Positions 1 to 64,000 of a DNA stretch of 64,000 nt are shown in pieces. Numbering within the stretch: position 1 is the stretch's first letter; each line of letters begins with the position of its first letter. Where the stretch lies: the NCBI GenBank assembly GCA_027014125.1, contig JALWEI010000020.1, positions 1 through 64,000 of the forward strand, written 5' to 3'. The DNA comes from Acidilobaceae archaeon. GTDB lineage: Archaea > Thermoproteota > Thermoprotei_A > Sulfolobales > Acidilobaceae. Made by a program: the position numbers and the translations under genes. Under the pieces are notes generated by a model. The model saw only the letters and a program-made list of their open reading frames with translations. It was not told the origin of the DNA and did no database searches.

Positions 1-43
1 CCTTTTAGCCCCATATTTACCCCCACCCCCAGCTACTCTACCC

Positions 44-481
44 TTGGTGCCCTGCATATTGGCCAGGCTCACCTTTAGAGTGGAGGCGACGAAGAGCAAG
101 AGTGGCGTTCACGCCGAGAGGAGGCTAGTCATAGTCTTCAGGAGTAACGGCAGGGTGGAGAGGATTATAACCGGCGGGGACAGGGTTAAGGGAACGTATA
201 GCAGGGGGTCTGCCTGGATCTCCAGCATAGACCTGGAGCCGGGAGATGTTGCCGTGTATATCAGGCTAGTTAGGGGTCCTAGAGGAAGGATTGGGGGCTA
301 TGCCGAGGTGTACGACCACGAGGGTAAGATGGTCTTCAGGGCTGTTATCAGGAAGAGGAAGGCTAGGGCAAGCATTGGTGACCCCAGCTACTCTGGCTAC
401 GTGGAGAAGGCCATCGAGTTGATAGGTCTTGGCGACTTCATTAGGAAGTATAACTGGTCTACAGCGCCTCGAAGAGGTTAA
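44..481 (+). CDS. Conserved-looking small protein of unknown function
   Basis: Not recognised. The frame encodes about 145 residues, basic and beta-strand rich in the first 110, ending in a short helical part. No signal peptide, membrane helix or metal motif is visible. Starts are ambiguous: TTG at 44, GTG at 47 or TTG at 59, the last giving a natural MARLTFRVE beginning. An A-box-like CATATTTA near 11-18 would put the transcript start around 40, so the message is probably leaderless or nearly so. It ends 28 bases before argS and could be co-transcribed with it. Steady codon use matching argS argues for a real gene; no function is inferred. Confidence 0.6.
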   Translation: MVPCILARLTFRVEATKSKSGVHAERRLVIVFRSNGRVERIITGGDRVKGTYSRGSAWISSIDLEPGDVAVYIRLVRGPRGRIGGYAEVYDHEGKMVFRAVIRKRKARASIGDPSYSGYVEKAIELIGLGDFIRKYNWSTAPRRG

Positions 482-508
482 GACCCCGCCGCCCTCCCTG
501 GGGGGCTC

Positions 509-2488
509 GTGGAGAGGGGCCTGGACGTGGATAGGATGGACCCGGTAAGCCTGGTGATCAGCGAGGGTGCCGAGTACTTCAGCGAGGTCTTCAACCTAGG
601 CGTAGAGGAGGCCTTCAGGCTAATACAGCCACCACCCAGGGAGGAGTACGGAGACCTGTCATTCCCACTCCTAAGGTTCCTCAGGAGGAGCCCGGCCAAC
701 CAGCAGGCCGTCGTGGAGGCATTCAGGGGGAGGATATGGGAGAAGGGTATCAAGTTCATAGATATAGAGGTCACCGGAGGATTCCTGAACATAAGGTTCG
801 AAGAGACGGCGCTAGCTAAGTACGTGTTCGGGTTGATGATAAACGGGTGGAAGCCGGAGCCCATCAGGTCTAGGGAGCCCCGTATTGTAGTGGTTGAGCA
901 CACCAGTGCGAATCCCGTTCACCCACTCCACATGGGCCACGCTAGGAATACAAGCCTCGGCGACACGCTGGCCAGGCTACTAGCGGCTAGGGGGCACAGG
1001 GTAAACAGGAGGTTCTACGTCGACGACGTTGGCAGGCAGGCAGCCGTCGCTGCGCTGGGCTTCAGACTGCTCTCCTCCAGACCCAAGGAGGTGGCGGCTA
1101 GGGTTGGCAGGAAGCCTGATCACGTAGTTGGCTGGGTGTATGCTGTAACCCATACAGCCCTTGATGCGGTTATCCTCAAGTCCAAGCTGGGCGAGGCTGG
1201 AGATGATGAGAGGACTATGCTTGTCAGGGAGCTTGATAAGCTCCTCTCCACACTGGCTAGGCTCAAGGAAGGGTGGCCGTCAGACCTATACGAGGCTATA
1301 GTGTCTGGTGTGGGCTCCCTCACAGACCCTGAGGCAGAGGTATCCTCGATCATGAAGAGGTACGAGGAGGGCCTTGAGCCTGAGAGGAGCCTTGTGAGGG
1401 AGGTTGCAGGCACTGCGCTAGACGGGTTCAGGGAAACACTCTCCAGGATGGGGGTAGACTTTGATGCCTGGGACTGGGAGAGCGACCTGGTCTGGAGCGG
1501 GCTAGTGGCCAAGGTCATAGAGGAGGCTAGGAGGAGCCCCTACCATATCATCTACAAGGGGACTAGCGCCCTCGACATACCAAGGATCGTAGAGGAGCTT
1601 GTCAAGCCTAACCCGGAGTATAGGGCCGCATTCAAGCTCCCCCGCGGCTTCGAGGTCCCCCCGCTTGTCCTGGTTAGGAGCGATGGCACCACTCTCTACA
1701 CCACCAGGGACATAGCCTATAGTATCTACAAGTTCAGGGAGACCGGGGCGGATAGGGTTGTTAACGTTATCGGGGCCGACCAGAGGCTCCCACAGCTCCA
1801 GATAAGACTAGCCCTCCTGGGCCTAGGCTATACCAGGGAGGCCCTCAACATGATCCACTATGACTACGAGATCGTAAGGCTACCCGGCAGGGCGATGAGT
1901 GGGAGGAGGGGCGAGTACGTCACTCTAGACGAGGTCCTCGACGAGGCTAGGCAGAGGGCTAGGGTGGAGGTTGAGAAGAGGAACCCCGGCGCTGACCCCG
2001 GGTGGATCGAGGAGACTGCCGAGAAGATAGCAGTAGGCGCGGTCAGGTTCGCCATGGTCCAGACCAGCGCCTCCAAGCCTATAGTATTCAACGTGGATAA
2101 GGTCCTAGACCTCAAGGAGAACACGGCCCCCTACCTCCAGTACACCCACGCCAGGGCCCACAGCATACTAGAGAAGCTAGGGGGTATAGACTACCACAAC
2201 ATAGACTACACCTCCGCCTCACACCCGGACAGGAGGAGGCTACTCATAACAAGCCTACGCTACCCATACACAGCCGCCAAGGCTGCCGACGACATGGCGC
2301 CCGAGGACCTGGCAACCTACCTCCTCAGGCTGGCCGACATGTTCAACTCCTGGTACCAGAAGGATAGCGTCGTGAGGGACCCCAGCCCTGGAGCTAGGAA
2401 CTTTAAGGCGATGCTAGTCAGACTTGTAAGGGACGTACTAGCCAGCGGCCTGCGCCTACTAGGCGTGGAGCCGCTTAAGAGGATGTAG
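509..2488 (+). CDS. argS: Arginyl-tRNA synthetase
   Basis: Class I aminoacyl-tRNA synthetase charging tRNA-Arg in the cytoplasm. The HIGH signature appears as HMGHA about residue 140, in the typical ArgRS context SANPVHPLHMGHARN. The KMSKS-equivalent loop reads RAMSGRRG, followed by YVTLDEVLD as in the family. The C-terminal DALR anticodon-binding domain is present, with the expected APYLQYTHAR segment before it. Length of about 650 residues is normal. The GTG start at 509 gives MERGLDVDRM; ATG at 537 is an alternative that would shorten it by nine residues. It follows the small gene at 44-481 closely and is followed by a structured spacer. Confidence 0.96.
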   Translation: MERGLDVDRMDPVSLVISEGAEYFSEVFNLGVEEAFRLIQPPPREEYGDLSFPLLRFLRRSPANQQAVVEAFRGRIWEKGIKFIDIEVTGGFLNIRFEETALAKYVFGLMINGWKPEPIRSREPRIVVVEHTSANPVHPLHMGHARNTSLGDTLARLLAARGHRVNRRFYVDDVGRQAAVAALGFRLLSSRPKEVAARVGRKPDHVVGWVYAVTHTALDAVILKSKLGEAGDDERTMLVRELDKLLSTLARLKEGWPSDLYEAIVSGVGSLTDPEAEVSSIMKRYEEGLEPERSLVREVAGTALDGFRETLSRMGVDFDAWDWESDLVWSGLVAKVIEEARRSPYHIIYKGTSALDIPRIVEELVKPNPEYRAAFKLPRGFEVPPLVLVRSDGTTLYTTRDIAYSIYKFRETGADRVVNVIGADQRLPQLQIRLALLGLGYTREALNMIHYDYEIVRLPGRAMSGRRGEYVTLDEVLDEARQRARVEVEKRNPGADPGWIEETAEKIAVGAVRFAMVQTSASKPIVFNVDKVLDLKENTAPYLQYTHARAHSILEKLGGIDYHNIDYTSASHPDRRRLLITSLRYPYTAAKAADDMAPEDLATYLLRLADMFNSWYQKDSVVRDPSPGARNFKAMLVRLVRDVLASGLRLLGVEPLKRM

Positions 2489-2497
2489 GGTTGATGA

Positions 2498-2526
2498 GCT
2501 CGGCATCGCCGAGCCCCCATGGGGCT
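2498..2526 (+). other. Two mutually exclusive hairpins after argS
   Basis: The spacer between argS and the glycosyltransferase holds two perfect stems sharing three bases. The first pairs 2498-2503 with 2509-2514 (GCTCGG/CCGAGC). The second pairs 2512-2517 with 2521-2526 (AGCCCC/GGGGCT). They cannot form fully together. The stretch could be an argS 3' end structure or part of a small RNA. C/D-like boxes also occur around it: TGATGA at 2492-2497 and CTGA at 2546-2549. Nothing proves transcription. Confidence 0.4.
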
Positions 2527-2616
2527 GTGAGGATGGTCTTGAGTGCTGACCCGAACACCCTTAAACCCGGTATTGCCAGCCGTGGTGGTAGAGGGGGCTC
2601 CGGGGACCTAGAGGAG

Positions 2617-3372
2617 ATGATGGTATCCATAGTCATGCCTGCCTACAGGCTGGCTGGGAGGATCGAGGAGTCCATCAGGAGGGTTGAGGAGGTTGCCTCC
2701 TCCCTGGGCCTCCCATACGAGATTATAGTGATAGATGACGGTAGTGATGACGGAACCTACACAGGGATCCAGCGTGCGAGTGACGGTTCTAGGGTTAGGG
2801 GGTACAGGCTCGAGAGGAACTCCGGTAAGGGGGCCGCGCTTAGGTTTGGCTTCACCAAGTCCAGGGGCCAGATAGTGGTGTTCTTCGACGCCGACCTAGA
2901 CATAAGCCCGAGGCAGATCAAGCTCCTAGTGGAGACGCTCAGGGATAGCGGGGCCGATATAGTGGTAACCTCCAAGTGGCACCCAGACTCGGTTACCGAT
3001 GCAAGCCTGACCCGCGCTATACTCAGCAAGGGTTTCTACATGCTGGCCAAGTTGCTCCTGGGCCTGAAGGTGAGTGACACCCAAACAGGGGCCAAGGCGT
3101 TCAGGAGGAAAGTCCTCGAGGATGTGCTATGCCTAGTCAAGACCAGCAGATATGCCTTCGACGTGGAGCTGATCACCGCCGCGTATGCCCGTGGCTATAG
3201 GGCTGTTGAGGTGCCTGCACTGTGGAGGATAAACCTGAGGAAGAGGTTCAGCATGAGAGAGATACTTGTCATGCTTGAGGACCTGATCAGGATAGCGTGG
3301 AGGCATAGAGTGAAGAACCTGTACCGTAGGGGGAAGTGTGAAGGTGGAGACGCTAAGGGTACTCTGGCTTAA
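2617..3372 (+). CDS. Family 2 glycosyltransferase (dolichyl-phosphate sugar synthase type)
   Basis: About 251 residues with a GT-A fold. It starts VSIVMPAYRLAGRIEES, then has the nucleotide-binding VIDDGSDDGT and the metal-binding FFDADLDI. The later TGAKAFRRKVLE segment is typical of dolichyl-phosphate glucose/mannose synthases. These enzymes move a sugar from a nucleotide donor to a polyprenyl phosphate at the inner membrane face for glycan assembly. The ATG at 2617 is preferred because GAGG lies just upstream and an A-box-like CTTAAA sits near 2559-2565. The frame is open back to 2491 but that part looks non-coding. It overlaps the next glycosyltransferase by 35 bases, so the two probably act in one glycan pathway. 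The exact sugar is unknown. Confidence 0.85.
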   Translation: MMVSIVMPAYRLAGRIEESIRRVEEVASSLGLPYEIIVIDDGSDDGTYTGIQRASDGSRVRGYRLERNSGKGAALRFGFTKSRGQIVVFFDADLDISPRQIKLLVETLRDSGADIVVTSKWHPDSVTDASLTRAILSKGFYMLAKLLLGLKVSDTQTGAKAFRRKVLEDVLCLVKTSRYAFDVELITAAYARGYRAVEVPALWRINLRKRFSMREILVMLEDLIRIAWRHRVKNLYRRGKCEGGDAKGTLA

Positions 3373-4483
3373 CTGGAGGTGTATAAGGCACCCCAGGGCG
3401 GGTGGGGCCGAGGTTTACACCCACGAGATCGCCAGGAGGCTGGCGGCCAAGGGCCACGAGGTTGTACTCGTAACAAGCAGGCCTAGGAGGTTGCCGGCTA
3501 GGGAAGATGTGGATGGCTACACTATAGTCAGGAGGGGTGGTAGCCTGACCGTCTACCCGATGGCGGCTGTAACGTATTCTATGCTCAAGAGGAGCGGCTT
3601 CAAGCCGGACCTGGTAGTGGATGAGGTTAACACTATACCCTTCATGACCCCCCTCTACGCCCGGGAGCCGATCGTAATGCTTATCCACCAGCTATGCAGG
3701 GACTGCTGGGGCCCCGCCGTACACCCTCTCCTCTCAAGGCCTGGATGGGCCCTAGAGAGGCTACTCCACAAGGTGTACATCAGGGCGGCTAGAAGGGGGA
3801 GGGTTAGGCTGGTAGTCACCGTGTCCGAGAGCACCAGGGAGGACCTAGAGGAGCTGGGCTATCCTAGTAGCATCATAGAGATTATCTACAATGGGATAGA
3901 CCCGTCTAGGTACCCGGAAGAGGTATGCAGGGCCCCGAAGGAGAAGCTTATAGCCTATGTGGGGAGGATCTCGAGGTATAAGCGCCTGGAGGACCTTCTA
4001 AGGGCGTGGAGTATAGTCGAGTCCTCGGATCCCGAGGCTAGGCTTATCGTTGCTGGTAGGCCTGACCCTGGCTACCTGGCCCGCCTGAGGCGGCTTGCAT
4101 CGGCGCTGGGCCTGTCGAGGGCTTCCCTGCTAGGCGAGGTTGGGGAGAGGGAGAAGCATGAGATATTAGCCAGGGCTGCGGCACTCGTCTACACTTCGCA
4201 GAGGGAGGGGTGGGGTAGGACTGTTATTGAGGCGGGGGCCTGCTATACACCGTCTATAGCTTATAGGGTTCCGGGTCTCCGCGATGCTGTGGTTGACGGG
4301 GTTACCGGTATACTCGTGGAGCCCGGTGATATCGAGGGCCTTGCGCAGGCTATACTGTCGCTCCTCAGCGACCTGGGCCTGGCTTATAGGATGGGGGCTG
4401 CGGCCAGGTCTAGGGCTATGGGATTTACCTGGGACGAGTCTGCTAGGAGGTTCCTGCGATCGGTACTTGGGGCCTTATACTAG
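3338..4483 (+). CDS. Family 4 (GT-B) glycosyltransferase
   Basis: About 381 residues with the two-domain GT-B architecture. The N-terminal half begins RVLWLNWRCIRHPRAGGAE, matching the acceptor-side glycine loop. The C-terminal half has IYNGIDPSRY, LIAYVGRISRYKR and the donor-binding region SQREGWGRTVIEAGAC, with the family E-x7-E pattern. It likely transfers a sugar from a nucleotide donor onto a lipid- or protein-linked glycan, for instance S-layer N-glycans. GTG at 3338 has an AGGGGGA Shine-Dalgarno just upstream, placing the start inside the preceding glycosyltransferase and pointing to translational coupling. Substrate specificity cannot be read from the sequence. Confidence 0.88.
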   Translation: MKVETLRVLWLNWRCIRHPRAGGAEVYTHEIARRLAAKGHEVVLVTSRPRRLPAREDVDGYTIVRRGGSLTVYPMAAVTYSMLKRSGFKPDLVVDEVNTIPFMTPLYAREPIVMLIHQLCRDCWGPAVHPLLSRPGWALERLLHKVYIRAARRGRVRLVVTVSESTREDLEELGYPSSIIEIIYNGIDPSRYPEEVCRAPKEKLIAYVGRISRYKRLEDLLRAWSIVESSDPEARLIVAGRPDPGYLARLRRLASALGLSRASLLGEVGEREKHEILARAAALVYTSQREGWGRTVIEAGACYTPSIAYRVPGLRDAVVDGVTGILVEPGDIEGLAQAILSLLSDLGLAYRMGAAARSRAMGFTWDESARRFLRSVLGALY

Positions 4484-4553
4484 CTAGGAGCTACATATCC
4501 TACATATTGAAGAAGTATTACAAAGAAATTGTAAAGAGAGAGTGGGGGCTGTA

Positions 4554-6194
4554 CTAGCTTAGGCCCGTCTCTACCGGTGGTACTGGGCTTATTCCTCTGG
4601 AGAATATCTCGTAGAATGGGAATATGTAGGCTACTATTATCAGTACTGCCGCGAATATGACCCACATCTTCAGGTTCTCTAGTAGTGGGTTGAACTCTGT
4701 TGTCTCTGGGTGTGGGTTGCCTATCTTCATGCCCTCTATGGCTACTCCCTTGGTCTTGCCGAATAGTAGTGAGCCTAGTACTGCGTACACTGCTGCTACT
4801 CCTCCTGAGAACATTAGTATGGCTCCTATTGCGGAGATCTCCATCGGTAGGATCCACGTTGATGGTAGTAGGCCTCCGTACTCTATGTTGCTGGTCCTCC
4901 TGGGTGCGCCGTGGAGGCCCACGTAGTAGTATGCTAGTGAGAATATGAATAGGCCTATGCTCCATAGTAGTATGTGGCTGTAGGCGGCGGTCTTGCTGAT
5001 TAGCTTCCTCTTGAATAGGTCTGCCAGTAGCGCATAGGTTATGGCTGTGTAGCCTATCACCACCATGTTGCCCACGGTCATGTGGAAGTGGCCGGGCACC
5101 CATGCGGTGTTGTGAACCACCATGTTTAGCTGGTAGCTGGCGTTGATTATTCCGGTGATCCCGCCTATGCCGAATATTATCATCGAGGTCACTAGGCCTA
5201 GGTAGACTGGGTCCTTCCACGGCTGCTTGGCTAGCCACCCTAGTAGGCCGTTGCCTCCTCTGGCCCTGCCTCCCCTCTCCATTGTGGCTAGTATGTTGAA
5301 TCCTGTTAACATGCTAGGGGTTGCTACTATTAGGGTTAGTATGGTGTGCATGAACTTGTACTCTGCCGCTAGACCGGGGTCTGTGAACTGGTGGTGGAGG
5401 CCTACCGGTGTTGATGCTAGGATGAATAGTATGAATGCCACTTTGGCCATAGACTCGCTGAATAGCGGTACTCCCAGCTTCTTGGGTATTAGGTAGTACC
5501 ACATTGCGACTACTGGTAGGAGCCAGAAGTATACTAGGGCGTGGCCGAAGAACCAGAACCAGGTCCTGGTTTCTAGGACGTCTACGTGCTTGCCGAACAT
5601 GCTCATCGGTATGAAGTCCTTCAGGACTGTTATGACTAGGGGGGTGGTGGCCTCGATCCATACTATGAATGTTGCTAGCAGGCCGTAGATCGCTATGGGC
5701 GTGCCCACGCCTGGGTTGAGCCTCCTCCACTGTAGGTACTGCTTGACGAAGGCCGCTATGAAGACCCAGCTGCCCAGTATGAGTAGCGCGGCTCCCCAGT
5801 AGAAGCCTGGGTGCGCCGTCATGGGGGCGTAGAACGTGTATAGCACGTTTGCCTTACCCGCTAGTATGACTATTGTCGCCATCACGCCTCCTACGAGCAT
5901 CATTGCTAGTGATAGTGCTAGTAGCCTCTTGTCTAGCTCCACCTTCAGGATCCTGGGGCTTATGAACGCCGCTAGGCCAGTGATCCAGTATATCGGTATT
6001 GCTACTGCTAGGCACACGCCGTGGCAGGTTAGTATCCTGTAGTATGTCGAGTCGCTGACTTCTAGGGCTCCTGGTAGGCTTAGGAATGGGACCCTGTTGA
6101 GAGCCTGTAGGAGGCCGAAGGTGCCTCCTACCGCCATTATCACGAAGGAGAATGCTATTGTTATCTTAGCGAATAGTTCCTCGTTAACCCTCAT
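4554..6194 (-). CDS. Cytochrome ba3-type oxidase subunit I
   Basis: Haem-copper oxygen reductase catalytic subunit, 546 residues with many membrane helices. Low-spin haem ligands are H58 (LTCHGV) and H371. H369 is the high-spin haem ligand in PGHFH. The CuB site has H218, H267 and H268. Y222 follows in GHALVYFWLLP, as in the B-type (ba3) family where the usual HPEVY glutamate is absent. It reduces oxygen to water with proton pumping. It is the last gene of the oxidase operon. Its ATG overlaps the end of subunit II by 11 bases, suggesting coupled translation. Downstream is a convergent glycosyltransferase. Confidence 0.95.
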   Translation of the reverse strand: MRVNEELFAKITIAFSFVIMAVGGTFGLLQALNRVPFLSLPGALEVSDSTYYRILTCHGVCLAVAIPIYWITGLAAFISPRILKVELDKRLLALSLAMMLVGGVMATIVILAGKANVLYTFYAPMTAHPGFYWGAALLILGSWVFIAAFVKQYLQWRRLNPGVGTPIAIYGLLATFIVWIEATTPLVITVLKDFIPMSMFGKHVDVLETRTWFWFFGHALVYFWLLPVVAMWYYLIPKKLGVPLFSESMAKVAFILFILASTPVGLHHQFTDPGLAAEYKFMHTILTLIVATPSMLTGFNILATMERGGRARGGNGLLGWLAKQPWKDPVYLGLVTSMIIFGIGGITGIINASYQLNMVVHNTAWVPGHFHMTVGNMVVIGYTAITYALLADLFKRKLISKTAAYSHILLWSIGLFIFSLAYYYVGLHGAPRRTSNIEYGGLLPSTWILPMEISAIGAILMFSGGVAAVYAVLGSLLFGKTKGVAIEGMKIGNPHPETTEFNPLLENLKMWVIFAAVLIIVAYIFPFYEIFSRGISPVPPVETGLS

Positions 6195-6765
6195 CCACGA
6201 TCACCCCCTTAAACTCTAGGTACTTAACCTCCGAGAACTTTCCTAGATCATCCGTTGTACCGATTGAATCTCCAGATAGTAAGGTATTTGTCCTCTTTAT
6301 CTCCAGCTCTGCCTGCATGAACTGGTGGCCGACGCCGCAGTACTCGTGGCATATGATGAGGTACTTGCCCTCTGCGTTCTTCGGTGGCTCCCATACGAAC
6401 TCTGCGACGTAGCCTGGTATCACCATGACGTTAACGTTTGTCCCTACTATCTCGAAGCCGTGTACTACGTCTTTGCTCGTTATTCTGAACTCTATCCTTA
6501 CCGGGTCTTCTAGGACTATCTTATTGGGGTTCCAGAAGAATTGCCCTGCTAGTATGTTCACCTGGTATATTCCGGGGCCTAGCTGTTTTACTCCGGGCTG
6601 GAAGTTCTCTGTGAGTGTCCCCACGTCTATTGGCGTGGCGTTGCACGCTGGGTTTAGGTCTAGCGCTATGCCGTAGTAGGCTAGTGATGCTGCCATACCT
6701 GCGACTATGGCTGAGACGATCACGATCCACACGTACTCGTATATCACTCCCTCGTCATTTGCCAT
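6184..6765 (-). CDS. Cytochrome ba3-type oxidase subunit II (CuA)
   Basis: 193 residues: one N-terminal membrane anchor (about residues 11-33) and an extracellular cupredoxin domain. The binuclear CuA site is complete: H102, then C139-x3-C143-x3-H147-x2-M150 in CHEYCGVGHQFM. This domain takes electrons from a cytochrome c or copper protein and passes them to subunit I. The single short anchor instead of a hairpin is typical of ba3-type enzymes. The start codon overlaps the end of the small subunit gene by 11 bases (ATGGCAAATGA), the same overlap length as with subunit I downstream. Confidence 0.95.
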   Translation of the reverse strand: MANDEGVIYEYVWIVIVSAIVAGMAASLAYYGIALDLNPACNATPIDVGTLTENFQPGVKQLGPGIYQVNILAGQFFWNPNKIVLEDPVRIEFRITSKDVVHGFEIVGTNVNVMVIPGYVAEFVWEPPKNAEGKYLIICHEYCGVGHQFMQAELEIKRTNTLLSGDSIGTTDDLGKFSEVKYLEFKGVIVDEG

Positions 6766-6883
6766 AGAATAATCCCCCCTCTAGTAGCCTATTGAGCACG
6801 ATTATCCATGATACTAGGAGGAGTACTGCCCATCCTACCATTAGTGTTAGGGCTCCCTTGCCTGTTGATTCTTTTCTATTCAC
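6755..6883 (-). CDS. Small single-helix oxidase subunit (IIa-like)
   Basis: A 42-residue frame too short for usual gene calls. It has a polar basic N-terminus (MNRKESTGKG), one hydrophobic helix at about residues 11-30 (ALTLMVGWAVLLLVSWIIVL), then NRLLEGG. Thermus ba3 oxidase has a 34-residue one-helix subunit IIa in the same operon, and position and size here match. GTG at 6883 is preceded by GGGTGAT four bases upstream, a strong archaeal Shine-Dalgarno. The stop overlaps the subunit II start. An A-box lies about 60 bases upstream. Homology to IIa is inferred from context and topology, not residue identity. Confidence 0.75.
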   Translation of the reverse strand: MNRKESTGKGALTLMVGWAVLLLVSWIIVLNRLLEGGLFYGK

Positions 6884-6940
6884 TGCAATCACCCGGACCG
6901 GGCTGGGGTATCTGGTATTGGGAAAAAGGGTGTGGACCCA

Positions 6941-6948
6941 TATATATT
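6941..6948 (-). promoter_or_regulatory. A-box promoter of the ba3 oxidase operon
   Basis: On the minus strand the sequence reads AATATATATGG, a consensus archaeal TATA element. Transcription would start about 25 bases downstream, near 6918, giving a leader of roughly 35 bases before the small subunit's GTG at 6883. Confidence 0.6.
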
Positions 6949-6985
6949 TTCATCCGTAAAATACAATTGACCCCCTAATATTCTG

Positions 6986-7582
6986 CTACTTCCTGGCCAC
7001 GAAGTACGCTATCCCGACTATTATCACTAGTATTACTATTGCTATTCCAACTATCTGGCCGAATCCAAGTACCGGGCCAGGTGTCTCGGTCGTGGTCTCA
7101 GCGGCCTCCTCTCCGCCTCCGGCTTGTGTCTCCTCTGGCTGGGTTGTCTGCGTCTCTTCGGCTGGAGCCTGCGTCTGGGTTTGTTGGGTTGTTTCTTGTC
7201 CTCCTGCCTGGCCACCCTCGTATATGCTCTTGAGGTATTGGTAGATTATTTGGAAGTCTGGGTTGTCTATTGTGCCGGCTGCGGAGCTTTTAGCCATCTC
7301 CGCCATCATCTCATCATAGCTATTGAAGGTCTTGCCGAAATAGTTGACCTCGCTACTCACAGCCTCATCCAGGCTCCCATACTTAGTCTTCCACTCCTGG
7401 AACAACGCCACCACATCATCCCAGGCAGGAGCAACACCACCATTATGACAACCAGTACAACCCAACTGCTCAAACTTCTGCCTAGCCTCCTCCCCACTAG
7501 GCTGCGCAACACCCAACAACGCTGGGGTGGCTAGTGTTAGTATGAATAGTGTGAGTAGTATTATGCCGCCCCTACTAGCCAT
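6986..7582 (-). CDS. Membrane-anchored monohaem cytochrome c
   Basis: 198 residues. A signal peptide (residues 1-26, ending GVAQ) precedes a small cytochrome c domain with the covalent haem motif C42-T-G-C45-H46. Met92, Met93 or Met96 could be the sixth ligand. A Thr/Gln/Glu-rich linker (about 118-165) follows, then a C-terminal helix (about 172-195) ending ARK. The haem would sit outside the cell on a flexible tether. Its place just upstream of the oxidase operon, same strand, suggests it delivers electrons to CuA of subunit II. No cytochrome c maturation genes are in this window. ATG at 7582 has its own upstream A-box. Confidence 0.88.
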   Translation of the reverse strand: MASRGGIILLTLFILTLATPALLGVAQPSGEEARQKFEQLGCTGCHNGGVAPAWDDVVALFQEWKTKYGSLDEAVSSEVNYFGKTFNSYDEMMAEMAKSSAAGTIDNPDFQIIYQYLKSIYEGGQAGGQETTQQTQTQAPAEETQTTQPEETQAGGGEEAAETTTETPGPVLGFGQIVGIAIVILVIIVGIAYFVARK

Positions 7583-7633
7583 GCCCTGCTCCCTCCCTGT
7601 CCTGTTTCTGGTAGCTAGTGATTTACAAATACA

Positions 7634-7643
7634 GATATATATG
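7634..7643 (-). promoter_or_regulatory. A-box promoter of the cytochrome c gene
   Basis: Minus-strand CATATATATC is a good archaeal TATA element about 52 bases upstream of the cytochrome c ATG. The predicted transcript start is near 7612. It means the cytochrome can be expressed separately from the oxidase operon, which has its own A-box at 6941-6948. Confidence 0.5.
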
Positions 7644-7681
7644 CTATGTTCCAGTATCTTGGCTTCCGTGTTGAATTACCC

Positions 7682-8779
7682 CTAGTTTAGTGGAATTACT
7701 GGCGTCTCGCCGAACTTTTCTAGGTATACCTTGTCTCCCGGCTCCACGCCGTCTACTGGTATGAGTCTAACGCCTAGCGGCCTGGACTTGGTCCTAGAGT
7801 ATGCTGCCACCTCTAGGATGAGGCCCGCTACCCCGTCTATGCTTGCAGGGGTTACTGCAAGGTCAAGGCCAGCCAGGCACACGCCAGTTAGGCGTGCCAG
7901 GTCTAATGCTGTTGTGTCTCCCTCGCTCACCCTCGCCTTCATCTTAAGGTCTTCGGCAACCGGCAGTTGGACCTCGTTGAATCCTACTGTCCTAATCTCT
8001 CTCGCCGCCTTTGCGAGGACCTGGTTTACTAGGGCTAGGCCGATGCTGAAGCCTGGCTGGGGCATCCTTACCCCTGCAACTAGCTCTACTAGGCCCAGGC
8101 TTGTGTCTTGCATCCATGGAGCTACGCTTAGGTCCACACCGGCCGGCTCCGCTTTGACTAGGCTACTGGCTAGATCGAGGCTCTTTAGTGCAATGTAGCC
8201 CGCTTTTCTCACTGCCTCCTCTATCCCCTCCAGGCCCTTCTTCATATATGCGTCCGCCAGGTAGTTGGGATATGTTAGAGCCGTGGTTAGGAGCCTCTTG
8301 CCCCGTGGACTGTGGCTTAGTGGGTAGTATGGTGTGAGTAGTGGGGTGCCTAGGGTGTTTACGCCTATGTGCGCCCCTAGGCTTGGCTCCTCATCGGCTA
8401 GCCTGTGTAGCAGGCTTGAGATCTTCCTGGCCTCCTGCCATGTTGGCTCTTGTAGAAGTATGGCGGTGAAGAGGCCTGCCCTAGCGGTCTCCACTACCAC
8501 TTCTTCTAGGCCATCCATGGCTGAGGATATGTTGCCTATGGATACTATCAGGTCTTCCCCCTCCAGGTCCTCTAGCGCCTTAACCCTTGCCAGCGCCTCG
8601 CTGCCGCTAGCCGGGTCTGGGAGTGTGATTCTAACCGTCTCAACCTGTATCCCCGTCTCGCCGACGACTAGATCCCTGGCCTCCGCTAGAACAGTGTAGA
8701 AGTCCTCGACCAGCGCCCTTGTATCGTCTCTCGCGTCGCCCACGTGGAGAGTTAGCATTCTTATCTTGAACCCGGCCAC
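7682..8779 (-). CDS. DUF711 (UPF0210) family protein
   Basis: 365 residues resembling the DUF711/UPF0210 family, whose biochemical role is unsettled. Family-like parts are the N-terminal RMLTLHVGD, the GVDLSVAPWMQDTSLGLVEL block around the middle, GFSIGLALVNQVL, and VCLAGLDLAVTPAS near the C-terminus. No signal peptide or membrane helix is present. The gene is divergent from lysJ with 118 bases between them and is not obviously in an operon. The start could be ATG at 8758 (MLTLHVGD) rather than 8779, since the first residues are weakly supported. Function is not inferred beyond the family. Confidence 0.7.
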   Translation of the reverse strand: MAGFKIRMLTLHVGDARDDTRALVEDFYTVLAEARDLVVGETGIQVETVRITLPDPASGSEALARVKALEDLEGEDLIVSIGNISSAMDGLEEVVVETARAGLFTAILLQEPTWQEARKISSLLHRLADEEPSLGAHIGVNTLGTPLLTPYYPLSHSPRGKRLLTTALTYPNYLADAYMKKGLEGIEEAVRKAGYIALKSLDLASSLVKAEPAGVDLSVAPWMQDTSLGLVELVAGVRMPQPGFSIGLALVNQVLAKAAREIRTVGFNEVQLPVAEDLKMKARVSEGDTTALDLARLTGVCLAGLDLAVTPASIDGVAGLILEVAAYSRTKSRPLGVRLIPVDGVEPGDKVYLEKFGETPVIPLN

Positions 8780-8897
8780 CGCTCCTACACCGCCTGGGGC
8801 CCTCGACTATCCAGCCTTATTATGCAGGGGAGGCGCGGATTACATATAGCTAATAAATGTGGACCGGGCGGCCTAGGCCGTCTACCGGTGCCTATGG

Positions 8898-10040
8898 GTG
8901 GTGGAGCTAGCCAGGTTCTACGCCTCCAGGGGCCTTAGGGTTGCCAGGGCCAGTATGCAGTATATATGGGACGTTAACGGGGCCAGGTATCTAGACCTCC
9001 ATACCGGCCATGGAGCTGCATTTCTAGGGCACGGTAACCCTAGGATCATTGAGAGGGTCCATAGGCAGTGGATGGAGATAGGCGTGTGCACCCCCCAGTT
9101 CGAGTGTAGCATCCAAACCGAGGTTTCGAGGCTACTCTCCTCCATACTACCCAGCGGGTGGGGAGTATTCTTCCAGAATAGTGGGGCTGAGGCAGTTGAG
9201 GCTGCCTTAAAGGCTGCCTGGCTCTACACGGGGAGAACGAGGATCGCCGCCTTCAGGGGATCCTTCCATGGCAGGACCTTGGCCGCGCTTAGTGTCACGT
9301 GGAACCCCAAGTATAGGTCTGGGCTCCCCACGTTGGAGGTAGTCGACTTCCTCCCATATAATGATGTCAGCGAGCTCGACGTTATAGGAGAGGAGCACGC
9401 AGCCGTTATCGTGGAGCCCGTGCAAGGCGAGGGTGGAGTGGTCCCGGCTAGCACAGACTTCCTAAGGGAGGTGGCCAGGGCCGCTAGGGAGGCGGGGGCC
9501 CTGCTTATACTGGACGAGATCCAGACTGGCTTCGGCAGGACCGGGTATACTTGGGCCTATCAGAGGGCCGGTATAGAGCCAGACATTCTCGTGGCTGGTA
9601 AGAGCATAGGCGGCGGCTTCCCCGTCTCTATGGTCTCGGCTAGGAGGGATATAGTAGACTCTCTCAGGGGCAGGCACGGCTCCACCCATGGCGGCAACCC
9701 TCTAGCCCTGGCAGCTGTGGCTGGGGGCGTGGAGGTACTAACCGGTGATGATGTACCTGCAAAGGCCAGGGAGAGGGGCAAGGAGCTGTTGGACCTGCTA
9801 TCGGGGCTCGAAGGGTTCAGGGGTGTGAGGCAGGTGAGGGGCCTCGGGCTAATGGCTGGGGTAGAGCTCAGGAGGAACCCGGGCCCTGTGCTCAGGTGCC
9901 TCCAGCAGAGGAGAGTACTCGCTATAAAGGCTGGAGCTACAGTGGTTAGGCTCCTCCCACCCTATATGGTTACAAGTGAGGACCTAGGTGTGGCCGCCGA
10001 TGGCCTCAGGGAGTGTATTGGAAGGGAGGCTAGTGGCTGA
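8898..10040 (+). CDS. lysJ: [LysW]-aminoadipate/glutamate semialdehyde aminotransferase
   Basis: Class III PLP aminotransferase of about 380 residues. Landmarks are the GxG-type substrate loop NSGAEAVEAALKAAW, the SFHGRTLAALS segment, ILDEIQTGFGRTG with the PLP-pyridine Asp, and the Schiff-base Lys in VAGKSIGGGFP. The family includes ArgD and LysJ. The immediately following lysK-type hydrolase supports a role in LysW-carried lysine and/or ornithine synthesis. GTG at 8898 is used; GTG at 8901 is adjacent. The last eight bases overlap lysK. LysW, LysX, LysY and LysZ are not in this window. Confidence 0.88.
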   Translation: MVELARFYASRGLRVARASMQYIWDVNGARYLDLHTGHGAAFLGHGNPRIIERVHRQWMEIGVCTPQFECSIQTEVSRLLSSILPSGWGVFFQNSGAEAVEAALKAAWLYTGRTRIAAFRGSFHGRTLAALSVTWNPKYRSGLPTLEVVDFLPYNDVSELDVIGEEHAAVIVEPVQGEGGVVPASTDFLREVARAAREAGALLILDEIQTGFGRTGYTWAYQRAGIEPDILVAGKSIGGGFPVSMVSARRDIVDSLRGRHGSTHGGNPLALAAVAGGVEVLTGDDVPAKARERGKELLDLLSGLEGFRGVRQVRGLGLMAGVELRRNPGPVLRCLQQRRVLAIKAGATVVRLLPPYMVTSEDLGVAADGLRECIGREASG

Positions 10041-11073
10041 GACCCTACTACTCCTCCTCCGCGAGTACAGCCCCCCGGGTAGGGAGGAGGGCGCAGCTAG
10101 GGTGTTCATGGAGAGGGCTAGGGAGCTAGGCTTGGAGGCGTGGAGGGATGAGGCGGGTAGTGTATACGCCTCTGCCTCCAGTAGGGGGCCTTGGCTTCTG
10201 GCTCTGATAGGCCATATAGATACTGTGCCCGGCTGGGTTGAGCCCCGCGTGTCTGGCGGTGTTGTGTATGGCCGGGGGGCAGTCGACGCTAAGGGGCCTC
10301 TTGCCTCTATGCTCCACGCCGCCGCGGCTGCTGGGGAGGGGGTTGTTGTTGCTGGGCTTGTAGGGGAGGAGGATGATAGTAGGGGGGCTAGGCTCCTGGT
10401 AGATAGGGGGGCCCCTGCTAGGATGGTGATCATCGGTGAGCCTACTGGGGGGGATGGGATTGCTATAGGGTACCGTGGAAGCTATAAGCTAAGGGTTGTA
10501 TGCACCTCTTCGGGTGGCCACTCTTCCGCGCCTTGGATGGGCGATTCCGCTCTTGACAAGGCGTTGTCTCTGGTAGATAGGCTTAGGGAGGAGTATCCCG
10601 GCGGGTCCCTATGGAGGTCCAGCATGGCTGTGACTGGCCTCTGCACCCCTATGACTAGGAATGTCCTCCCCACCAGGGCTGAGGTGTGGCTTGATGCTAG
10701 GATCCCCCCGGGCTATAGCTCGGCGGAGATGGCGTCCAAGTCACTTAGTATTGTTGAGGAGTCCGGATGCATTGGGGAGGTTGCCGATGTGGTGGAGCCT
10801 GTAAGGGTTAGCCCCTCCTCTCCTGTGCCTAGGAGCTTGCAGAGGGCCCTGCTCAGCATGGGGGTCAGGCCGAGGCCTGTTGTGAAGGCTGGGACGAGTG
10901 ATATGAACCTGCTAGCCCCTATAGTTGATAGTATAGCGGCTTTCGGGCCCGGGGATCCCTCGCTATCACATACGCCGCATGAGCGTGTATCCGAGGATGA
11001 GCTGGAGGCCGCTGCTAGAGTGTACCTCAGGGCGTACCGAGAGCTTAGGCGCGTTGCTGGCAGTAGCGGCTGA
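10033..11073 (+). CDS. lysK: [LysW]-lysine/ornithine hydrolase
   Basis: M20 metallopeptidase of about 346 residues releasing lysine or ornithine from the LysW carrier protein. Metal ligands are visible in GHIDTVPG, GRGAVDAKGP, GEEDDSRGA and GEPTGGDG, and near the C-terminus in AFGPGDPSLSHTPHE. The GTG at 10033 lies inside the last codons of lysJ and is preceded by GGGAGG five bases upstream. The frame is open further back to 9988, but that would overlap lysJ by 53 bases. Overlap and order indicate one operon and one pathway. Confidence 0.88.
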   Translation: MAETLLLLLREYSPPGREEGAARVFMERARELGLEAWRDEAGSVYASASSRGPWLLALIGHIDTVPGWVEPRVSGGVVYGRGAVDAKGPLASMLHAAAAAGEGVVVAGLVGEEDDSRGARLLVDRGAPARMVIIGEPTGGDGIAIGYRGSYKLRVVCTSSGGHSSAPWMGDSALDKALSLVDRLREEYPGGSLWRSSMAVTGLCTPMTRNVLPTRAEVWLDARIPPGYSSAEMASKSLSIVEESGCIGEVADVVEPVRVSPSSPVPRSLQRALLSMGVRPRPVVKAGTSDMNLLAPIVDSIAAFGPGDPSLSHTPHERVSEDELEAAARVYLRAYRELRRVAGSSG

Positions 11074-11554
11074 GTATTATCGAAGCCACCTCTTCCACTG
11101 CCTCGTCTAGGGGCATGAAGCGGGGGCAGTTCGCCTCGCTGTGGAGCGAGGTGGAGAGGAGTAGCTTTCCCATATTATCCAACTCGACGCACCCATCGTC
11201 GCTAGGACTGCTTGCTATGTAGATGTACTCGTCAGCAACTGCCTGCCCCCTGAAGCCCTCAGCCAGCACAACCTTTGAGCCAGTAGCCTCGCCGACTATC
11301 CTCAGTATATCCTCGATACTTGCTCCTCGTAGTAGTATCATAGATACGTCCCCCGCATATGCCGCTGCCGCGCCCGCACCCGCCTTGAAGATCCTCTCTG
11401 TATCCTTCCCCTCCAGCAGTGTGAGGCCGCCGTGGTGTATGTGCTTCACAACTGGCACCCTGCACCCAGCCCTGGCTAGCCTAGCCACCAGCCTCTCGAG
11501 GAATAGCGTCTTGCCTGATCCGCTTCTACCCGATGCCACCGCTATTATATGCAC
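11045..11554 (-). CDS. mobB: Molybdopterin-guanine dinucleotide biosynthesis protein MobB
   Basis: 169 residues starting with a P-loop, ASGRSGSGKTLFLERL, followed by VPVVKHIHHGG and DTERIFKAGA, which are characteristic of MobB GTPases. LAEGFRG is the usual downstream loop. MobB helps MobA convert molybdopterin to the guanine dinucleotide cofactor for molybdenum or tungsten enzymes in the cytoplasm. It is convergent with lysK (29-base overlap of the 3' ends) and divergent from tatA, with 64 bases between the starts. No molybdoenzyme gene lies in this window. Confidence 0.85.
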   Translation of the reverse strand: MHIIAVASGRSGSGKTLFLERLVARLARAGCRVPVVKHIHHGGLTLLEGKDTERIFKAGAGAAAAYAGDVSMILLRGASIEDILRIVGEATGSKVVLAEGFRGQAVADEYIYIASSPSDDGCVELDNMGKLLLSTSLHSEANCPRFMPLDEAVEEVASIILSRYCQQRA

Positions 11555-11618
11555 GCCCAGGCACCACGGTAACCTATATTACACTTCCCTCCATATTATC
11601 ACATACCCGGGGATAGAT

Positions 11619-11990
11619 GTGCCCTTCGGCCCCTTCCAAGGCACGGAGATACTGATAATCTTCGCGATCCTACTGCTAATACTAGGCCCCTCGAAGATAC
11701 CAGCCCTAGCCAGGGGCCTTGGAGAGGCGGTTAGAGAGTTTAGAAGAGCAGCGTCTGGCGTGGAATCCACTAAGAAGGAGGTCGAGCGCGATCTCAGGGA
11801 GGCGGTCTCAGCCTCCCCAAGCGGCTCCTTCACCGTCAGCGAGTCTAGGATTAGGAGCAGCAAGGTTGACGATGAGACGCTCCTCAAGCTGGCAGATAAG
11901 CTTGGTGTGGACTCCAAGGGCAAGTCTAGGGATGAGCTTGTCGAGGAGATCGTCAGGAAGGCCAAGAGCAAGGGGCTCCTGGAGAACTAG
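11619..11990 (+). CDS. tatA: Sec-independent translocase TatA-like protein with C-terminal extension
   Basis: About 123 residues. An N-terminal helix (about residues 9-22) leads into the TatA hinge LGPSKIPALARGLGEAVREFRRA, the typical amphipathic helix. TatA forms the pore part of the twin-arginine system that exports folded proteins. GTG at 11619 is chosen because the TatA match starts there and an A-box-like CTATATTA lies at about 11573-11580; the frame stays open far upstream but overlaps mobB. After the hinge is a charged linker and a second helical unit (about 85-123, DDETLLKLADKLGVDSKG) resembling a SAP-like fold, not usual in TatA. No tatC is in the window. Confidence 0.85.
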   Translation: MPFGPFQGTEILIIFAILLLILGPSKIPALARGLGEAVREFRRAASGVESTKKEVERDLREAVSASPSGSFTVSESRIRSSKVDDETLLKLADKLGVDSKGKSRDELVEEIVRKAKSKGLLEN

Positions 11991-12862
11991 GATCCGTGAC
12001 GAGACCCCTTTATCCTTTCATAGATCACCAGACCCACACCAGCCACTATCAGCCCCCCGCCTAGCGCTACTCCGCCCCCAGGCTTAGCCCCTAATAGTGA
12101 TATCTCCATTAGTGTAGCGAGTAGTGGTATTGTTGGTATGAATATTGACGGCAGGGCTGGGCCTAGGACCTTTACACCTATATTCCAGGCCAGGTATCCC
12201 AGGATCCCGGGGACCACTGCGACATATAGTATTAGGGCCCACTCTAGTGGGCCGACATCTACCCTATTAAGGCCTAGGGGTGCTAGGGCTACTGTTCCGA
12301 AGGCCATGGTCCAGAACAGTGTCTCCCCGGGGCTATACATCCTTTGGACGCCATCCACTATTATAGTATAGATGCTCCAGGATACAGCTGCCAACAGGGC
12401 CAGGGCTAGGCCTAGGAGTCCCCACACTCTTATCCCTTCCCTTAGTAGCACGTAGACCCCGGCTAGGCTGAGTGCTACTCCGGCCATGGGGATGGCCCGG
12501 AGCCTCTCTCTCCCGGTAGCCGCTGCTATGAGGTATGTTATTGGCGTCGCTGTTGTAGCCATGAATGCGGTTGCAGCTGCTGATATGTAGCCCAGGGATG
12601 AGTAGAGTAGCGTATTGAACGCGGCTACACCTAGGAGGCCTGCCAGGGCTAGCCTGCCGAGCATTCCCCGCGGCCTGGGGGTTTCCCCTGCTAGTGCTAG
12701 GCCTATGGCTAGGAGTGGTGTTGCTATTAGGAACCTGTAGAAAGAGAGTGTAGCCCCGTCTAGGTGGCCTCCCCCTACTAGGTACCTCCCCGCCACTATG
12801 TTTGACGCCCATGTAGCTGCCGCCACAGCCGGATATATCATATAGGCTATGCTCCTGCTCAT
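11987..12862 (-). CDS. EamA/DMT-family transporter
   Basis: 291 residues with about ten hydrophobic helices arranged as two EamA repeats, each of five helices. Typical pieces are WASNIVAGRYLVGGG near the start and LYSSLGYISAAATAFMATTATPITYLIAA in the first repeat. Such proteins export or exchange small metabolites across the membrane; the substrate cannot be read from sequence. It is convergent with tatA (4-base overlap of the ends). A second member of the family is at 40118-40984. Confidence 0.88.
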   Translation of the reverse strand: MSRSIAYMIYPAVAAATWASNIVAGRYLVGGGHLDGATLSFYRFLIATPLLAIGLALAGETPRPRGMLGRLALAGLLGVAAFNTLLYSSLGYISAAATAFMATTATPITYLIAAATGRERLRAIPMAGVALSLAGVYVLLREGIRVWGLLGLALALLAAVSWSIYTIIVDGVQRMYSPGETLFWTMAFGTVALAPLGLNRVDVGPLEWALILYVAVVPGILGYLAWNIGVKVLGPALPSIFIPTIPLLATLMEISLLGAKPGGGVALGGGLIVAGVGLVIYERIKGSRHGS

Positions 12863-12911
12863 CCCCTAGCCCTAGGGGCTGGGCGTTGTGGTGGCGGGGT
12901 TTTAGGCTTGG

Positions 12912-13571
12912 CTATGTACCCTCGTGGCCTCCTCTCCTAGACTGAACTATTGATATTCCTATGATCGCTGCCCCGGCAGCGGCTAGGCCTAGGCCTAGGT
13001 ACTTCACCTGGCCTCCTGCTGGGGCTTCTAGTGGTAGGTAGTATGTTATGGTTCCCTCATCCTCCTGGTATGAGGGGTTCTCCGCCCCCTGGGGGAGTAC
13101 AACTGTCACGGTCTCTATTATCCTGACTCCCGTTCCTACCGCGTAGGTGTTTGTGAACACGAATGTGTTGCCGTTTTGTGCTGACAGCGTCAGATCCTTG
13201 GGATCTCCCAGCTTGACTACCCACTTGTCCCCGCCTATGTATGTGGCCATTCCTAGGATCTTGTATGATGCAGTCAGCTTGTTGTTAGCCTCATCCAGGT
13301 TGACCTGTAGCTCCTCTATCTGTATGGGCATGTTTCTTGGGGCCATGTCCCTGACGAATGTCGACAATGGATTGTACATCTGCCTGAACTGGTTGAACGC
13401 GCTGGCGCTGAACTTTATCTCCTCGTTTACCGACGCCGTGCCAGTCTCGTCTATAGTTATCTTTGTACTCCCCTTCACCTCTAGCTCTACCGGAGGCTCT
13501 ATCTGTGCTATCGCTAGAAGGGGGAGCCCGGCGAGGATTAGGACCGCTAGTATTACTCCTATCCTCCTCAT
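12912..13571 (-). CDS. Secreted, C-terminally anchored protein of unknown function
   Basis: Not assigned to a family. About 219 residues with a signal peptide (MRRIGVILAVLILAGLPLLA), an extracellular beta-rich domain beginning VELEVKGSTKITID, and a C-terminal helix (about residues 185-208) ending in basic residues. This is the topology of an archaeal surface protein anchored by its tail. ATG at 13571 is chosen because GGGGTGA lies six bases upstream; that Shine-Dalgarno contains the stop codon of the previous gene. The tight junction implies co-expression with the transglutaminase-like protein upstream. Confidence 0.7.
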   Translation of the reverse strand: MRRIGVILAVLILAGLPLLAIAQIEPPVELEVKGSTKITIDETGTASVNEEIKFSASAFNQFRQMYNPLSTFVRDMAPRNMPIQIEELQVNLDEANNKLTASYKILGMATYIGGDKWVVKLGDPKDLTLSAQNGNTFVFTNTYAVGTGVRIIETVTVVLPQGAENPSYQEDEGTITYYLPLEAPAGGQVKYLGLGLAAAGAAIIGISIVQSRRGGHEGT

Positions 13572-13576
13572 GCTGG

Positions 13577-15217
13577 TCACCCCTGTACCCTGAATGTAGC
13601 TACAATGCTCTCCATCATGGACACGGTGTCATCCCCCACCATGTCGGATACTATCATGTATGAGACTGCGAAGGCGTACCCGCCAATCTGGACGTACCTA
13701 ACAACTATGAGGTCCTCGTAGCTATTCTGGTATGCGACTGTTACCGCGGGGTAACTTCCTAGGGCCCCCTGCATATTCTCGCCAACTACTGTTATGTCTC
13801 CGAAAGTTGCTGTCAGTATCTCCTCTAGAGTTTGCCTCATCGTAGCCACGTCTCCCTGCATCCACATTACTATCACGCCCATGGCATAGTCGGGGCTGAA
13901 TAAGTCGACCTCGTATGGCTCATAGTCTAGGTACTGATCCACGATCCAGTCGCTGGGCACCCCTATGCTCCACACGGGCGGCGGGCTGGTGCTCGTGTAC
14001 TCGACTAGTCCCGGCTGTGGTTGGGGTGCTGGCTGTGGGGACGGCTGAGGCTGGGGTCCTGGCTGGGGCTGCGGTTGTGGTTGAGGCTGCGGCTGGGGCT
14101 GGAGTTGGGTGTAGCCCCACTTCTCCAGCACGTCTGGCGGGAGCTCGGGTAGCTCGGGGGGAATCACGCCTTCAGCCTGTAGGGCTCCTATGTCTGCTAT
14201 TAGGAATGGGCCTGAGAACGCCTCTTGCGCTACCTCTACTCCCTTCTGGACTGCCTCCCTAAAGCTGACCTGGGCGTTGAGCAGTGTAGACTCTATGGGG
14301 ACCCACTGGCCGCTTGGCAGCTCTATTATTGGGAACGCGTGGCCTGGCTTGAATACTATGTAGGCCTTTAGGCCCTGCGACATGGCTAGGGCTGCTAGGA
14401 ATATCGTGGAGTCTAGGCACGTTGCAGATTTGTCCCTTATCACGTCCCTAGGATACTTGACGTATTGTGCCCCCTTCCCGGTCCAGAAGGTTTGGGGCTC
14501 TGTCTGGTACGTTATCCCGTTCATGACGCTGAAGGTCCATGCTGCCTCTAGGAATGCTAGTGCGTCCTCGTCGGATAGTGATGCTCCTGCGCCTCCGGCT
14601 AGCTTGTTGGCCATCGCCGCATATTTCTCGACAACGGGGTCCTTGTAGGTTACCCACGCGGCTATTAGCTCGTAGTTGCTGTACCTGTCTTGGAACGAGC
14701 CTGTGTTCTCCTCTGGCGGTATGCCCGAGAATACCCAGTCGTGGAATCCTAGCATGTTTATCTGCTTCTGCTTTGTCTCTTCCACAACCTCCCCGTCGGG
14801 GCTGGCCTTATACTTTATCTTGATGTAGAGTGTTGTGGGTGTTGCCGTTTGGAGCCTAACCTTCTCCCCCTGGAACTTGGGGTAGTAGAGGTCCACTACT
14901 GCTCCCCCTGGCGGTATTGCTTTGTACGTGGAGGGCTCGCTCCACTCGGTGAATCCTTCTATCTTGTACGAGACCTCGACGTCGTATAGGGGGCCTTCAC
15001 CTGTGTTCCTAAGCAGGGTCTTCGCGACCCACTTCCCGAGCTTCTCGTTGCCGTAGACCTTGTAGGCGGCCGTCATTACATACTCCACGCTGTAGACCTT
15101 CGCGTCTAGGGCCCCCTGGCCCCCGGATCCTAGGCTGACGGGTACGCTGGCAATAACTAGCCCTATGACTAGGATAACCGCCCCCACCATGGTTAGGGGG
15201 CTGACTCCCATAGGCAA
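13577..15217 (-). CDS. Secreted transglutaminase-fold protein with Pro-Gln linker
   Basis: 546 residues. An N-terminal hydrophobic segment (about 8-28) acts as signal or anchor. A beta-domain follows, then a transglutaminase-like core around residues 215-320. Its probable catalytic cysteine is in SATCLDSTIFLAALA, with H in FKPGHAFPI and a downstream acidic residue in WVPIEST. A Pro-Gln repeat linker (about 374-405) joins a C-terminal domain beginning WSIGVPSDWIVD, which resembles PsbP/DUF1795-like stress proteins. It may process or cross-link surface proteins. The start is TTG at 15217 or ATG at 15211. The next gene begins five bases after the stop. Confidence 0.75.
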   Translation of the reverse strand: MPMGVSPLTMVGAVILVIGLVIASVPVSLGSGGQGALDAKVYSVEYVMTAAYKVYGNEKLGKWVAKTLLRNTGEGPLYDVEVSYKIEGFTEWSEPSTYKAIPPGGAVVDLYYPKFQGEKVRLQTATPTTLYIKIKYKASPDGEVVEETKQKQINMLGFHDWVFSGIPPEENTGSFQDRYSNYELIAAWVTYKDPVVEKYAAMANKLAGGAGASLSDEDALAFLEAAWTFSVMNGITYQTEPQTFWTGKGAQYVKYPRDVIRDKSATCLDSTIFLAALAMSQGLKAYIVFKPGHAFPIIELPSGQWVPIESTLLNAQVSFREAVQKGVEVAQEAFSGPFLIADIGALQAEGVIPPELPELPPDVLEKWGYTQLQPQPQPQPQPQPQPGPQPQPSPQPAPQPQPGLVEYTSTSPPPVWSIGVPSDWIVDQYLDYEPYEVDLFSPDYAMGVIVMWMQGDVATMRQTLEEILTATFGDITVVGENMQGALGSYPAVTVAYQNSYEDLIVVRYVQIGGYAFAVSYMIVSDMVGDDTVSMMESIVATFRVQG

Positions 15218-15314
15218 TCACAATCACCCTCCAGGCATGCTTATCCTGTATTTGGTAGGACTCGCTGGCTATCCTGTTAGAGGTTTGGTTTGAGCCTAGA
15301 AGTCAATCCCCAGA

Positions 15315-15788
15315 CTACTGCTGGGCATTCCACACCTTGTCCCCGGGCCTGTGGAGCACCTTAATGGCCTTCCCCCTCCTCTCCCCCTCGAGCCTGGCTT
15401 TTACCTCTTCTGATGCCATCAATGCAACTCCCACAGCTATAGGGGCCCCATACCTGTCATCCACTATAACGACAATGCCTCCCTCCTCGAAGTCGCCTTC
15501 AACCTTAGTGATGCCGGGGACCATCAAATCGGCCCCCCGGCCTACCGCCTTGGTAGCCCCAGGGTCGACCCTAACGCTGGGCAACTCTCCTACCCCGTGC
15601 TTAAGGAGCCAGCGGAGGTGTGGGAGCAGCCTTCCCCGCAGCTCGACGAGCCCCGGCTCCCCGTTAACCATATACACGGTAAACTCCCCGTAGTCAACTA
15701 GCTCCACCTTATCCTTGACCGTCAGGGGGAAGCCGGGGACCTCCTCCGCCACCCTAGCCGCTAGCCTCTTAACATCCTTCTTTGACAA
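15315..15788 (-). CDS. PUA-domain RNA-binding protein
   Basis: About 157 residues. The N-terminal half is a pre-PUA domain (SKKDVKRLAARVAEEVPGFPLT). The C-terminal half is a PUA domain with VDPGATKAVGRGADLMVPGI and AVGVALMAS, as in archaeal relatives of Tma20/MCT-1 that bind RNA or ribosomes. TTG at 15788 is preferred: GGAG sits about eight bases upstream and family similarity starts there. The frame remains open to 16028, but that part runs antisense through tRNA-Pro and is not coding. Confidence 0.8.
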   Translation of the reverse strand: MSKKDVKRLAARVAEEVPGFPLTVKDKVELVDYGEFTVYMVNGEPGLVELRGRLLPHLRWLLKHGVGELPSVRVDPGATKAVGRGADLMVPGITKVEGDFEEGGIVVIVDDRYGAPIAVGVALMASEEVKARLEGERRGKAIKVLHRPGDKVWNAQQ

Positions 15789-15855
15789 TGCATGTCTCCG
15801 AGAGGGTTTGCCAGCCACCAGGGGGCACCCATATCGCCTCCACGCCCGGGGAACA

Positions 15856-15864
15856 CTATAAATA
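15856..15864 (+). promoter_or_regulatory. A-box promoter of tRNA-Pro
   Basis: CTATAAATA is a consensus archaeal TATA element. Its centre is about 36 bases before the mature tRNA 5' end, so the primary transcript would carry a short leader removed by RNase P. Confidence 0.6.
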
Positions 15865-15895
15865 GCCCCCTGGAGCGCTATAGTAATCCATGGGT

Positions 15896-15973
15896 GGGGC
15901 CGTCGTCTAGCCTGGCTAGGATGCGGGGCTTGGGCCCCCGTGGTCCGGGGTTCAAATCCCCGCGGCCCCACCA
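15896..15973 (+). tRNA. tRNA-Pro (anticodon UGG)
   Basis: Complete cloverleaf: acceptor GGGGCCG pairs with CGGCCCC at 15963-15969, A73, and encoded CCA at 15971-15973. The anticodon stem is CGGGG/CCCCG with loop CTTGGGC, giving UGG for proline. The T arm is CCGGG-TTCAAAT-CCCGG. No intron is present. Its last 38 bases are repeated at 17208-17245, so it has probably served as an integration target. Confidence 0.95.
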
Positions 15974-16241
15974 ATACACAAAACCCATCCCAGCACATCA
16001 CCTCAAGAGAGTGCCAGGAGCTTGCCACGTCGTCATCTTCAGGCTAGCGTACTAGCATGTCAGCTGTGAATTCACCCAGCATTAAGCCGCCCCGTTCTCT
16101 CAGCACAACCCAGCGTATCCACCAGGATGGAGCCGTCAGTGACCCAGAGCTTGGGCCGCACCTGAGCCTAGAATTTTAGGATCTATTGAGTAAGGTTTTA
16201 TGTCACAGCTTGCGGGCTTTCCAAGCAACTTGATGCTATCT

Positions 16242-16730
16242 CTACAGCGCTAGAACCTCCCTTGGCGTGAAAACTTTTATTTTCAGCATTTCAAGGTCCT
16301 CCCTTTTGTAGTCGCTTGTGTTCCACGTTAGAATTATTACGTCCTCGTACACCCTCTGAAGGTAGATGGCTAGTGCTACGAAGGGTGCATCATCCGGGTC
16401 TCGAACATACTCCATCGCCGCTTTTATAAGGGGTTTAATGGCGTCGCTCTCTATTGTCCGGACGCTTGATAGGAGTAGGGTGAGTAAGTGTCTCTGCTCT
16501 GCGGGGGAGACCCTCTTTTTCCGGGCCAGGTACTCCGTTTTCTTGGTTAACTCTTCGAGAAGCGCCTTCGGAGCATAGAGGTCTGCCTGGTCTTCCAGAA
16601 GCAGTATAACTCTCCTAGTGAAGCCGCCTGGCTTTATTAGCGACGATATTATGATGTTAGTATCCAGCACTATTGCTGGTTTCCTAGTAGTTCTTTCCTT
16701 AGCCTCTTCTTCACCTCCTCCTCTAGCCAT
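16242..16730 (-). CDS. PIN-domain ribonuclease (VapC-like toxin)
   Basis: About 162 residues from the ATG at 16730. The PIN core starts IVLDTNIIISSLIKPGG with the first catalytic Asp. A conserved Glu lies in LLEELTKK, and the distal acids are in DPDDAPFVALA and the following TWNTSDY. This matches the archaeal PIN_2 type, metal-dependent RNases usually acting as toxins. GTG at 16670, overlapping the antitoxin stop, is an alternative start but would cut into the first beta-strand; the ATG has GGAGG ten bases upstream. It lies directly downstream of the small gene at 16670-16921, a typical toxin-antitoxin order. Confidence 0.8.
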   Translation of the reverse strand: MARGGGEEEAKERTTRKPAIVLDTNIIISSLIKPGGFTRRVILLLEDQADLYAPKALLEELTKKTEYLARKKRVSPAEQRHLLTLLLSSVRTIESDAIKPLIKAAMEYVRDPDDAPFVALAIYLQRVYEDVIILTWNTSDYKREDLEMLKIKVFTPREVLAL

Positions 16731-16921
16731 TCGGCTTCTTCCTCCGTGATTCCTAGCCTAGCTGCTAGTATCTCGATGAGAGCAAGCCTGATAGCCTTGG
16801 ATAGGGTTCTCTCATCCACTTCTAGCCCACTCGGTACCTCTACTTCTACTAAGACCTTCCTACTCTCAGCCATTACTTCCCCCACGTTACTAAATTCTAT
16901 GACCAGCCTTATATTCTCCAT
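16670..16921 (-). CDS. Putative antitoxin partner of the PIN protein
   Basis: 83 residues, or 67 if ATG at 16873 (MAESRKVLVEVEVPSG) is used. A short beta-strand part is followed by a helical, acidic C-terminus (AIRLALIEILAARLGITEEE, then EEEVKKRL), as expected for an antitoxin that wraps around a PIN toxin. It overlaps the PIN gene by 61 bases in another frame. On the minus strand an A-box-like CTTAAACAT lies near 16970-16978, giving a leader of about 20-25 bases. Assignment rests on size, order and composition rather than a recognised family. Confidence 0.6.
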   Translation of the reverse strand: MENIRLVIEFSNVGEVMAESRKVLVEVEVPSGLEVDERTLSKAIRLALIEILAARLGITEEEAEWLEEEVKKRLRKELLGNQQ

Positions 16922-17054
16922 TCCACAATCACAATGTTCTTCAACACGAGAGAGCGGGTCAAGGGTAGCAAATGTTTAAGTTAACGCGTACCATCAGGAA
17001 CGTTCAGAAAGTGGGAGAGCCTTTGCCCTCGTGAGCCAAAGGGAGGGATTAGTC

Positions 17055-17100
17055 ATACTAAGAGAAAATTCAATATAATATCTCTTAAAAATCTTAGTAT
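17055..17100. repeat. AT-rich inverted repeat inside the tRNA-Pro island
   Basis: ATACTAAGA at 17055-17063 is exactly complementary to TCTTAGTAT at 17092-17100, with 28 bases between. An alternative inner pairing joins AAGAGA (17060-17065) to TCTCTT (17081-17086). The spacer is AT-rich, unlike the chromosome around it. It could be a former recombination site, a terminator or an operator; no choice can be made. Confidence 0.5.
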
Positions 17101-17207
17101 ATGGGCATGAAGTCTAATTCACGAAAGGCCCCATATAGGAGTCCGGCTGTGCCCTCACGGCGTATAGGCCGTATGCCTTTCATTTAAGCTATGGCAGGCC
17201 TCAGGAG

Positions 17208-17245
17208 CCCCGTGGTCCGGGGTTCAAATCCCCGCGGCCACACCA
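17208..17245 (+). pseudogene. Partial copy of tRNA-Pro 3' end (attachment-site duplicate)
   Basis: Bases 17208-17245 repeat 15936-15973 with one mismatch (A at 17240 for C), covering the 3' anticodon stem, variable region, T arm, acceptor strand and CCA. The 5' half of a tRNA is missing upstream, so it cannot be functional. This is the expected trace of integration into the tRNA gene. Confidence 0.8.
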
Positions 17246-17253
17246 AGTATTGT

Positions 17254-19380
17254 TTATGCGTATGGGCTTCCTTGCGGCGTTTGCAATGACTTAGGTGGCC
17301 TAGCGGTTGCCCTCATCGTGTAGTCTAGTATCTTTAGCGCGGTTTTCCGTGAGAGGAACCTATTGTTTACCCCGCAGTACGGGCTGAATACGCATTTCGG
17401 GCATCCGTCTTCACATGTGCAAGATGCTAGTATGTTCTCGGCTATATCATGTATTCTCTCTAGCCTCTCGTACACTAGTTTCGATGCCCCGTGCCCTCCG
17501 GGGGCTGAGTCGTAGATGACTATGTGGCCGCTGGGGTAGCTTACTCCCCCTAGGTCTGTGTCTGACGCTCCTACTACTGGTCTTGCTGCTGCTATTATCG
17601 TGTGCTCTAGGGCGTGGTACCCGCTTATGAGTGCCACCTCATCGGTGATACCTGGGTTTGGATACCTTGTTGCTACTCCTTTTGTCCAGAAGATCCATTT
17701 TAGCGGTTCCCTATATGCGACCTCTGATAGCGTTGCTCCACTGTACTCGTCTTTCACGTAGTACCCTTCTACTGTGATTAGTATCTTGACGTCTGCGTAT
17801 ACAAGCCTCAGGGGGCCTAGGGTCCTGTCTTCTAGGGGGCTTATCTCTACTACGTCTATACTGTACATGGGTTTGGTGTAGAAGTTCAGGGAGGCGTCTA
17901 CCCTCCTTACTTCGGCCCTCATGGCCTCTATGTCTAGCTTCGTGCTAACGTAGGTCCTGCCTCCGTGGTAGTAGACTGCCCCGGGGTAGAGGTCGTAGAG
18001 GGCCATGGGCATCTCCCTCCTCCCTATCTCCTTGCCCGACTCGATTATCCTAACCTGGGGCCCGCTAGACCTTAGGCCTCCGTGGGCCTCTATGTAGTCC
18101 CTGAGCCTGGTCCATCTTGGGATTAGCTTGTCGCCTGCCCTTACCGCTAGCCCCATGACTTTGAGGTCCTCAGCGGCGGCTGCTAGCTCTGGGGGGAGCT
18201 GGTTTATGCTGAGCATTCCCCTCTGGAGTAGTAGTGCTGCTAGGTGTATCCTCGTTATCTCCCTGTTCCCCGGCTCTATGTAGCCTGGGTCGGGCTTCAT
18301 TGTGAATAGCTCTATGGGCTTGTTTAGGAAGTATGCCTCTATTGGGTCGTCTCCCATCACTGTTACTACTAGCCCTGGCTTGTCTCTCCTGCCCGCTCTG
18401 CCTGCCCTTTGTATGTAGCTGGATATGCTCCTTGGTAGGTGTGCCATGACCACTGCGTCTAGGTCTCCTAGGTCTATGCCTAGCTCCATTGTGGGGGTGG
18501 CTACTACTGCCTTTATCCTACCCTCTTTGAAGTCCTCCTCGACCCTTCTCCTATCCTCCGGCATTAGCCCGGCTCTGTGGACTCCAACCGTGACTCCGTG
18601 GCTTTTCCTCGCTATTCTTGCTATTAGCTCCGCCATCTGCTGGCTGTCAACGAAGCCTAGTACCTTGAGGCCCCTCCTGGCGAGTAGGGCGATTATGGAT
18701 GCCGTGGTGCTCCACCTGCTACCGTAGCCGTAGTCGGCTAGGAGGTGGAGCGCCGCCCCCTTCCTCCTGCGCGGCCCCTCTATAACCTCGACCTCCCTGC
18801 CGAATAGCTTGGATGCCATGTACCCTGGGTTGCCTAGCGTGGCTCCCGCACCTATAGCTGTGAAGCCTCCAGCTGCGTCTTCCAGCCTGTGGAGGACCCA
18901 CCTGACGTGGCTCCCGAATACTCCCCTGTAGACGTGCATCTCGTCTAGGACAACCACCTCTATGTTGGAGACTAGCCTCCTGAACCTGTCACTCATAGCC
19001 AGGCCGACGTGGACCATGTCTGGGTTGGAAACTAGTATGTGGGGCGGGTCACTGTATATGGAGACCCTCTCTCCCCGCGGCGTGTCCCCGTCAAGCACCG
19101 CCACTCTTATGCCTAGCCTACCCTCTGCCAGGACCTTGATCCTGTAGAGCTGGTCCCTGGCTAGCGCCTTGGTGGGGTACAATATGAGGGCGTAGGGCCT
19201 AGCCAGGCCGGGGCCCCGCCTGGTGATCTCGTCCAGTATAGGGGTTAGGAACGCCTCTGTCTTGCCTGTCCCCGTGCCCGAGACGATAACATGATCCACC
19301 CTCCTCCTGGCGGCCTCTATGGCTTGATGCTGGAACTTGTATAGCCTCCGGATCCCGAAGTACCTTAGCGCCTCGACCAC
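17254..19380 (-). CDS. DEAD/DEAH-box helicase with C-terminal DUF1998 zinc domain
   Basis: At least 708 residues. Superfamily 2 motifs in order: Q-motif region YKFQHQAIEAARR, Walker A VSGTGTGKTEAF, PTKALARDQ, DEMH box (VVLDEMHVY), GAGATLGNP, then the second RecA domain with TPTMELGIDLGDLDAVVMAHLPRSISSYIQRAGRAGR. The DUF1998 tail carries CTCEDGCPKCVFSPYC, a four-cysteine metal site. Relatives (YprA/MrfA type) are DNA helicases linked to repair. GTG at 19380 is the first usual start codon, but family-like coding sequence continues upstream in the same frame to about 19530. The N-terminus is therefore uncertain. Confidence 0.88.
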   Translation of the reverse strand: MVEALRYFGIRRLYKFQHQAIEAARRRVDHVIVSGTGTGKTEAFLTPILDEITRRGPGLARPYALILYPTKALARDQLYRIKVLAEGRLGIRVAVLDGDTPRGERVSIYSDPPHILVSNPDMVHVGLAMSDRFRRLVSNIEVVVLDEMHVYRGVFGSHVRWVLHRLEDAAGGFTAIGAGATLGNPGYMASKLFGREVEVIEGPRRRKGAALHLLADYGYGSRWSTTASIIALLARRGLKVLGFVDSQQMAELIARIARKSHGVTVGVHRAGLMPEDRRRVEEDFKEGRIKAVVATPTMELGIDLGDLDAVVMAHLPRSISSYIQRAGRAGRRDKPGLVVTVMGDDPIEAYFLNKPIELFTMKPDPGYIEPGNREITRIHLAALLLQRGMLSINQLPPELAAAAEDLKVMGLAVRAGDKLIPRWTRLRDYIEAHGGLRSSGPQVRIIESGKEIGRREMPMALYDLYPGAVYYHGGRTYVSTKLDIEAMRAEVRRVDASLNFYTKPMYSIDVVEISPLEDRTLGPLRLVYADVKILITVEGYYVKDEYSGATLSEVAYREPLKWIFWTKGVATRYPNPGITDEVALISGYHALEHTIIAAARPVVGASDTDLGGVSYPSGHIVIYDSAPGGHGASKLVYERLERIHDIAENILASCTCEDGCPKCVFSPYCGVNNRFLSRKTALKILDYTMRATARPPKSLQTPQGSPYA

Positions 19381-19618
19381 GGGCTTGGAGAGGCCTGCCT
19401 CCTCGAGGCTGGGGCCAGGCTCCGGGGGGCCTTGGAGCTCTAGGTGAGTATACCTTACCCCTCCCCCCTGCCTTTGCAGGGTTGCATCGATCTCCTTGAC
19501 TATATCCCTGTATGGCGTTGCTTCTCCTATCCCCGCAGCACCCCCTGGGGGCTGGGGAGGATTGGGGGTATTATCCTAGGGCTCTGCCTGGGGAAAGAAT
19601 GGTTTTTTGTGTGTTGAG

Positions 19619-20041
19619 CTACTTCTTCTTGCTCGAGTAGCAGGCTCCTAGCCCCTTGGCTAGTTGTATTAGAAGGCCGAGGCCAACCTGTACGTCCTTG
19701 TCTCTGAGCGCGCCTAGCATGCCTGTTAGGCCTACCGGTTTTACTCCCTTCCTGCTGACCTCGGCCATGGACTTTATTGTGCACCTGGTTAGGTCCTCTA
19801 TTGTCTGCTTCGAGTCTATTATGTCGTCTGGGTCCGCCTTGTCTAGGCCTGAGCCAGCTGCATCGACCAGTCCTAGTGCCCGGTATATTGTTAGGTCGTC
19901 TGCCATTAGCGTCATTAGGTCCTCGGACTTCTCGCTGAGGGCTTTGAGAAGGTCCAGCATGCCGGACTTCTTTAGGGCTACGGCGACCTCGATTAGGTCC
20001 TTGAGGGCTTGTGCCTCATACTCGCTCCTAGGCTCCGCCAT
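19619..20041 (-). CDS. DUF1641 protein, partner of the SQR
   Basis: 140 residues, mostly helical, of the DUF1641 type. It has ALKDLIEVAVALKKSGMLDLLKALSEKSEDLM at the start and VGLTGMLGALRDKDVQVGLGLLIQLAKGLG near the end. Such genes are commonly found next to sulfide:quinone oxidoreductase-like flavoproteins in archaea; a role in membrane association or electron transfer is inferred only. It begins six bases after the stop of the flavoprotein gene, so the pair forms an operon. The C-terminus is basic (SSKKK). Confidence 0.75.
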   Translation of the reverse strand: MAEPRSEYEAQALKDLIEVAVALKKSGMLDLLKALSEKSEDLMTLMADDLTIYRALGLVDAAGSGLDKADPDDIIDSKQTIEDLTRCTIKSMAEVSRKGVKPVGLTGMLGALRDKDVQVGLGLLIQLAKGLGACYSSKKK

Positions 20042-20047
20042 CCCGGG

Positions 20048-21223
20048 TCACCCCATCTTTATCGCGGAGATCCAGGACTCGTAGAAGGCTTGTTTTAGTA
20101 TCCTAACCAGGGGGCTCCTCGCTATGCTGTAACACTTCATTGTTCTCCTGCCCTCCGACTCGTTGTACCTGACCTCGCAGAAGCCGGCGAAGGCTGAGAG
20201 GCCATAGTAGCCTATGCATGGTATCATGCCCCGTGGCATGTAGACCGGGTATGCTCCTACCATGTCTGCTACTATACTGTTTGCCGCCACCTCTGCCGCG
20301 TAGTGGACTGGTATGCCCGCCGTTGGCAGCCCTGCGGGGGGCATAGAGTGCTCCCCGACCATGTATACGTCGTCATAGTCTGGGTGCCTGAAGTTGTATC
20401 CCCTCACCGGCGCGAACCTGCCGTCCATCTTCCACTGGAAGCCCTCGCTCTGCGCTAATACGTCTGGCAACCTCGAGGGCGGGACCTTTATGAGGAGGTC
20501 ATAGCTCTCCTCGACGTTGCCCGCCCTTACAACCTTCTTCTCCGGGTCGATCTCCTCTAGGCCCTTTATTGGGACGTACTCGACTCCGACGCTCTCCATC
20601 CTCTCCTTCCATGCCCTACTGATCTCTGGACCCAGTGGCCCTAGGGGCACCTCCCCGGGGGAGAGGAGCTTCACATCTATCTTGGCCCCACGGTTCCTGA
20701 AGGTCTCTGCTATGTGTGTAGCTGCCTCGTAGGGATACATTCCACACCTGTGAGGGGTCTCGGGTACCAGGACTACTACTTTGCCTCCCTTGAACTTGGC
20801 CAGTTCCTTCCTCATCTCCTCCGCCGCCTCCATTGTATAATTGTGTACTCCTGCCTGCTGTAGCCCCGGGTAGGCGTCCCACCCGTACTTTGTCCCTAGC
20901 GAGACTACCAGGTAGTCGTATGAGTACACGTCTCCTGACTCGGTGTATACGACCCTATTGGCGGCGTCAATCCTTGTTGCCCGTCCCACTACAATCCTAG
21001 CACCCAGCCTCTTGAAGTTCTCTACTGAGGCCCTGATCTTCTCCTTGCTTATCATGCCGAATGCCAGGTCAGCGTATAACGGCTGGAAGTCGTGCCACGG
21101 ATCTGCTGTTAACATTGTAACATCAGCGTCTAGCCCGATTTGCTCCTTAGCCTTGTATATTCCCCTTAATGCAATATAGCCCCCTGTCCCGCCTCCCAGG
21201 ATCAAAATCTTCTTTGCCAACAC
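20048..21223 (-). CDS. sqr: Sulfide:quinone oxidoreductase-type flavoprotein
   Basis: About 391 residues, two-dinucleotide-binding-domain fold. The N-terminal FAD site is KKILILGGGTGGYIALRG. A redox cysteine occurs in ETPHRCGMYPYEAA, and a second candidate in MIPCIGYYG near the C-terminus. The second FAD contact is VYMVGEHSMPPAGLPTAG. No cysteine matches the first of the three in Aquifex SQR. The C-terminal tail is amphipathic, fitting monotopic membrane binding. It would oxidise sulfide to polysulfide and reduce quinone. GTG at 21223 has GGGGTG just upstream; GTG 21229 and TTG 21220 are alternatives. An A-box (GGTTTAAAG, about 21241-21252) suggests a nearly leaderless message. Confidence 0.82.
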   Translation of the reverse strand: MLAKKILILGGGTGGYIALRGIYKAKEQIGLDADVTMLTADPWHDFQPLYADLAFGMISKEKIRASVENFKRLGARIVVGRATRIDAANRVVYTESGDVYSYDYLVVSLGTKYGWDAYPGLQQAGVHNYTMEAAEEMRKELAKFKGGKVVVLVPETPHRCGMYPYEAATHIAETFRNRGAKIDVKLLSPGEVPLGPLGPEISRAWKERMESVGVEYVPIKGLEEIDPEKKVVRAGNVEESYDLLIKVPPSRLPDVLAQSEGFQWKMDGRFAPVRGYNFRHPDYDDVYMVGEHSMPPAGLPTAGIPVHYAAEVAANSIVADMVGAYPVYMPRGMIPCIGYYGLSAFAGFCEVRYNESEGRRTMKCYSIARSPLVRILKQAFYESWISAIKMG

Positions 21224-21428
21224 GTGCACCCCGCCGGGGGTCTTTAAACCCCTGCACTATATACATGTCTATACCATGTTTGCCATAATAAAACTTGCCT
21301 CCATAATTATTAAAATTGGTTACAGGAGAACCCCGGCCCCAGCTTATAAGGGAGTCATACCCCGGTAATCCACCATTAATTCCACCCGTACACGCCAAAA
21401 CACCTGTAAGGCCCGTACTAGGTTACCG

Positions 21429-21914
21429 GTGTTGCCAGTGGAAGGAGTAGAGGTAGCCCCCGCGCCAGTACACCCTACCCCTGGCCTGGCGGCCCCCGAC
21501 GAGGACCTGAGCAGGCTTGACCTGTTCTACAGCCTACTCGGGATATCAGCTGTGGTAAGGGGCAACGTTAGGAGAGAGACCCTGGCATACGCCGCCGCCG
21601 TGTTCGAGGAGATGCTGGCAAGCCTGTCACCCCTGATCCCCGAGGAGGCAGGGAGCATGGTCAACCCACCTCTGCTAGACGCACTGGAGGCGGCAGACTG
21701 CCTGGGCCCAGAGGCCCTAAGGGAGGTGCTCGAGTGGGCCGTCTACACCCTGCACGGGATCCCCGGGGAAGTGGACATAGGGCTGGTTGAGGATTATGCC
21801 GAGTGCATGGGATGGGAGATGGGGCCGATAGGCGTGGATGAGAAGATAGTAGCTGGAGCCATAATACTCTCACTCACAGGCAGCTTCCACAAGTACCTAT
21901 CCCGGGCATGGTAG
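21429..21914 (+). CDS. Helical protein of unknown function
   Basis: Not recognised. 161 residues: a Pro-rich N-terminal stretch, then helices rich in Ala, Leu and Glu (ETLAYAAAVFEEMLASLSPL; PEALREVLEWAVYTLHG). Cysteines occur singly at two places, with no metal motif. GTG at 21429 gives MLPVEGVEV; GTG at 21438 is possible. It is divergent from the SQR operon across about 200 bases of AT-rich spacer that contains several TTTAAA/TATA-like elements. It precedes the phosphoesterase gene by 63 bases. Confidence 0.6.
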   Translation: MLPVEGVEVAPAPVHPTPGLAAPDEDLSRLDLFYSLLGISAVVRGNVRRETLAYAAAVFEEMLASLSPLIPEEAGSMVNPPLLDALEAADCLGPEALREVLEWAVYTLHGIPGEVDIGLVEDYAECMGWEMGPIGVDEKIVAGAIILSLTGSFHKYLSRAW

Positions 21915-21977
21915 GAGGGGCAACCGTCTTTACCCCCAGGACAGGCCTAGCAATGATTATTAGGCCTATGAGGAGCG

Positions 21978-22730
21978 ATGGGCAGGCTGAGTGGTGACGG
22001 CACTATTGTAGCGCCGAGGCCCTGCTGGGACGGCGTTTATGGAGTCAGCGATATACACAGCCCCCGGTACCTAGGGTTGTACAGGACAGCCCTCTCAGGG
22101 GTCGACGACCTTAAGATACTAATCCTAGCCGGCGATATCATCGACAAGGGGAGGCACCAATGGCTCAAGCCCGTTATAGAAGGAGTATTATCCAGGTTCC
22201 CCCGTGCCAGGCTTATAGGCGTCTACGGAAATGAGGAGTATGAGGAGGCTAGGAGCAGCCTCTCCAGGTACCCCGGGGTGGAGTGGCTGGACGACTCCTA
22301 CACAGTGGTGGATAAGGGGTCGTGCAGGCTGGCGGTCGTGGGCACAACCGGAGCCCTCGACAGGTTGACGCGGTGGCAGAGGAGGCATAAGCCGGAACTG
22401 GCGGAGGTTTACAGGAGGAGGCCCCGGGTCTTGGCAGGTCTTATAAGAGAGGCTAGGAGCGCTGCCGATGCCGTTGTGCTCGTGTCCCATTATGCACTCT
22501 CGTCTGCGACTATAGTGGGGGAGCCTCGTGGGGTGTGGCCCGAGCTGTACTCTCGCAGCATGGAGAGGCTCCTCGCCGAAGCTAGGCCCGATGCAGCTGT
22601 GCATGGCCATGCTCATAGGGGAAGGCCCTACGCACTAGTCGGCGGGGTTCCCGTGTATAACGTTGCTCTCCCCCTGACCCGTAGGCTTACCAGGATCGTT
22701 GGCAGGGTGGGCCTGGACTCCTTCCTCTAG
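21978..22730 (+). CDS. Calcineurin-like metallophosphoesterase
   Basis: 250 residues with the ordered two-metal motifs: GVSDIHS, LAGDIIDKG, VYGNEEY (replacing GNHD), VSHYALS and HGHAHRG. It hydrolyses a phosphate ester with a binuclear metal site; the substrate is not predictable, though nucleotides or nucleic acids are common in the family. The GNEE variant in place of GNHD removes the usual general-acid histidine, which also occurs in some archaeal members. ATG at 21978 follows GAGGAG directly, giving a good ribosome site. No signal peptide. Confidence 0.85.
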   Translation: MGRLSGDGTIVAPRPCWDGVYGVSDIHSPRYLGLYRTALSGVDDLKILILAGDIIDKGRHQWLKPVIEGVLSRFPRARLIGVYGNEEYEEARSSLSRYPGVEWLDDSYTVVDKGSCRLAVVGTTGALDRLTRWQRRHKPELAEVYRRRPRVLAGLIREARSAADAVVLVSHYALSSATIVGEPRGVWPELYSRSMERLLAEARPDAAVHGHAHRGRPYALVGGVPVYNVALPLTRRLTRIVGRVGLDSFL

Positions 22731-22805
22731 CCCTCGGGCATCTTCCCTTATAAGCCTGGTACTGCAAGGGGCTTAGGATCGGATGGACCCCACGTGAGGT
22801 GAAGA

Positions 22806-23597
22806 GTGACGCCCATGCACTTGAGGATGCCGAGCCGTGCTTCAGCCTTGAAGATTGGTATAGCGGCTATGCTCACCTGGATGATCTTCGGCGGCTACAT
22901 CCTCGCCAGCGTGCTGGGCGTCCACCTCTCCCCTCCCGTCCTCGTAGTACTCATACTATCCTCCTTCCTAGTATTCTACGTCGTCGTCGACAGGATTCAT
23001 AGGAGCCTCGGGGAGCTATATGAAGCGGAGCTCGAGGACCTGTATTTCCCTGGCGATGAGGTTATAGATAATGACGACTCGACCTTCCTGGTCTGGGTGC
23101 TCGTGGACAGGATAGCCTCGTTAATGTCATCCAAGGAGAGGCCCCAGGTAGCCATAATATCAGCCAGCCTAGGGGTACCCCTGATAGCCTACCCCGCCGA
23201 GGGGATCAACTATGACCCGGATCTCACCAAGAAGCTAGAGATGGCTGGAGGCGAGGTTCTAACCCATAGGGCTGGCCAGAACCTCATAGTGATCCTTCCA
23301 ATGCACATATACGCGGCGCTGAAGAGGATGGTCGAGGAGGCGGACGGTGAGGCGATCGAGATAACCTCGCCCAAGGAGCTGGCGGCCCTATACTCTGTAG
23401 CTTACGCTATAGCCAGCGAGCTTGCAGGAGACGCCAGCGAAACAATCAAACACTACATGGCGTTCAAGACCATAGTAAAGCTAGCCAAGACCGGGTCAAT
23501 AATAGTCCCCGAGAAGATGCTATACAACTCACTCCCCCTAGACAACGATACCAAGCTAAAGATCATACAACAACTCAGGGACGAGAAGCTAATATAA
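22806..23597 (+). CDS. Two-helix membrane protein with cytoplasmic domain, unknown function
   Basis: Not assigned. 263 residues: two adjacent N-terminal membrane helices (about 15-37 and 43-60), then a soluble domain of about 200 residues. This includes RPQVAIISASLGVPLIAYPAEG, a GGEVLTHRAG segment, and a helical end ALYSVAYAIASELAGDA. GTG at 22806 (GAGGTGAAGA upstream) or ATG at 22815 may be the start. It stands between the phosphoesterase and tRNA-Ile on the same strand. Reasonable codon use and clear domain organisation support it as real. Confidence 0.65.
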   Translation: MTPMHLRMPSRASALKIGIAAMLTWMIFGGYILASVLGVHLSPPVLVVLILSSFLVFYVVVDRIHRSLGELYEAELEDLYFPGDEVIDNDDSTFLVWVLVDRIASLMSSKERPQVAIISASLGVPLIAYPAEGINYDPDLTKKLEMAGGEVLTHRAGQNLIVILPMHIYAALKRMVEEADGEAIEITSPKELAALYSVAYAIASELAGDASETIKHYMAFKTIVKLAKTGSIIVPEKMLYNSLPLDNDTKLKIIQQLRDEKLI

Positions 23598-23685
23598 GCC
23601 CCAGCAAGGAGACCAAACCCCTTAAAAACCCACAAACAAACAGCCCCAACCCTGGGGCTAGAGAGTAGAGGCCCCGCTGGGCCTA

Positions 23686-23762
23686 GGGCCCGTAGCTCAG
23701 CCAGGTAGAGCGCCCGGCTGATAACCGGGCGGTCGGGGGTTCGAATCCCCCCGGGCCCACCA
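23686..23762 (+). tRNA. tRNA-Ile (anticodon GAU)
   Basis: Acceptor GGGCCCG pairs with CGGGCCC at 23752-23758; A73 and CCA are encoded. The anticodon stem CCCGG/CCGGG holds the loop CTGATAA, giving GAU. The T arm is CGGGGG-TTCGAAT-CCCCCC type. No intron. The region after it is gene-poor, but no second copy of the tRNA end was found. Confidence 0.95.
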
Positions 23763-24591
23763 CCTCGGAGCTACGCCCCTCAACCCCATACCTACACCTC
23801 TCCCAACAATCAACAATGCTCTCCAGGCTCCCGATGTACCTGGTTATCACCTTGCCGGCCTTATGGTGTTGCTCGTAGATGTATGGCCTACCCTTGCACT
23901 ATTATCCCGCGCACCACCAGGCAATAGCGTACACCCCTGTAGTTAACCTTAACTACCCACAATCACACAACACTAAGTCACCGGCCCTAATAAACACGAT
24001 ACAAATGTAAAGAATTAATGAGTTAGAAACGTGTATTATACGTTTATCATCACCTTCTCGTGATACTTGTACTACGGGTACTGGTGTTATTGTTTCATTA
24101 GTTTACGTGGTTCTAGCGTGACTAGTATCTTCCTGTATGGGTGCCTCTTGCCCGGGTAGGGTAGTACTGCTATGGGGATTGCCATGCTACGACTCCGCAG
24201 AATCCTTACCAGGGCATAGGCTAGGGCTGCAATCAAGTACAGCACATCGCTATACCCGAAAGAGCCTAGGCGTTCACCTGCACGGCTCCCCCTGTCCTCT
24301 GCCTCGCTGTCTTTCTTTCGGGCAGCACGTGGGCTAGGTCTCCCTCTAGCTCCCACAGCACCGCATCCACACTATTGGAGCTTGGCGTAGTTACACAGCA
24401 CCTCTGGCTTCTAACAGCCTTTGGTCTCCATGTCAACCAGACCATCCCAGACTGACACCTGAAGGCGAGAGAATAGCCAAACTCACGCTAGAACTCCTAG
24501 AGAGGTTATGGAGAGATGGGAGGCCGAATCCCTATAGCCTAATCTATCATCCTTTTTCCCTGCGTGGAAGCGCCTGGGTTGGTGGGATTGC
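23763..24591. other. Gene-poor, partly AT-rich spacer with coding remnants
   Basis: No convincing intact gene. Positions 23990-24060 are AT-rich. A minus-strand frame at 24087-24356 (89 residues, one hydrophobic segment YSDVLYLIAALAYALVRIL) could be a fragment but has no start signal or family match. On the plus strand around 24455-24560 a frame without a start reads like coding sequence (LTPEGERIAKLTLELLERL, then PNPYSLIYHP). It probably represents a decayed gene just before the RelE-like toxin. Confidence 0.45.
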
Positions 24592-24855
24592 ATGGCTTAT
24601 AGGGTTGAGGTGGACCGTGAGCCTGCCAAGCTGCTCAGGAGCAAGAGGCTCCCGGGTGATGCTAGGATGAGGCTGGCCCTAGCCATAAAGGAGATGGAAG
24701 ATGATCCCAGGGCCGGGGACGCAAGGCACTTGAAGGACGGGTATCACTGCTTCTGGCGTAGGCGGGTGGGCGACTACAGGATAATATACACGATCATCGA
24801 CTCCGAGGGGCTGGTTAGAGTGGTCGAGATATGCCACAGGAGCAGTTGCTACTAG
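24592..24855 (+). CDS. RelE/ParE-family toxin
   Basis: 87 residues of the small RelE fold: N-terminal strand and helices (MAYRVEVDREPAKLLRSKRL), the segment ARHLKDGYHCFWRRRVGDYRIIYTI, and a final strand VVEICHRSSCY. The RVGDYRIIY pattern and terminal HR..Y are diagnostic. RelE toxins cut mRNA on the ribosome. GGTGGGA lies just before the ATG. No intact antitoxin gene sits directly upstream, where a decayed frame is found instead, so the toxin is either orphan or paired with an unusual partner. Its end overlaps a convergent small frame by four bases. Confidence 0.85.
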   Translation: MAYRVEVDREPAKLLRSKRLPGDARMRLALAIKEMEDDPRAGDARHLKDGYHCFWRRRVGDYRIIYTIIDSEGLVRVVEICHRSSCY

Positions 24856-24989
24856 CGCCTGGGCTTGGCAGCCAGCTCCCTGGCTATCTCCTCTATGAGC
24901 TCATCTATAGGTATCCCAGGTCTAGAAGCCCTCTTCCTCAACTCCTCGGGGCTATGACAGGGAGCACCCCTACAGTCGTCCTTAACCAA
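24852..24989 (-). CDS. Possible small Cys-containing protein, convergent to the toxin
   Basis: About 45 residues from TTG at 24989: MVKDDCRGAPCHSPEELRKR, then a helix PIDELIEEIARELAAKPRR. Two cysteines five apart, then an amphipathic helix, resemble a small regulatory or antitoxin-like peptide, but no family is recognised. A minus-strand A-box-like TTTATAACT near 25027-25036 fits a transcript start close to the TTG, and GGTG lies before it. The frame is also open back to 25067. Low confidence because of size. Confidence 0.4.
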   Translation of the reverse strand: MVKDDCRGAPCHSPEELRKRASRPGIPIDELIEEIARELAAKPRR

Positions 24990-25067
24990 CACGAAGCCAC
25001 CACACCCTAGTATAGCTAGCCGACAAGTTATAAACAGTAAAGGACTTGGGATAGACTTACCCCTCAC

Positions 25068-25703
25068 AGGTCTAAAAGGCGCCTACCTCCTATACACAGG
25101 CCCATGTACACCCTTAGCTAGTTAGAAGGGTAGGATCAACCAGGTGTAGAGGAGAAATTCTTCCCTAGAGGAATAAAGAAGAAATATAGTATCGATGGTA
25201 TAAACGGTTTGAGTCCTAGCTTGTGTACTCTTGTATTTAGTTATTTGAGTTACTCATAACTTATCACGTGTAGAATAGGACTTGAGCATCGGCCTTCCAG
25301 TCTATGCATGGCATCGGCAAGGCGGCGTCCTTCAATCCCTCGCCTAGAGAAGCTGTGAGGAGAGGAGAGCTGGATCCCTATAGCCTAGCCCCTATAGTCG
25401 CATTATGCTACTAGTGTCTGCCGGGCCTCGGGAGCCTGGTCATTCCTCATCTTGATGCATGGTCGGCCCTTACATGGCTCCTCATCGGCCGGGAGGAGTA
25501 GGGCTCCTCAGACCCGTTTAACCTCATTGCCTAGTGGCTCGGTCATCGAGCGCCAGTCATCGCTCCCTAAGGGTGTGATACCTTCTATGGGGATATATGC
25601 TAGTCTGGCATGGGCCGTTCTATTTTCTAGACTTAATTTGGCTGGCCTGTTATTATTTCTTGATAGGTTGTTGAGGGTAGGTCTATTGCCTGCTCCGGGG
25701 CGT
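25068..25703. other. Gene-poor spacer with a possible gene fragment
   Basis: No intact gene is supported. 25150-25270 is AT-rich. A 36-codon frame at 25304-25414 starts MHGIGKAASFNPSPREAVRR and continues LDPYSLAPIV. It shares the 14-base word ATCCCTATAGCCTA, in the same reading frame, with the coding remnant at 24528-24541. The stretch 25452-25703 is an open extension upstream of the next gene but looks non-coding. Confidence 0.4.
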
Positions 25704-26387
25704 ATGGCTATAGTGCTTGTAGTAGCTATCCTAGCATCGGCCCTGCTCTCGGCTTATCTTGGGTTGGTGAATCCTGTTGTGGGGCCTGCTGGGTGGCTTC
25801 TTCTTGGCGGGGATGAGAGGGTTATTGAATCTGGGCTTGCCTCCGTTACCGTGCGGCTCAGTGTTTATAGGGTTAATGTTGATGGTGATAGCCTTGTTAG
25901 GGCTGTTGATAGCATTGTGGACTATTGTAGGGAGGATGCGGCAGGGTATCTGGGCGCCTGCGGAGTGAAGCCGGGGGAGCTTGAGCAGTACGCCGTCGAG
26001 GGTAGGCTGGCGGTTATAGCGGTGGTGGCCAGGGTTTCCAATACTGGCCTGGTCCCGGTTCGTGTTGGCGGCCCAGGTCCTATCTGTGGCTATAGCTACA
26101 ATCTTGAGCATCTCAGGGATCCTAGACTAGACCCGCTGGTTGCCCACCGGGAGCCTGTGTCGGAGCTGGAGTATAGGGTTCTTGAGGGCGGGGTTGCGGT
26201 GGGGTATGGTGGCCTGTGCCAGCTTGCGCTTATCATGCATATGCTCCCTCCGGGCGGTTCTTCCGCGACTATTTACGGGTTCATTGTTGTTACCCCGTTT
26301 AGGGGCGTCTTCTCAATGACCTCTAGCGTCGAGGTTGACGGTGTTTGGCACGATGTCAGCCTTAACGTTACTGTGGAGGCCCGTTAG
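25704..26387 (+). CDS. Membrane-anchored extracellular protein, unknown function
   Basis: Not recognised. About 227 residues from ATG at 25704: an N-terminal helix (MAIVLVVAILASALLSAYLGL) followed by a beta-rich, likely extracellular domain. Four cysteines occur in two pairs of short context (VDYCREDAAGYLGACG; PICGYSYN and GGLCQLA), which could form disulfides. GGGGCG precedes the ATG. The frame is open back to 25452, where ATG 25587 would add a second hydrophobic stretch. It is convergent with the VKOR gene (4-base overlap); a VKOR could oxidise disulfides of such a protein. Confidence 0.6.
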   Translation: MAIVLVVAILASALLSAYLGLVNPVVGPAGWLLLGGDERVIESGLASVTVRLSVYRVNVDGDSLVRAVDSIVDYCREDAAGYLGACGVKPGELEQYAVEGRLAVIAVVARVSNTGLVPVRVGGPGPICGYSYNLEHLRDPRLDPLVAHREPVSELEYRVLEGGVAVGYGGLCQLALIMHMLPPGGSSATIYGFIVVTPFRGVFSMTSSVEVDGVWHDVSLNVTVEAR

Positions 26388-26800
26388 GCTAGAGCCAGTA
26401 TGGTGGCCTGGATCAGTATTATGAGGTGCATTATCGTGCACCATATGCATACTGCCCTGGCCTTCGCCAGCTCCAGGTAGACTAGGTATGGTACTAGTAG
26501 GGCCCCCGCGATCCAGAGTAGCTTATACACTTGTAGGAGTACCGGGCTTCCCGTCGCTAGGTGTGTTATGTATAGTAGTAGCTGGGCTGTGAAGTATGTG
26601 GGGGCTAGCTGGGATAGGTGTATTCTTCCTAGAAGGAGTGCCTCGGGTAGCATGTATACTAGCTTGCACCCGCCCGGCTCCTCCCCGGCGCTGCATATGG
26701 CGTTCCTTAGCTCTGCCTTGTAGTCGTGGTATGAGAGTATGCCTGCTAGTAGGCCTGCTAGGGTTAGTAGTGTTTGTGTTGCCGGGTTTAGCGGGTCCAT
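26384..26800 (-). CDS. VKOR-family disulfide-generating membrane protein
   Basis: 138 residues, four helices. The active-site pair is C118-I-W-C121 in AVCIWCTIMH, and the loop pair is C36 and C45 in NAICSAGEEPGGC. The LLGRIHLSQLAPTYF segment matches the family quinone-site region. In archaea and many bacteria VKOR homologues replace DsbB: they pass electrons from an extracytoplasmic oxidase to quinone and so make disulfide bonds. ATG at 26800 lies five bases after the stop of atpB, whose end supplies the ribosome site, so it belongs to the ATP synthase transcript. The frame runs on to 26899 within atpB, but that part is not VKOR-like. Confidence 0.85.
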   Translation of the reverse strand: MDPLNPATQTLLTLAGLLAGILSYHDYKAELRNAICSAGEEPGGCKLVYMLPEALLLGRIHLSQLAPTYFTAQLLLYITHLATGSPVLLQVYKLLWIAGALLVPYLVYLELAKARAVCIWCTIMHLIILIQATILALA

Positions 26801-26805
26801 CTCTG

Positions 26806-28221
26806 CTACATCGCCCTGTACTTGGGGTGGTACTTCTTTATGGTCTCCTCCTTTATGTTGACGAGCTCCTCCTCTGGTAGTGTGGCTAGTATCTCCCATG
26901 CTATGTCTAGGGTCTGCTCTATAGTCCTGTTCTCCCTGGGGCCCTGGCTTAGGAAGCGGCGCTCGAATAGGTCTGCGAACTTTAGGTACTTCCTGTCTGT
27001 TTGGCTTAGGCTCTCCTCTCCTACTACCGCTGCTAGGCTCCTCAGCTCTACTCCTCTGCTGTAGGCTGCGTATAGCTGGTTGCTGACCTCGGCGTGGTCT
27101 TCCCTTGTCTTTCCTGGGCCTATACCCTCCTTCATTAGCCTGGATAGGCTCATGAGTACGTTTATCGGCGGGTAGATCCCCTTGTTGTGTAGTTCCCTGC
27201 TCAGGACTATCTGGCCTTCTGTGATGTACCCGGTCAGGTCTGGTATTGGGTGGGTTATGTCGTCGTTTGGCATCGTTAGTATGGGCATCTGTGTTATGCT
27301 CCCCTTCTTGCCCTTGACCCTGCCTGCCCTCTCGTATATGCTTGCTAGGTCGCTGTATAGGTATCCGGGGTATCCCTGCCTTCCGGGGACCTCTTCTCTG
27401 GCGGCGCTTATCTCTCTTAGGGCCTCTGCGTAGTTGGTCATATCGGTTAGTATGACTAGTACGTGCATGTCCCGCTCGTATGCTAGGTACTCTGCTAGGG
27501 TTAGGGCTGACCTGGGGGTTACCAGCCTTACCATTGCGGGCTCGTCTGCTAGGTTCACGAACATGGCAACCCTGTTTAGTGCACCCGTCTCCTCGAAGAA
27601 CTTCTTGAAGAACATGTAGTCGTCATACTTTATGCCGATGGCGGCGAATACTACTGCGAACTCCTCGGCCTCTCCCCTGACTGTTGCCTGCCTCGCGATC
27701 TGCGCCGCGAGTATATTGTGGGGCATTCCGGATCCGCTGAATATGGGTAGCTTCTGGCCCCTTACCAGGGTGTTCATCCCGTCTATTGCGCTCACACCGG
27801 TCTGTATGAAGTCCTCAGGGTAACTCCTCTCCGCGGGGTTGAGTGGAGCCCCGTTGACGTCTCTCTCGTCCTCTGCTATGATCTTCGGGCCCCCGTCTAT
27901 CGGCTCTCCTAGACCGTTGAATATCCTTCCTAGCATGTCCTCGCTTACTGGTATCTCGAGGGGCTTCCCTAGGAACCTTACCCTTGTCCCTGTGGTGGTT
28001 ATCCCTGTGGTGCCCTCGAATACCTGGACTACTGCTACTCCCCTGGCTACGTCCAGCACCCTGCCCCTTCTCTTCTCTCCTGTTGGCAGCTCTACCTCCA
28101 CTATCTCGTCGTAGGCCACGTTGGTTACGCCCTCTACTATGAGGAGGGGCCCCTTGATCTCGGTGATCCTGGAGTACTCCCTTATCCCGGCTATCTCCAT
28201 ACCCATCCCTTGCACCCCCAT
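26806..28221 (-). CDS. atpB: A-type ATP synthase subunit B
   Basis: 471 residues, non-catalytic nucleotide-binding subunit of the A1 head. It has the subunit B pattern: [34 protein letters not shown]-like [17 protein letters not shown], and [21 protein letters not shown], with GSGMPH in place of a functional Walker [16 protein letters not shown] and [17 protein letters not shown] follow. It alternates with subunit A in the hexamer. The start may be ATG 28206 or 28200 rather than 28221, since GGGGTG lies between. It begins two bases after the atpA stop and is followed by the VKOR gene. Confidence 0.96.
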
Positions 28222-28222
28222 T

Positions 28223-30052
28223 TTACCCGAGCCTTGCCTCTAGGGATTCTAGGGCTTTAAGGACCCTGTTCCTCAGCTCCTCTATCTTCTCCAGTTCATC
28301 GTTCTTTATGCTGAACTTGGCTTTGACCATTTCTACGTACAGCCTTCCTATGGCGTCCCTTATCTGCGCCACTGTTGCGCCGTGCTCGACTAGCTGTGCT
28401 GCCTTCCTGTGGAAGTCTAGTATCATCTTGAGTAGCTTGAACTGCTTCTCTGGCGTGGTGAACGCGTCGATCGGGTCGAACGCATTCTGTTTTAGGAATC
28501 CGTCCTTGAGTAGCCTTGCGGTCTCCAGGACCAGCTTGTCCTTCTCGTCTAGGCTCTCCGTTCCCACTAGCCTGACTATCTCCTGTAGCTCGTCCTCCCT
28601 GAGGAGTATCTCCATTGCCTCGTCTCTGTACTCTTTCCACCTCTTGTCCACATTCTTGTGCCACCACTCCGCTACTAGGTCTGTGTAGGCACTGTAGCTT
28701 AGTAGCCAGTTGATTGCGGGGTAGTGCCTGCTGTAGGCTAGCTTAGTGTCGAGGGCCCAGAATACTCTTATGAACCTCTTGGTATGGCTCGTCACCGGCT
28801 CGGTGAAGTCTCCTCCCGGCGGGCTTACTGCGCCAACGATCGTGACGCTACCCATCCTCTCGGGGGAGCCTAGGGCTTCTACCCTGCCAGCCCTCTCGTA
28901 GAACTCCGCCAGCCTTGATGCTAGGTAGCTTGGGTATCCCTCCTCTGCCGGCATCTCCTCGAGCCTGCCGGCTATCTCCCTGAGGGCCTCTGCCCACCTG
29001 CTTGTGGAGTCTGCTACTAGGAGGACATCGTATCCCATGTCCCTGTAGTACTCTGCCAGGGTTACCCCCACGTATATGCTGGCCTCCCTAGCGGCTACGG
29101 GCATGTTGCTGGTGTTCGCTATTAGTATAGTCCTCTCCATCAGCGGCTTGCCCGTCCATGGGTCCTTGTACTTGGGGAATCTTTCTAGGACCTCGGTCAT
29201 CTCGTTTCCTCTCTCGCCGCAGCCTATGTAGACTACTACCCTAGCGGAGCTCCACTGCGCTAGGCTGTGTAGGGTGACTGTCTTGCCTGTGCCGAAGCCT
29301 CCGGGCACGGCCCCGGTTCCTCCCCTGGCCATTGGGAAGAGCGTGTCTATTATCCTGGTCCCGGTTATTAGGGGCTCTGTGGGGTCTAGCTTTGCCTTGA
29401 AGGGCCTGGGTATCCTTACTGGCCACCTCTGGGACATCCTTATGTCGACTGTCTTACCGTTTACCCTAACCTGGGCTATCACATCGTCTATAGTGTAGTC
29501 TCCCTCGACTGCTAGCCAGGTTAGGGTGCCCCTGACGCCGGGTGGCACCATTACCTTGTGGGTGATTAGGCTAGTCTCCTCCACGATGCCCAGTACATCG
29601 CCCCCCTCAACCTTGCTACCCAGCTCTGCCTGCGGGTTGAAGTGCCACTTCTTGTCTCTAGGCAGTGGGGGCACGTCTACGCCCCTCTCTATGAACATTC
29701 TCCTGTGGGGCATGTCCTTTGCTATGGTCTCAGCTATCAGGGGTAGGGGCCTCTGCACCCCATCATAGATCGTGCCCAGGAGGCCTGGGCCGAGCTCGAC
29801 GCTCAGTGGGGCTCCGGTTCCCTCCACTACCTCCCCGGGCTTCAAGCCGGTGGTTGACTCGTATACCTGTATGTAGGCCTTGTCCCCCCGGATCCTCGTT
29901 ATCTCCCCTATGAGCCTATCCTCTCCCACCCTAACCATCTCGAACATTTGAGCTCCTTGCATGTTCTCTGCTATTATTAGTGGCCCGGAGATCCTCACGA
30001 TCCTACCCTTAACCGGCAAACCTAACCCCTCTTGGCCATCCACTATGAACAC
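28223..30052 (-). CDS. atpA: A-type ATP synthase catalytic subunit A
   Basis: 609 residues. Walker A is [16 protein letters not shown], Walker B lies in [19 protein letters not shown], and the arginine-containing [18 protein letters not shown] follows. The non-homologous insert typical of A/V-type subunit A (about residues 115-200) is present. It hydrolyses or makes ATP in the A1 head, driven by the membrane proton or sodium gradient. GTG at 30052 is the longest start; GTG 30043 or TTG 30019 (GAGGGG upstream, then [13 protein letters not shown]) may be real. A minus-strand A-box (ATTTAAAGT, about 30067-30075) suggests a promoter separate from atpE. Confidence 0.96.
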
Positions 30053-30115
30053 GGCCCTAAGTCTTGACTTTAAATCTAGCTACACCAGGAGGGGCTGTGT
30101 AGGAGGGATGGGGGC

Positions 30116-30724
30116 CTAGGCCTCGCCGAAGAGGGCACGGGACGCGGCTAGCCTCAGCTTGGCCTCGTTTAGGCTGAGGATGAGGTCTAGGCTGTAGTCT
30201 ATCCTTATACTCCCGTCCTCCGACTCGGCTATCGCTCCTCCCTTTATCGGGGCCGGTTCTGGCGATAGCACTATATTCCCGGCTGGCAGGGTCTGGAGTA
30301 TGCCCCTGGCCATCTCCAGGTCGTCTCTGGCCACCTTAACTATGACACGGTCGTACTTTTGGGCCTCCTCCGCTATCTTCTCTAGCACCCTCCGCATGAA
30401 CATGGTGTACCACTCCTCGTTTTTACTCGCGATTATCGCCTCCACTGCTCTCGATATCGCCTCGTCTATATACTTGCTCTTGACCTCGGCCACCCTGTTC
30501 CTTAGCTCCAGCTCCAGTGAGGACCTTTTACTCATGATCGCTTCTACTAGCCTCTGGTACTCATCGTCTATTCTTCTGAGGGCCTCCGCTAGGGCTTTCT
30601 TGTAGGCGTCCTCTATGATCTTCAGCGCTGCCTGGTATGACTCGTCTATGACTGACTCCGCATTCTTAGCCTCACGCTCGACTACTGTCCTGGCAAGTGC
30701 CTCCGGGTCGCCGTAGATCCTCAT
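30116..30724 (-). CDS. atpE: A-type ATP synthase peripheral stalk subunit E
   Basis: 202 residues. The N-terminal 100 form a long charged coiled coil (EREAKNAESVIDESYQAALKIIEDAYKKALAEAL and onward). The C-terminal domain includes YTMFMRRVLEKIAEEAQKYDRVIVKVARDDLE and KGGAIAESEDGSIRIDYSLD, the family signature region. It links the A1 head to the membrane part. It lies 21 bases after atpF and 63 before atpA on the same strand. Confidence 0.93.
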   Translation of the reverse strand: MRIYGDPEALARTVVEREAKNAESVIDESYQAALKIIEDAYKKALAEALRRIDDEYQRLVEAIMSKRSSLELELRNRVAEVKSKYIDEAISRAVEAIIASKNEEWYTMFMRRVLEKIAEEAQKYDRVIVKVARDDLEMARGILQTLPAGNIVLSPEPAPIKGGAIAESEDGSIRIDYSLDLILSLNEAKLRLAASRALFGEA

Positions 30725-30745
30725 CTCGTATACCCTCCCTGCATG

Positions 30746-31048
30746 TTACCCGAGTCCTAGAGCCTTAGCTAGTAGCTTATCAACGTTTATGGGCTCAGCC
30801 GTGGCCCAGCGGGTGGGTAGGATCAATACTGGCTTCTCCACATCCTTTATCCCATCTCTGAACGTCTCCTCGTCCTCGATCATATGCTTGAGCACTATTA
30901 TCAGCCCTATATCATCCCTTCTAGACGCCTCTACCACTTTCCTCACAACATCGTCTTGGCTGTAAGCCTCTATAGTCACGAGCCCGGCACTCCTGAAGAG
31001 GGGGTTATTGTACTTGTCACCGATGACTGCGACCTTGTACTCGCCCAA
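30746..31048 (-). CDS. atpF: A-type ATP synthase subunit F
   Basis: 100 residues with the small Rossmann-like fold of subunit F: KVAVIGDKYNNPLFRSAGL at the start, DIGLIIVLKHMIED in the middle and PVLILPTRWATAEP near the end. It binds the central stalk and regulates rotation. It is the first gene of the minus-strand synthase cluster. Its start is divergent from atpI with about 80 bases between. Confidence 0.9.
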   Translation of the reverse strand: MGEYKVAVIGDKYNNPLFRSAGLVTIEAYSQDDVVRKVVEASRRDDIGLIIVLKHMIEDEETFRDGIKDVEKPVLILPTRWATAEPINVDKLLAKALGLG

Positions 31049-31129
31049 CCCTCAATCCCTTCCATGTGAGGCCTCCTGGAGGAGTACTTATCATTGATCC
31101 CCGGGCCTGCCATGCTTTAATAACTCGAC

Positions 31130-33244
31130 GTGGAGCCATGTGCCAGGTGGGTGCACGATAGTAAGGGCGAGGTGCTGGGGGAGTTGCTGATATCCAGCAG
31201 GGTTGAGGAGGTCGTAGTGACGCTAGTTGACGAGCACTACGACAAGGCGATCGCTAGGTTAGCGATGGAGGGCATATTCCACATAGACTCGCCCCCCAGC
31301 GGGTTTAAGGGGAGCATTGATAGGGAGCACGTTAGGGCCCTATCCCTGGCATCGGAGTACACATCCAAGCTGGAATCCTTCTTCAAGGCGCTCGGCCTTG
31401 AGCCAGAAACCGTTGAGGGCGTCACCATACAGGTGTCAAGGTGGGTAGATGGCTTCAACAAGGTGGTAGAAGAGTATAAGGACCTCCACGAAGAGTATGA
31501 GAGGGGCATCTCTAGGCTGCTCCAGATAGAGACGCAGCTTAGCGAGCTACAGGCATTGAAGGCGGTCCTCTCCCAGGTTAGGCATATAGATGTGGATGTA
31601 AGGGCTGCCATGGATGCTACGCGCCTCAGCTTCACAGTCGGCTTCGTGGACGCCGAGGCAGAGGAGAGGCTTGAGGGCTATGCTAAGAAGTATAACGTTG
31701 TAATCGCGTTTGAGAGGATCGACGAGGAGAAGGGGCTAGTGGCCGTCGCAGGGGATTACCCCTCCGTTAGGTCGGTAGTCTCACAGTTGACCAGGTACAA
31801 GTGGAGCCCGCTCTCGATCCCGGCAAACCTGCCAGGATCCCCTGCCAAAGCGTTCGAGGCTGTAAGCGGGGAGATACAGAGGCTCATGGGGGAGGCTGAT
31901 AATATACGGTCTAGGCTGAGCAGGAGTGAGATGATCTCACAGCTTAAGGAGTACTATACTAAGGTCCTAGCATTCAGGGAGATATTCAAGTTCCTAGTGA
32001 ATACGGTGAGGACTAGGACCACTAGGACATTCAGGGGCTTCGTCGATGTAGCGGACAGGAGCCGGCTGGAGAGGATCCTCAAGGAGGCTACCGATGGGGC
32101 ATTCATAATGGCTAGCCTAGGCGTTAAGAGGGCCGCTGGCAAGACACCGACAAAGGTCAGACTACCGGGCCCCCTCAGGGTTTTCCACAACATTGTTAGG
32201 ATGTATGGTGAGCCCGATCCTGACGAGATCGTGCCCACGCTGTTCCTTGCCATAACGCTACCCCTAACCTTCGCCCTCATGTTCCCAGACGCTGGCCACG
32301 GCCTCCTGGTCCTCCTATTCGGGCTCCTCTACGTCATGCCCAGAAATAGGGACTGGGGCACGATCATCGCTATACTAGGCGCCTCCAGCGTCATATCAGG
32401 CCTCCTGGCGGGAGAAGTGTTCGGCCCCCTAGTCTCTAAGGCGATCGGTATACACAAGTTCTGGGAGAGCCTAGGCTTCGAGACCCCTCCCCTGGCCCCA
32501 CCCACTCTAGCCTCCGAGCTGTACCCGCCCGGGCCTGAGAGGGTGGAGCTATCCGTTACCCTGCTCTACAAGTCCATATCTATAGCCCTATGGATAGGCG
32601 GATTCATGCTGACCCTAGGCGCCCTACTGGGGGTTGTAGACGCCTTCCTCAAGGGGGACAAGATGGGGGCCATCCTGATAAAGGCGCCTAAGCTACTGTT
32701 CTTCGCCGCCGTAACTAGCCCGTTCCTAGTCTACTTTGACATAGGCATGTCAGGAGCCGTGCTTAGGAACGCCCTACTGGAGGGTAATCTGGAGAACCCT
32801 GTGGCCGCGTTCCTGTACTACGGCGCTATAGCTGGCCTGCTCTGGCTCTTCATAGGCAACATCATAGAGGCGGTCATGCATAAGGAGTCCCCGCTGGCTG
32901 GCCTAGGCCACGGCTTCCTTGAGGTGTATGAGAGCGTCTTGATGGCTGTGGGCAACATACCAAGCTTCCTTAGGATCATGGCTCTGAGCCTGGCGCACGC
33001 CAGCCTGATGCTGGGCTTCACCGAGCTCTACCACATCGTGGCTGAAGGTGGCGCTATTGGCCTGCTTGCCGGCGTGTTGATCTACCTGCTTGGTAACCTG
33101 CTAGCGGCTGGCCTAGAGGGTATACTGGCCTACGCGCACAGCATAAGGCTGCACTTCTACGAGTGGTTCAGCAAGTTCTACAGTGGCACTGGGGTCCCCT
33201 TCCAGCCTATATCACTGCCTGGAGTAAGGATCGTGGTCTCCTAG
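31130..33244 (+). CDS. atpI: A-type ATP synthase membrane subunit I (a)
   Basis: Up to 704 residues: a long N-terminal cytoplasmic domain with coiled-coil parts (VEEYKDLHEEYERGISRLLQ) and a C-terminal half of about eight helices starting near LFLAITLPLTFALMFPDAGHG. SFLRIMALSLAHASLMLGF holds the conserved region facing the proteolipid ring. It forms the ion half-channels. The start is uncertain: GTG 31130, 31151 or 31172. The A-box-like CTTTAATAA at 31115-31123 favours a later start. Divergent from atpF; its end overlaps the methyltransferase end by four bases. Confidence 0.93.
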   Translation: MEPCARWVHDSKGEVLGELLISSRVEEVVVTLVDEHYDKAIARLAMEGIFHIDSPPSGFKGSIDREHVRALSLASEYTSKLESFFKALGLEPETVEGVTIQVSRWVDGFNKVVEEYKDLHEEYERGISRLLQIETQLSELQALKAVLSQVRHIDVDVRAAMDATRLSFTVGFVDAEAEERLEGYAKKYNVVIAFERIDEEKGLVAVAGDYPSVRSVVSQLTRYKWSPLSIPANLPGSPAKAFEAVSGEIQRLMGEADNIRSRLSRSEMISQLKEYYTKVLAFREIFKFLVNTVRTRTTRTFRGFVDVADRSRLERILKEATDGAFIMASLGVKRAAGKTPTKVRLPGPLRVFHNIVRMYGEPDPDEIVPTLFLAITLPLTFALMFPDAGHGLLVLLFGLLYVMPRNRDWGTIIAILGASSVISGLLAGEVFGPLVSKAIGIHKFWESLGFETPPLAPPTLASELYPPGPERVELSVTLLYKSISIALWIGGFMLTLGALLGVVDAFLKGDKMGAILIKAPKLLFFAAVTSPFLVYFDIGMSGAVLRNALLEGNLENPVAAFLYYGAIAGLLWLFIGNIIEAVMHKESPLAGLGHGFLEVYESVLMAVGNIPSFLRIMALSLAHASLMLGFTELYHIVAEGGAIGLLAGVLIYLLGNLLAAGLEGILAYAHSIRLHFYEWFSKFYSGTGVPFQPISLPGVRIVVS

Positions 33245-34407
33245 ATCCATATGAACGCTCCTTTCAGATAATCAAGGTACTCCTCCCCCCTCATTGCATG
33301 GTCGGGGGAGGCTCCTCTTAGCGAGCCTAGTATCCTATAGCTACTGTTAACCGCTAGGGCCGCCCTCGAAACTATCTTGAGGAAGTTCTCCTTTGTCAGG
33401 AAGTAGCTACAGCTGCTGAGGTACGCTATCGTCGATCCTGGTGTCGAGTGTTTTAGGCTCCAGGTGTACGCCCTCTTGTATGCTTTAACCCCCCGGTTTA
33501 CACTATCCTGATCCCCCCGCTGTATGAATGCTGGGGGATCCACCGTTACCGTGTCGAACCTATCCTCAAGCCTCCCTATACTCCATATGCTAGTATTGTA
33601 GATCCTATACCTCTCAACCCTGTTCAGCTCTAGGTTCCTCTTGAGTATCCTGGCCGCGTGTGGATCCTCCTCCACGAATACGACCAGGCTGGCACCCTCC
33701 CTGGCTGCCTGTATACCGAAGGCTCCTGTGTATGAAAAAACGTCTAGGACCTTGCTCCCTACATACCTCTTCAGTTCTAGCCTGTTGATCCTCTGGTCCA
33801 GGAAGAACCCTGTTTTCTGCCCATTTACCACGTCTACTATGAATCTTGCTCCCGCCTCCTCTATGACGACCTCCCGCTTACCCCCGGTAACCCACTCGGC
33901 CACCGGCTCCAGGCCTATGTCCCTTCTGCTCCTCTGTGTGCTCTTGTTGAAGACGTGCCTGGTGCCAGCTATCCTGGATAGGACCCCTGCTATATGGGAT
34001 ATGTGGGGGTCTATGGCCCAGCTGCTGGACTGTAGTACTGCCACATCGTTGTAGATATCTATGATTAGGCCTGAGAGGAGGTCGCCGTCACTGTTAACTA
34101 GCCTCATACCCTGTTCTGGAGTGTAGCCTAGCCTCTCACGAGCCCTATATGCAACCTCTATCCTATCCTCTATAGCCTCCTCGGGGGTGGAGTAGCTACA
34201 CCCACCATGCTCTACAACCCTCACCGCTACCGGGCCCTGGGGCTCCCATAGGCCGCAGGCCTCTAACCCATCCTCGCTGGAGTGCACCTCCACTAGCTCC
34301 CCTGGCTTGGCTGCTCGGCGTGGTTTGACCCATTTCCTGTAGATTATCGCTGATCCTAGCCTCAGCTTCCGTAGACCCACTCCCTCGACTAGGACTTTGA
34401 CGGGCAC
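33241..34407 (-). CDS. RlmI-like rRNA methyltransferase
   Basis: 388 residues. An N-terminal PUA-like domain (GLRKLRLGSAIIYRKWVKPR, with AKPGELVEV) precedes a middle domain with NKSTQRSRRDIGLEP. The SAM-binding core follows: FFLDQRINRLELKRYVGSKVLDVFSYTGAFGIQAA, then the catalytic TVDPPAF and a cysteine in LSSCSYFL. This matches the RlmI family that makes 5-methylcytosine in 23S rRNA. The archaeal target may differ. It follows egsA by 15 bases on the same strand and so is probably co-transcribed with it. Confidence 0.85.
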   Translation of the reverse strand: MPVKVLVEGVGLRKLRLGSAIIYRKWVKPRRAAKPGELVEVHSSEDGLEACGLWEPQGPVAVRVVEHGGCSYSTPEEAIEDRIEVAYRARERLGYTPEQGMRLVNSDGDLLSGLIIDIYNDVAVLQSSSWAIDPHISHIAGVLSRIAGTRHVFNKSTQRSRRDIGLEPVAEWVTGGKREVVIEEAGARFIVDVVNGQKTGFFLDQRINRLELKRYVGSKVLDVFSYTGAFGIQAAREGASLVVFVEEDPHAARILKRNLELNRVERYRIYNTSIWSIGRLEDRFDTVTVDPPAFIQRGDQDSVNRGVKAYKRAYTWSLKHSTPGSTIAYLSSCSYFLTKENFLKIVSRAALAVNSSYRILGSLRGASPDHAMRGEEYLDYLKGAFIWI

Positions 34408-34422
34408 TGTGGCTCCCTGCCG

Positions 34423-35478
34423 CTACTGTATGACTCCTGTGGCTCGTGCAACCTTCTCGGCCGCCTCCCTTGTGAGGCCCTTCTCCCCTAGGATCGTGTA
34501 GCGTTCCGGCCTTATCTTCGCCGCCATTACTAGGGCTTGTATGACCTCCTCGTCCTCTACGCCGATCTCCCTGGCGGTTGTGGGGGCTCCGGCCTCTTGC
34601 ATCAGCTTCTTGATCCTCCTCCACTTCAGGCCGTGTATGTATGACATCATTATGGTTCCCACGCCCACCGCTTCCCCGTGGAGGGGCTTCCTCTTCGCGA
34701 TCATTGTTAGGGCGTGTGCGAATAGGTGCTCTGAGCCGCTGGCTGGCCTAGAGCTTCCTGCTATACACATAGCGACCCCGCTGCTTACCAGCGCCTCTAG
34801 GAGGACCCTGTATCCCTCTAGCGTGCCTAGCCCGATCTCCCTGGCGTATGATGCAACGTGTCTAGCGCTCATTAGGGCTAGGCTGGCGGCGTACTCGCCG
34901 TAGTACTCTCCCCGTAGCTTGTGTGCCAGCCTCCAGTCCCTCACCGCCGTGAACTTGCCTATTAGGTCTCCGAATCCTGCTATGTTGTACCTCTTCGGGG
35001 CTTTGGAGATCACGTCTACGTCCAGTATAATTATGTCGGGGGGCCTGGCCCTCCTGGATATGGGTCTATCGAACCCCTTGAGGCTGGCGAATGGCGATGT
35101 TATGCCGTCGTGGCTAGCCACGGTGGGTAGGCTGATGAAGCCGGCCCCCGCCCGGCTGGAGGCGTACTTTGCTATGTCTATCGAGCGGCCCCCGCCGAGG
35201 CCAACTAGGACCTTCACACCCCTCTGACCTGCCTCCCCGGCTACCCTCTCCGCCGTTTCTACGGTCGCATCACTAACAACTATACTATCGACACTAAACC
35301 CTGCCTCCTCGAGGGACTGCCTTACCCTGGGGTAGTATAGGCTGTGTACCCTAGGCCCGGTTACAACCAGTATAGACGCCCCCCGGGGGTACAGCTGGGA
35401 GGCGTATCCCCCGACCTCTCCTATAACGCCCCTGCCAACCACGACCTTACGCGGCAGGTCTATGACGTGCCTATCCAT
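34423..35478 (-). CDS. egsA: sn-Glycerol-1-phosphate dehydrogenase
   Basis: About 351 residues. This enzyme reduces dihydroxyacetone phosphate to sn-glycerol-1-phosphate, setting the archaeal lipid stereochemistry. The NAD(P)-binding part has VLVGLGGGRSIDIAKYAS and ISLPTVASHDGITSPFAS. Metal ligands are in AGFGDLIGKF, SGSEHLFAHAL and KPLHGEAVGVG. ATG at 35478 (MDRHVIDLPRKVVVG) is chosen because family similarity starts there; the open frame reaches 35544 across the promoter. It is divergent from psmB through a 94-base spacer with TATA-like elements on both strands (about 35520-35535). Confidence 0.95.
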   Translation of the reverse strand: MDRHVIDLPRKVVVGRGVIGEVGGYASQLYPRGASILVVTGPRVHSLYYPRVRQSLEEAGFSVDSIVVSDATVETAERVAGEAGQRGVKVLVGLGGGRSIDIAKYASSRAGAGFISLPTVASHDGITSPFASLKGFDRPISRRARPPDIIILDVDVISKAPKRYNIAGFGDLIGKFTAVRDWRLAHKLRGEYYGEYAASLALMSARHVASYAREIGLGTLEGYRVLLEALVSSGVAMCIAGSSRPASGSEHLFAHALTMIAKRKPLHGEAVGVGTIMMSYIHGLKWRRIKKLMQEAGAPTTAREIGVEDEEVIQALVMAAKIRPERYTILGEKGLTREAAEKVARATGVIQ

Positions 35479-35572
35479 CCCGCATGCTGCCCCCGTGCAG
35501 GGGTTGTATACTACGATAAGCCTATAATGGCTTATAGGAGCCATTATCCCGGTTGGAGGGGTTTAAGGAGGC

Positions 35573-36205
35573 ATGTATCCTGACTGGGTAGGAGCCGAGG
35601 GCAGGGCTGTGAAGGCGATCCACGGCACCACCACCGTGGGCCTGATAGCCGGGGACTACACCATACTAGCGGCGGACAAGAGGGCCACCGCTGGCATGCT
35701 GATAGCCAGCAGGACCGTTAAGAAGATAGTAAAGCTCACCGATTACTCCGCGATGACAGTCTCCGGCCTGGTGGCTGATGCACAGGCCCTAGCGGAGCTA
35801 GTTAGGGAGGAGACAAGGCTCTACGAGCTAACCAATGGTGTCAGGCTAAGCGTGAGGGGGATAGCGACCCTACTGTCAAACCTGCTATTCTCCTCCAAGT
35901 GGTTCCCCTACCTGGTCCAGCTGATCGTTGGGGGCTACGATACTAGGCCCAGGCTCTACACTCTAGACCCCTACGGCAGCCTAACGGAGGAGACTTACAC
36001 GGCCACAGGCTCCGGGTCCCCGGTAGCCTACGGCGTCCTCGAGGACAGCTACAGGGAGGACCTAGACCTCGAGGAGGCCGTAAAGGTTGCAGTTAGCGCA
36101 GTGAAATCAGCTATAAGGAGGGACGTTGCTACCGGGGACGGCGTCGACGTCGTGATAATAGGCAGGAACCTGTACGAGGAAAGGTTTATACCCTTTAAGG
36201 GGTAA
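35573..36205 (+). CDS. psmB: Proteasome beta subunit
   Basis: 210 residues, Ntn hydrolase. Autocleavage after HG18 exposes catalytic T19 (GTTTVGL). The catalytic triad partners are visible in AGDYTILAADKRATAG (Asp and Lys), and GSGSPVAYGVLE carries the conserved Ser. All active-site residues are present, so this is a catalytic rather than inactive beta form. The 18-residue propeptide is short. AAGGAGG immediately before the ATG is a strong ribosome site. Followed by hairpins and the fttA gene. Confidence 0.95.
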   Translation: MYPDWVGAEGRAVKAIHGTTTVGLIAGDYTILAADKRATAGMLIASRTVKKIVKLTDYSAMTVSGLVADAQALAELVREETRLYELTNGVRLSVRGIATLLSNLLFSSKWFPYLVQLIVGGYDTRPRLYTLDPYGSLTEETYTATGSGSPVAYGVLEDSYREDLDLEEAVKVAVSAVKSAIRRDVATGDGVDVVIIGRNLYEERFIPFKG

Positions 36206-36226
36206 CACCAGCCCCTTGGGGCAGAG

Positions 36227-36251
36227 CAGGGGGTAGCTCCTCAGCCCCCTG
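36227..36251 (+). terminator. GC-rich hairpin between psmB and fttA
   Basis: CAGGGGG (36227-36233) pairs perfectly with CCCCCTG (36245-36251) around an 11-base loop. A smaller palindrome GCCCCTTGGGGC precedes it at 36211-36222. No T-run follows, so it is not a classical intrinsic terminator. It may act in psmB 3' end formation or as a leader structure of fttA. Confidence 0.4.
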
Positions 36252-36278
36252 GATAGGGCCTAGGATCCCTCCTAGAGG

Positions 36279-38318
36279 ATGGGTAATGTAGGTGACGCGA
36301 TATTGGCGGCTCAGGAGGCTAGAAGGGTCCAAGCCACCCTCGACAGCAGGAAGAGGCTAATCCTCGAGATCTACAAGGTCCTAGGAGGAGCCGATATAAC
36401 CAGCATAGAATTCGAGGGCCCCGAGATAGCTGTCTACGTCAGGAACCCCCGCTACCTGCTCGAGATCGAGGACAAGATCAAGGAGCTAGCCAAGAAGATC
36501 AGGAAGAGGGTCGTGGTGAGGACAGACCCCAAGTCCAGGAGAAGCCAGAACGAGACCAAGAAGTACATAGTAGAGCACGCACCAGACGAGGCGGGTATAG
36601 ACACGGAGAACATGCTATTCGACGAGGTCCTCGGGGAGGTCAGGGTCCTAGCTGATAAGCCCGGCCTGCTACTTGGAAAGAACAGGGCATTCAGGAACCA
36701 GGTCCTCGCAGAGACCGGGTGGAGGCTGGAGGTCTATAGGAAGCCCCCGCTGAGGAGCTCCACCCTCAACTCTATACTAAGCCACCTATTCAGGGCATCA
36801 GCGGAGAGGAAGAAGGCCCTGAGGGAGATAGGAGAGAGGATCTTCAGGGATACACTAGTCGGCACCAAGTACATCAGGCTAATAGGACTAGGTAGCTTCG
36901 GCGAGGTGGGGAGATCTGCAATACTTCTAGATACCGGGGAGAGCAAGGTCCTGCTAGACGCTGGGGCCGCGCCCACGGGATTCGGCCCCTCAGCGTTCCC
37001 ATACTTCATGGCGCCCGAGTTCAGGATAGAGGAGCTCGACGCGGTTGTCATAAGCCACGCCCACCTGGACCACGTTGGCATGCTACCCCTTCTCTACAAG
37101 TACGGCTTCCGCGGCCCCGTCTACGCTACCCCGCCGACGAGGGACATAATGCTACTAGTCTTGAAGGACTATATAGAGCTGGCGAAGAGGGAGGGCGTCG
37201 AGCCGGTTTACGAGTTGAGGGACGTGCAGACTATGCTAACCCGTACTATAGTCGTCAATTATAATACTGTAACAGATGTAGCCCCTGATATAAAGCTGAC
37301 CTTTACCAATGCCGGCCACATACTTGGCAGCTCCCTGGTCCACCTCCATATAGGCCAGGGGCTCTTCAACGTACTCTACACAGCCGATTTCAAGTACTAT
37401 AGGATCAAGGGGGACACCAGCGTGAGGCTGCTCCCCCCAGCCAACGACGAGTTCCACAGGGTCGAGGCCATGATAATGGAGGCTACCTACGGCGCCACCG
37501 AGACCCAGCCCAGGCACGTGGCCGAGGAGGACCTGATAAGGATGATCAATAAGGTGTATGAGAACCGTGGCAAGATCCTGATACCGGTCATGGCCGTTGG
37601 TAGAGGCCAGGAGATACTGGTAGTCATAAACAGGGCGCTCAAGGAGGGGAAGATCCCGGAGATACCTGTCTATGTAGACGGCATGGTCTACGAGGTCACG
37701 GCAATCTACACGGCATACCCGGAGCTACTAGCCAAGCCAATACGGGATCTTATACTATACCACGGGGAGAACCCGTTCCTAGGGCCAACTACCGTTTACG
37801 TGAACGACCAGCAGGGCAGGGACGAGGTCAAGTATAGCGAGGGCCCCGCAGTTATACTAGCAACCAGCGGCATGATGACTGGGGGCCCCGTCATAGACTA
37901 CTTCAAGCACCTAGCGGAGGATAGCAGGAACGTGCTAGCATTCGTAAGCTACCAGGCCCAGGGAACCCTGGGTAGACGCCTAATGGAGGGCGAGAGGGAG
38001 ATACAGATGGAGGAGAACGGCCACCTGAAGACTATAAAGGTCAACATGGAGGTGGTTAGGATAGAAGGCTTCACAGGCCACTCCACAAGGAGCGAGCTAC
38101 AAATGTACCTTAGGTACCTAAAGCCGAAGCCTAGGACTATACTCCTCAACCACGGCGAGCCCCCAGCCCTACTGAGCCTAGCATCAGCGATAAAGACGAA
38201 GTGGAGTAGGATGGGGTTCGAGTCCCCACCAGAGGTTATAGTGCCGGAGAACCTGGAGTCTGTCAGGGTCTACCCTAGGAGCTATAAGCTCCATGCAGGT
38301 GTAGCGTACACCCCCTAG
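36279..38318 (+). CDS. fttA: KH/beta-CASP transcription termination nuclease (aCPSF1/FttA)
   Basis: 679 residues. Two N-terminal KH-like RNA-binding domains (about 1-175) precede a metallo-beta-lactamase core with HAHLDH at 260-265. The beta-CASP domain follows, with TYGATETQPRH, VMAVGRGQEILVVI and TSGMMTGGPV. C-terminal metal ligands are in EGFTGHSTRSEL and LNHGEPPA. Known homologues cleave nascent RNA behind RNA polymerase and terminate transcription in archaea. ATG at 36279 follows GAGGATGGG; the GG before it is a weak ribosome site. The psmB-fttA order is frequent in crenarchaea as I recall. Confidence 0.95.
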   Translation: MGNVGDAILAAQEARRVQATLDSRKRLILEIYKVLGGADITSIEFEGPEIAVYVRNPRYLLEIEDKIKELAKKIRKRVVVRTDPKSRRSQNETKKYIVEHAPDEAGIDTENMLFDEVLGEVRVLADKPGLLLGKNRAFRNQVLAETGWRLEVYRKPPLRSSTLNSILSHLFRASAERKKALREIGERIFRDTLVGTKYIRLIGLGSFGEVGRSAILLDTGESKVLLDAGAAPTGFGPSAFPYFMAPEFRIEELDAVVISHAHLDHVGMLPLLYKYGFRGPVYATPPTRDIMLLVLKDYIELAKREGVEPVYELRDVQTMLTRTIVVNYNTVTDVAPDIKLTFTNAGHILGSSLVHLHIGQGLFNVLYTADFKYYRIKGDTSVRLLPPANDEFHRVEAMIMEATYGATETQPRHVAEEDLIRMINKVYENRGKILIPVMAVGRGQEILVVINRALKEGKIPEIPVYVDGMVYEVTAIYTAYPELLAKPIRDLILYHGENPFLGPTTVYVNDQQGRDEVKYSEGPAVILATSGMMTGGPVIDYFKHLAEDSRNVLAFVSYQAQGTLGRRLMEGEREIQMEENGHLKTIKVNMEVVRIEGFTGHSTRSELQMYLRYLKPKPRTILLNHGEPPALLSLASAIKTKWSRMGFESPPEVIVPENLESVRVYPRSYKLHAGVAYTP

Positions 38319-38391
38319 CGCACCCCCCCCCCTTAGACTAGGTAGGAGTGTTAATGGAAGGGCTTGGTAAAGAATGGGGCCCGGTGGGCCT

Positions 38392-38649
38392 CTACCTTCT
38401 TCTCTTACGCTTCACTGGCGCCACTTTTTTGATTATAGTCCTCCTCTCGTCGGTGATCCTTAGTATTATCTCCGCGTTGCCGTTCGTCTCAATTGTTATG
38501 ATCTCGTCGGTGATCTGTGTGCCACAGGCCGGGCACTTGTAGTACCTTATCAGCCTTCTGTGGCCGTTGCTCGACTTCTCCGTCTCTAGCGTGTACTCCA
38601 TTGGGATCTTACATCTTGGGCACAGCACCAGTTTCCCATTGCTCCCCAT
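38392..38649 (-). CDS. Small zinc-ribbon protein
   Basis: 85 residues from ATG at 38649 (GGTGCAGGAAGC upstream). One zinc ribbon is formed by CPRC and CPAC, separated by about 29 residues (KIPMEYTLETEKSSNGHRRL lies between). A strand-rich part follows, then a very basic end VKRKRRR. It resembles small archaeal RNA- or polymerase-associated zinc ribbons, but no specific partner is identified. It is convergent with fttA across 73 bases that include a run of ten C (38323-38332). Confidence 0.75.
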   Translation of the reverse strand: MGSNGKLVLCPRCKIPMEYTLETEKSSNGHRRLIRYYKCPACGTQITDEIITIETNGNAEIILRITDERRTIIKKVAPVKRKRRR

Positions 38650-38876
38650 AGCTTCCTGCACCCCTCTCCTAGGCCCTGGGCCACCCATCCCCTGCTTGGG
38701 GAGGGGCTATGGCCTCTCTGAGGCATCCTGATGTCTAGCTGCCCGTTGCCTGCCCCAGTCTTCATGTATAACACTACTAGCATGCCAGGCTTATAAGTGT
38801 CATACCGCCTAGCCTATTAGCCCTTAAATGCCGCTTCGCGGGCATGCGGGCCTCTTAGAGGACGAGGTGTGCAGGT

Positions 38877-40121
38877 GTGGAGGACTATAAGGTAAAGGAT
38901 CTTGGCCTAGCCGAGGAGGGCAGGATTCAGCTAGACTGGGCTGAGATGCACATGCCGGTTCTTGTCCGGCTGAGGGAGTCTAGGCGGGGCGAGGAGCCGC
39001 TGAAGGGGGTCAAGGTCTCCGCCGTCCTTCACGTGACCAAGGAGACGGGGGTCCTTATGAGGACTCTTAAAGCGTGGGGGGCCGAGGTGTACCTAGCCGC
39101 TAGTAACCCGCTTTCCACCCAGGATAGCGTGGCCGCTGCACTTGTGGAGGAGGGCGTGCACGTGTATGCCTGGAGGGGCATGTCTACCGAGGAGTATTTC
39201 CAGGCAATTAGGAGGGTTGCCGAGGCTAGCCCAGACCTCGTCATAGATGACGGCGGGGATCTGCACGTACTCCTTAACAGGGAGCTGAGGGATATAGCTA
39301 AGGGTGTCATAGGCGGCGCCGAGGAGACTACTACTGGCGTGATAAGGCTTAAGGCACTGGAGAGGGAGGGAGAACTCCTCTATCCCGTCGTAGCAGTTAA
39401 CAATGCCATGACCAAGTTCATGTTCGATAACAGGTATGGTACCGGGCAGAGTACCGTGGACGGCATACTTAGGGCCACTAACATACTCCTAGCGGGCAAG
39501 GTAGCTGTAGTGGCAGGGTATGGATGGGTAGGCAGGGGCATAGCCCTCCGCCTCAGGGGCATGGGTGCTAGGGTAATCGTGACGGAGGTCGACCCCATAA
39601 GGGCCCTGGAGGCCGTTATGGACGGGTTCGACGTGATGACAATGATTGAGGCCGCCAGAGTTGGGGACATATTCGTCACGGCTACCGGTAACAGGGACGT
39701 GATCAGGAGGGAGCATATGGAGGTAATGAAGGACGGGGCGATCCTAGCCAACTCGGGCCACTTCAACGTAGAGATCAACATAAACGACCTAGAATCCCTG
39801 GCAGAGTCGAAGAGGGTGATACGGGGTAGCGTGACGGAGTACAGGCTCAAGGATGGCAGAAGACTCTACCTACTAGCAGAAGGGAGGCTAGTCAACCTGG
39901 TGGCAGCGGAGGGGCACCCAAGCGAGGTGATGGATATGAGCTTCTCAAACCAAGCACTTGCGCTACTCTACCTGCTAGAGAATAGGGGCAGACTAGAGCC
40001 CAGGGTCTACGAGGTCCCCAGGAGCCAGGATGAGCAGGTTGCTCGCCTAAAACTAGAGTCTATGGGCATCAGGATAGATGAGCTCACAGAGGAGCAGAGG
40101 AGATACCTAAGCCAGGCCTAG
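38877..40121 (+). CDS. ahcY: Adenosylhomocysteinase
   Basis: 414 residues. It splits S-adenosylhomocysteine to adenosine and homocysteine, relieving inhibition of methyltransferases. The NAD-binding Rossmann motif is [30 protein letters not shown]. Substrate residues are in [29 protein letters not shown] and GHFNVEI. The C-terminus ends at RYLSQA, without the long tail of bacterial and eukaryal forms, as in archaea. GTG at 38877 has GAGGTG upstream. An A-box-like CCTTAAAT lies at 38821-38828. Confidence 0.95.
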
Positions 40122-40984
40122 TATCTGATAGCGAGCACAATGCCCAATACCGCTAGGCCAGCCGCTATAGCATGCACAAGCCTCACTTTCTCCCCGCTCT
40201 CCCCAGATAGCACAGCCGCTAGGACTGCCGTGTGGACAGGGAAGAGGCTTATGAAGACCAGCGCCTCCACCACTGGAACCATGCTCAACGCAGTGTACCT
40301 GAAGAGCTGTGCGGATGTGACAACCAGCGCCGAGAGGACGGCTAGGAACATCCCCCTGCCACGCAGCCTACCCGGCTTATAGGATCTCCCAACCATGGCT
40401 AGTGGCACCGGTATAGCCGCGGTGTAGGATATCGCCGCGCCCAGTATGGGCGATCCGCTCGATGCACCCGCGTATCTGACTGCGACTGACGATATGGAGA
40501 AGATCAGTGTCGCCGCCAGGCCAGCCGCCAGCCCCTTCCTCCTGCTAACACCCTGGAGCGGGGCGCCCGAGGGCTTGTCCGCTGCTAGGAATACCGCTAG
40601 TGCAACTAGGATAGCACCCGCTACCTTGCCTATTGTTAGGTCCTCGCCTAGGAGTAGCCAGGCTAGGAAGCTGCTGAGTACTATGACCGGTGATACTATG
40701 ACTGCCGCGCTGCTGGCTCCGAGCCCTGTTATAGCAGTGTAGAAGAGGTAGCGTGCAACTCCGAAGTGTATTAGGCCTATCGCCGCGAAGATCAGTGCTG
40801 GCCCTGGGGGTGGTATCTGCTCCCCTACCAGGACGCCCGTCAGCCATAGGTATGGCGCGCCTACGAGTAGGCTGACTAGGACTAGCATGCTCCTCTCCAC
40901 GTGCTTCGACGCCATCCTGGTCAGCACGTCGCTTAGCGCGAAGCTGAATCCCGATGCGAATGCCAGCAGGTAGCCTAGCTCCAC
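40118..40984 (-). CDS. EamA/DMT-family transporter (second copy)
   Basis: 288 residues with about ten helices in two EamA repeats. [23 protein letters not shown] opens the first repeat and [25 protein letters not shown] the second. The [26 protein letters not shown] motif is typical of the family. Substrate unknown. Convergent with ahcY (4-base overlap of the ends). Only distantly similar by eye to the EamA protein at 11987-12862. Confidence 0.85.
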
Positions 40985-41084
40985 CCTTGCGCCCCTACCC
41001 CCTATACATCTAAACCCGATATATAACCGGTCCTGGCTCTACCCTATAACCCTCAATGCCACCATAGATACCATGGGGGCAGGC

Positions 41085-41498
41085 ATGGCTAGGGTCGAGT
41101 CGACTAGTATAAGAGTGTCAACCTCCTCAAGGTTCCAGCTGGTTGATATTACGGCCAGGATACAGGAGTGGCTAGCAACAATCAATGCCGGCGATGGCAT
41201 ACTACTCGTCTATAGCCCACATACCACCGCGGGGGTTATAGTGAACGAGGCTGAGCCAGGCCTAATGGAGGATATACTAGACCTCCTACGTGAGATAACA
41301 AGGCCCGGGGGAGGATGGAGGCATAATAGGATAGACGATAACGCCCATGCACACCTAGCCCAGGTCCTAGTAGGCGATAGCAGGGTGATCCCGGTAGCCA
41401 GGGGCTCGCTTGCGCTGGGCACATGGCAGCGTGTGATGCTTCTGGAGATGGATGGGCCTAGGAGTAGGAGGCTCAACCTAGTCTATATAGGCTCCTAG
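41085..41498 (+). CDS. YjbQ/UPF0047 family protein
   Basis: About 137 residues. Family hallmarks are VYSPHTTAGVIVNEAEPGLMEDI, the HNRIDDNAHAHLAQVLVG segment with its histidines, and GTWQRVMLLEMDGPRSRRL. Members bind metal through these histidines and have been described as having thiamine-phosphate synthase side activity; the physiological role is unsettled. ATG at 41085 is preferred over ATG 41073 because GGGGGCAGG lies immediately upstream. Confidence 0.88.
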   Translation: MARVESTSIRVSTSSRFQLVDITARIQEWLATINAGDGILLVYSPHTTAGVIVNEAEPGLMEDILDLLREITRPGGGWRHNRIDDNAHAHLAQVLVGDSRVIPVARGSLALGTWQRVMLLEMDGPRSRRLNLVYIGS

Positions 41499-41613
41499 CC
41501 GCCCGGCCTCCAGTGGGATGACGATCACCCCGAACAGGGTGACTGGGACCCTATCTGGTAGGGGATGACCTGGTGGCGGCTGTCCGACCCGCCCATCCGA
41601 GAGGGGTATAGTA

Positions 41614-43458
41614 GTGGAGGAACCGGTGTTCCCCTACAAGGAGTTCAGGGCTGGGCAGAGGGAGCTGGCGGAGGCTGTGGCTAGGACGGTTAGTAGAGGG
41701 GGCGTGCTTGCTGTAAGGGCTCCCACCGGTTTCGGGAAGACCGCTGCGGTCATCTACGGCCACCTCCTGGCCAAGGCGAGTAAGGTCCTCTTCCTTGTCA
41801 GGACAGTTAACGAGGTTGAGCCGGTTGTCAGAGAGTTGAGGAGGTTTGGTGTTAGCTATACTGTCTTGGTCTCTCCTCGGAGGACATGCCCCCTACTCCG
41901 GGGGGCTCCTGGCCATGTGCCTGCGGAGGACTTCTGGGAGAATTGTAGGATAGCGAGGCTTCGTGGTGCCTGCCCCTACTATATGGAGGTCGAGTCCATA
42001 GACCCTGGCATGGCTTCATCGGTCCTCTCAAGTGGTTCTAGCTCCTTATCAGGCCTTAGACTTATAGGTTCCAAGCTAGGTGCGTGCCCCTTCTTCACAG
42101 CTAGGAGGCTGATTGAGGACGTGGACTTCATCATAGCGACGTACCCCTACTTCTTTAAGAAGGAGTTGTTCGACTATGCAGTGGCTGAGATGGGCGTGTC
42201 TTACGGGGATCTCAGTGTTGTGATCGATGAGGCCCACTCTATACTCTCGATCCACTCGATAACCGAGAGGAGCCTTACCCTAGAGATGCTGGAGAGGGCT
42301 GTTGAGGAGGTTAAGACTAGGGTACCCGAGTATAAGGATGTTGTAGAGAGCCTGGACTCTCTTAAAGGCGTCATATCGAGCCTAGCTAGGAGGCGCGTCA
42401 GGGGGCTTAGGCTGGTTGAGAAGGAGATAGTGCTAGAGGCTCTGGGAGACCACCAGCTTATACTTGACGCCGCGGAGGAGTCACGGTTTAGGGCTGCCAG
42501 CGAGGCGCTTGCTAGCGGTGATGCGTCGAGCGTGGTATCGGTAAGGAGCCCACTGTACTCCGTATCATTGTGGATTGAGACCGTTGTGCTAGACGATTCT
42601 AGGGTGTTCTATAGCGGGGAGGGGAGGCCCTCTCTACTAGCCACTCTTCTTGATCCCGCCCTGATAGCTAGGGAGCCCCTAGAGTCTGTGTATAGCGCTG
42701 TGTTGATGAGTGGCACTCTTCCTCCCCATGGCTTCTTGAGTAGGATAATCGGGATCAAGAGGGACATAGAGTATCTGGATCTATCCATGGCTAGTAGGGC
42801 GGAGAGGGGGGTTGTATACACTGCTGTGGCGTCCGACGTCTCGACTAGGTATGTGGAGAGGAATAGGGTTACATATTCTAGGATAGCCTCCTACATTAAC
42901 GTGATTAATACAAGGCTTCCTGGGCCCAAACTTGTCGTCTACCCAAGCTATGAGGTTATGCGTAGTATCCTCGACAAGATGCCTGCTGGCGTTGAGATGT
43001 ATGTAGAGGATAGGGGTACTAGTATAGACTCTCTCAGCGAGTCCTTGTCTCCGGGTAATCGTGTGTTGATCAACGCGGTGGCTGGCGGGAAGCTTGTGGA
43101 GGGCGTTGAGTTCACGGTTAATGGCCGTAGCATTGTCAGGGTTGTGATCGTTGTTGGTGTGCCCTTCCCTCAGCCTGATGATTATACTAGGGAGCAGCTC
43201 CAGATAGTCTCTTCGAGGCTGGGTGAGGATGGGGGTAGGGACTATGTTTACAGGTATCTGACCATGGTTAAGGTTAAGCAGGCCCTGGGTAGGGCTCGTA
43301 GGAGTCCTGAGGATAGGGCTGCGTTCTTCCTACTGGACTATAGGTACCTTCGGAAGGATCTGAGGTCCATGCTAGGCCTTAGGTATGATAGGGTATTCAA
43401 GGGTGTGTATGGGCTGGCCTCCGCATTGCTGGAGGCTTCCCGTGTTTTGTCTGGTTAG
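41614..43458 (+). CDS. XPD/Rad3-type DNA helicase
   Basis: 614 residues, superfamily 2 5'-3' helicase. It shows the entry motif FRAGQRELAEAV, Walker A APTGFGKTAAV, and an iron-sulfur domain with four cysteines (RRTCPLL, ENCRIARLRGACPYY, GACPFF). DEAH follows in VIDEAHSIL, then LMSGTLPP, and the motif VI region KVKQALGRARR. All residues needed for the 4Fe-4S cluster and ATPase appear present. Archaeal XPD unwinds DNA in repair. GTG at 41614 is used. Its end overlaps the convergent gene by four bases. Confidence 0.92.
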   Translation: MEEPVFPYKEFRAGQRELAEAVARTVSRGGVLAVRAPTGFGKTAAVIYGHLLAKASKVLFLVRTVNEVEPVVRELRRFGVSYTVLVSPRRTCPLLRGAPGHVPAEDFWENCRIARLRGACPYYMEVESIDPGMASSVLSSGSSSLSGLRLIGSKLGACPFFTARRLIEDVDFIIATYPYFFKKELFDYAVAEMGVSYGDLSVVIDEAHSILSIHSITERSLTLEMLERAVEEVKTRVPEYKDVVESLDSLKGVISSLARRRVRGLRLVEKEIVLEALGDHQLILDAAEESRFRAASEALASGDASSVVSVRSPLYSVSLWIETVVLDDSRVFYSGEGRPSLLATLLDPALIAREPLESVYSAVLMSGTLPPHGFLSRIIGIKRDIEYLDLSMASRAERGVVYTAVASDVSTRYVERNRVTYSRIASYINVINTRLPGPKLVVYPSYEVMRSILDKMPAGVEMYVEDRGTSIDSLSESLSPGNRVLINAVAGGKLVEGVEFTVNGRSIVRVVIVVGVPFPQPDDYTREQLQIVSSRLGEDGGRDYVYRYLTMVKVKQALGRARRSPEDRAAFFLLDYRYLRKDLRSMLGLRYDRVFKGVYGLASALLEASRVLSG

Positions 43459-43907
43459 GCTTCTTCTAGTCTGGATTCCAGCTCGTCGTATACGTCTAGT
43501 ATGGCCTCTCTAGTCTTCCTCTCGACCTTGAACCCGTGTAGCCTTAGTATCCTGTCTACCTCGTCTACTATAGAGACTAGGGTTTCTAGGACCTCCTCCA
43601 GAGCCTCCCTGGGGTCCTCTCCATGGTCCAGGTACTCGTCTACCCTCTCTTTTAGCCCGTTCCCAACCTTCATCTCAACAACAACAGCTTCTCCGGCCGG
43701 GTAGATCTCTATGTATACTGGCTCGTCTGGTACGATGACCTCTATCACGCCGTCCCTGCTCTTGGCTGTGGCCCCTCTTCGGCTGGCCGCTTTGGAGATC
43801 TCCTCTACTACATCCCTGCCCAGCATTCTCTCCACCCGGTAGACTATCGTGCCGTGAAGGGGTATAATATAGGGTATCCTGGGGTCAGCCCTGCGCGGGG
43901 TCTTCAC
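43455..43907 (-). CDS. Conserved-looking protein of unknown function
   Basis: Not recognised. 150 residues: an N-terminal alpha/beta part (IPYIIPLHGTIVYRVERMLG, then VIEVIVPDEPVYIEIYPAGEAVVVEMKVG) and a highly charged helical end (VDEYLDHGEDPREALEEVLETLVSIVDEVDRILR). No cysteine, metal motif or membrane helix. GTG at 43907. It sits between XPD (convergent) and the methyltransferase (same strand, 32 bases upstream), so it may be co-transcribed with the latter. Confidence 0.65.
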   Translation of the reverse strand: MKTPRRADPRIPYIIPLHGTIVYRVERMLGRDVVEEISKAASRRGATAKSRDGVIEVIVPDEPVYIEIYPAGEAVVVEMKVGNGLKERVDEYLDHGEDPREALEEVLETLVSIVDEVDRILRLHGFKVERKTREAILDVYDELESRLEEA

Positions 43908-43939
43908 AACCCTCTAGGGCTCCGCCCTTTCGAGCCACA

Positions 43940-44578
43940 TCATCCCCGTGCTAGCCGTATACATGCGAATCCTTCTCTTCCAGTGTACTCCCTCGGCTCC
44001 TCCGGCCTCTCCTCCTCCCACGGCATATACGTTACTGTGGCCTTTATAGAGTCGACCTTGAATCCGGCCCTTCTAGCCATCTCTACTAGCCCCTTCACCG
44101 TGATGAACTTGGCGTGGGAGTAGTAGGGGTGACCCATTCTTGCCAGGGCGGAGTAGTGTCTACCCAGTGGTGACTCCGCTGGTACTATACATACCACCAT
44201 GACTCCCCCGGGTTTGAGAGCCCTGTAGGCCTCTTCCATCATCCTCTCAGGGTCGTCCATGAAGCATATTGACACGACTACAAGTATGCTGCCTAGAGCT
44301 GAGCTCCTGACAGGCAGCGCCTCTCCTCTAGCCGCTGCAACCTCTATTCCCCTTTCTAGCGCTATCTTTAGCATCTCCAGGCTAGGATCTACTCCGAACC
44401 TGCACCCGGCCCTCTTAGCGAAGAAGCCTGAGCCTACTCCGATCTCCATGCACGGGCTTGGGGCACCCCGGGTCATATATTCTACTAGTCTAGCCTCGTT
44501 CTCAGCAGTGACCCTGTGCCTGGAATACCAGGAGTCATACTCCAGCGCCCTGGAGTCGAAGAGCCATGCAGTCGACAA
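43940..44578 (-). CDS. Class I SAM-dependent methyltransferase
   Basis: 212 residues. Motif I is CMEIGVGSGFFAKRA; the acidic ribose-binding residue is in FGVDPSLEML; then LGSILVVVSICFMDDPERMMEEAYRALKPGGVMVVC. It belongs to the methyltransferase_11 type; the N-terminal YDSWYSRHR is typical. Substrate unknown: quinones, small molecules or proteins are all possible. TTG at 44578. Divergent from the small frame at 44665 and the VTT gene. Confidence 0.82.
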   Translation of the reverse strand: MSTAWLFDSRALEYDSWYSRHRVTAENEARLVEYMTRGAPSPCMEIGVGSGFFAKRAGCRFGVDPSLEMLKIALERGIEVAAARGEALPVRSSALGSILVVVSICFMDDPERMMEEAYRALKPGGVMVVCIVPAESPLGRHYSALARMGHPYYSHAKFITVKGLVEMARRAGFKVDSIKATVTYMPWEEERPEEPREYTGREGFACIRLARG

Positions 44579-44664
44579 TACGTCATAGCACCCAGTACTA
44601 CTCTAGGCTTGCTTGTTCTAGCTAAGTGGTTTAAACCCTCGCCTGGGGGCGTAGGTAGTGGGGG

Positions 44665-44739
44665 ATGTCTAGGCAGGGACGTTCCGAGCCCCCAGCTATG
44701 AGGAGGGTCTGGAGCGATAGGAACCCCGCCTGGAGGTAG
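44665..44739 (+). CDS. Possible 24-residue basic peptide
   Basis: A short frame reading MSRQGRSEPPAMRRVW then SDRNPAWR and stop. An A-box-like GGTTTAAAC at about 44628-44636 would start transcription near 44660, and GGGGG lies directly before the ATG. The peptide is rich in Arg and Trp. Its stop is seven bases before the TTG of the membrane protein gene, so it could be a leader peptide. It could equally be chance. Confidence 0.3.
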   Translation: MSRQGRSEPPAMRRVWSDRNPAWR

Positions 44740-44746
44740 GTAGTAG

Positions 44747-45514
44747 TTGCCCGGACAGGTGGAGCAGGCGAATGCGACGGTTGCTGGCGCTGGGGATTTA
44801 GCCGGGTTTATAGAGTCGCTCTACTACCAGGGGCCTCTGGGCCTTTTCCTGGCTGCTTTCATTAGCAACCTCATCCCTGGCTTCCCCGCGGTGTACCTGG
44901 CCCTGGTGGCGACTTATGCGGCGCTTGTTGATAATGTATACGCGAATATAGCTGCCCTTGTCCTTGCGGGCGTGGGCGCCGGGCTTGGCAAGGTCCTGGT
45001 TTTCCTTGTATCCAATTACCTGGGTTCCAAGTCTAGGAGTATACAGAGGAGGAGGGAGCAGGCTAAGTGGATCCTGGGTAGGGCAGGCAAGGGGGTCTTC
45101 CTTACCGTGTTCCTATTCGCCGCCTTGCCACTCCCGGACGACCTTCTCTATATACCCCTAGGTATTGCTGGGTACAGGCTTGTGCCGTTCGTGGTTGCAG
45201 TGGTGCTTGGGAAGATCGTTATGACCGGGATAGCGGTCTTCCTGGGCAGAGCGTATAGGGGCGTCCTGGACAAGTTTATGGGTGGGGGGACGACTCCAGT
45301 AAGCCTTGAGGTCCTCATAGCTGGGGCCCTCGTGGGCTCTATTGTCCTGTCATACGTGGTCTTGACTATGGACTGGAAGAAGCTGTATGACGTGTACAGG
45401 AGCAAGGGTGTCATACACGCCCTGCTCGCCTTCATAGTCGAATTCTTCTACACGCTCTTCAAGCCCCTGATAACCCTCTTCAACATAATAGCTAGGACCT
45501 TCGCTGGCCGCTAG
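44747..45514 (+). CDS. VTT-domain (SNARE-associated/DedA-like) membrane protein
   Basis: 255 residues. After a short polar start come helices with the VTT/DedA pattern: ISNLIPGFPAVYLALVATYAA and GVGAGLGKVLVFLVSNYLG. FAALPLPDDLLYIPLGIAGYRLVPFVVAVVLGKIVMTGIAVFLG is the core re-entrant region. A further helix (about 190-210) and a C-terminal hydrophobic stretch follow. Family members move or scramble phospholipids; here the lipid would be archaeal. TTG at 44747 is the longest start. Convergent with the ABC permease (4-base overlap). Confidence 0.8.
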   Translation: MPGQVEQANATVAGAGDLAGFIESLYYQGPLGLFLAAFISNLIPGFPAVYLALVATYAALVDNVYANIAALVLAGVGAGLGKVLVFLVSNYLGSKSRSIQRRREQAKWILGRAGKGVFLTVFLFAALPLPDDLLYIPLGIAGYRLVPFVVAVVLGKIVMTGIAVFLGRAYRGVLDKFMGGGTTPVSLEVLIAGALVGSIVLSYVVLTMDWKKLYDVYRSKGVIHALLAFIVEFFYTLFKPLITLFNIIARTFAGR

Positions 45515-46728
45515 CTCTTGTACATGACCAGCTTCTCGGTGCTAAAACTCCTGGCAGCTAGTAGCGTGAGTAGCACCCAGTACCCGGTCATCACGGCGGC
45601 GTTGAGTAGGGCCGCTTCAACCTCTCCCAGTGCATAGTTGTGGATCATTAGGGCAGCGTGGGTGAAGGGGACTAGCGATAGTGCTAGTGATAGGGGGCCC
45701 GGTAGCTTAGATAGATCCACCATCAGCGTTGAGAAGTATATCGCAAGGGCGGCCATTACTACTAGGAACGAGGCGTTCTGTGCCGCCCTAACGCTCTCGC
45801 TCCTAGAGGCTATGAATACTATTAGGGGGGCTGTAGTCAGCACGAGAAGGACGACGGCTGCGAACCACACTATTATTATTGTGGGTGATAGTGTGAACTG
45901 GGTCCCGGAGATCTGGAAGAACGCTATAATGCCTGCCCCGTCAGCCACTGCCGACAGTAGTCCTAGTATACCCGAGGCGGCTAGCTTCCCCACTAGCAGG
46001 CTCCTCCGCGATATGGGCGCCATGAGTAGTTTCTCTATTGTCTTCCTCTCCTTCTCTCCAACTATAGAATCGGTCATGAAGACCACTGTTGGGTTTACTA
46101 CGAAGAATAGGCTGAACTCTAGTATCCTTGCGGCTTGTGCAACCGATGCTTCAGCTCCTGTAGCCGGGGCTCCTGTTACCTTGTGGAAACCCCTCTCTAC
46201 TACTATCGGGTTTAGGAAGCCTTCAGGGTTAACCCTGACCCCTGCCATGTCGCCGAGCCTCAGCACCCTGTCCCTTACTATATTCTGTGAGAGCATGTTG
46301 AAGGTCGTCTCAACAGCCTGCCTTGCCGTCTCGCTGGCCTGGCTCCCTATTAGTATGCTTACTACCACCCTGGCCTGCCCGTCTATCCTTGTTAGGTTAC
46401 TGTAGAACCCGTCTGGTATGTACACTAGCACGTCGGCCTCCTGCGGAGCTACATCGCTTAGGTTCGTGTAGACGCTAATGTTTGCGGCCACTCCGTAGAG
46501 TTGCAGAGAGGCGTTTATAGCGTTGACCAGGAGCCCAACGTTCTGCGCCATATAGGGGTCCTCCACTACTACTGCGAGGCTTATCGTCTGGGATGTAACT
46601 AGGACTCCCGTGAGTAGGGCTAGGCCTGGCAGCCCTATCAGTGGGAGGACTACCACTGCCACTAGGGTCCTATAATCCCTGGAGAGGTCCTTCAGCTCCT
46701 TCCATAGGACCGTTTTAGCCCCTGCCAC
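45511..46728 (-). CDS. ABC-2 type transporter permease
   Basis: 405 residues with the ABC-2/NatB layout. One N-terminal helix (YRTLVAVVVLPLIGLPGLALL) precedes a large extracellular domain of about 170 residues. At least five helices follow, beginning FSLFFVVNPTVVFMTDSIVGEKERKTIEKLLMAPISR. The KERKTIE coupling element before the membrane part is typical of sodium or drug exporters. GTG at 46728 lies within the last codons of the ATPase gene, so the two are translationally coupled. Substrate unknown. Confidence 0.88.
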   Translation of the reverse strand: MAGAKTVLWKELKDLSRDYRTLVAVVVLPLIGLPGLALLTGVLVTSQTISLAVVVEDPYMAQNVGLLVNAINASLQLYGVAANISVYTNLSDVAPQEADVLVYIPDGFYSNLTRIDGQARVVVSILIGSQASETARQAVETTFNMLSQNIVRDRVLRLGDMAGVRVNPEGFLNPIVVERGFHKVTGAPATGAEASVAQAARILEFSLFFVVNPTVVFMTDSIVGEKERKTIEKLLMAPISRRSLLVGKLAASGILGLLSAVADGAGIIAFFQISGTQFTLSPTIIIVWFAAVVLLVLTTAPLIVFIASRSESVRAAQNASFLVVMAALAIYFSTLMVDLSKLPGPLSLALSLVPFTHAALMIHNYALGEVEAALLNAAVMTGYWVLLTLLAARSFSTEKLVMYKS

Positions 46729-47455
46729 CGCCGACCGCCCTCACGAATGCCTCCTCGAGGCTCTGGGCAGAGTAGGCCTTGAGGGCCTCCTCAACTGTTC
46801 CCTGGAATACTATCCTCCCCGACTCTATGAAGCCCACGTGCGTTGCCAGTTCCTGGGCCTCGCTCATGTCGTGGGTCGTTATGAGGAAGGTATAGCCCCT
46901 GCCCGCCATGGAGCGTATGGTCCTCTTTACCCTGTAGGCCGCGAAGACGTCGAGCCCGCTTGTCGGCTCGTCCATTACCACTAGCCTAGGGTTGTGCATT
47001 AGCGTTGCTGCTATGAGTAGCCTCCTCTTCATGCCTCTGCTGTATCCCCCCGCCCTCCTGGATAGCTCTTCTCTAGTGAGCCCGCTTATGGCCGCGGCGT
47101 TCTCTAGGTACTCCCTCACCTTGCCTGGGTCTCCGCGGCTGTAGAGCTCGGCGTAGAATCGTAGGTTCTCCCACCCGGTGAGCCTGTCGTATGGGCTCGC
47201 ATCCTCGGGCAGGTATCCTATTTCCAGCTTAACAGTATCCCATCCAGCGCCCCCGGGCTCTAGTCCTAGAACTTCAACCCTGCCAGCGTCCCTGGTTATG
47301 AGCCCCATTAGTATGCGGATCAGTGTAGTCTTCCCGGCCCCGTTGGGGCCCGCTAGCACGTATACCTGTCCCTCCCCTACAGTGAGGGAGGCCCCCCTAA
47401 GCACCTTTTTCCTCTTGATCGTCTTCCATAGGTTGTCTACGCTGATCACATGCAT
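46715..47455 (-). CDS. ABC transporter ATPase (NatA/CcmA type)
   Basis: 246 residues. Walker A is GPNGAGKTTLIRIL, the Q-loop region is IGYLPEDASPYDRLTG, the signature is YSRGMKRRLLIAATL with SRGM replacing SGGQ, Walker B is LVVMDEPTSGLD, and the switch His is in LITTHDMSE. It drives the ABC-2 permease encoded directly downstream (14-base overlap). ATG at 47455. Divergent from the acylase gene with 95 bases between. Confidence 0.93.
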   Translation of the reverse strand: MHVISVDNLWKTIKRKKVLRGASLTVGEGQVYVLAGPNGAGKTTLIRILMGLITRDAGRVEVLGLEPGGAGWDTVKLEIGYLPEDASPYDRLTGWENLRFYAELYSRGDPGKVREYLENAAAISGLTREELSRRAGGYSRGMKRRLLIAATLMHNPRLVVMDEPTSGLDVFAAYRVKRTIRSMAGRGYTFLITTHDMSEAQELATHVGFIESGRIVFQGTVEEALKAYSAQSLEEAFVRAVGGGRG

Positions 47456-47550
47456 CCCGGTGGTTCCCGTGTCGTGTCGGGCCTTGCTGGAGTTATATTC
47501 CCAAGGCTATTATAGCCTCCCTGATCCATGATTCTCCCTGGTGTGCCTGG

Positions 47551-50004
47551 TTGTCCCGGGCTGTTGTGGCTTCCTCCATCCTATTGGTGGCCCTTATAGC
47601 GCTTCCCGTGGCCGCTCCCGCGCTTATCCCGTTCCTCGATCCTGTTAACGGGCTTCCGGGTGCGGCGCTGGTTCCCGATAGGTATGAGGGGTCCTTCACC
47701 ATTGCTGGGCTGCGTGGAGAGGCTAGGGTGTATTATGACGAGTGGCTTGTACCCCATATAGAGGCTACTAGCGATGAGGCTGGGTTCTATGCTGTCGGCT
47801 GGATCTCTGCTAGCCTGCGCCTGTTCCAGATGGACCTGTACAGGAGGGTTGCGTTGGGTAATCTTAGTAGCTTGGTTGGCGATGCCGGGCTGGAGAGCGA
47901 CAGGCTGTCCTTAACACTAGGCCTCCCACAGGCTCTGGAGGAGACTTGGAGTATGATCAAGTCCAGCCCGGATCTATCTGAGATCGCGTCCGCACTCGAG
48001 GCTTACTCCCGCGGCGTGAATGATTATATAGAGTACGCCAAGTCTAATGGACTGCTTCCAGCCGAGTATAGGGTTCTCGGCCTGGAGCCCGAGCCTTGGA
48101 GGCCTATACACTCCCTCTCGATAGCCAAGCTTCTCTCGCTCATGCTAGCCTGGGATACTGATGACCTTGTCCTTAACGAGCTTGTCAGGAGGCACGGCCC
48201 AGATATTATAGTGAACCTTGACATGATTAACAGGACCAGGAACGTGGCGCATGCACCCTGCTCTGAGGCAGTGAGGCTGGGTAACGTGCTTAGTGGAGAC
48301 ATTAATGCGTCACTCCTGCCCCCCTCATCAGCCCTAGCCTCCAAGCTCTCCCATATTTACGCTGGCTGGAGCGACGCATCAAACAACTGGGTCGTCTCTC
48401 CACGGGTTAGTGGTAGCGGTAAGCCCCTACTCGCTAACGACCCGCACCTAACCCTTACCGCTCCCCCTATATGGCTCGTACTCCACATTAAGACTCCCAG
48501 CATTAATGTGGCGGGCGTCACTGTGCCTGGCGTGCCTTTCATCGTGATCGGGAGAAGCCCCGACGTTGCATGGGGCTTCACCAATGTAGGCAGCGACTTC
48601 GTAGACTTCTACTACTATGTGTGGAGGGATGGGAAGTACCTGTACATGGGCGAGTGGCTAGAGCCATCATCTAGAGAGTATAGTATCATGGTTTGGAATC
48701 CAACGTCTAGGAGTTATACTGAGGAGAAGATAGTGGTAAGGTCTACCGTGCATGGCCCACTGATTGAGGAGGACGGAGAGGCCTTCTCCGTCAGGTTCAC
48801 AGGTGCCGGGCCTAGTCTGGAGGTAGTATTCATATACAACCTCAACAAGGCAAAGACCGTTAGCGAAGCGCTAGAAGCGCAGAGATACTTCACATCCCCG
48901 GTACAGAACCTGGTTGTCGCCGATTCCAGCGGCAATATAGCATACTCCCCCAACGGCGGCTACCCTGCACGGACCAACCTACCTGTCATAAAGACCAGCA
49001 AGGGTAGTGTGGTAAACACCGGATTCCTCCCCTTCAATGGGAGTCGGGGAGAGGGGGAGTGGATAGGATTCATTCCACTAGAGGACCTCCCAGCCCTCTA
49101 CAACCCCAACCTGCCCTACATTGCTACGGCGAATAGCAAGCCCTGGAACGGCAGTTGCGGCCTGGGCCTTGGATGGAATTACGCCGACAGGTTTAGGACC
49201 CTGAGGATCTATGACCTGCTGGGAGAGGCATCCAGCAGGAGGCCGCTTAGTGTTGACGACATGGCTAGGATCCAGTTGGATACTAGGGATTACTCCCTAG
49301 AGGCCATTGCATCGATTCTAGTCAGCCTCACCCCTAGGGATGACGAGGCCTGGGAGTATGTGGATATGCTCATGCGTTGGCTACAGGATCCCTCTACCGA
49401 TGCAGACGATAGGATAGCCCCCCTGGTACTTGCCTGGAGCTACTATTTCCACGAGTCGGTATGGGAGAAGCTCTACGGCTCCACCGATAACAGGTATTTC
49501 TTCAAGATAGAGCACCTAGAGGCCTTGGTTGATGGGTACCTTAGAGGCGAGGAGTGGGCTAGATCCTACTTAGGAGGCTCCACATTGGAGGAGTTGGCCC
49601 TCAGCTCCCTAAGGGAGGCCCTCTCCACGCTAGACTCGTTCTTCGGCGGAGGAGAGTGGCAGTATGGCAGGATGCACTTCTATAGTATCATGAACCCGGT
49701 GTTGAAGGTCGATATAGCTGGTGATCCTGCTGCTGGTGGCCCTTATTCTGTTAACGTGGCTCCTCCGAGCGGTGTCGATGCTAGCGTGGGGGCTCCGGTG
49801 AGTGTTGGTCCTAGTGTTAGGCTTGTCTCGGATCTTTCGACATCCGTCCTATACGTAGCGCTTCCGGGGGGCGAGAGCGGGAACCCGTTCAGCAGGCACT
49901 ATAGTGACCATTATGAGAGTTTCTGGCTCACTGGCAAGTACTATACCCTTGACCTGGAGGAGGTTCATAGCGATGCCAGTATTGTGTTCCATGGAGGTGG
50001 TTAG
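47551..50004 (+). CDS. Penicillin-acylase-family Ntn hydrolase, secreted or anchored
   Basis: 817 residues. An N-terminal hydrophobic segment (about 2-25) acts as signal or anchor. The alpha-chain region (GLRGEARVYYDEWLVPHIEA) has the family start. The autocatalytic nucleophile is the Ser in WSDASNNWVVSPRVSGSGKPLLANDPHL, exposed on cleavage to start the beta chain. Later VPGVPFIVIGRSPDVAWGFTNVGSD matches the oxyanion region. Such enzymes hydrolyse amides of various acids (beta-lactams, acyl-homoserine lactones, acylated peptides). The natural substrate in a hyperthermophile is unknown. TTG at 47551; the next gene starts two bases after the stop. Confidence 0.88.
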   Translation: MSRAVVASSILLVALIALPVAAPALIPFLDPVNGLPGAALVPDRYEGSFTIAGLRGEARVYYDEWLVPHIEATSDEAGFYAVGWISASLRLFQMDLYRRVALGNLSSLVGDAGLESDRLSLTLGLPQALEETWSMIKSSPDLSEIASALEAYSRGVNDYIEYAKSNGLLPAEYRVLGLEPEPWRPIHSLSIAKLLSLMLAWDTDDLVLNELVRRHGPDIIVNLDMINRTRNVAHAPCSEAVRLGNVLSGDINASLLPPSSALASKLSHIYAGWSDASNNWVVSPRVSGSGKPLLANDPHLTLTAPPIWLVLHIKTPSINVAGVTVPGVPFIVIGRSPDVAWGFTNVGSDFVDFYYYVWRDGKYLYMGEWLEPSSREYSIMVWNPTSRSYTEEKIVVRSTVHGPLIEEDGEAFSVRFTGAGPSLEVVFIYNLNKAKTVSEALEAQRYFTSPVQNLVVADSSGNIAYSPNGGYPARTNLPVIKTSKGSVVNTGFLPFNGSRGEGEWIGFIPLEDLPALYNPNLPYIATANSKPWNGSCGLGLGWNYADRFRTLRIYDLLGEASSRRPLSVDDMARIQLDTRDYSLEAIASILVSLTPRDDEAWEYVDMLMRWLQDPSTDADDRIAPLVLAWSYYFHESVWEKLYGSTDNRYFFKIEHLEALVDGYLRGEEWARSYLGGSTLEELALSSLREALSTLDSFFGGGEWQYGRMHFYSIMNPVLKVDIAGDPAAGGPYSVNVAPPSGVDASVGAPVSVGPSVRLVSDLSTSVLYVALPGGESGNPFSRHYSDHYESFWLTGKYYTLDLEEVHSDASIVFHGGG

Positions 50005-50005
50005 C

Positions 50006-50347
50006 ATGTCTAGAGGCATTGTTGCAGCGGTGCTGGGTGTGGCCCTTTATACTGTGGTAGTGTACCTTCTCCCGAGCCCCTTGAATATAATGGTGGCTCC
50101 CCTGGTTTCCGGCGTCTTAGCATCTCTGTGGGCTGGCTCTCCTAGCCGCCTCAAAGCGTTTCTAGCTGGGGTCGCCATTGGCGTCACATCGTATCTAGCC
50201 CTCTTGGTCTATACTGGTAGTCTGCCCGCCGCGTTAGCTATATCCCTTGAGCTGGCTGGGCCCCTGGGCGTCGTTGCCCCGCTGCTCTACCATGGCGTGG
50301 CTACTGGCTTGGCTTCTGTCGCTCTCTCTGGGGTGATCCGCCGGTGA
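50006..50347 (+). CDS. Small four-helix membrane protein
   Basis: Not recognised. 113 residues, almost entirely hydrophobic with about four helices (IVAAVLGVALYTVVVYLL; IMVAPLVSGVLASLWAG; LKAFLAGVAIGVTSYLALL; LGVVAPLLYHGVATGLA). GGAGGTGG seven bases before ATG 50006 is a strong ribosome site located at the end of the acylase gene. Its stop overlaps the GTG of the reductase gene. The three genes are therefore one transcript. A DUF5518-like small membrane family is possible but not claimed. Confidence 0.65.
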   Translation: MSRGIVAAVLGVALYTVVVYLLPSPLNIMVAPLVSGVLASLWAGSPSRLKAFLAGVAIGVTSYLALLVYTGSLPAALAISLELAGPLGVVAPLLYHGVATGLASVALSGVIRR

Positions 50348-50976
50348 GGCCCTACACTATAATCTTCTCTACGGAGACCTTGGACGGGAGGATCGCTGAC
50401 CCTACAGGGTTCTCGCGGCTTAGCTGTGAAGAGGACTTCGAGCTCCAGCATATGCTTCGTGCTCAGGTTGATGCTGTTATGGTTGGTAGTAGGACTGCTG
50501 TGGTTGATGACCCGAGGCTTACTGTCAGGCTGGCTAGGGGTTGGAGCCCTTTGAGGGTTGTAGTAGACTCTAAGCTTAGGGTGCCCCCCTCTGCTAGGAT
50601 CTTCAGTGCTCCCGGTAAGGGGGTGTTGGTGACTGTGGAGGGCCATGGTGGTGATAAGTTGTGGGAGTATAGGAGGAGGGGTGTGATTGTTGTGGAGAGT
50701 GGTAGGGGTAGGGTCGATCTTAGGGGTGCTATGGAGCGTTTGGCTGGTATGGGCGTTAGGAGGCTTATGGTGGAGGGTGGCGGGGGCCTTAATTATGTGC
50801 TCTTGAAGGAAAGGCTTGTGGATGAGGTTTGGGTTACTCTTGCTCCCTATGTGTTTGGGGCTGGCAGGTCCATGTTTGATGGAGTCGAGAGCGTTAGGGC
50901 TAGGCTTGCCCTGTATTATAATAAAATATTGTGTGGTGGCTGGGTCCACCTTCGTTATAGGGTTGTCTACTCCTAG
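50344..50976 (+). CDS. Diaminopyrimidine reductase of riboflavin synthesis (RibD C-terminal type)
   Basis: 210 residues. It resembles the dihydrofolate-reductase-like RibD/Arf reductases: YTIIFSTETLDGRIADP, DAVMVGSRTAVVDDPRLTVR, RVVVDSKLRVP and LMVEGGGGLNYVLL for NADPH and substrate binding. It would reduce 2,5-diamino-6-ribosylamino-pyrimidinone 5'-phosphate in archaeal riboflavin synthesis. GTG 50344 overlaps the stop of the membrane protein gene. Convergent with the radical SAM gene (4-base overlap). It is the reductase only, without a deaminase domain. Confidence 0.87.
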   Translation: MRPYTIIFSTETLDGRIADPTGFSRLSCEEDFELQHMLRAQVDAVMVGSRTAVVDDPRLTVRLARGWSPLRVVVDSKLRVPPSARIFSAPGKGVLVTVEGHGGDKLWEYRRRGVIVVESGRGRVDLRGAMERLAGMGVRRLMVEGGGGLNYVLLKERLVDEVWVTLAPYVFGAGRSMFDGVESVRARLALYYNKILCGGWVHLRYRVVYS

Positions 50977-52757
50977 AATATTATTCCTTTGTATGCCTCC
51001 TTGTAGATCGGGTGGTTCTTCATGAGCTTTATGTATTTTGCCCTGTTATACTTTTCTCCTGGGTTGAATGCCTTAGTCTCCAGGTCCTTCATGTATAGCT
51101 CTAGTGGCTGCTTGAACTTCTCCTGTACGTAGTCCCTGTATATGCTCTCCATGACGTTGAAGGTGCAGAATGGTATCACTCTGCCGTCGGGTGATAGGTA
51201 GTGTATGTTACACCTCCTTACCCTGGTCACGTCGTAGTTGTATAGGTCCATGAAGTGCATCATGCCTAGGAACATCATATGGTAGTGTAGTTCTCCCAGG
51301 GCGTCGTAGTTCCTCTTTAGGAATACCTTTACTAGGAGCTTGTCGAAGCTTAACCCTTTGGGCATCTTCTTCACGTCGACGAACTTCCTCAGGTCTACCA
51401 TTGCTCTTAGCATGGCCAGCTTCTTGCTGCCACCGCTCAGTAGGTCTATCCTCCTCTCATCCAGCCACTCCATGAACGCCATGACGTCGAAGAACTCTGT
51501 TAGTGGTATGAACTTCTTGGGTAGGCCCTGCTCGTCTCTCTCGAAGAATATGTATGTCCCCGCGCCGCACATCGGGTGGTTGCTCATACAGAACTGCGGC
51601 ACTGTGACGACTGACTCTATGAATTTTGCGAACTTGGCTGCCGCTGGTATGGGGTACCACGCCTCAGGTGGTATCTGATTGTCCGTCTGCTCCGCTATCC
51701 TGTGTATTGCATCTGCTATGGTTATCCTCATCCTCTCCCTCTCATGCTTCTTCATCTGCCCGCTTAGGCTTACGGGCTGGAAGTTGACTGCCCTGACTAT
51801 GTCTACATGCTTCACTCCGAACCTGATTATGTCCCCCAGCTCGTGGTCATTGATCGTTTTGATTACCGTGGGCACTAGGACTACGCTGGTCATCCCGGCT
51901 TTCCTGAAGACCTCGAATGTGAAGGGTACCTCGTAGTGGTTCTTCCAGTTTACCTTGGGCGTGACTCCGTCGAAGCTCATATAGACGGTGTTTACTCCAG
52001 CCTGTCTCAGGCTCCTGGTGTACTCCACGGCATAGTCTGGGTCGTTGAAGTATAGCTCAGCGAATTTTATCCCGTTAGTGTTGAGCTGGACGTGCCTTAC
52101 ACCCTCCTCCTTCAGCATCTTTATGACTTCTACCAGGTCCTCCCTGACTGTTGGCTCTCCTCCTGTTATCTGGACTACCATTGTGAAGCCCTGCTTCTTT
52201 AGCTGGCGTACCTGGAACCTCAGGTTCTCTAGGTCTGGCTCGTAGACGTAACCTGCCTTCTCGGCGTAGAAGAAGCAGTAGAAGCATGCTATGTTGCACC
52301 TGTTGGTTACCACTAGGTTCGCTAGTGCGGTATGGTTCTCGTGCATGCTACATAGCCCGCAGTTGTATGGGCATGGGGCTGAGAGCGTCAGGTAGGCCTT
52401 CACCAATCCAGGACCCTTTCCGGTTTCCTCGAACTTCATCATGTGCCTGTATAGCTTCGCGTCTCCATAGTATAACTCCTCTATCTCCCCGTGCTCTGGG
52501 CACACCTTCCTTATGTAGATCTTCCCGTCCCTCTCTAGGATCCTTGCGGGCAGTAGCCTCATACAGTATGGGCATAGGCTGCTGGTTACCCTGACATGGC
52601 GCTCTCCCTCTCTAAGCTTTGGCATCGGGCCTCCTATCGGGATTCTTTTGCCCGCGATTTCTACGTATACCTCTCCATTCTCGCGTATGAGTTTTGCCGG
52701 CGATGGCAGTGTCTGTGTCTTCTCTATCCTTAGCGCCTTCTTCTCTACTACTGCCAC
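50973..52757 (-). CDS. tes: Radical SAM enzyme, probable tetraether lipid synthase (Tes)
   Basis: 594 residues. The radical SAM motif is CNIACFYCF, followed by QITGGEPTVREDL. Extra cysteine sets surround it: LCPYCMRLL with KVCPEHGEIEEL at the N-terminus, APCPYNCGLCSMHENH before the SAM motif, FCMSNHPMCGAG, and RRCNIHYLSPDGRVIPFC near the end. This multi-cluster layout matches the MJ0619/Tes family, which couples biphytanyl chains of two diether lipids to form tetraethers. Membrane-associated action is likely. Assignment is by motif layout; related radical SAM proteins without this role exist. An AT-rich regulatory region lies upstream. Confidence 0.75.
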   Translation of the reverse strand: MAVVEKKALRIEKTQTLPSPAKLIRENGEVYVEIAGKRIPIGGPMPKLREGERHVRVTSSLCPYCMRLLPARILERDGKIYIRKVCPEHGEIEELYYGDAKLYRHMMKFEETGKGPGLVKAYLTLSAPCPYNCGLCSMHENHTALANLVVTNRCNIACFYCFFYAEKAGYVYEPDLENLRFQVRQLKKQGFTMVVQITGGEPTVREDLVEVIKMLKEEGVRHVQLNTNGIKFAELYFNDPDYAVEYTRSLRQAGVNTVYMSFDGVTPKVNWKNHYEVPFTFEVFRKAGMTSVVLVPTVIKTINDHELGDIIRFGVKHVDIVRAVNFQPVSLSGQMKKHERERMRITIADAIHRIAEQTDNQIPPEAWYPIPAAAKFAKFIESVVTVPQFCMSNHPMCGAGTYIFFERDEQGLPKKFIPLTEFFDVMAFMEWLDERRIDLLSGGSKKLAMLRAMVDLRKFVDVKKMPKGLSFDKLLVKVFLKRNYDALGELHYHMMFLGMMHFMDLYNYDVTRVRRCNIHYLSPDGRVIPFCTFNVMESIYRDYVQEKFKQPLELYMKDLETKAFNPGEKYNRAKYIKLMKNHPIYKEAYKGIIF

Positions 52758-52812
52758 TGCGCTACACCTCTGTTAGGACTCTCCTCTGTTTCACAAAATA
52801 AAATATCGGCCA

Positions 52813-52843
52813 GGATATATAAGGGTTTCCCTTTTTGAAAGGG
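52813..52843 (-). promoter_or_regulatory. A-box and adjacent palindrome upstream of tes
   Basis: On the minus strand CTTATATATCC (about 52813-52823) is a good TATA element, placing the tes transcript start near 52790. A perfect palindrome, CCCTTT (52829-52834) and AAAGGG (52838-52843) separated by three bases, lies directly upstream of it. That is where an activator or BRE-competing repressor would bind. The function is inferred. Confidence 0.45.
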
Positions 52844-52872
52844 CAAGAACCATATAATACACACTGATCTCA

Positions 52873-52897
52873 ACACTAAAATATATACACTAAAATA
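52873..52897 (+). repeat. Tandem 11-base direct repeats between tes and thioredoxin genes
   Basis: ACACTAAAATA occurs at 52873-52883 and again at 52887-52897, fourteen bases apart centre to centre. They lie between the tes promoter and the TTTAAA box of the thioredoxin gene (about 52938-52943). They may be paired operator sites, or chance in AT-rich spacer. Confidence 0.4.
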
Positions 52898-52982
52898 ACG
52901 CTTTAACAATGTAGACACCCTACCCGGCCACGGAGCCTTTAAAGCCCCCCAGCCCCTCAGCCTAGTGCTGGTGAAGAGTATA

Positions 52983-53399
52983 ATGACAACAAGTGAGATA
53001 GCAACAGAGCTGGCGAAAGCCCTAAGGGCAAGGGCATCGATGATAGAGAGGATGGCGAAGGACCCCGTTGTGGAGGTCAACACGGGTAACCTAGACGAGG
53101 TCCTATCCAGCCACGACCTGGTGTTCCTCTATTTCACTGCCGAGTGGTGTGGACCCTGTATAACCTTCCTATCAACGATAAAGGAGGTAGCCGCGGCCCT
53201 GGAGGACCCCAGGATCCTGTGGGGCAAGGTGGACGTGGATAAGAGCTTCACCATAGCAGACAGGTACGGAGTAAACCACATACCATCCATGCTTGTACTA
53301 TACAAGGGCAAGGTCATCGACTCCATAGTTGGCACCATGTCCAAGGAGAAGCTAGAGAAGAAGGTCAAGAGCTACATAGACACTTACCTCAAAAAGTAA
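52983..53399 (+). CDS. Thioredoxin-like protein
   Basis: About 138 residues. A helical N-terminal extension of about 40 residues precedes the thioredoxin fold. FLYFTAEWCGPCITFLSTI carries the active-site WCGPC, and cis-Pro is in VNHIPSMLVLYKGK. It would reduce protein disulfides in the cytoplasm, since no signal peptide is seen. ATG at 52983 has GGTGA about ten bases upstream; GTG 52965 and 52971 are alternatives. CTTTAAAG at 52937-52944 is the probable A-box. Confidence 0.88.
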   Translation: MTTSEIATELAKALRARASMIERMAKDPVVEVNTGNLDEVLSSHDLVFLYFTAEWCGPCITFLSTIKEVAAALEDPRILWGKVDVDKSFTIADRYGVNHIPSMLVLYKGKVIDSIVGTMSKEKLEKKVKSYIDTYLKK

Positions 53400-53453
53400 T
53401 CCACAGACGACCCTGACTAGCGCTAAGCCCTGGACCGGTAGGGGGCAGGCCTA

Positions 53454-54671
53454 TTGTCACGGGTACTCCATATACTCCTCGAAACGGCTACAACGGGAAA
53501 GAGAAGTCTAGCACTAGACCTGGCAATAATAGCACTCGCCCTAGGATCCTTCAAAGCCCTGTCCCACCACGTGCATGGCGAGGAGCTAGAAGTCCTTACC
53601 CTGGGCCTAGCCGCCCTCCTCATCCTAATCTCAGGCCACATAGCATCAATACTACTACTACCCGTAGCCATCATAGAGATAATCCTTGGCATGGCCGCTG
53701 CTGGCTTCGGAGCCGAGCCTAGCGAGGGCCTCACACTACTCTCAAACATAGGCGCAAACCTGCTCCTCTTCATGGCCGGGGCCGAGATCGACGTTAGGCT
53801 CCTCAGGAGGAGGGCCCTCCACGCCTTCATGCTTGGCTTCCTAGGCTTCATGTCACCCGGCCTACTTGCTCTAGGCCTATCGAAGGCCTACGGCCTCACC
53901 GGGGCTCCAGTCCTTATAATGCTAGCCGGTTTCTCAGCGACCAGCGTCGCCCTCACCTATAGTATCCTGAAGAATAGCGGCTTGACCGCTAGCAGGCACG
54001 GGCAGCTGGCCCTCACCGCCGCTATGGTCGCCGATATTATAGGTATGATAGCCCTTAGCCTGGCAACGGCCTCGATAGACCCTACGATAGGACTCTACGT
54101 GCTGATCCTTCTATCAGCCCTTCTCCTGGGCCCCCTGCTGCCTAGGGTTAGTGGGGCTCCCTTTGAGCTGGAGGTCAGGCTAATCACTATGACTATAATT
54201 ATACTTGGGGTTCTGAGCGAGATACTGGGGATGCACTCCGTCCTAACTAGCTTCATACTTGGAGTTGTAGCCTCTGAGACTGTTAGAGGTAGCAAGGCTT
54301 TCCAGGAGAAGCTTGAGAGCCTTGCTACAGGGTTCTTCACACCCTTCTTCTTCATCGTATCTGGCATGAGCGTCGACCCTAGGATGCTCATAGATAACAT
54401 CGTGGTCGTCCTGGGCCTAGGCCTGGTCGTGGCGGCGCTGAAGATGGTCCCAGCCTACCTCTACTTTACCAGGGTTTCGGGGGCCCGTAGCAGGGTAGCG
54501 GTTATACTCTCCTCTAGCCAGGTCCCGCTCCTTACGGTTACAATAATAGCTGGGAATGTTGGGCTTAACCTTGGCTTGATCGGGGAGGATCTGTATATAG
54601 TGTTGATGGGGACCGTGGTGGTGACTAGCCTACTTGCCTCCGTGGTGTCATCCAGGTTCGCTAGGAGGTAG
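53454..54671 (+). CDS. CPA2-family cation/proton antiporter
   Basis: 405 residues with about twelve helices and no C-terminal regulatory domain. Family segments are LLIFMAGAEIDVRLLRR-like NLLLFMAGAEIDVRLL, LTAAMVADIIGMIALSLA with the conserved Asp for ion transport, and LGVVASETVRGSKAFQEKLESLATGFFTPFFFIVSGMSVD. It exchanges Na+ or K+ for protons. TTG at 53454 follows GGGGGCAGG. Its end overlaps pncB by 24 bases (convergent). Confidence 0.88.
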   Translation: MSRVLHILLETATTGKRSLALDLAIIALALGSFKALSHHVHGEELEVLTLGLAALLILISGHIASILLLPVAIIEIILGMAAAGFGAEPSEGLTLLSNIGANLLLFMAGAEIDVRLLRRRALHAFMLGFLGFMSPGLLALGLSKAYGLTGAPVLIMLAGFSATSVALTYSILKNSGLTASRHGQLALTAAMVADIIGMIALSLATASIDPTIGLYVLILLSALLLGPLLPRVSGAPFELEVRLITMTIIILGVLSEILGMHSVLTSFILGVVASETVRGSKAFQEKLESLATGFFTPFFFIVSGMSVDPRMLIDNIVVVLGLGLVVAALKMVPAYLYFTRVSGARSRVAVILSSSQVPLLTVTIIAGNVGLNLGLIGEDLYIVLMGTVVVTSLLASVVSSRFARR

Positions 54672-55829
54672 TGCTTTGAGCTGGCTGATGACGTAGCTTC
54701 TGATCTCTTCTATGCCTGGCAGACTGCTGACTAGCCTCCCCGACTCCATGTATACCCTTGTTATCGGCTTGCAGCCGCTTGGCGGGTTTGATAGGAGTGC
54801 TGCGGTTCTAGTTCCATTGCATTCGTATAGTCCCCGGGCTCCGGGTAGCTTGCCCCTCTTTGAGAGTGGTATCCACTCTCCATCCCTGTTTACCTCTACT
54901 ATGTCCATGCTTATGTCTATGTTTGGCGGCCACGCTATGCTAGTACCAACCCCAAACCCGTCTACCACGTCTTTTAGCTGGTGTATCTGCTCCTCGTCGA
55001 TCCCCCCGCTCACGTATATTTTGACGTGCTTGTAGCCGTGTATGTCGAGTGCCCACCTGACCTCCTCCACTATATCCCTCATTCTCCCCCTCCTGCTCCC
55101 CGGGGTATCTAGCCTGACCCCGTGAAGGATCTCGCCTAGCTCCTTTGCGGCCATAAGTGCCTCCTCTCTCTCGTCTAAGAACGTGTCTACTAGGGCTATA
55201 ACCGGGGCTTCCCCTGCGTAAAGCTCCGCGTATAGCCTCCAGGCCTTTCTCTGGTCTCCCACTGCTATTATCAGTGCGTGTGGCATTGTGCCTCTGGGCT
55301 TGAGTCCCAGGTACTCTTCCGATAGTGCACCTGAGACGCCGTCTACTCCCCCTATGTAGGCAGCCCTATCGGCAGCTGGCTGTAGCGCTGGGTGTGCGGC
55401 TCTGAGCCCGAAGAAGAGGACTGTTTTCTCTCCTGCGGCTAGCCTTATCCTGGCTGCTTTGGTTGCTACGCTTGTTGAGTACCTTAGTATGCCGAGGATC
55501 GCGGTCTCGTATGTTATGAAGTCGTATAGCCTTCCCTCTATTACCATTAGGGGGTCCTTCCTCCTGAATAGGGTACCCTCAGGTATGGAGAAGACCTTTA
55601 CGTCTATGCCTTCTAGTAGGCTTAGCACCTCTTCTAGGCCAGCGTAGACGCCCCACTGGTATCCTTTCGGCATGCTGTACGCGTGTATCTCTGCTCTGAC
55701 TAGTAGGTCCTTGAGCCCGGCTTTCTCCAGGATCTTCCTGGTCCTTAGGAAGTATATGTCGGTGGCTCTCCCGGATAGTATGTCGTCTGCTGTGGCCATG
55801 TATAGCTTGGGCTTGTCCAAGCCGCTCAC
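54648..55829 (-). CDS. pncB: Nicotinate phosphoribosyltransferase
   Basis: 393 residues. It joins nicotinate to PRPP in NAD salvage. Matching pieces: DIYFLRTRKILEKAG, PLMVIEGRLYDFITYETAILGILRYST, FGLRAAHPALQPAADRAAYIGGVDGVS, VDTFLDEREEALMAAKEL, and IYVSGGIDEEQIHQLKDVVDGFGVGTSIA, the phosphate-binding part. The GTG at 55829 gives MSGLDKPKLYMATADDIL; the frame begins about 100 bases from the divergent THUMP gene. Confidence 0.9.
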   Translation of the reverse strand: MSGLDKPKLYMATADDILSGRATDIYFLRTRKILEKAGLKDLLVRAEIHAYSMPKGYQWGVYAGLEEVLSLLEGIDVKVFSIPEGTLFRRKDPLMVIEGRLYDFITYETAILGILRYSTSVATKAARIRLAAGEKTVLFFGLRAAHPALQPAADRAAYIGGVDGVSGALSEEYLGLKPRGTMPHALIIAVGDQRKAWRLYAELYAGEAPVIALVDTFLDEREEALMAAKELGEILHGVRLDTPGSRRGRMRDIVEEVRWALDIHGYKHVKIYVSGGIDEEQIHQLKDVVDGFGVGTSIAWPPNIDISMDIVEVNRDGEWIPLSKRGKLPGARGLYECNGTRTAALLSNPPSGCKPITRVYMESGRLVSSLPGIEEIRSYVISQLKALPPSEPG

Positions 55830-55929
55830 CGTCTCCGGCCTGTGGCTGGTAGCCTATATAACGTTCCGGTACCCGGCGAGATTATATTACCCTAAGGCTA
55901 GCCAATTGTCTCGACTGGGAGGATGCTGG

Positions 55930-56451
55930 TTGGCCAGATGGTTTAACTTGATAGTGACCCACCTTCCAGGGGCTCCTGCTAAGCGGGAGGCTATAATGGA
56001 GCTCCATAGGCTGCTCAGCGATGAGGTGGATATTGTAGCTACCGCTCCCAATATAATCTTCGCTAGGGTTAGGGACCCCGATGAGGCCGTCTCGAGGATC
56101 CGGGGCGGCCTCGGCGAGGATAGCGTGATCCTAAGGGTTATACCGGTTTACCGGGTTGTAGATCCCAATATCGAGGCGGTCAAAAAGGCTGTCGACGATC
56201 TTCTACTCCAGGCAGGCCCTGGTAGCTTTGCTGTGAAGGTCGACGGGTACCTTAGGGATGTAGATGGGTCTCTTATGCATAGGAGGGATGCCGCGATTAA
56301 GATAGCGGAGGGTGTTGAAAGGCCTGTTAACCTTAGTAGCCCTGATGTTATAGTGTATGTGAAGGTTGTCAGGATCCGTGGTAGGTACTCTGCCGCCGTG
56401 TTCGTCGGGCCCCCCTCCATGATCTTGTCAACGGCCAAGCTAAGGGGATGA
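55930..56451 (+). CDS. THUMP-domain protein (Tan1-like)
   Basis: About 173 residues. The N-terminal alpha/beta part begins MARWFNLIVTHLPGAPAKREAIMEL. The THUMP domain follows: GPGSFAVKVDGYLRDVDGSLMHRRDAAIKIAEGVERPVNLSSPDVIVYVKVV, ending VFVGPPSMILS. THUMP domains bind tRNA. Stand-alone forms like Tan1 assist tRNA cytidine acetylation; this role is inferred. TTG at 55930 has GGAGG upstream and an A-box-like ATTATATTA at about 55883-55891. Three bases separate its stop from the next gene. Confidence 0.8.
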   Translation: MARWFNLIVTHLPGAPAKREAIMELHRLLSDEVDIVATAPNIIFARVRDPDEAVSRIRGGLGEDSVILRVIPVYRVVDPNIEAVKKAVDDLLLQAGPGSFAVKVDGYLRDVDGSLMHRRDAAIKIAEGVERPVNLSSPDVIVYVKVVRIRGRYSAAVFVGPPSMILSTAKLRG

Positions 56452-56454
56452 GGG

Positions 56455-57915
56455 GTGCCTCGCCTCTTCGGCACGGCCGGGATCAGGGGCAGATACCTGG
56501 ATACTGTGACTCCAGAACTCGCGTATAGGGTTGGCCTGGCTGTTGCGTCATATGTCGGCGGCCAGGGTTCAGCCGTTATAGGCCACGATGTCAGAACCAC
56601 AAGCCCCCTGCTGGCCCAGATGGCCGCCGCCGGGCTCATGGCTGGCGGCGTGGATGCACTCTACGTCGGCCTTGCACCGACTCCAGTGGTGGCTTACAGC
56701 GTGCCGCGGAGCAGAAGTAAGGCTGGTATAGTGATCACGGCGAGCCACAACCCACCCCCCGATAATGGTATCAAGGTTTTCAGCGGCGACGGGATGGAGT
56801 ACACCGTCTCAATGGAGGAGAACCTCGAGTCCCTGATCCTCAATGGGGACAGCGTGAAGCTCCATGCAGAATGGGATGAAGTCGGCTCTCTTATACAAGC
56901 TGAAGAGTACCTAGACGACTACATAAGGCACCTCACCACAGTCATGGAGCCAAGGCGCCGTGGGGATTGGATGAAGATAGCTGTCGACTGCGCTAACGGG
57001 GCTGCCAGCAACGTCACCCCCAAGGTCCTCAAGCACATGGGCGTGGGGAGGATTGTCAGCTTCAACTGCCACCCTGACGGCATGTTCCCCGGGAGGCCTC
57101 CCGAGCCTAGGCCGGACGTGCTGAAGAGCTTCATAAGCAGTATGGAGAACCTGAACCTGCATGCACTCCTGGCTCATGATGGCGATGCCGATAGGCTGGC
57201 GCTAGCTATACCCCGGTTCGGCTTTGTGAAGCAGGACCTCTTGATAGCGCTGTTTGCGATGCATAAGCTGAGGGATAAGAAGGGTGTTATCATAGTATCG
57301 GTGGATGTAGGTATAGAGGTTGAGGAAGTCGTCGAGGCTATGGGTGGTAAGCTGGTCAGGGCTAAGCTGGGCAAGTTGCATGAGAAGCTTAAGGAGGTTC
57401 CCGCTGCCCTGCTTGCCGCCGAGCCCTGGAAGCTAATAGACCCCTCGTGGGGTCCCTGGGTTGATGGTATATACCAGGCTGCTCTTATAGCTAAGATCGC
57501 TATAGAAGAGAGGGCTACTCCTCTGGACCTCCTGATGAGGCTCCCCTTCTACCCCTCAGCTAGGGTCTCTGTCAAGCTGGCTAGGAGGGAGGATAGGATC
57601 AGCCTCTACGAGGCTGTCTCAACCAGGCTACTATCTGAGGTGGCCAGGGAGGGCGCCACTGTGGATACCCTGGACGGTGTTAAGGTTACCTTTGAGGATA
57701 GGACCTGGATCCTGGTTAGGCCTAGTGGGACTGAGCCTAAGATAAGGTTCTATACCCAGGCTACGAGGAGGGATAGGCTGGAGGAGATCGTTTCCACTAT
57801 GAAGGGGCTTATACTGGATGAGGCCAGGAAGCTAGGAGTCCATGTACTCGGCGTGGAGGAGCAGGTTGATGTGGGGTTTAGTCTTCAGAGGATCTCTGCG
57901 CCCCATACTTCCTAA
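56455..57915 (+). CDS. Phosphohexomutase (phosphomannomutase/phosphoglucomutase or GlmM type)
   Basis: 486 residues of the alpha-D-phosphohexomutase family. It begins RLFGTAGIRGRYLD. The phosphoserine loop is VITASHNPPPDNGIK, the metal loop AHDGDADRLAL, the sugar loop is around AAEPWKLIDPSWGPWVDGIY (an unusual variant of GEESGH-type loops), and the phosphate-binding end is VRPSGTEPKIRFYTQA. It interconverts hexose 1- and 6-phosphates for nucleotide sugars. GTG at 56455; likely co-transcribed with the THUMP gene. The 3' end overlaps the convergent gene by 38 bases. Confidence 0.9.
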   Translation: MPRLFGTAGIRGRYLDTVTPELAYRVGLAVASYVGGQGSAVIGHDVRTTSPLLAQMAAAGLMAGGVDALYVGLAPTPVVAYSVPRSRSKAGIVITASHNPPPDNGIKVFSGDGMEYTVSMEENLESLILNGDSVKLHAEWDEVGSLIQAEEYLDDYIRHLTTVMEPRRRGDWMKIAVDCANGAASNVTPKVLKHMGVGRIVSFNCHPDGMFPGRPPEPRPDVLKSFISSMENLNLHALLAHDGDADRLALAIPRFGFVKQDLLIALFAMHKLRDKKGVIIVSVDVGIEVEEVVEAMGGKLVRAKLGKLHEKLKEVPAALLAAEPWKLIDPSWGPWVDGIYQAALIAKIAIEERATPLDLLMRLPFYPSARVSVKLARREDRISLYEAVSTRLLSEVAREGATVDTLDGVKVTFEDRTWILVRPSGTEPKIRFYTQATRRDRLEEIVSTMKGLILDEARKLGVHVLGVEEQVDVGFSLQRISAPHTS

Positions 57916-58657
57916 GCACGTCATATAGCCTCTTCGGATTCCTGCTGTATAGCCTAACCTTCATTATACTCCTCTTACCCTCCCTAACTAGCTCTACGAA
58001 CCCCCTCTTCGTGTTTACCCTAACCTGCACGTCACTTGGCAGGGGGAACCTTATTCCGCTTTTGCCTATTAGGCCCCCAAAGACTATTCCTTTATCCGTC
58101 ACTGTGTAGGATTGTGGTATGTTTATCATGGGCATTTTTCCGGCCTTCTTCATGGCCACTATCATGGCGGCCTGGTTTATTACGAACAGGCCCTCGAAGA
58201 ATACTAGGAAGGCCAGGAAGTGGGCCAACACTTCGTTGTTGCCTGTGTGGGCTAAGAAGTAGTTGTATAGAGCATCTATCTTGGGCCATAATAGGAAGAA
58301 GTATGCTATGCCGACGAACATCGAGGCGCTGGTGTACATACTGAACTTCGACTGTTCCTGTAGGTCCTCCATTAGCTTCTCGTCCTTCAGCTGTATGTCG
58401 CGTATCTTCTCCTCGGAGTATAGCTTCCTCCCCTCCAGTATCTCCTCCGGCTTGGCCTTCCCTATGCCCAGGGGGCCCTTGCCCCTCCTAGACTGTACTA
58501 TAGCGACAATTATGAACAGGATGAATATTATTACGAAGGTCTTCGTCTCCCTGCCTAGGACGGCGGCTAGTAGGCTGTAGAGTATTACGAAGGCCTGTCC
58601 CATGAGTAGCCTGCTCCTCATGTTCTCGATATACGACATCCTAGGCCCCGGGGTCAC
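57878..58657 (-). CDS. Archaeal membrane protein (DUF2208-like)
   Basis: 259 residues with about four helices: two close together at the N-terminus (about 17-55) and two in the middle (about 110-170). Between them is a charged cytoplasmic segment (KAKPEEILEGRKLYSEEKIRD). The C-terminal 70 residues form a beta-rich basic domain (GIRFPLPSDVQVRVNTKRG). It looks like the archaeal DUF2208 type; that assignment is tentative and the function is unknown. Starts at ATG 58636 (MSYIENM) or further up at 58657 are possible. Confidence 0.7.
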   Translation of the reverse strand: MTPGPRMSYIENMRSRLLMGQAFVILYSLLAAVLGRETKTFVIIFILFIIVAIVQSRRGKGPLGIGKAKPEEILEGRKLYSEEKIRDIQLKDEKLMEDLQEQSKFSMYTSASMFVGIAYFFLLWPKIDALYNYFLAHTGNNEVLAHFLAFLVFFEGLFVINQAAMIVAMKKAGKMPMINIPQSYTVTDKGIVFGGLIGKSGIRFPLPSDVQVRVNTKRGFVELVREGKRSIMKVRLYSRNPKRLYDVLRKYGAQRSSED

Positions 58658-58699
58658 TAGGCGTTGGAGCCACCATTATAATAGGTTGGCCTGCAACCG

Positions 58700-59845
58700 G
58701 TGCATCCACCTGGGATCCCAGGAGTGGATGCTGCCTTCAGGGCTGGTCTAGCACTGGTTGGCGAGGGGCTTGAGGCTAGGAGGGATACATGTATTTGGGT
58801 TAGGGATGGAATGGTAGAGTCCATTGAGTCCGGCTCTGCGTGCCCCCGCGACTACATTGGAGGCTCTCGGATGGCCGCGGTTCCTCAGCCTGCTAATGCT
58901 CATGTCCACTCGGCTGACTATCTTTACCAGGAGTATGGCGTGGATCTCGGGCTCGAGGAGCTTGTTGCCCCTCCTAATGGGCTTAAGCATAGGCTTCTGG
59001 CCTCCTCGAGCCGTGAGGCGCTTGTTGACGCGGCTAGGAGGTTCTATAGGGAGTCCTGGAAGGCCGGTGTTGGACTGGTAGTCGATTTCCGCGAGTTGGG
59101 TGGGTTAGGATGCCTCACAGCTAGGGAGGCCCTAGATGGGGTTGAAGGAGGGCTCCAGGTGCTTATCCTGGGCAGGCCTGGGCCAGGGTGGCCTCGTGGC
59201 TGTGATGGTCTTGGCATCTCGTCTCCCCTCGACTATAGCGAGTCGGAGCTTGCATCCCTTGCTAAACATAGGCCTGCTATGGCTCACGTCGCGGAGACCC
59301 GGGATTCCAGGCTTGGGGGGGACTTGGAGCTTGCGCTTCGCTATGGTTTCGATGGGGTTGTTCATGGGGTTTACCTTGATAGGGGCGATCTAGAGTATAT
59401 GAGGAGCCGTGGTGTGGGTCTTGTATTGTGTGTTAGGAGTAATATGTGGCATGGTATTGGCTTGCCTCCCCTTACCGATGTTATAGGGTCTGGAGTCACT
59501 GTTGGGCTGGGTACTGATAATGCCTCATGGATCCCCCCTGATGTGTGGGAGGAGGCTCGTGCCCTCCTCTTCCTGGCGCGCCTGCGTGGTGTTAAGAGGT
59601 CTGCTAGGTGGATCCTGGAGTCCCTTCTCGTGGGGGGCTATCGTATCGTAGGCTCTAGCCCTAAGCTGATAGTTGAGGGTGGCCCGGCTAGATTCCTCCT
59701 CTTCCATATAAGTCATGGCAACCTTGGGGGGATGGGGGACCCATATTACTGGCTCCTAAAAAGGGTTGGGATGCACTCGCTCTATGCTAGGATAGATGAT
59801 GGGAGGGTGCATAGGCTAGGCTTTGCCGAGGCCGGCGTCTATTAG
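58700..59845 (+). CDS. Amidohydrolase-superfamily protein
   Basis: 381 residues. The N-terminal metal motif is PQPANAHVHSADYL (HxH), further ligands are in MAHVAETRDS and VVHGVYLD, and the last Asp is in VGLGTDNASW. This order matches the metal-dependent amidohydrolases related to guanine/cytosine or chlorohydrolase-type deaminases. Substrate unknown. The N-terminal AFRAGLALVGEGLEARRDTCIWVRDGMVESIE is the usual composite beta domain. GTG at 58700, or GTG at 58724. The end overlaps the SCP2 gene by 30 bases. Confidence 0.85.
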   Translation: MHPPGIPGVDAAFRAGLALVGEGLEARRDTCIWVRDGMVESIESGSACPRDYIGGSRMAAVPQPANAHVHSADYLYQEYGVDLGLEELVAPPNGLKHRLLASSSREALVDAARRFYRESWKAGVGLVVDFRELGGLGCLTAREALDGVEGGLQVLILGRPGPGWPRGCDGLGISSPLDYSESELASLAKHRPAMAHVAETRDSRLGGDLELALRYGFDGVVHGVYLDRGDLEYMRSRGVGLVLCVRSNMWHGIGLPPLTDVIGSGVTVGLGTDNASWIPPDVWEEARALLFLARLRGVKRSARWILESLLVGGYRIVGSSPKLIVEGGPARFLLFHISHGNLGGMGDPYYWLLKRVGMHSLYARIDDGRVHRLGFAEAGVY

Positions 59846-60160
59846 CTTCTTTAGATTCATCGTGTCTAGCACGTTCCCCGTTATCTTGAGCTGCCTGGTC
59901 ATGAACGCCTTCATGGCGTCTAGCTCGCCGTTTAGTATCTTCTCTAGCACCTCCCGGGTTGCGGATAGCGTGGCTATCGGGCTAGGGTGCTTGCCCTCCT
60001 TGACCTCCATCTTCCCGTCCTTTATCTCGATGTAGAACTCGCCGTCTCCCTCCACTACGAACTGGTATACCTTGCTCCAGGTCTTGACCTCCGGCATCCT
60101 CTCCTTAGCCTTCTCGAAGAGGTCTAGGAGCTTGCTCTTTAGCTCCTCCACTTGCCCCAC
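59816..60160 (-). CDS. SCP2 sterol-carrier-like protein
   Basis: 114 residues of the SCP2 fold: long first helix (QVEELKSKLLDLFEKAKERM), strands WSKVYQFVVEGDGEFYIEIKDGKMEVKEG, then ATLSATREVLEKILNGELDAMKAFMTRQLKITGN. It binds a hydrophobic ligand, possibly a lipid or acyl group. Its promoter region is shared with the divergent DUF35 gene and contains an inverted repeat. Archaeal SCP2 and DUF35 proteins often accompany thiolases, but no thiolase is in this window. Confidence 0.85.
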   Translation of the reverse strand: MGQVEELKSKLLDLFEKAKERMPEVKTWSKVYQFVVEGDGEFYIEIKDGKMEVKEGKHPSPIATLSATREVLEKILNGELDAMKAFMTRQLKITGNVLDTMNLKKLIDAGLGKA

Positions 60161-60261
60161 CCTAAGCTACTTGTACCATCTACCCGGTTTATCCCTGTTA
60201 AAGTCAACACGCACATACAACACTATGTCCATGGCTATATTAAACCTGTGCACGGAGACTA

Positions 60262-60322
60262 GGGTTTAATAATAGCTGGCCTTCAGGCAAGTATAGCGCA
60301 TTGATGTACAGCTATTAAACCC
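60262..60322. repeat. Imperfect inverted repeat in a divergent promoter
   Basis: GGGTTTAATAATAGCTG (60262-60278) is matched on the opposite strand by CAGCTATTAAACCC (60309-60322), with a three-base insertion in the left arm. Both arms contain a TATA-like TTTAAT/ATTAAA box facing opposite ways. The region lies between the divergent SCP2 and DUF35 genes and may be a shared operator-promoter. Confidence 0.45.
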
Positions 60323-60355
60323 CGCCACCTCCAATACCTCCATGGTGTACACGTT

Positions 60356-60895
60356 ATGAGCCAGAAGGAGATGGCAGACGCGTTCATGAAGCAGGTGGAG
60401 GACTTTGCAAACATGATGAAGCAGAGCATGGGTCTCCCCCTGGTGTTCGACCAGAAGACTGGGACTGCGCTCTGGTTCGACCAGCGGGAGCTAAGACTAC
60501 GCTTCTTCATAAGTGTTGAGAGGATCAAGAAGTTCTTTGAGGCCCTGAGCGAGGGCAAGGTGCTAGCTACGAGATGCAAGGAGACCGGCAAGATCTACTT
60601 CCCCCCGCAGGTTGACTGCCCCGATGCCCCCGACAGCGAGGTAGAGTGGGTGGAGCTACCCAGGGATGGGGAGCTTGTTGCCTATACAGTGATCTACACG
60701 AAGCCCTACACGTTCAGCCACTACCCCGATTATGCTGTAGGCGTTGCCAGGCTCTCCAATGGGGTCCAGGTTCTTGCCTGGGTTAGGGAGACTGACCCTA
60801 GCAAGCTCAGGGTGGGTATGAAGGTTAGGCTGGAAGTGGTTAAGAGGGAGCCGGAGGGCTATCTCACCTACGAGCTGGTTCCTGTTGAGGGCTAG
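60356..60895 (+). CDS. DUF35-type zinc-ribbon/OB-fold protein
   Basis: 179 residues. An N-terminal helical region (to about 55) precedes ISVERIKKFFEALSEGKVLATRCKETGKIYFPPQVDCPD. This is a rubredoxin-like ribbon reduced to two cysteines here, with D in place of the last usual Cys. An OB-fold follows: GELVAYTVIYTKPYTFSHYPDYAVGVARLSNGVQVLAWV and VGMKVRLEVV. Related proteins bind acyl-CoA thiolase complexes and channel CoA esters. The loss of two cysteines suggests it does not hold zinc in the standard way. ATG 60356; divergent from SCP2. Confidence 0.85.
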   Translation: MSQKEMADAFMKQVEDFANMMKQSMGLPLVFDQKTGTALWFDQRELRLRFFISVERIKKFFEALSEGKVLATRCKETGKIYFPPQVDCPDAPDSEVEWVELPRDGELVAYTVIYTKPYTFSHYPDYAVGVARLSNGVQVLAWVRETDPSKLRVGMKVRLEVVKREPEGYLTYELVPVEG

Positions 60896-61251
60896 CAGCA
60901 CCTGAGGGAGAATATGAGGCCCACTTTTCTATAGATCTCATCGACCAGGTCGTCCTCATCTCTTATCCTGTAATTGCCTGGTTCTAGCTCCTCCACTATG
61001 CCCTTGCCTGCTAGCTCCTTTAGGATCTCCTCTACGAATTCCCTCGTGTAGGCCTCCTCGCTTACACCCCAGTCTATCTTGCCTTTCGTCTCCCTTATGA
61101 TCCTTCTCCCTTCCCTTGCTATGGCCTCGGGGCTGGCGTTCTCCCTCCTATTGTTTAGCCTTAGTATGGATAGGATTGTTAGCATCACTCCTCGTGGCCG
61201 GCCCTCGGCGAAGTCCTTGTATATCTTCTCTAGGGTATCCTTTACGCCCAT
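60892..61251 (-). CDS. Small helical protein, winged-helix-like, unknown function
   Basis: 119 residues. Helices dominate: KDTLEKIYKDFAEG, MLTILSILRLNN, EAIAREGRRIIRETKG, FVEEILKELAGKGIVEELEPGNYRI. The last part (helix, turn, then IVEEL...NYRI strands) resembles a winged helix. It ends in SLRCC. ATG 61251. No DNA-binding specificity can be named. Convergent with the DUF35 gene with a 4-base overlap. Confidence 0.6.
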   Translation of the reverse strand: MGVKDTLEKIYKDFAEGRPRGVMLTILSILRLNNRRENASPEAIAREGRRIIRETKGKIDWGVSEEAYTREFVEEILKELAGKGIVEELEPGNYRIRDEDDLVDEIYRKVGLIFSLRCC

Positions 61252-61367
61252 AGCTACACCCCTGGCTGGCAGTGTGCCCCCCGGGGAGATTTAAACCCGT
61301 TCTAGGCCTGCATGGCGCGGGTAAACCTGATTAGCTCCTATTGCAGCCGTGGCTTGCTATGGGTTGA

Positions 61368-62222
61368 GTGTTGGATAGGCGGCCGCTGGTCTCTATAGTG
61401 ATTCCCACATATAACAGCGCTAGGACTCTGGGCCGTACGCTGGAGTCTATAGCCAGGCAGACGTACGGCAATATAGAGGTTATCGTTGTCGATAAGGGTT
61501 CTAGCGACTCTACTGTGGATGTGGCTAGGAGCTTCGGGGCTAGGGTTCTGGTTGTTGGTGCTAGTGAGAGGAGTGAGCAGAAGAACGTGGGCGCTAGGGA
61601 GGCTAGGGGCGACTACCTTTACTTCGTAGATTCCGACTTCATACTGGAGCCTGGGGTTGTCGAGGAGGCTGTGGATAAGTGTGAGGTGGAGGGGTATGAT
61701 GCAGTGCTCATTCACAACACCTCGGATCCTACAGTAAGCTTCTGGGCACGCGTGAGGAAGTTTGAGAGGGACTTCTACATGGGTGACCGCCTTAATGTTG
61801 CGGTGCGTTTCATGAGGCGCGACGTGTTCTTTAGCGTTGGCGGGTTTGACGAGGGGCTTGTTGCAGGCGAGGATTACGACCTTCATAATAGGATTGCCAG
61901 GGCTGGCTACAGGATCGGGGAGATACGGTCCAGGGAGATCCATATAGGTGAGCCCCGGTCCCTCCTAGAGGTTGCCAGGAAGCACTTCTACTATGGGAAG
62001 ACTATAGGTAGGTTCATAGCAAAGAATGGCCGGCGTGGTGTTGCCCAGCTCAGCCCTGTTAGGCCGTCCTACTTGAAGCAGTGGAGGAGGTTCTTTGATG
62101 ATCCCCTTGTCACGGTGGGGTTTATCGTGTACCAGGCGGTTAGATACTCCTCAGCGCTTGCTGGCCTCCTGGCAGGGGGCCTGGAGGCTGGGGCTAGGAG
62201 GCTTAGGGGCGCGAATCGGTAA
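61368..62222 (+). CDS. Family 2 glycosyltransferase
   Basis: 284 residues. LVSIVIPTYNSARTLGRTLESIARQTYGNIEVIVVDKGSSDST is the GT-A nucleotide site, DYLYFVDSDFIL the metal-binding DSD, and VGGFDEGLVAGEDYDLHNRIARAG the acceptor/catalytic part. The tail is mostly amphipathic with weakly hydrophobic segments (VTVGFIVYQAVRYSSALAGLLAGG). It transfers a sugar to a glycan or lipid acceptor; substrate unknown. GTG 61368 directly begins the domain. A separate gene from the 2617-4483 pair. Confidence 0.87.
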   Translation: MLDRRPLVSIVIPTYNSARTLGRTLESIARQTYGNIEVIVVDKGSSDSTVDVARSFGARVLVVGASERSEQKNVGAREARGDYLYFVDSDFILEPGVVEEAVDKCEVEGYDAVLIHNTSDPTVSFWARVRKFERDFYMGDRLNVAVRFMRRDVFFSVGGFDEGLVAGEDYDLHNRIARAGYRIGEIRSREIHIGEPRSLLEVARKHFYYGKTIGRFIAKNGRRGVAQLSPVRPSYLKQWRRFFDDPLVTVGFIVYQAVRYSSALAGLLAGGLEAGARRLRGANR

Positions 62223-62283
62223 TATACTAGTACTCCTCACACTCGCCCCTAAGCCTGGGAGTGGATAGGGGAGGGTGCACGGC

Positions 62284-63609
62284 ATGCTTAAGCGCTTGTT
62301 CATAGGGGACCTGCTTGCCAGGGAGGACCTGGTAGGCTCCCAGGTTAGGGTTTGTGGCTGGGTCCATAATATTAGGGATGTTGGCAGGATCAAGTTCCTC
62401 GTGCTTAGGGATAGGACCGGGTTTATACAGGCTGTTGTGAAGGCTGGCGAGGCTCCGGAGTGGGTTGTGGAGGAGGCTTCAAAGCTTAAGCTCGAGAGCG
62501 TGGTTTGCGTAGATGGGGTCCTGGCTAGGGGCAAGGCTAAGGAGGGCGTCGAGGTTAAGGTAAAGTCTATACGCATCCTGTCTACACCCGTCGAGCCTCT
62601 ACCCCTAGAGCCGGATACAAGTACTGGTAGCATACTGGCTACCAGGCTCAACTATAGGTGGCTGGACCTCCGGAACCCTAGGGTTACCAAGGTCTTCCTA
62701 CTCGAGTCCTGGGTGGCGTGGCAGTTTAGGGAATATTACCGTAGCCAGGGCTTCGTAGAGATATTTACTCCCAAGATAGTGGCTGCTGGCACCGAGAGCG
62801 GGGCCGAGGTGTTCCCCGTCATCTACTTTGGCAGGGAGGCCTTCCTCGCCCAGAGCCCCCAGTTCTACAAGCAGTTCGCAGTCATCGGTGGCCTCGAGAG
62901 GGTGTTCGAGGTCGGCCCCGTGTTCAGGGCTGAGCCGCATCACACTACCAGGCACCTTACAGAGTATCACAGCCTCGACATAGAGCTCGGGTTCATTGAA
63001 GGGTATGAGGATGTTATGGACTACGTCGAGGGCTTCTTCAAGGAGATGCTGGGCAACCTCCAGAGGGACCCCCAGCTCAAGCCTATACTAGAGGAGTTCA
63101 ATGTCGATATCCTGGTGCCAAAGGAGGTGCCCCGGGTCTCTATAAGGGACGCCTACAAGATCCTAGAGGAGGAGTACGGCAAGAAGATACCCTACGGCGA
63201 GGATCTAGACAGTGAGGCAGAGAGGCTGCTTGGCGACTACGCCAGGAAGCACTACGACTCGGACCTCATATTCGTCACGGAGTACCCATGGAAGGTTAGA
63301 CCATTCTACACCATGAGGAAGGAGGACGAGCCAGAGTGGACCTACGGCTTCGACCTACTCTACAAGGGCCTGGAGGTCGTAACCGGAGGCCAGAGAGAGC
63401 ATAGATACGAGGTACTCCTAGACAACCTAAAGGACAAGGGCCTAAACCCCGAGTCATTCAAGTTCTACCTAGACTTCTTCAAGCACGGAGCCCCACCCCA
63501 CGGAGGAGCGGGGATGGGCCTAGAAAGGATCGTAATGCAGACCCTAGGCCTAGACAACATAAGAGAAGCCAGACTCCTACCCAGGGACCCCGAGAGAGTC
63601 ACCCCCTAA
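62284..63609 (+). CDS. aspS: Aspartyl-tRNA synthetase
   Basis: About 441 residues, class II, archaeal type without bacterial insertion. The OB-fold anticodon domain is SQVRVCGWVHNIRDVGRIKFLVLRDRTGFIQ. Motif 2 is FEVGPVFRAEPHHTTRHLTEYHSLDIE, with FLAQSPQFYKQ before it. Motif 3 is GAPPHGGAGMGLERIVM. Such enzymes may be strict for tRNA-Asp or also charge tRNA-Asn; this cannot be decided here. ATG 62284 has GGAGGGTG upstream; GTG at 62275 is the longer option. tRNA-Asp follows 54 bases downstream on the same strand. Confidence 0.95.
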   Translation: MLKRLFIGDLLAREDLVGSQVRVCGWVHNIRDVGRIKFLVLRDRTGFIQAVVKAGEAPEWVVEEASKLKLESVVCVDGVLARGKAKEGVEVKVKSIRILSTPVEPLPLEPDTSTGSILATRLNYRWLDLRNPRVTKVFLLESWVAWQFREYYRSQGFVEIFTPKIVAAGTESGAEVFPVIYFGREAFLAQSPQFYKQFAVIGGLERVFEVGPVFRAEPHHTTRHLTEYHSLDIELGFIEGYEDVMDYVEGFFKEMLGNLQRDPQLKPILEEFNVDILVPKEVPRVSIRDAYKILEEEYGKKIPYGEDLDSEAERLLGDYARKHYDSDLIFVTEYPWKVRPFYTMRKEDEPEWTYGFDLLYKGLEVVTGGQREHRYEVLLDNLKDKGLNPESFKFYLDFFKHGAPPHGGAGMGLERIVMQTLGLDNIREARLLPRDPERVTP

Positions 63610-63663
63610 CACCACAGGGAAACCCATAAAAACCCGTAGAAGAGAACCAACCCACCCGGGAGC

Positions 63664-63741
63664 GCCGCGGTAGTATAGCCTGGCCTAGTATGCGGGCCTG
63701 TCAAGCCCGTGACCCGGGTTCAAATCCCGGCCGCGGCGCCA
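63664..63741 (+). tRNA. tRNA-Asp (anticodon GUC)
   Basis: Acceptor GCCGCGG pairs with CCGCGGC at 63731-63737, discriminator G, CCA encoded at 63739-63741. The anticodon stem CGGGC/GCCCG holds loop CTGTCAA, giving GUC. No intron. It lies just downstream of aspS, which encodes the enzyme that charges it. Confidence 0.95.
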
Positions 63742-63871
63742 CACAACTCCACTTATCCCAAAGCAATACCACCAGAAAACACATACTACCATCAAACAAG
63801 CACCACACAAACACTATAACAGCAAAGACACGACCACCCTTATCCCATGCACTGCCATGGTAAGGAGCTAA

Positions 63872-63973
63872 TGGAGCCGGGGCCGGGATTCGAACCCGGG
63901 ATCAAACGGGTATCTGCGATGGGCAGGCTAGCCTACTGCAGCCCGCCGCCTTTGACCGCTCGGCCACCCCGGC
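63872..63973 (-). tRNA. tRNA-Cys (anticodon GCA) with a 24-base intron
   Basis: Acceptor GCCGGGG pairs with CCCCGGC, discriminator U, and CCA encoded at the 3' end (63872-63874). Anticodon stem GCGGG/CCCGT with loop CTGCAG plus A after splicing reads GCA. The canonical 37/38 intron occupies 63912-63935. CTGC in exon 1 pairs with GCAG in the intron as the four-base central helix, flanked by bulges AGT and ATA, which fits the bulge-helix-bulge rule. The short variable loop excludes Leu and Ser. Confidence 0.9.
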
Positions 63974-64000
63974 TCTCCGTGTTGTTTCTGTGTTGTTGGG

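What the first reader, a model, noticed from the sequence alone, without database searches (positions are those of the whole stretch)
15936..17245. tRNA-Pro island carrying only a PIN toxin-antitoxin pair
38 bases of the tRNA 3' end are duplicated 1.27 kb away with one mismatch, bracketing two toxin-antitoxin-like genes and AT-rich DNA. This looks like a very reduced integrated element, kept perhaps because the toxin-antitoxin pair is addictive. No integrase remains.
Basis: seen in the sequence. Interest (0 to 1): 0.65.

Follow-up and report, generated by a model that had tools for sequence, protein, structure and literature searches.

The report
Toxin-antitoxin cassette at tRNA-Pro
The 1.27-kb stretch next to this archaeal proline-tRNA gene is a tiny mobile cassette holding one toxin-antitoxin pair, one of a family of such cassettes that insert singly or in rows at tRNA genes of related heat-loving archaea and probably borrow an integrase from larger elements.

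Summary
tRNA-Pro(TGG) 15896-15973 has its last 39 bases repeated at 17208-17246 with one mismatch, around a PIN toxin and its antitoxin. A congeneric genome has the clean empty site, so this is an insertion. It is not best read as a shrunken remnant. Across the order I delimited 52 similar cassettes (median ~0.82 kb, ~39% GC) bounded by tRNA-Val or tRNA-Pro 3' ends; 51 carry a toxin gene, from seven families. Up to five recombination modules stand in a row, and the same cassettes occur at different tRNA-Val isoacceptors in different genera. What stays constant is a ~110-150-bp block of repeated GCATAT/GATATC motifs just inside the distal tRNA repeat. The same block closes larger tRNA-Val and tRNA-Pro elements that carry a tyrosine integrase with the pNOB8-type motif. 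Best explanation: a non-autonomous, integron-like cassette system that uses tRNA genes as docking sites and a larger element's integrase in trans. The window's copy keeps purifying selection on toxin and antitoxin, but its recombination block has decayed: an older, perhaps immobile member. The integrase-in-trans step is inferred. I found no description of such arrays in the open-access literature searched.

The parts
15896..15973 (+). tRNA-Pro(TGG) gene, the insertion target; its 3' end is the proximal attachment site
15936..15974 (+). proximal copy of the 39-bp attachment core, inside the tRNA
15974..17245 (.). the 1272-bp cassette (insert), absent from the same site in congeneric genome G001
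16242..16730 (-). PIN-domain (PIN_2 / TIGR00305) toxin, 162 aa
16670..16921 (-). antitoxin-like protein, 83 aa, upstream of and overlapping the toxin; no Pfam family; homologues sit beside tRNA-Pro in other genera
17134..17207 (+). decayed arm block of GCATAT-type motifs abutting the distal core; best match in the whole window to a profile built without it (E 0.0007)
17208..17246 (+). distal copy of the attachment core (one mismatch)

Best explanation
The interval is a non-autonomous integrative cassette. It consists of one toxin-antitoxin operon plus a one-sided recombination module: a ~110-150-bp block of repeated GCATAT/GATATC motifs (arm-site-like) followed by a ~40-bp copy of the tRNA 3' end (core). 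Shown: insertion at the tRNA, the empty site, the shared module, its presence on integrase-bearing elements, tandem arrays, and cassette exchange between tRNA genes and genera. Inferred: a circular cassette is recombined into the tRNA 3' end by a tyrosine integrase supplied in trans by larger elements at the same tRNA genes; each new insertion rebuilds the tRNA and lands next to it, pushing older cassettes outward; the toxin-antitoxin pair then stabilises the cassette. The window's copy is an old member whose toxin and antitoxin are under selection but whose arm block and distal core are decaying.
For: Empty site: congeneric genome G001 matches window 15300-15974 and 17208-18500 as one stretch overlapping by 39 bp; the joined flanks align at 92.7% over 1026 columns with a clean junction, and G001 has no antitoxin homologue. 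Transfer: toxin-antitoxin DNA is 88% identical to that beside tRNA-Pro in another genus (G010), where the neighbouring helicase gene's homologue is only 66% identical. All close antitoxin homologues whose surroundings can be read (G017, G010, G053, G046, G012, G009) sit just downstream of tRNA-Pro(TGG). Family: three more cassettes in this genome at two tRNA-Val genes, and 52 cassettes in all, 51 with a toxin gene. Module: in tRNA-Val cassettes the distal ~150 bp is conserved although the genes differ. A profile of it scores 50 bits or more at 68 places in 42 of 214 genomes, where a plain tRNA 3' end scores about 41. Helper link: the tRNA-Val element of G017 has a 467-aa integrase next to the tRNA and the same arm block at its far end (63 bits with the core cut off). 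At tRNA-Pro, decayed or partial homologues of that integrase lie beside the tRNA in G025, G036 and G050, and beside a Pro module in G134; G025 and G134 carry the Pro module. An arms-only Pro profile built without the window finds the window's block as its top hit and further Pro modules in other genera. Polarity: the tRNA-proximal module is better preserved in 23 of 28 within-array pairs (P 0.003, arrays not used for the model). Selection: toxin dN/dS 0.10-0.21, antitoxin 0.06-0.22.
Against: No intact integrase specific for tRNA-Pro was found. This genome's nearest relative of the helper (C21, 451 aa) sits at tRNA-Thr. Several tRNA-Pro toxin-antitoxin loci (G009, G010, G012, G046, G053) have no recognisable distal core or module. 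The window's arm block alone is weak (15.7 bits). No circular intermediate or recombination was observed, and many of the genomes are draft assemblies.
Confidence: 0.77

Rival explanations
1. Reduced remnant: a once larger tRNA-Pro element with its own integrase lost everything except the toxin-antitoxin pair and the att copies.
For: Full-size tRNA-Pro elements exist (7.2-7.5 kb in G025 and G124) and some are decaying. G117 has a 1.75-kb tRNA-Pro stretch with an integrase remnant and no toxin.
Against: 51 of 52 stretches keep a toxin gene, are of narrow size (quartiles 0.79-1.14 kb) and belong to seven toxin families. They stand in tandem, and G000 and G011 share a two-cassette block at 88% identity. 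Independent decay would not give that.
Confidence: 0.13
2. The module is a host or toxin-antitoxin regulatory element (promoter, terminator or small RNA) and cassettes move by homologous recombination between tRNA genes or flanks.
For: Module sequence alone does not prove integrase binding. tRNA-Val isoacceptors share 3' ends that could pair.
Against: The module follows operons of either orientation, abuts the core, and is shared with an integrase-bearing element. The G001 junction is exact at the core. No Rfam family matches beyond weak hits over the tRNA itself.
Confidence: 0.07
3. Ancient tRNA gene fragment with toxin-antitoxin genes nearby by chance.
For: Tandem tRNA fragments can arise by duplication.
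Against: Empty site in a congener; patchy presence; recurrent association in other genera.
Confidence: 0.02

Closest known systems
Integron cassette arrays, in particular CALINs (cassette arrays without an integrase)
   Same: Rows of small cassettes, each one operon plus one recombination site; many toxin-antitoxin cassettes; integrase supplied elsewhere; newest cassette next to the docking site (here inferred).
   Different: Docking site is a tRNA gene, not attI; the site is a tRNA 3' end plus an arm block, not attC; the candidate helper is an archaeal integrase with the pNOB8-type motif rather than IntI. True integrons with attC sites have been reported in archaea (PMC9668308); CALIN definition from PMC11389934.
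pNOB8-type (classical) archaeal integrative elements
   Same: 40-50-bp tRNA att, integrase gene left intact after integration, R..YxxR..Y motif (PMC8371274); the candidate helpers fit this.
   Different: The cassettes have no integrase and no replication or transfer genes. pNOB8-type integrase activity was listed as undemonstrated in that review.
CIMEs and integrase-less tRNA genomic islands; tycheposons; MITEs and other 'hitcher' elements (PMC11389934; CIMEs from own knowledge)
   Same: Flanked by att copies or terminal sites and moved in trans.
   Different: Far smaller than usual islands, single toxin-antitoxin operon, tandem arrays with a constant module. MITEs use transposases, not tRNA-specific integrases.
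SSV-type elements (suicidal integrases)
   Same: tRNA 3'-end targets, same hosts; this genome has a 9-kb tRNA-Leu(TAG) element of that kind.
   Different: There the att lies inside the integrase gene; no integrase fragment is found in the window's cassette.

Membership tests
tRNA-targeted integrative element (site-specific insertion) | direct repeat of the tRNA 3' end at the far end | tested here: met
   38 of 39 identical
tRNA-targeted integrative element (site-specific insertion) | empty site in a close relative | tested here: met
   G001
tRNA-targeted integrative element (site-specific insertion) | own integrase | tested here: not met
   only the toxin and antitoxin genes inside; so non-autonomous
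Integron / CALIN | tandem cassettes, one site per cassette | tested here: met
   (related loci, not the window itself, which has one cassette)
Integron / CALIN | attC-type sites and attI docking site beside intI | tested here: not met
   the site is a tRNA 3' end plus arm block, docked at a tRNA; attC-type folding itself was not computed
Integron / CALIN | IntI integrase in the genome | not tested
   only PF00589 and PF16795 were searched
Type II toxin-antitoxin (PIN/VapBC-like) | PIN domain with conserved acidic residues | tested here: met
   D23, E60, D113, D114 and D140 invariant in three homologues
Type II toxin-antitoxin (PIN/VapBC-like) | small partner gene upstream in the same operon | tested here: met
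   83 aa, overlapping, conserved with the toxin
Type II toxin-antitoxin (PIN/VapBC-like) | toxicity and neutralisation | not testable with these tools
   needs expression
pNOB8-type integrase (for the helper, not the cassette) | intact integrase gene beside the tRNA after integration; R..YxxR..Y | tested here: met
   467 aa, GLRP, YELR and a C-terminal Y; YSIR in the G000 C21 relative
pNOB8-type integrase (for the helper, not the cassette) | acts on the cassette module | not testable with these tools
   inferred from the shared module
CIME (islands derived by deletion of a larger element) | origin by loss of the integrase from a larger element | tested here: inconclusive
   both full-size and cassette forms exist at tRNA-Pro

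The most novel reading that the evidence does not exclude
A second, independently evolved integron-like system: an archaeal tRNA gene serves as the docking platform, tRNA-type integrases act as the shared recombinase, and toxin-antitoxin operons are the standard cassettes, accumulated in ordered arrays and traded between tRNA genes and genera.
Probability: 0.5. Interest if true: 0.88.

Novelty: new variant of a known kind. Interest (0 to 1): 0.74.

Why it matters
It offers a concrete answer to how toxin-antitoxin genes spread so widely in hyperthermophilic archaea: as self-contained cassettes with their own recombination block. It gives archaea an analogue of the integron that rests on tRNA genes, explains orphan tRNA 3' ends next to toxin-antitoxin pairs, and makes the question testable in cultivable Aeropyrum.

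Tried and rejected
Exact att 34-mer in viral contigs: no hit. Toxin in plasmids: one weak cyanobacterial hit. The att core in phages and plasmids gave only partial hits, such as tRNA-derived sites in SSV integrases, so no direct vector was found. SSV-type integrases as helper for the Pro site: those of this genome with readable sites point to tRNA-Leu or tRNA-Glu. Pairwise local alignment of the window's arm block alone was too weak to decide; the independent profile R3 decided it. The AlphaFold model of the antitoxin was poor (mean pLDDT 62) and was not searched. No PDB relative of the toxin by sequence. A chance repeat and an ancient tRNA fragment are rejected.

Full report
What is there. 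The window is part of a contig (C20) of a 1.82-Mb, 47-contig archaeal genome. tRNA-Pro(TGG) lies at 15896-15973. Its last 39 bases (counting one base past the tRNA) return at 17208-17246 with one mismatch, start-to-start distance 1272. Between them are a PIN toxin gene (16242-16730 -) and an overlapping small upstream gene (16670-16921 -). The stretch is 48.5% GC against 56-58% around it. On either side are a PUA-domain gene and a helicase gene.

It is an insertion. In congeneric genome G001 the two flanks are joined at a single copy of the 39-mer. Joining the window's flanks in a script gives 951 of 1026 identical columns against G001, with an exact junction at the core. G001 has no antitoxin homologue. 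G003, also congeneric, has only traces (a 15-residue toxin match and an 18.9-bit module-like match) near its tRNA-Pro.

It moves between lineages. The toxin-antitoxin DNA is 88% identical to that beside tRNA-Pro in G010, another genus, where the helicase homologue is 66% identical. Seven antitoxin loci with at least 68% identity that can be placed (this one, G017, G010, G053, G046, G012, G009) all lie just downstream of tRNA-Pro(TGG), in patchy fashion within genera. Toxin and antitoxin are under purifying selection (dN/dS 0.06-0.22).

It belongs to a family. A survey of all 45 tRNAs of the genome found three more cassettes at two tRNA-Val genes. One tRNA-Val(GAC) carries two in tandem (AF2212-like + PemK, then DUF433 + DUF5615), and tRNA-Val(CAC) carries one (DUF433 + DUF5615). 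Related genomes gave 52 delimited cassettes in all (quartiles 793-1136 bp, median GC 39%). Of these, 51 carry a toxin gene: DUF5615 13, ParE/RelE-like 12, PIN_2 9, PemK 9, VapC-type PIN 6, TumE 1, DUF4258 1. Families were confirmed by Pfam for representatives and extended by sequence similarity. One stretch, in G018, is 2.4 kb and holds extra genes, and one (G117) is an integrase remnant without a toxin. G077 has five modules in a row, and G011, G016 and G010 have three each. The two-cassette block at tRNA-Val(GAC) here is found at tRNA-Val(CAC) in G011 at 88% identity over 1.7 kb.

What is constant. tRNA-Val cassettes share about 150 bp at the distal end: a block with repeated ATGCATATC, TGATATCA and GGATATCC motifs, then the tRNA 3' end. 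tRNA-Pro cassettes share a related block (TGGCATATCA ... TTGGCATATCAGCTATATGCC ... TGGCATAT). A Val profile scores 50 bits or more at 68 places in 42 of 214 genomes of the order; the tRNA end alone gives about 41 bits (counted by hand from the table). The window's block has drifted towards GC (GCATAT to GCGTAT). A profile of Pro arm blocks built without it still puts 17134-17207, directly against the distal core, first in the whole 64 kb (E 0.0007; next hit E 1.9).

The link to an integrase. In G017 a tRNA-Val(CAC) element of at least 6.7 kb has a 467-aa tyrosine integrase starting just past the tRNA. The same arm block lies at its far end, scored at 63 bits with the core cut off by the contig end. 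Close homologues lie at tRNA-Val in G063 and G006. At tRNA-Pro, partial or decayed homologues follow the tRNA in G025, G036 and G050; in G134 one follows a Pro module. G025 (7.45 kb) and G134 carry the Pro module. The motif R..YxxR..Y is that given for pNOB8-type integrases in PMC8371274, which also gives 40-50-bp att sites for them and lists their activity as undemonstrated.

Order of insertion. If a new cassette joins at the tRNA, modules farther out should be older. The tRNA-proximal module scores higher in 23 of 28 within-array pairs not used in the model (permutation P 0.003), and in 9 of 11 where the tRNA itself is on the locus (P 0.047). Arrays without a visible tRNA were ordered by module orientation.

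What is shown and what is inferred. Shown by sequence: insertion, empty site, cassette family, constant module, the module on integrase-bearing elements, exchange between tRNA genes and genera, selection. Inferred: trans action of the integrase, circular intermediates, stabilisation by addiction. Not found: an intact integrase for tRNA-Pro, or a carrier virus or plasmid.

Literature. In the open-access papers searched I found tRNA-integrated elements, vapBC genes in variable regions, archaeal integrons and CALINs, but no description of toxin-antitoxin cassette arrays at tRNA genes. Subscription papers, including older work on Aeropyrum and archaeal gene capture, were not searchable, so the novelty claim is limited.

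Verdict. The finding is real and more interesting than proposed: the window's island is one aged member of a cassette system that works like an integron but is not one by its sites.

Noticed in passing
G000 C10:18675-27814 (locus L175): tRNA-Leu(TAG) with a perfect ~46-bp repeat 9.0 kb downstream and an SSV-type integrase (PF16795) beside the far copy: a likely integrated virus or plasmid in the same genome.
   Followed up: partly
G000 C22:82036-86961 (locus L177): tRNA-Leu(CAG) element of 4.8 kb with a broken SSV-type integrase.
   Followed up: partly
G000 C29 and C33 (loci L176, L178): Two SSV-type integrase genes with a tRNA-Glu-like 3' end close by, possible attP sites.
   Followed up: no
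G000 C21:1517-2872 (locus L179): Intact 451-aa integrase of the helper's family next to tRNA-Thr(GGT); its far end is off the contig, so its module is unknown.
   Followed up: partly
L046 (G002 C40), L199 (G002 C104), L200 (G002 C153): Contigs of congener G002 begin or end within or just past tRNA-Pro and tRNA-Val 3' ends, as if the assembly branched there; this may reflect mixed filled and empty sites.
   Followed up: no
L267:10057-14286: In G018, beyond the tRNA-Val cassette array, two ATPase-like genes and a second, shorter tyrosine recombinase (263 aa).
   Followed up: no
window 63872-63973: ARAGORN reports an odd tRNA with a four-base anticodon (gtag), probably an intron-containing tRNA misread.
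   Followed up: no
L118, L119, L044, L041 cassettes: Antitoxin partners of the PIN_2 and TumE toxins match no Pfam family above its cut-off.
   Followed up: partly
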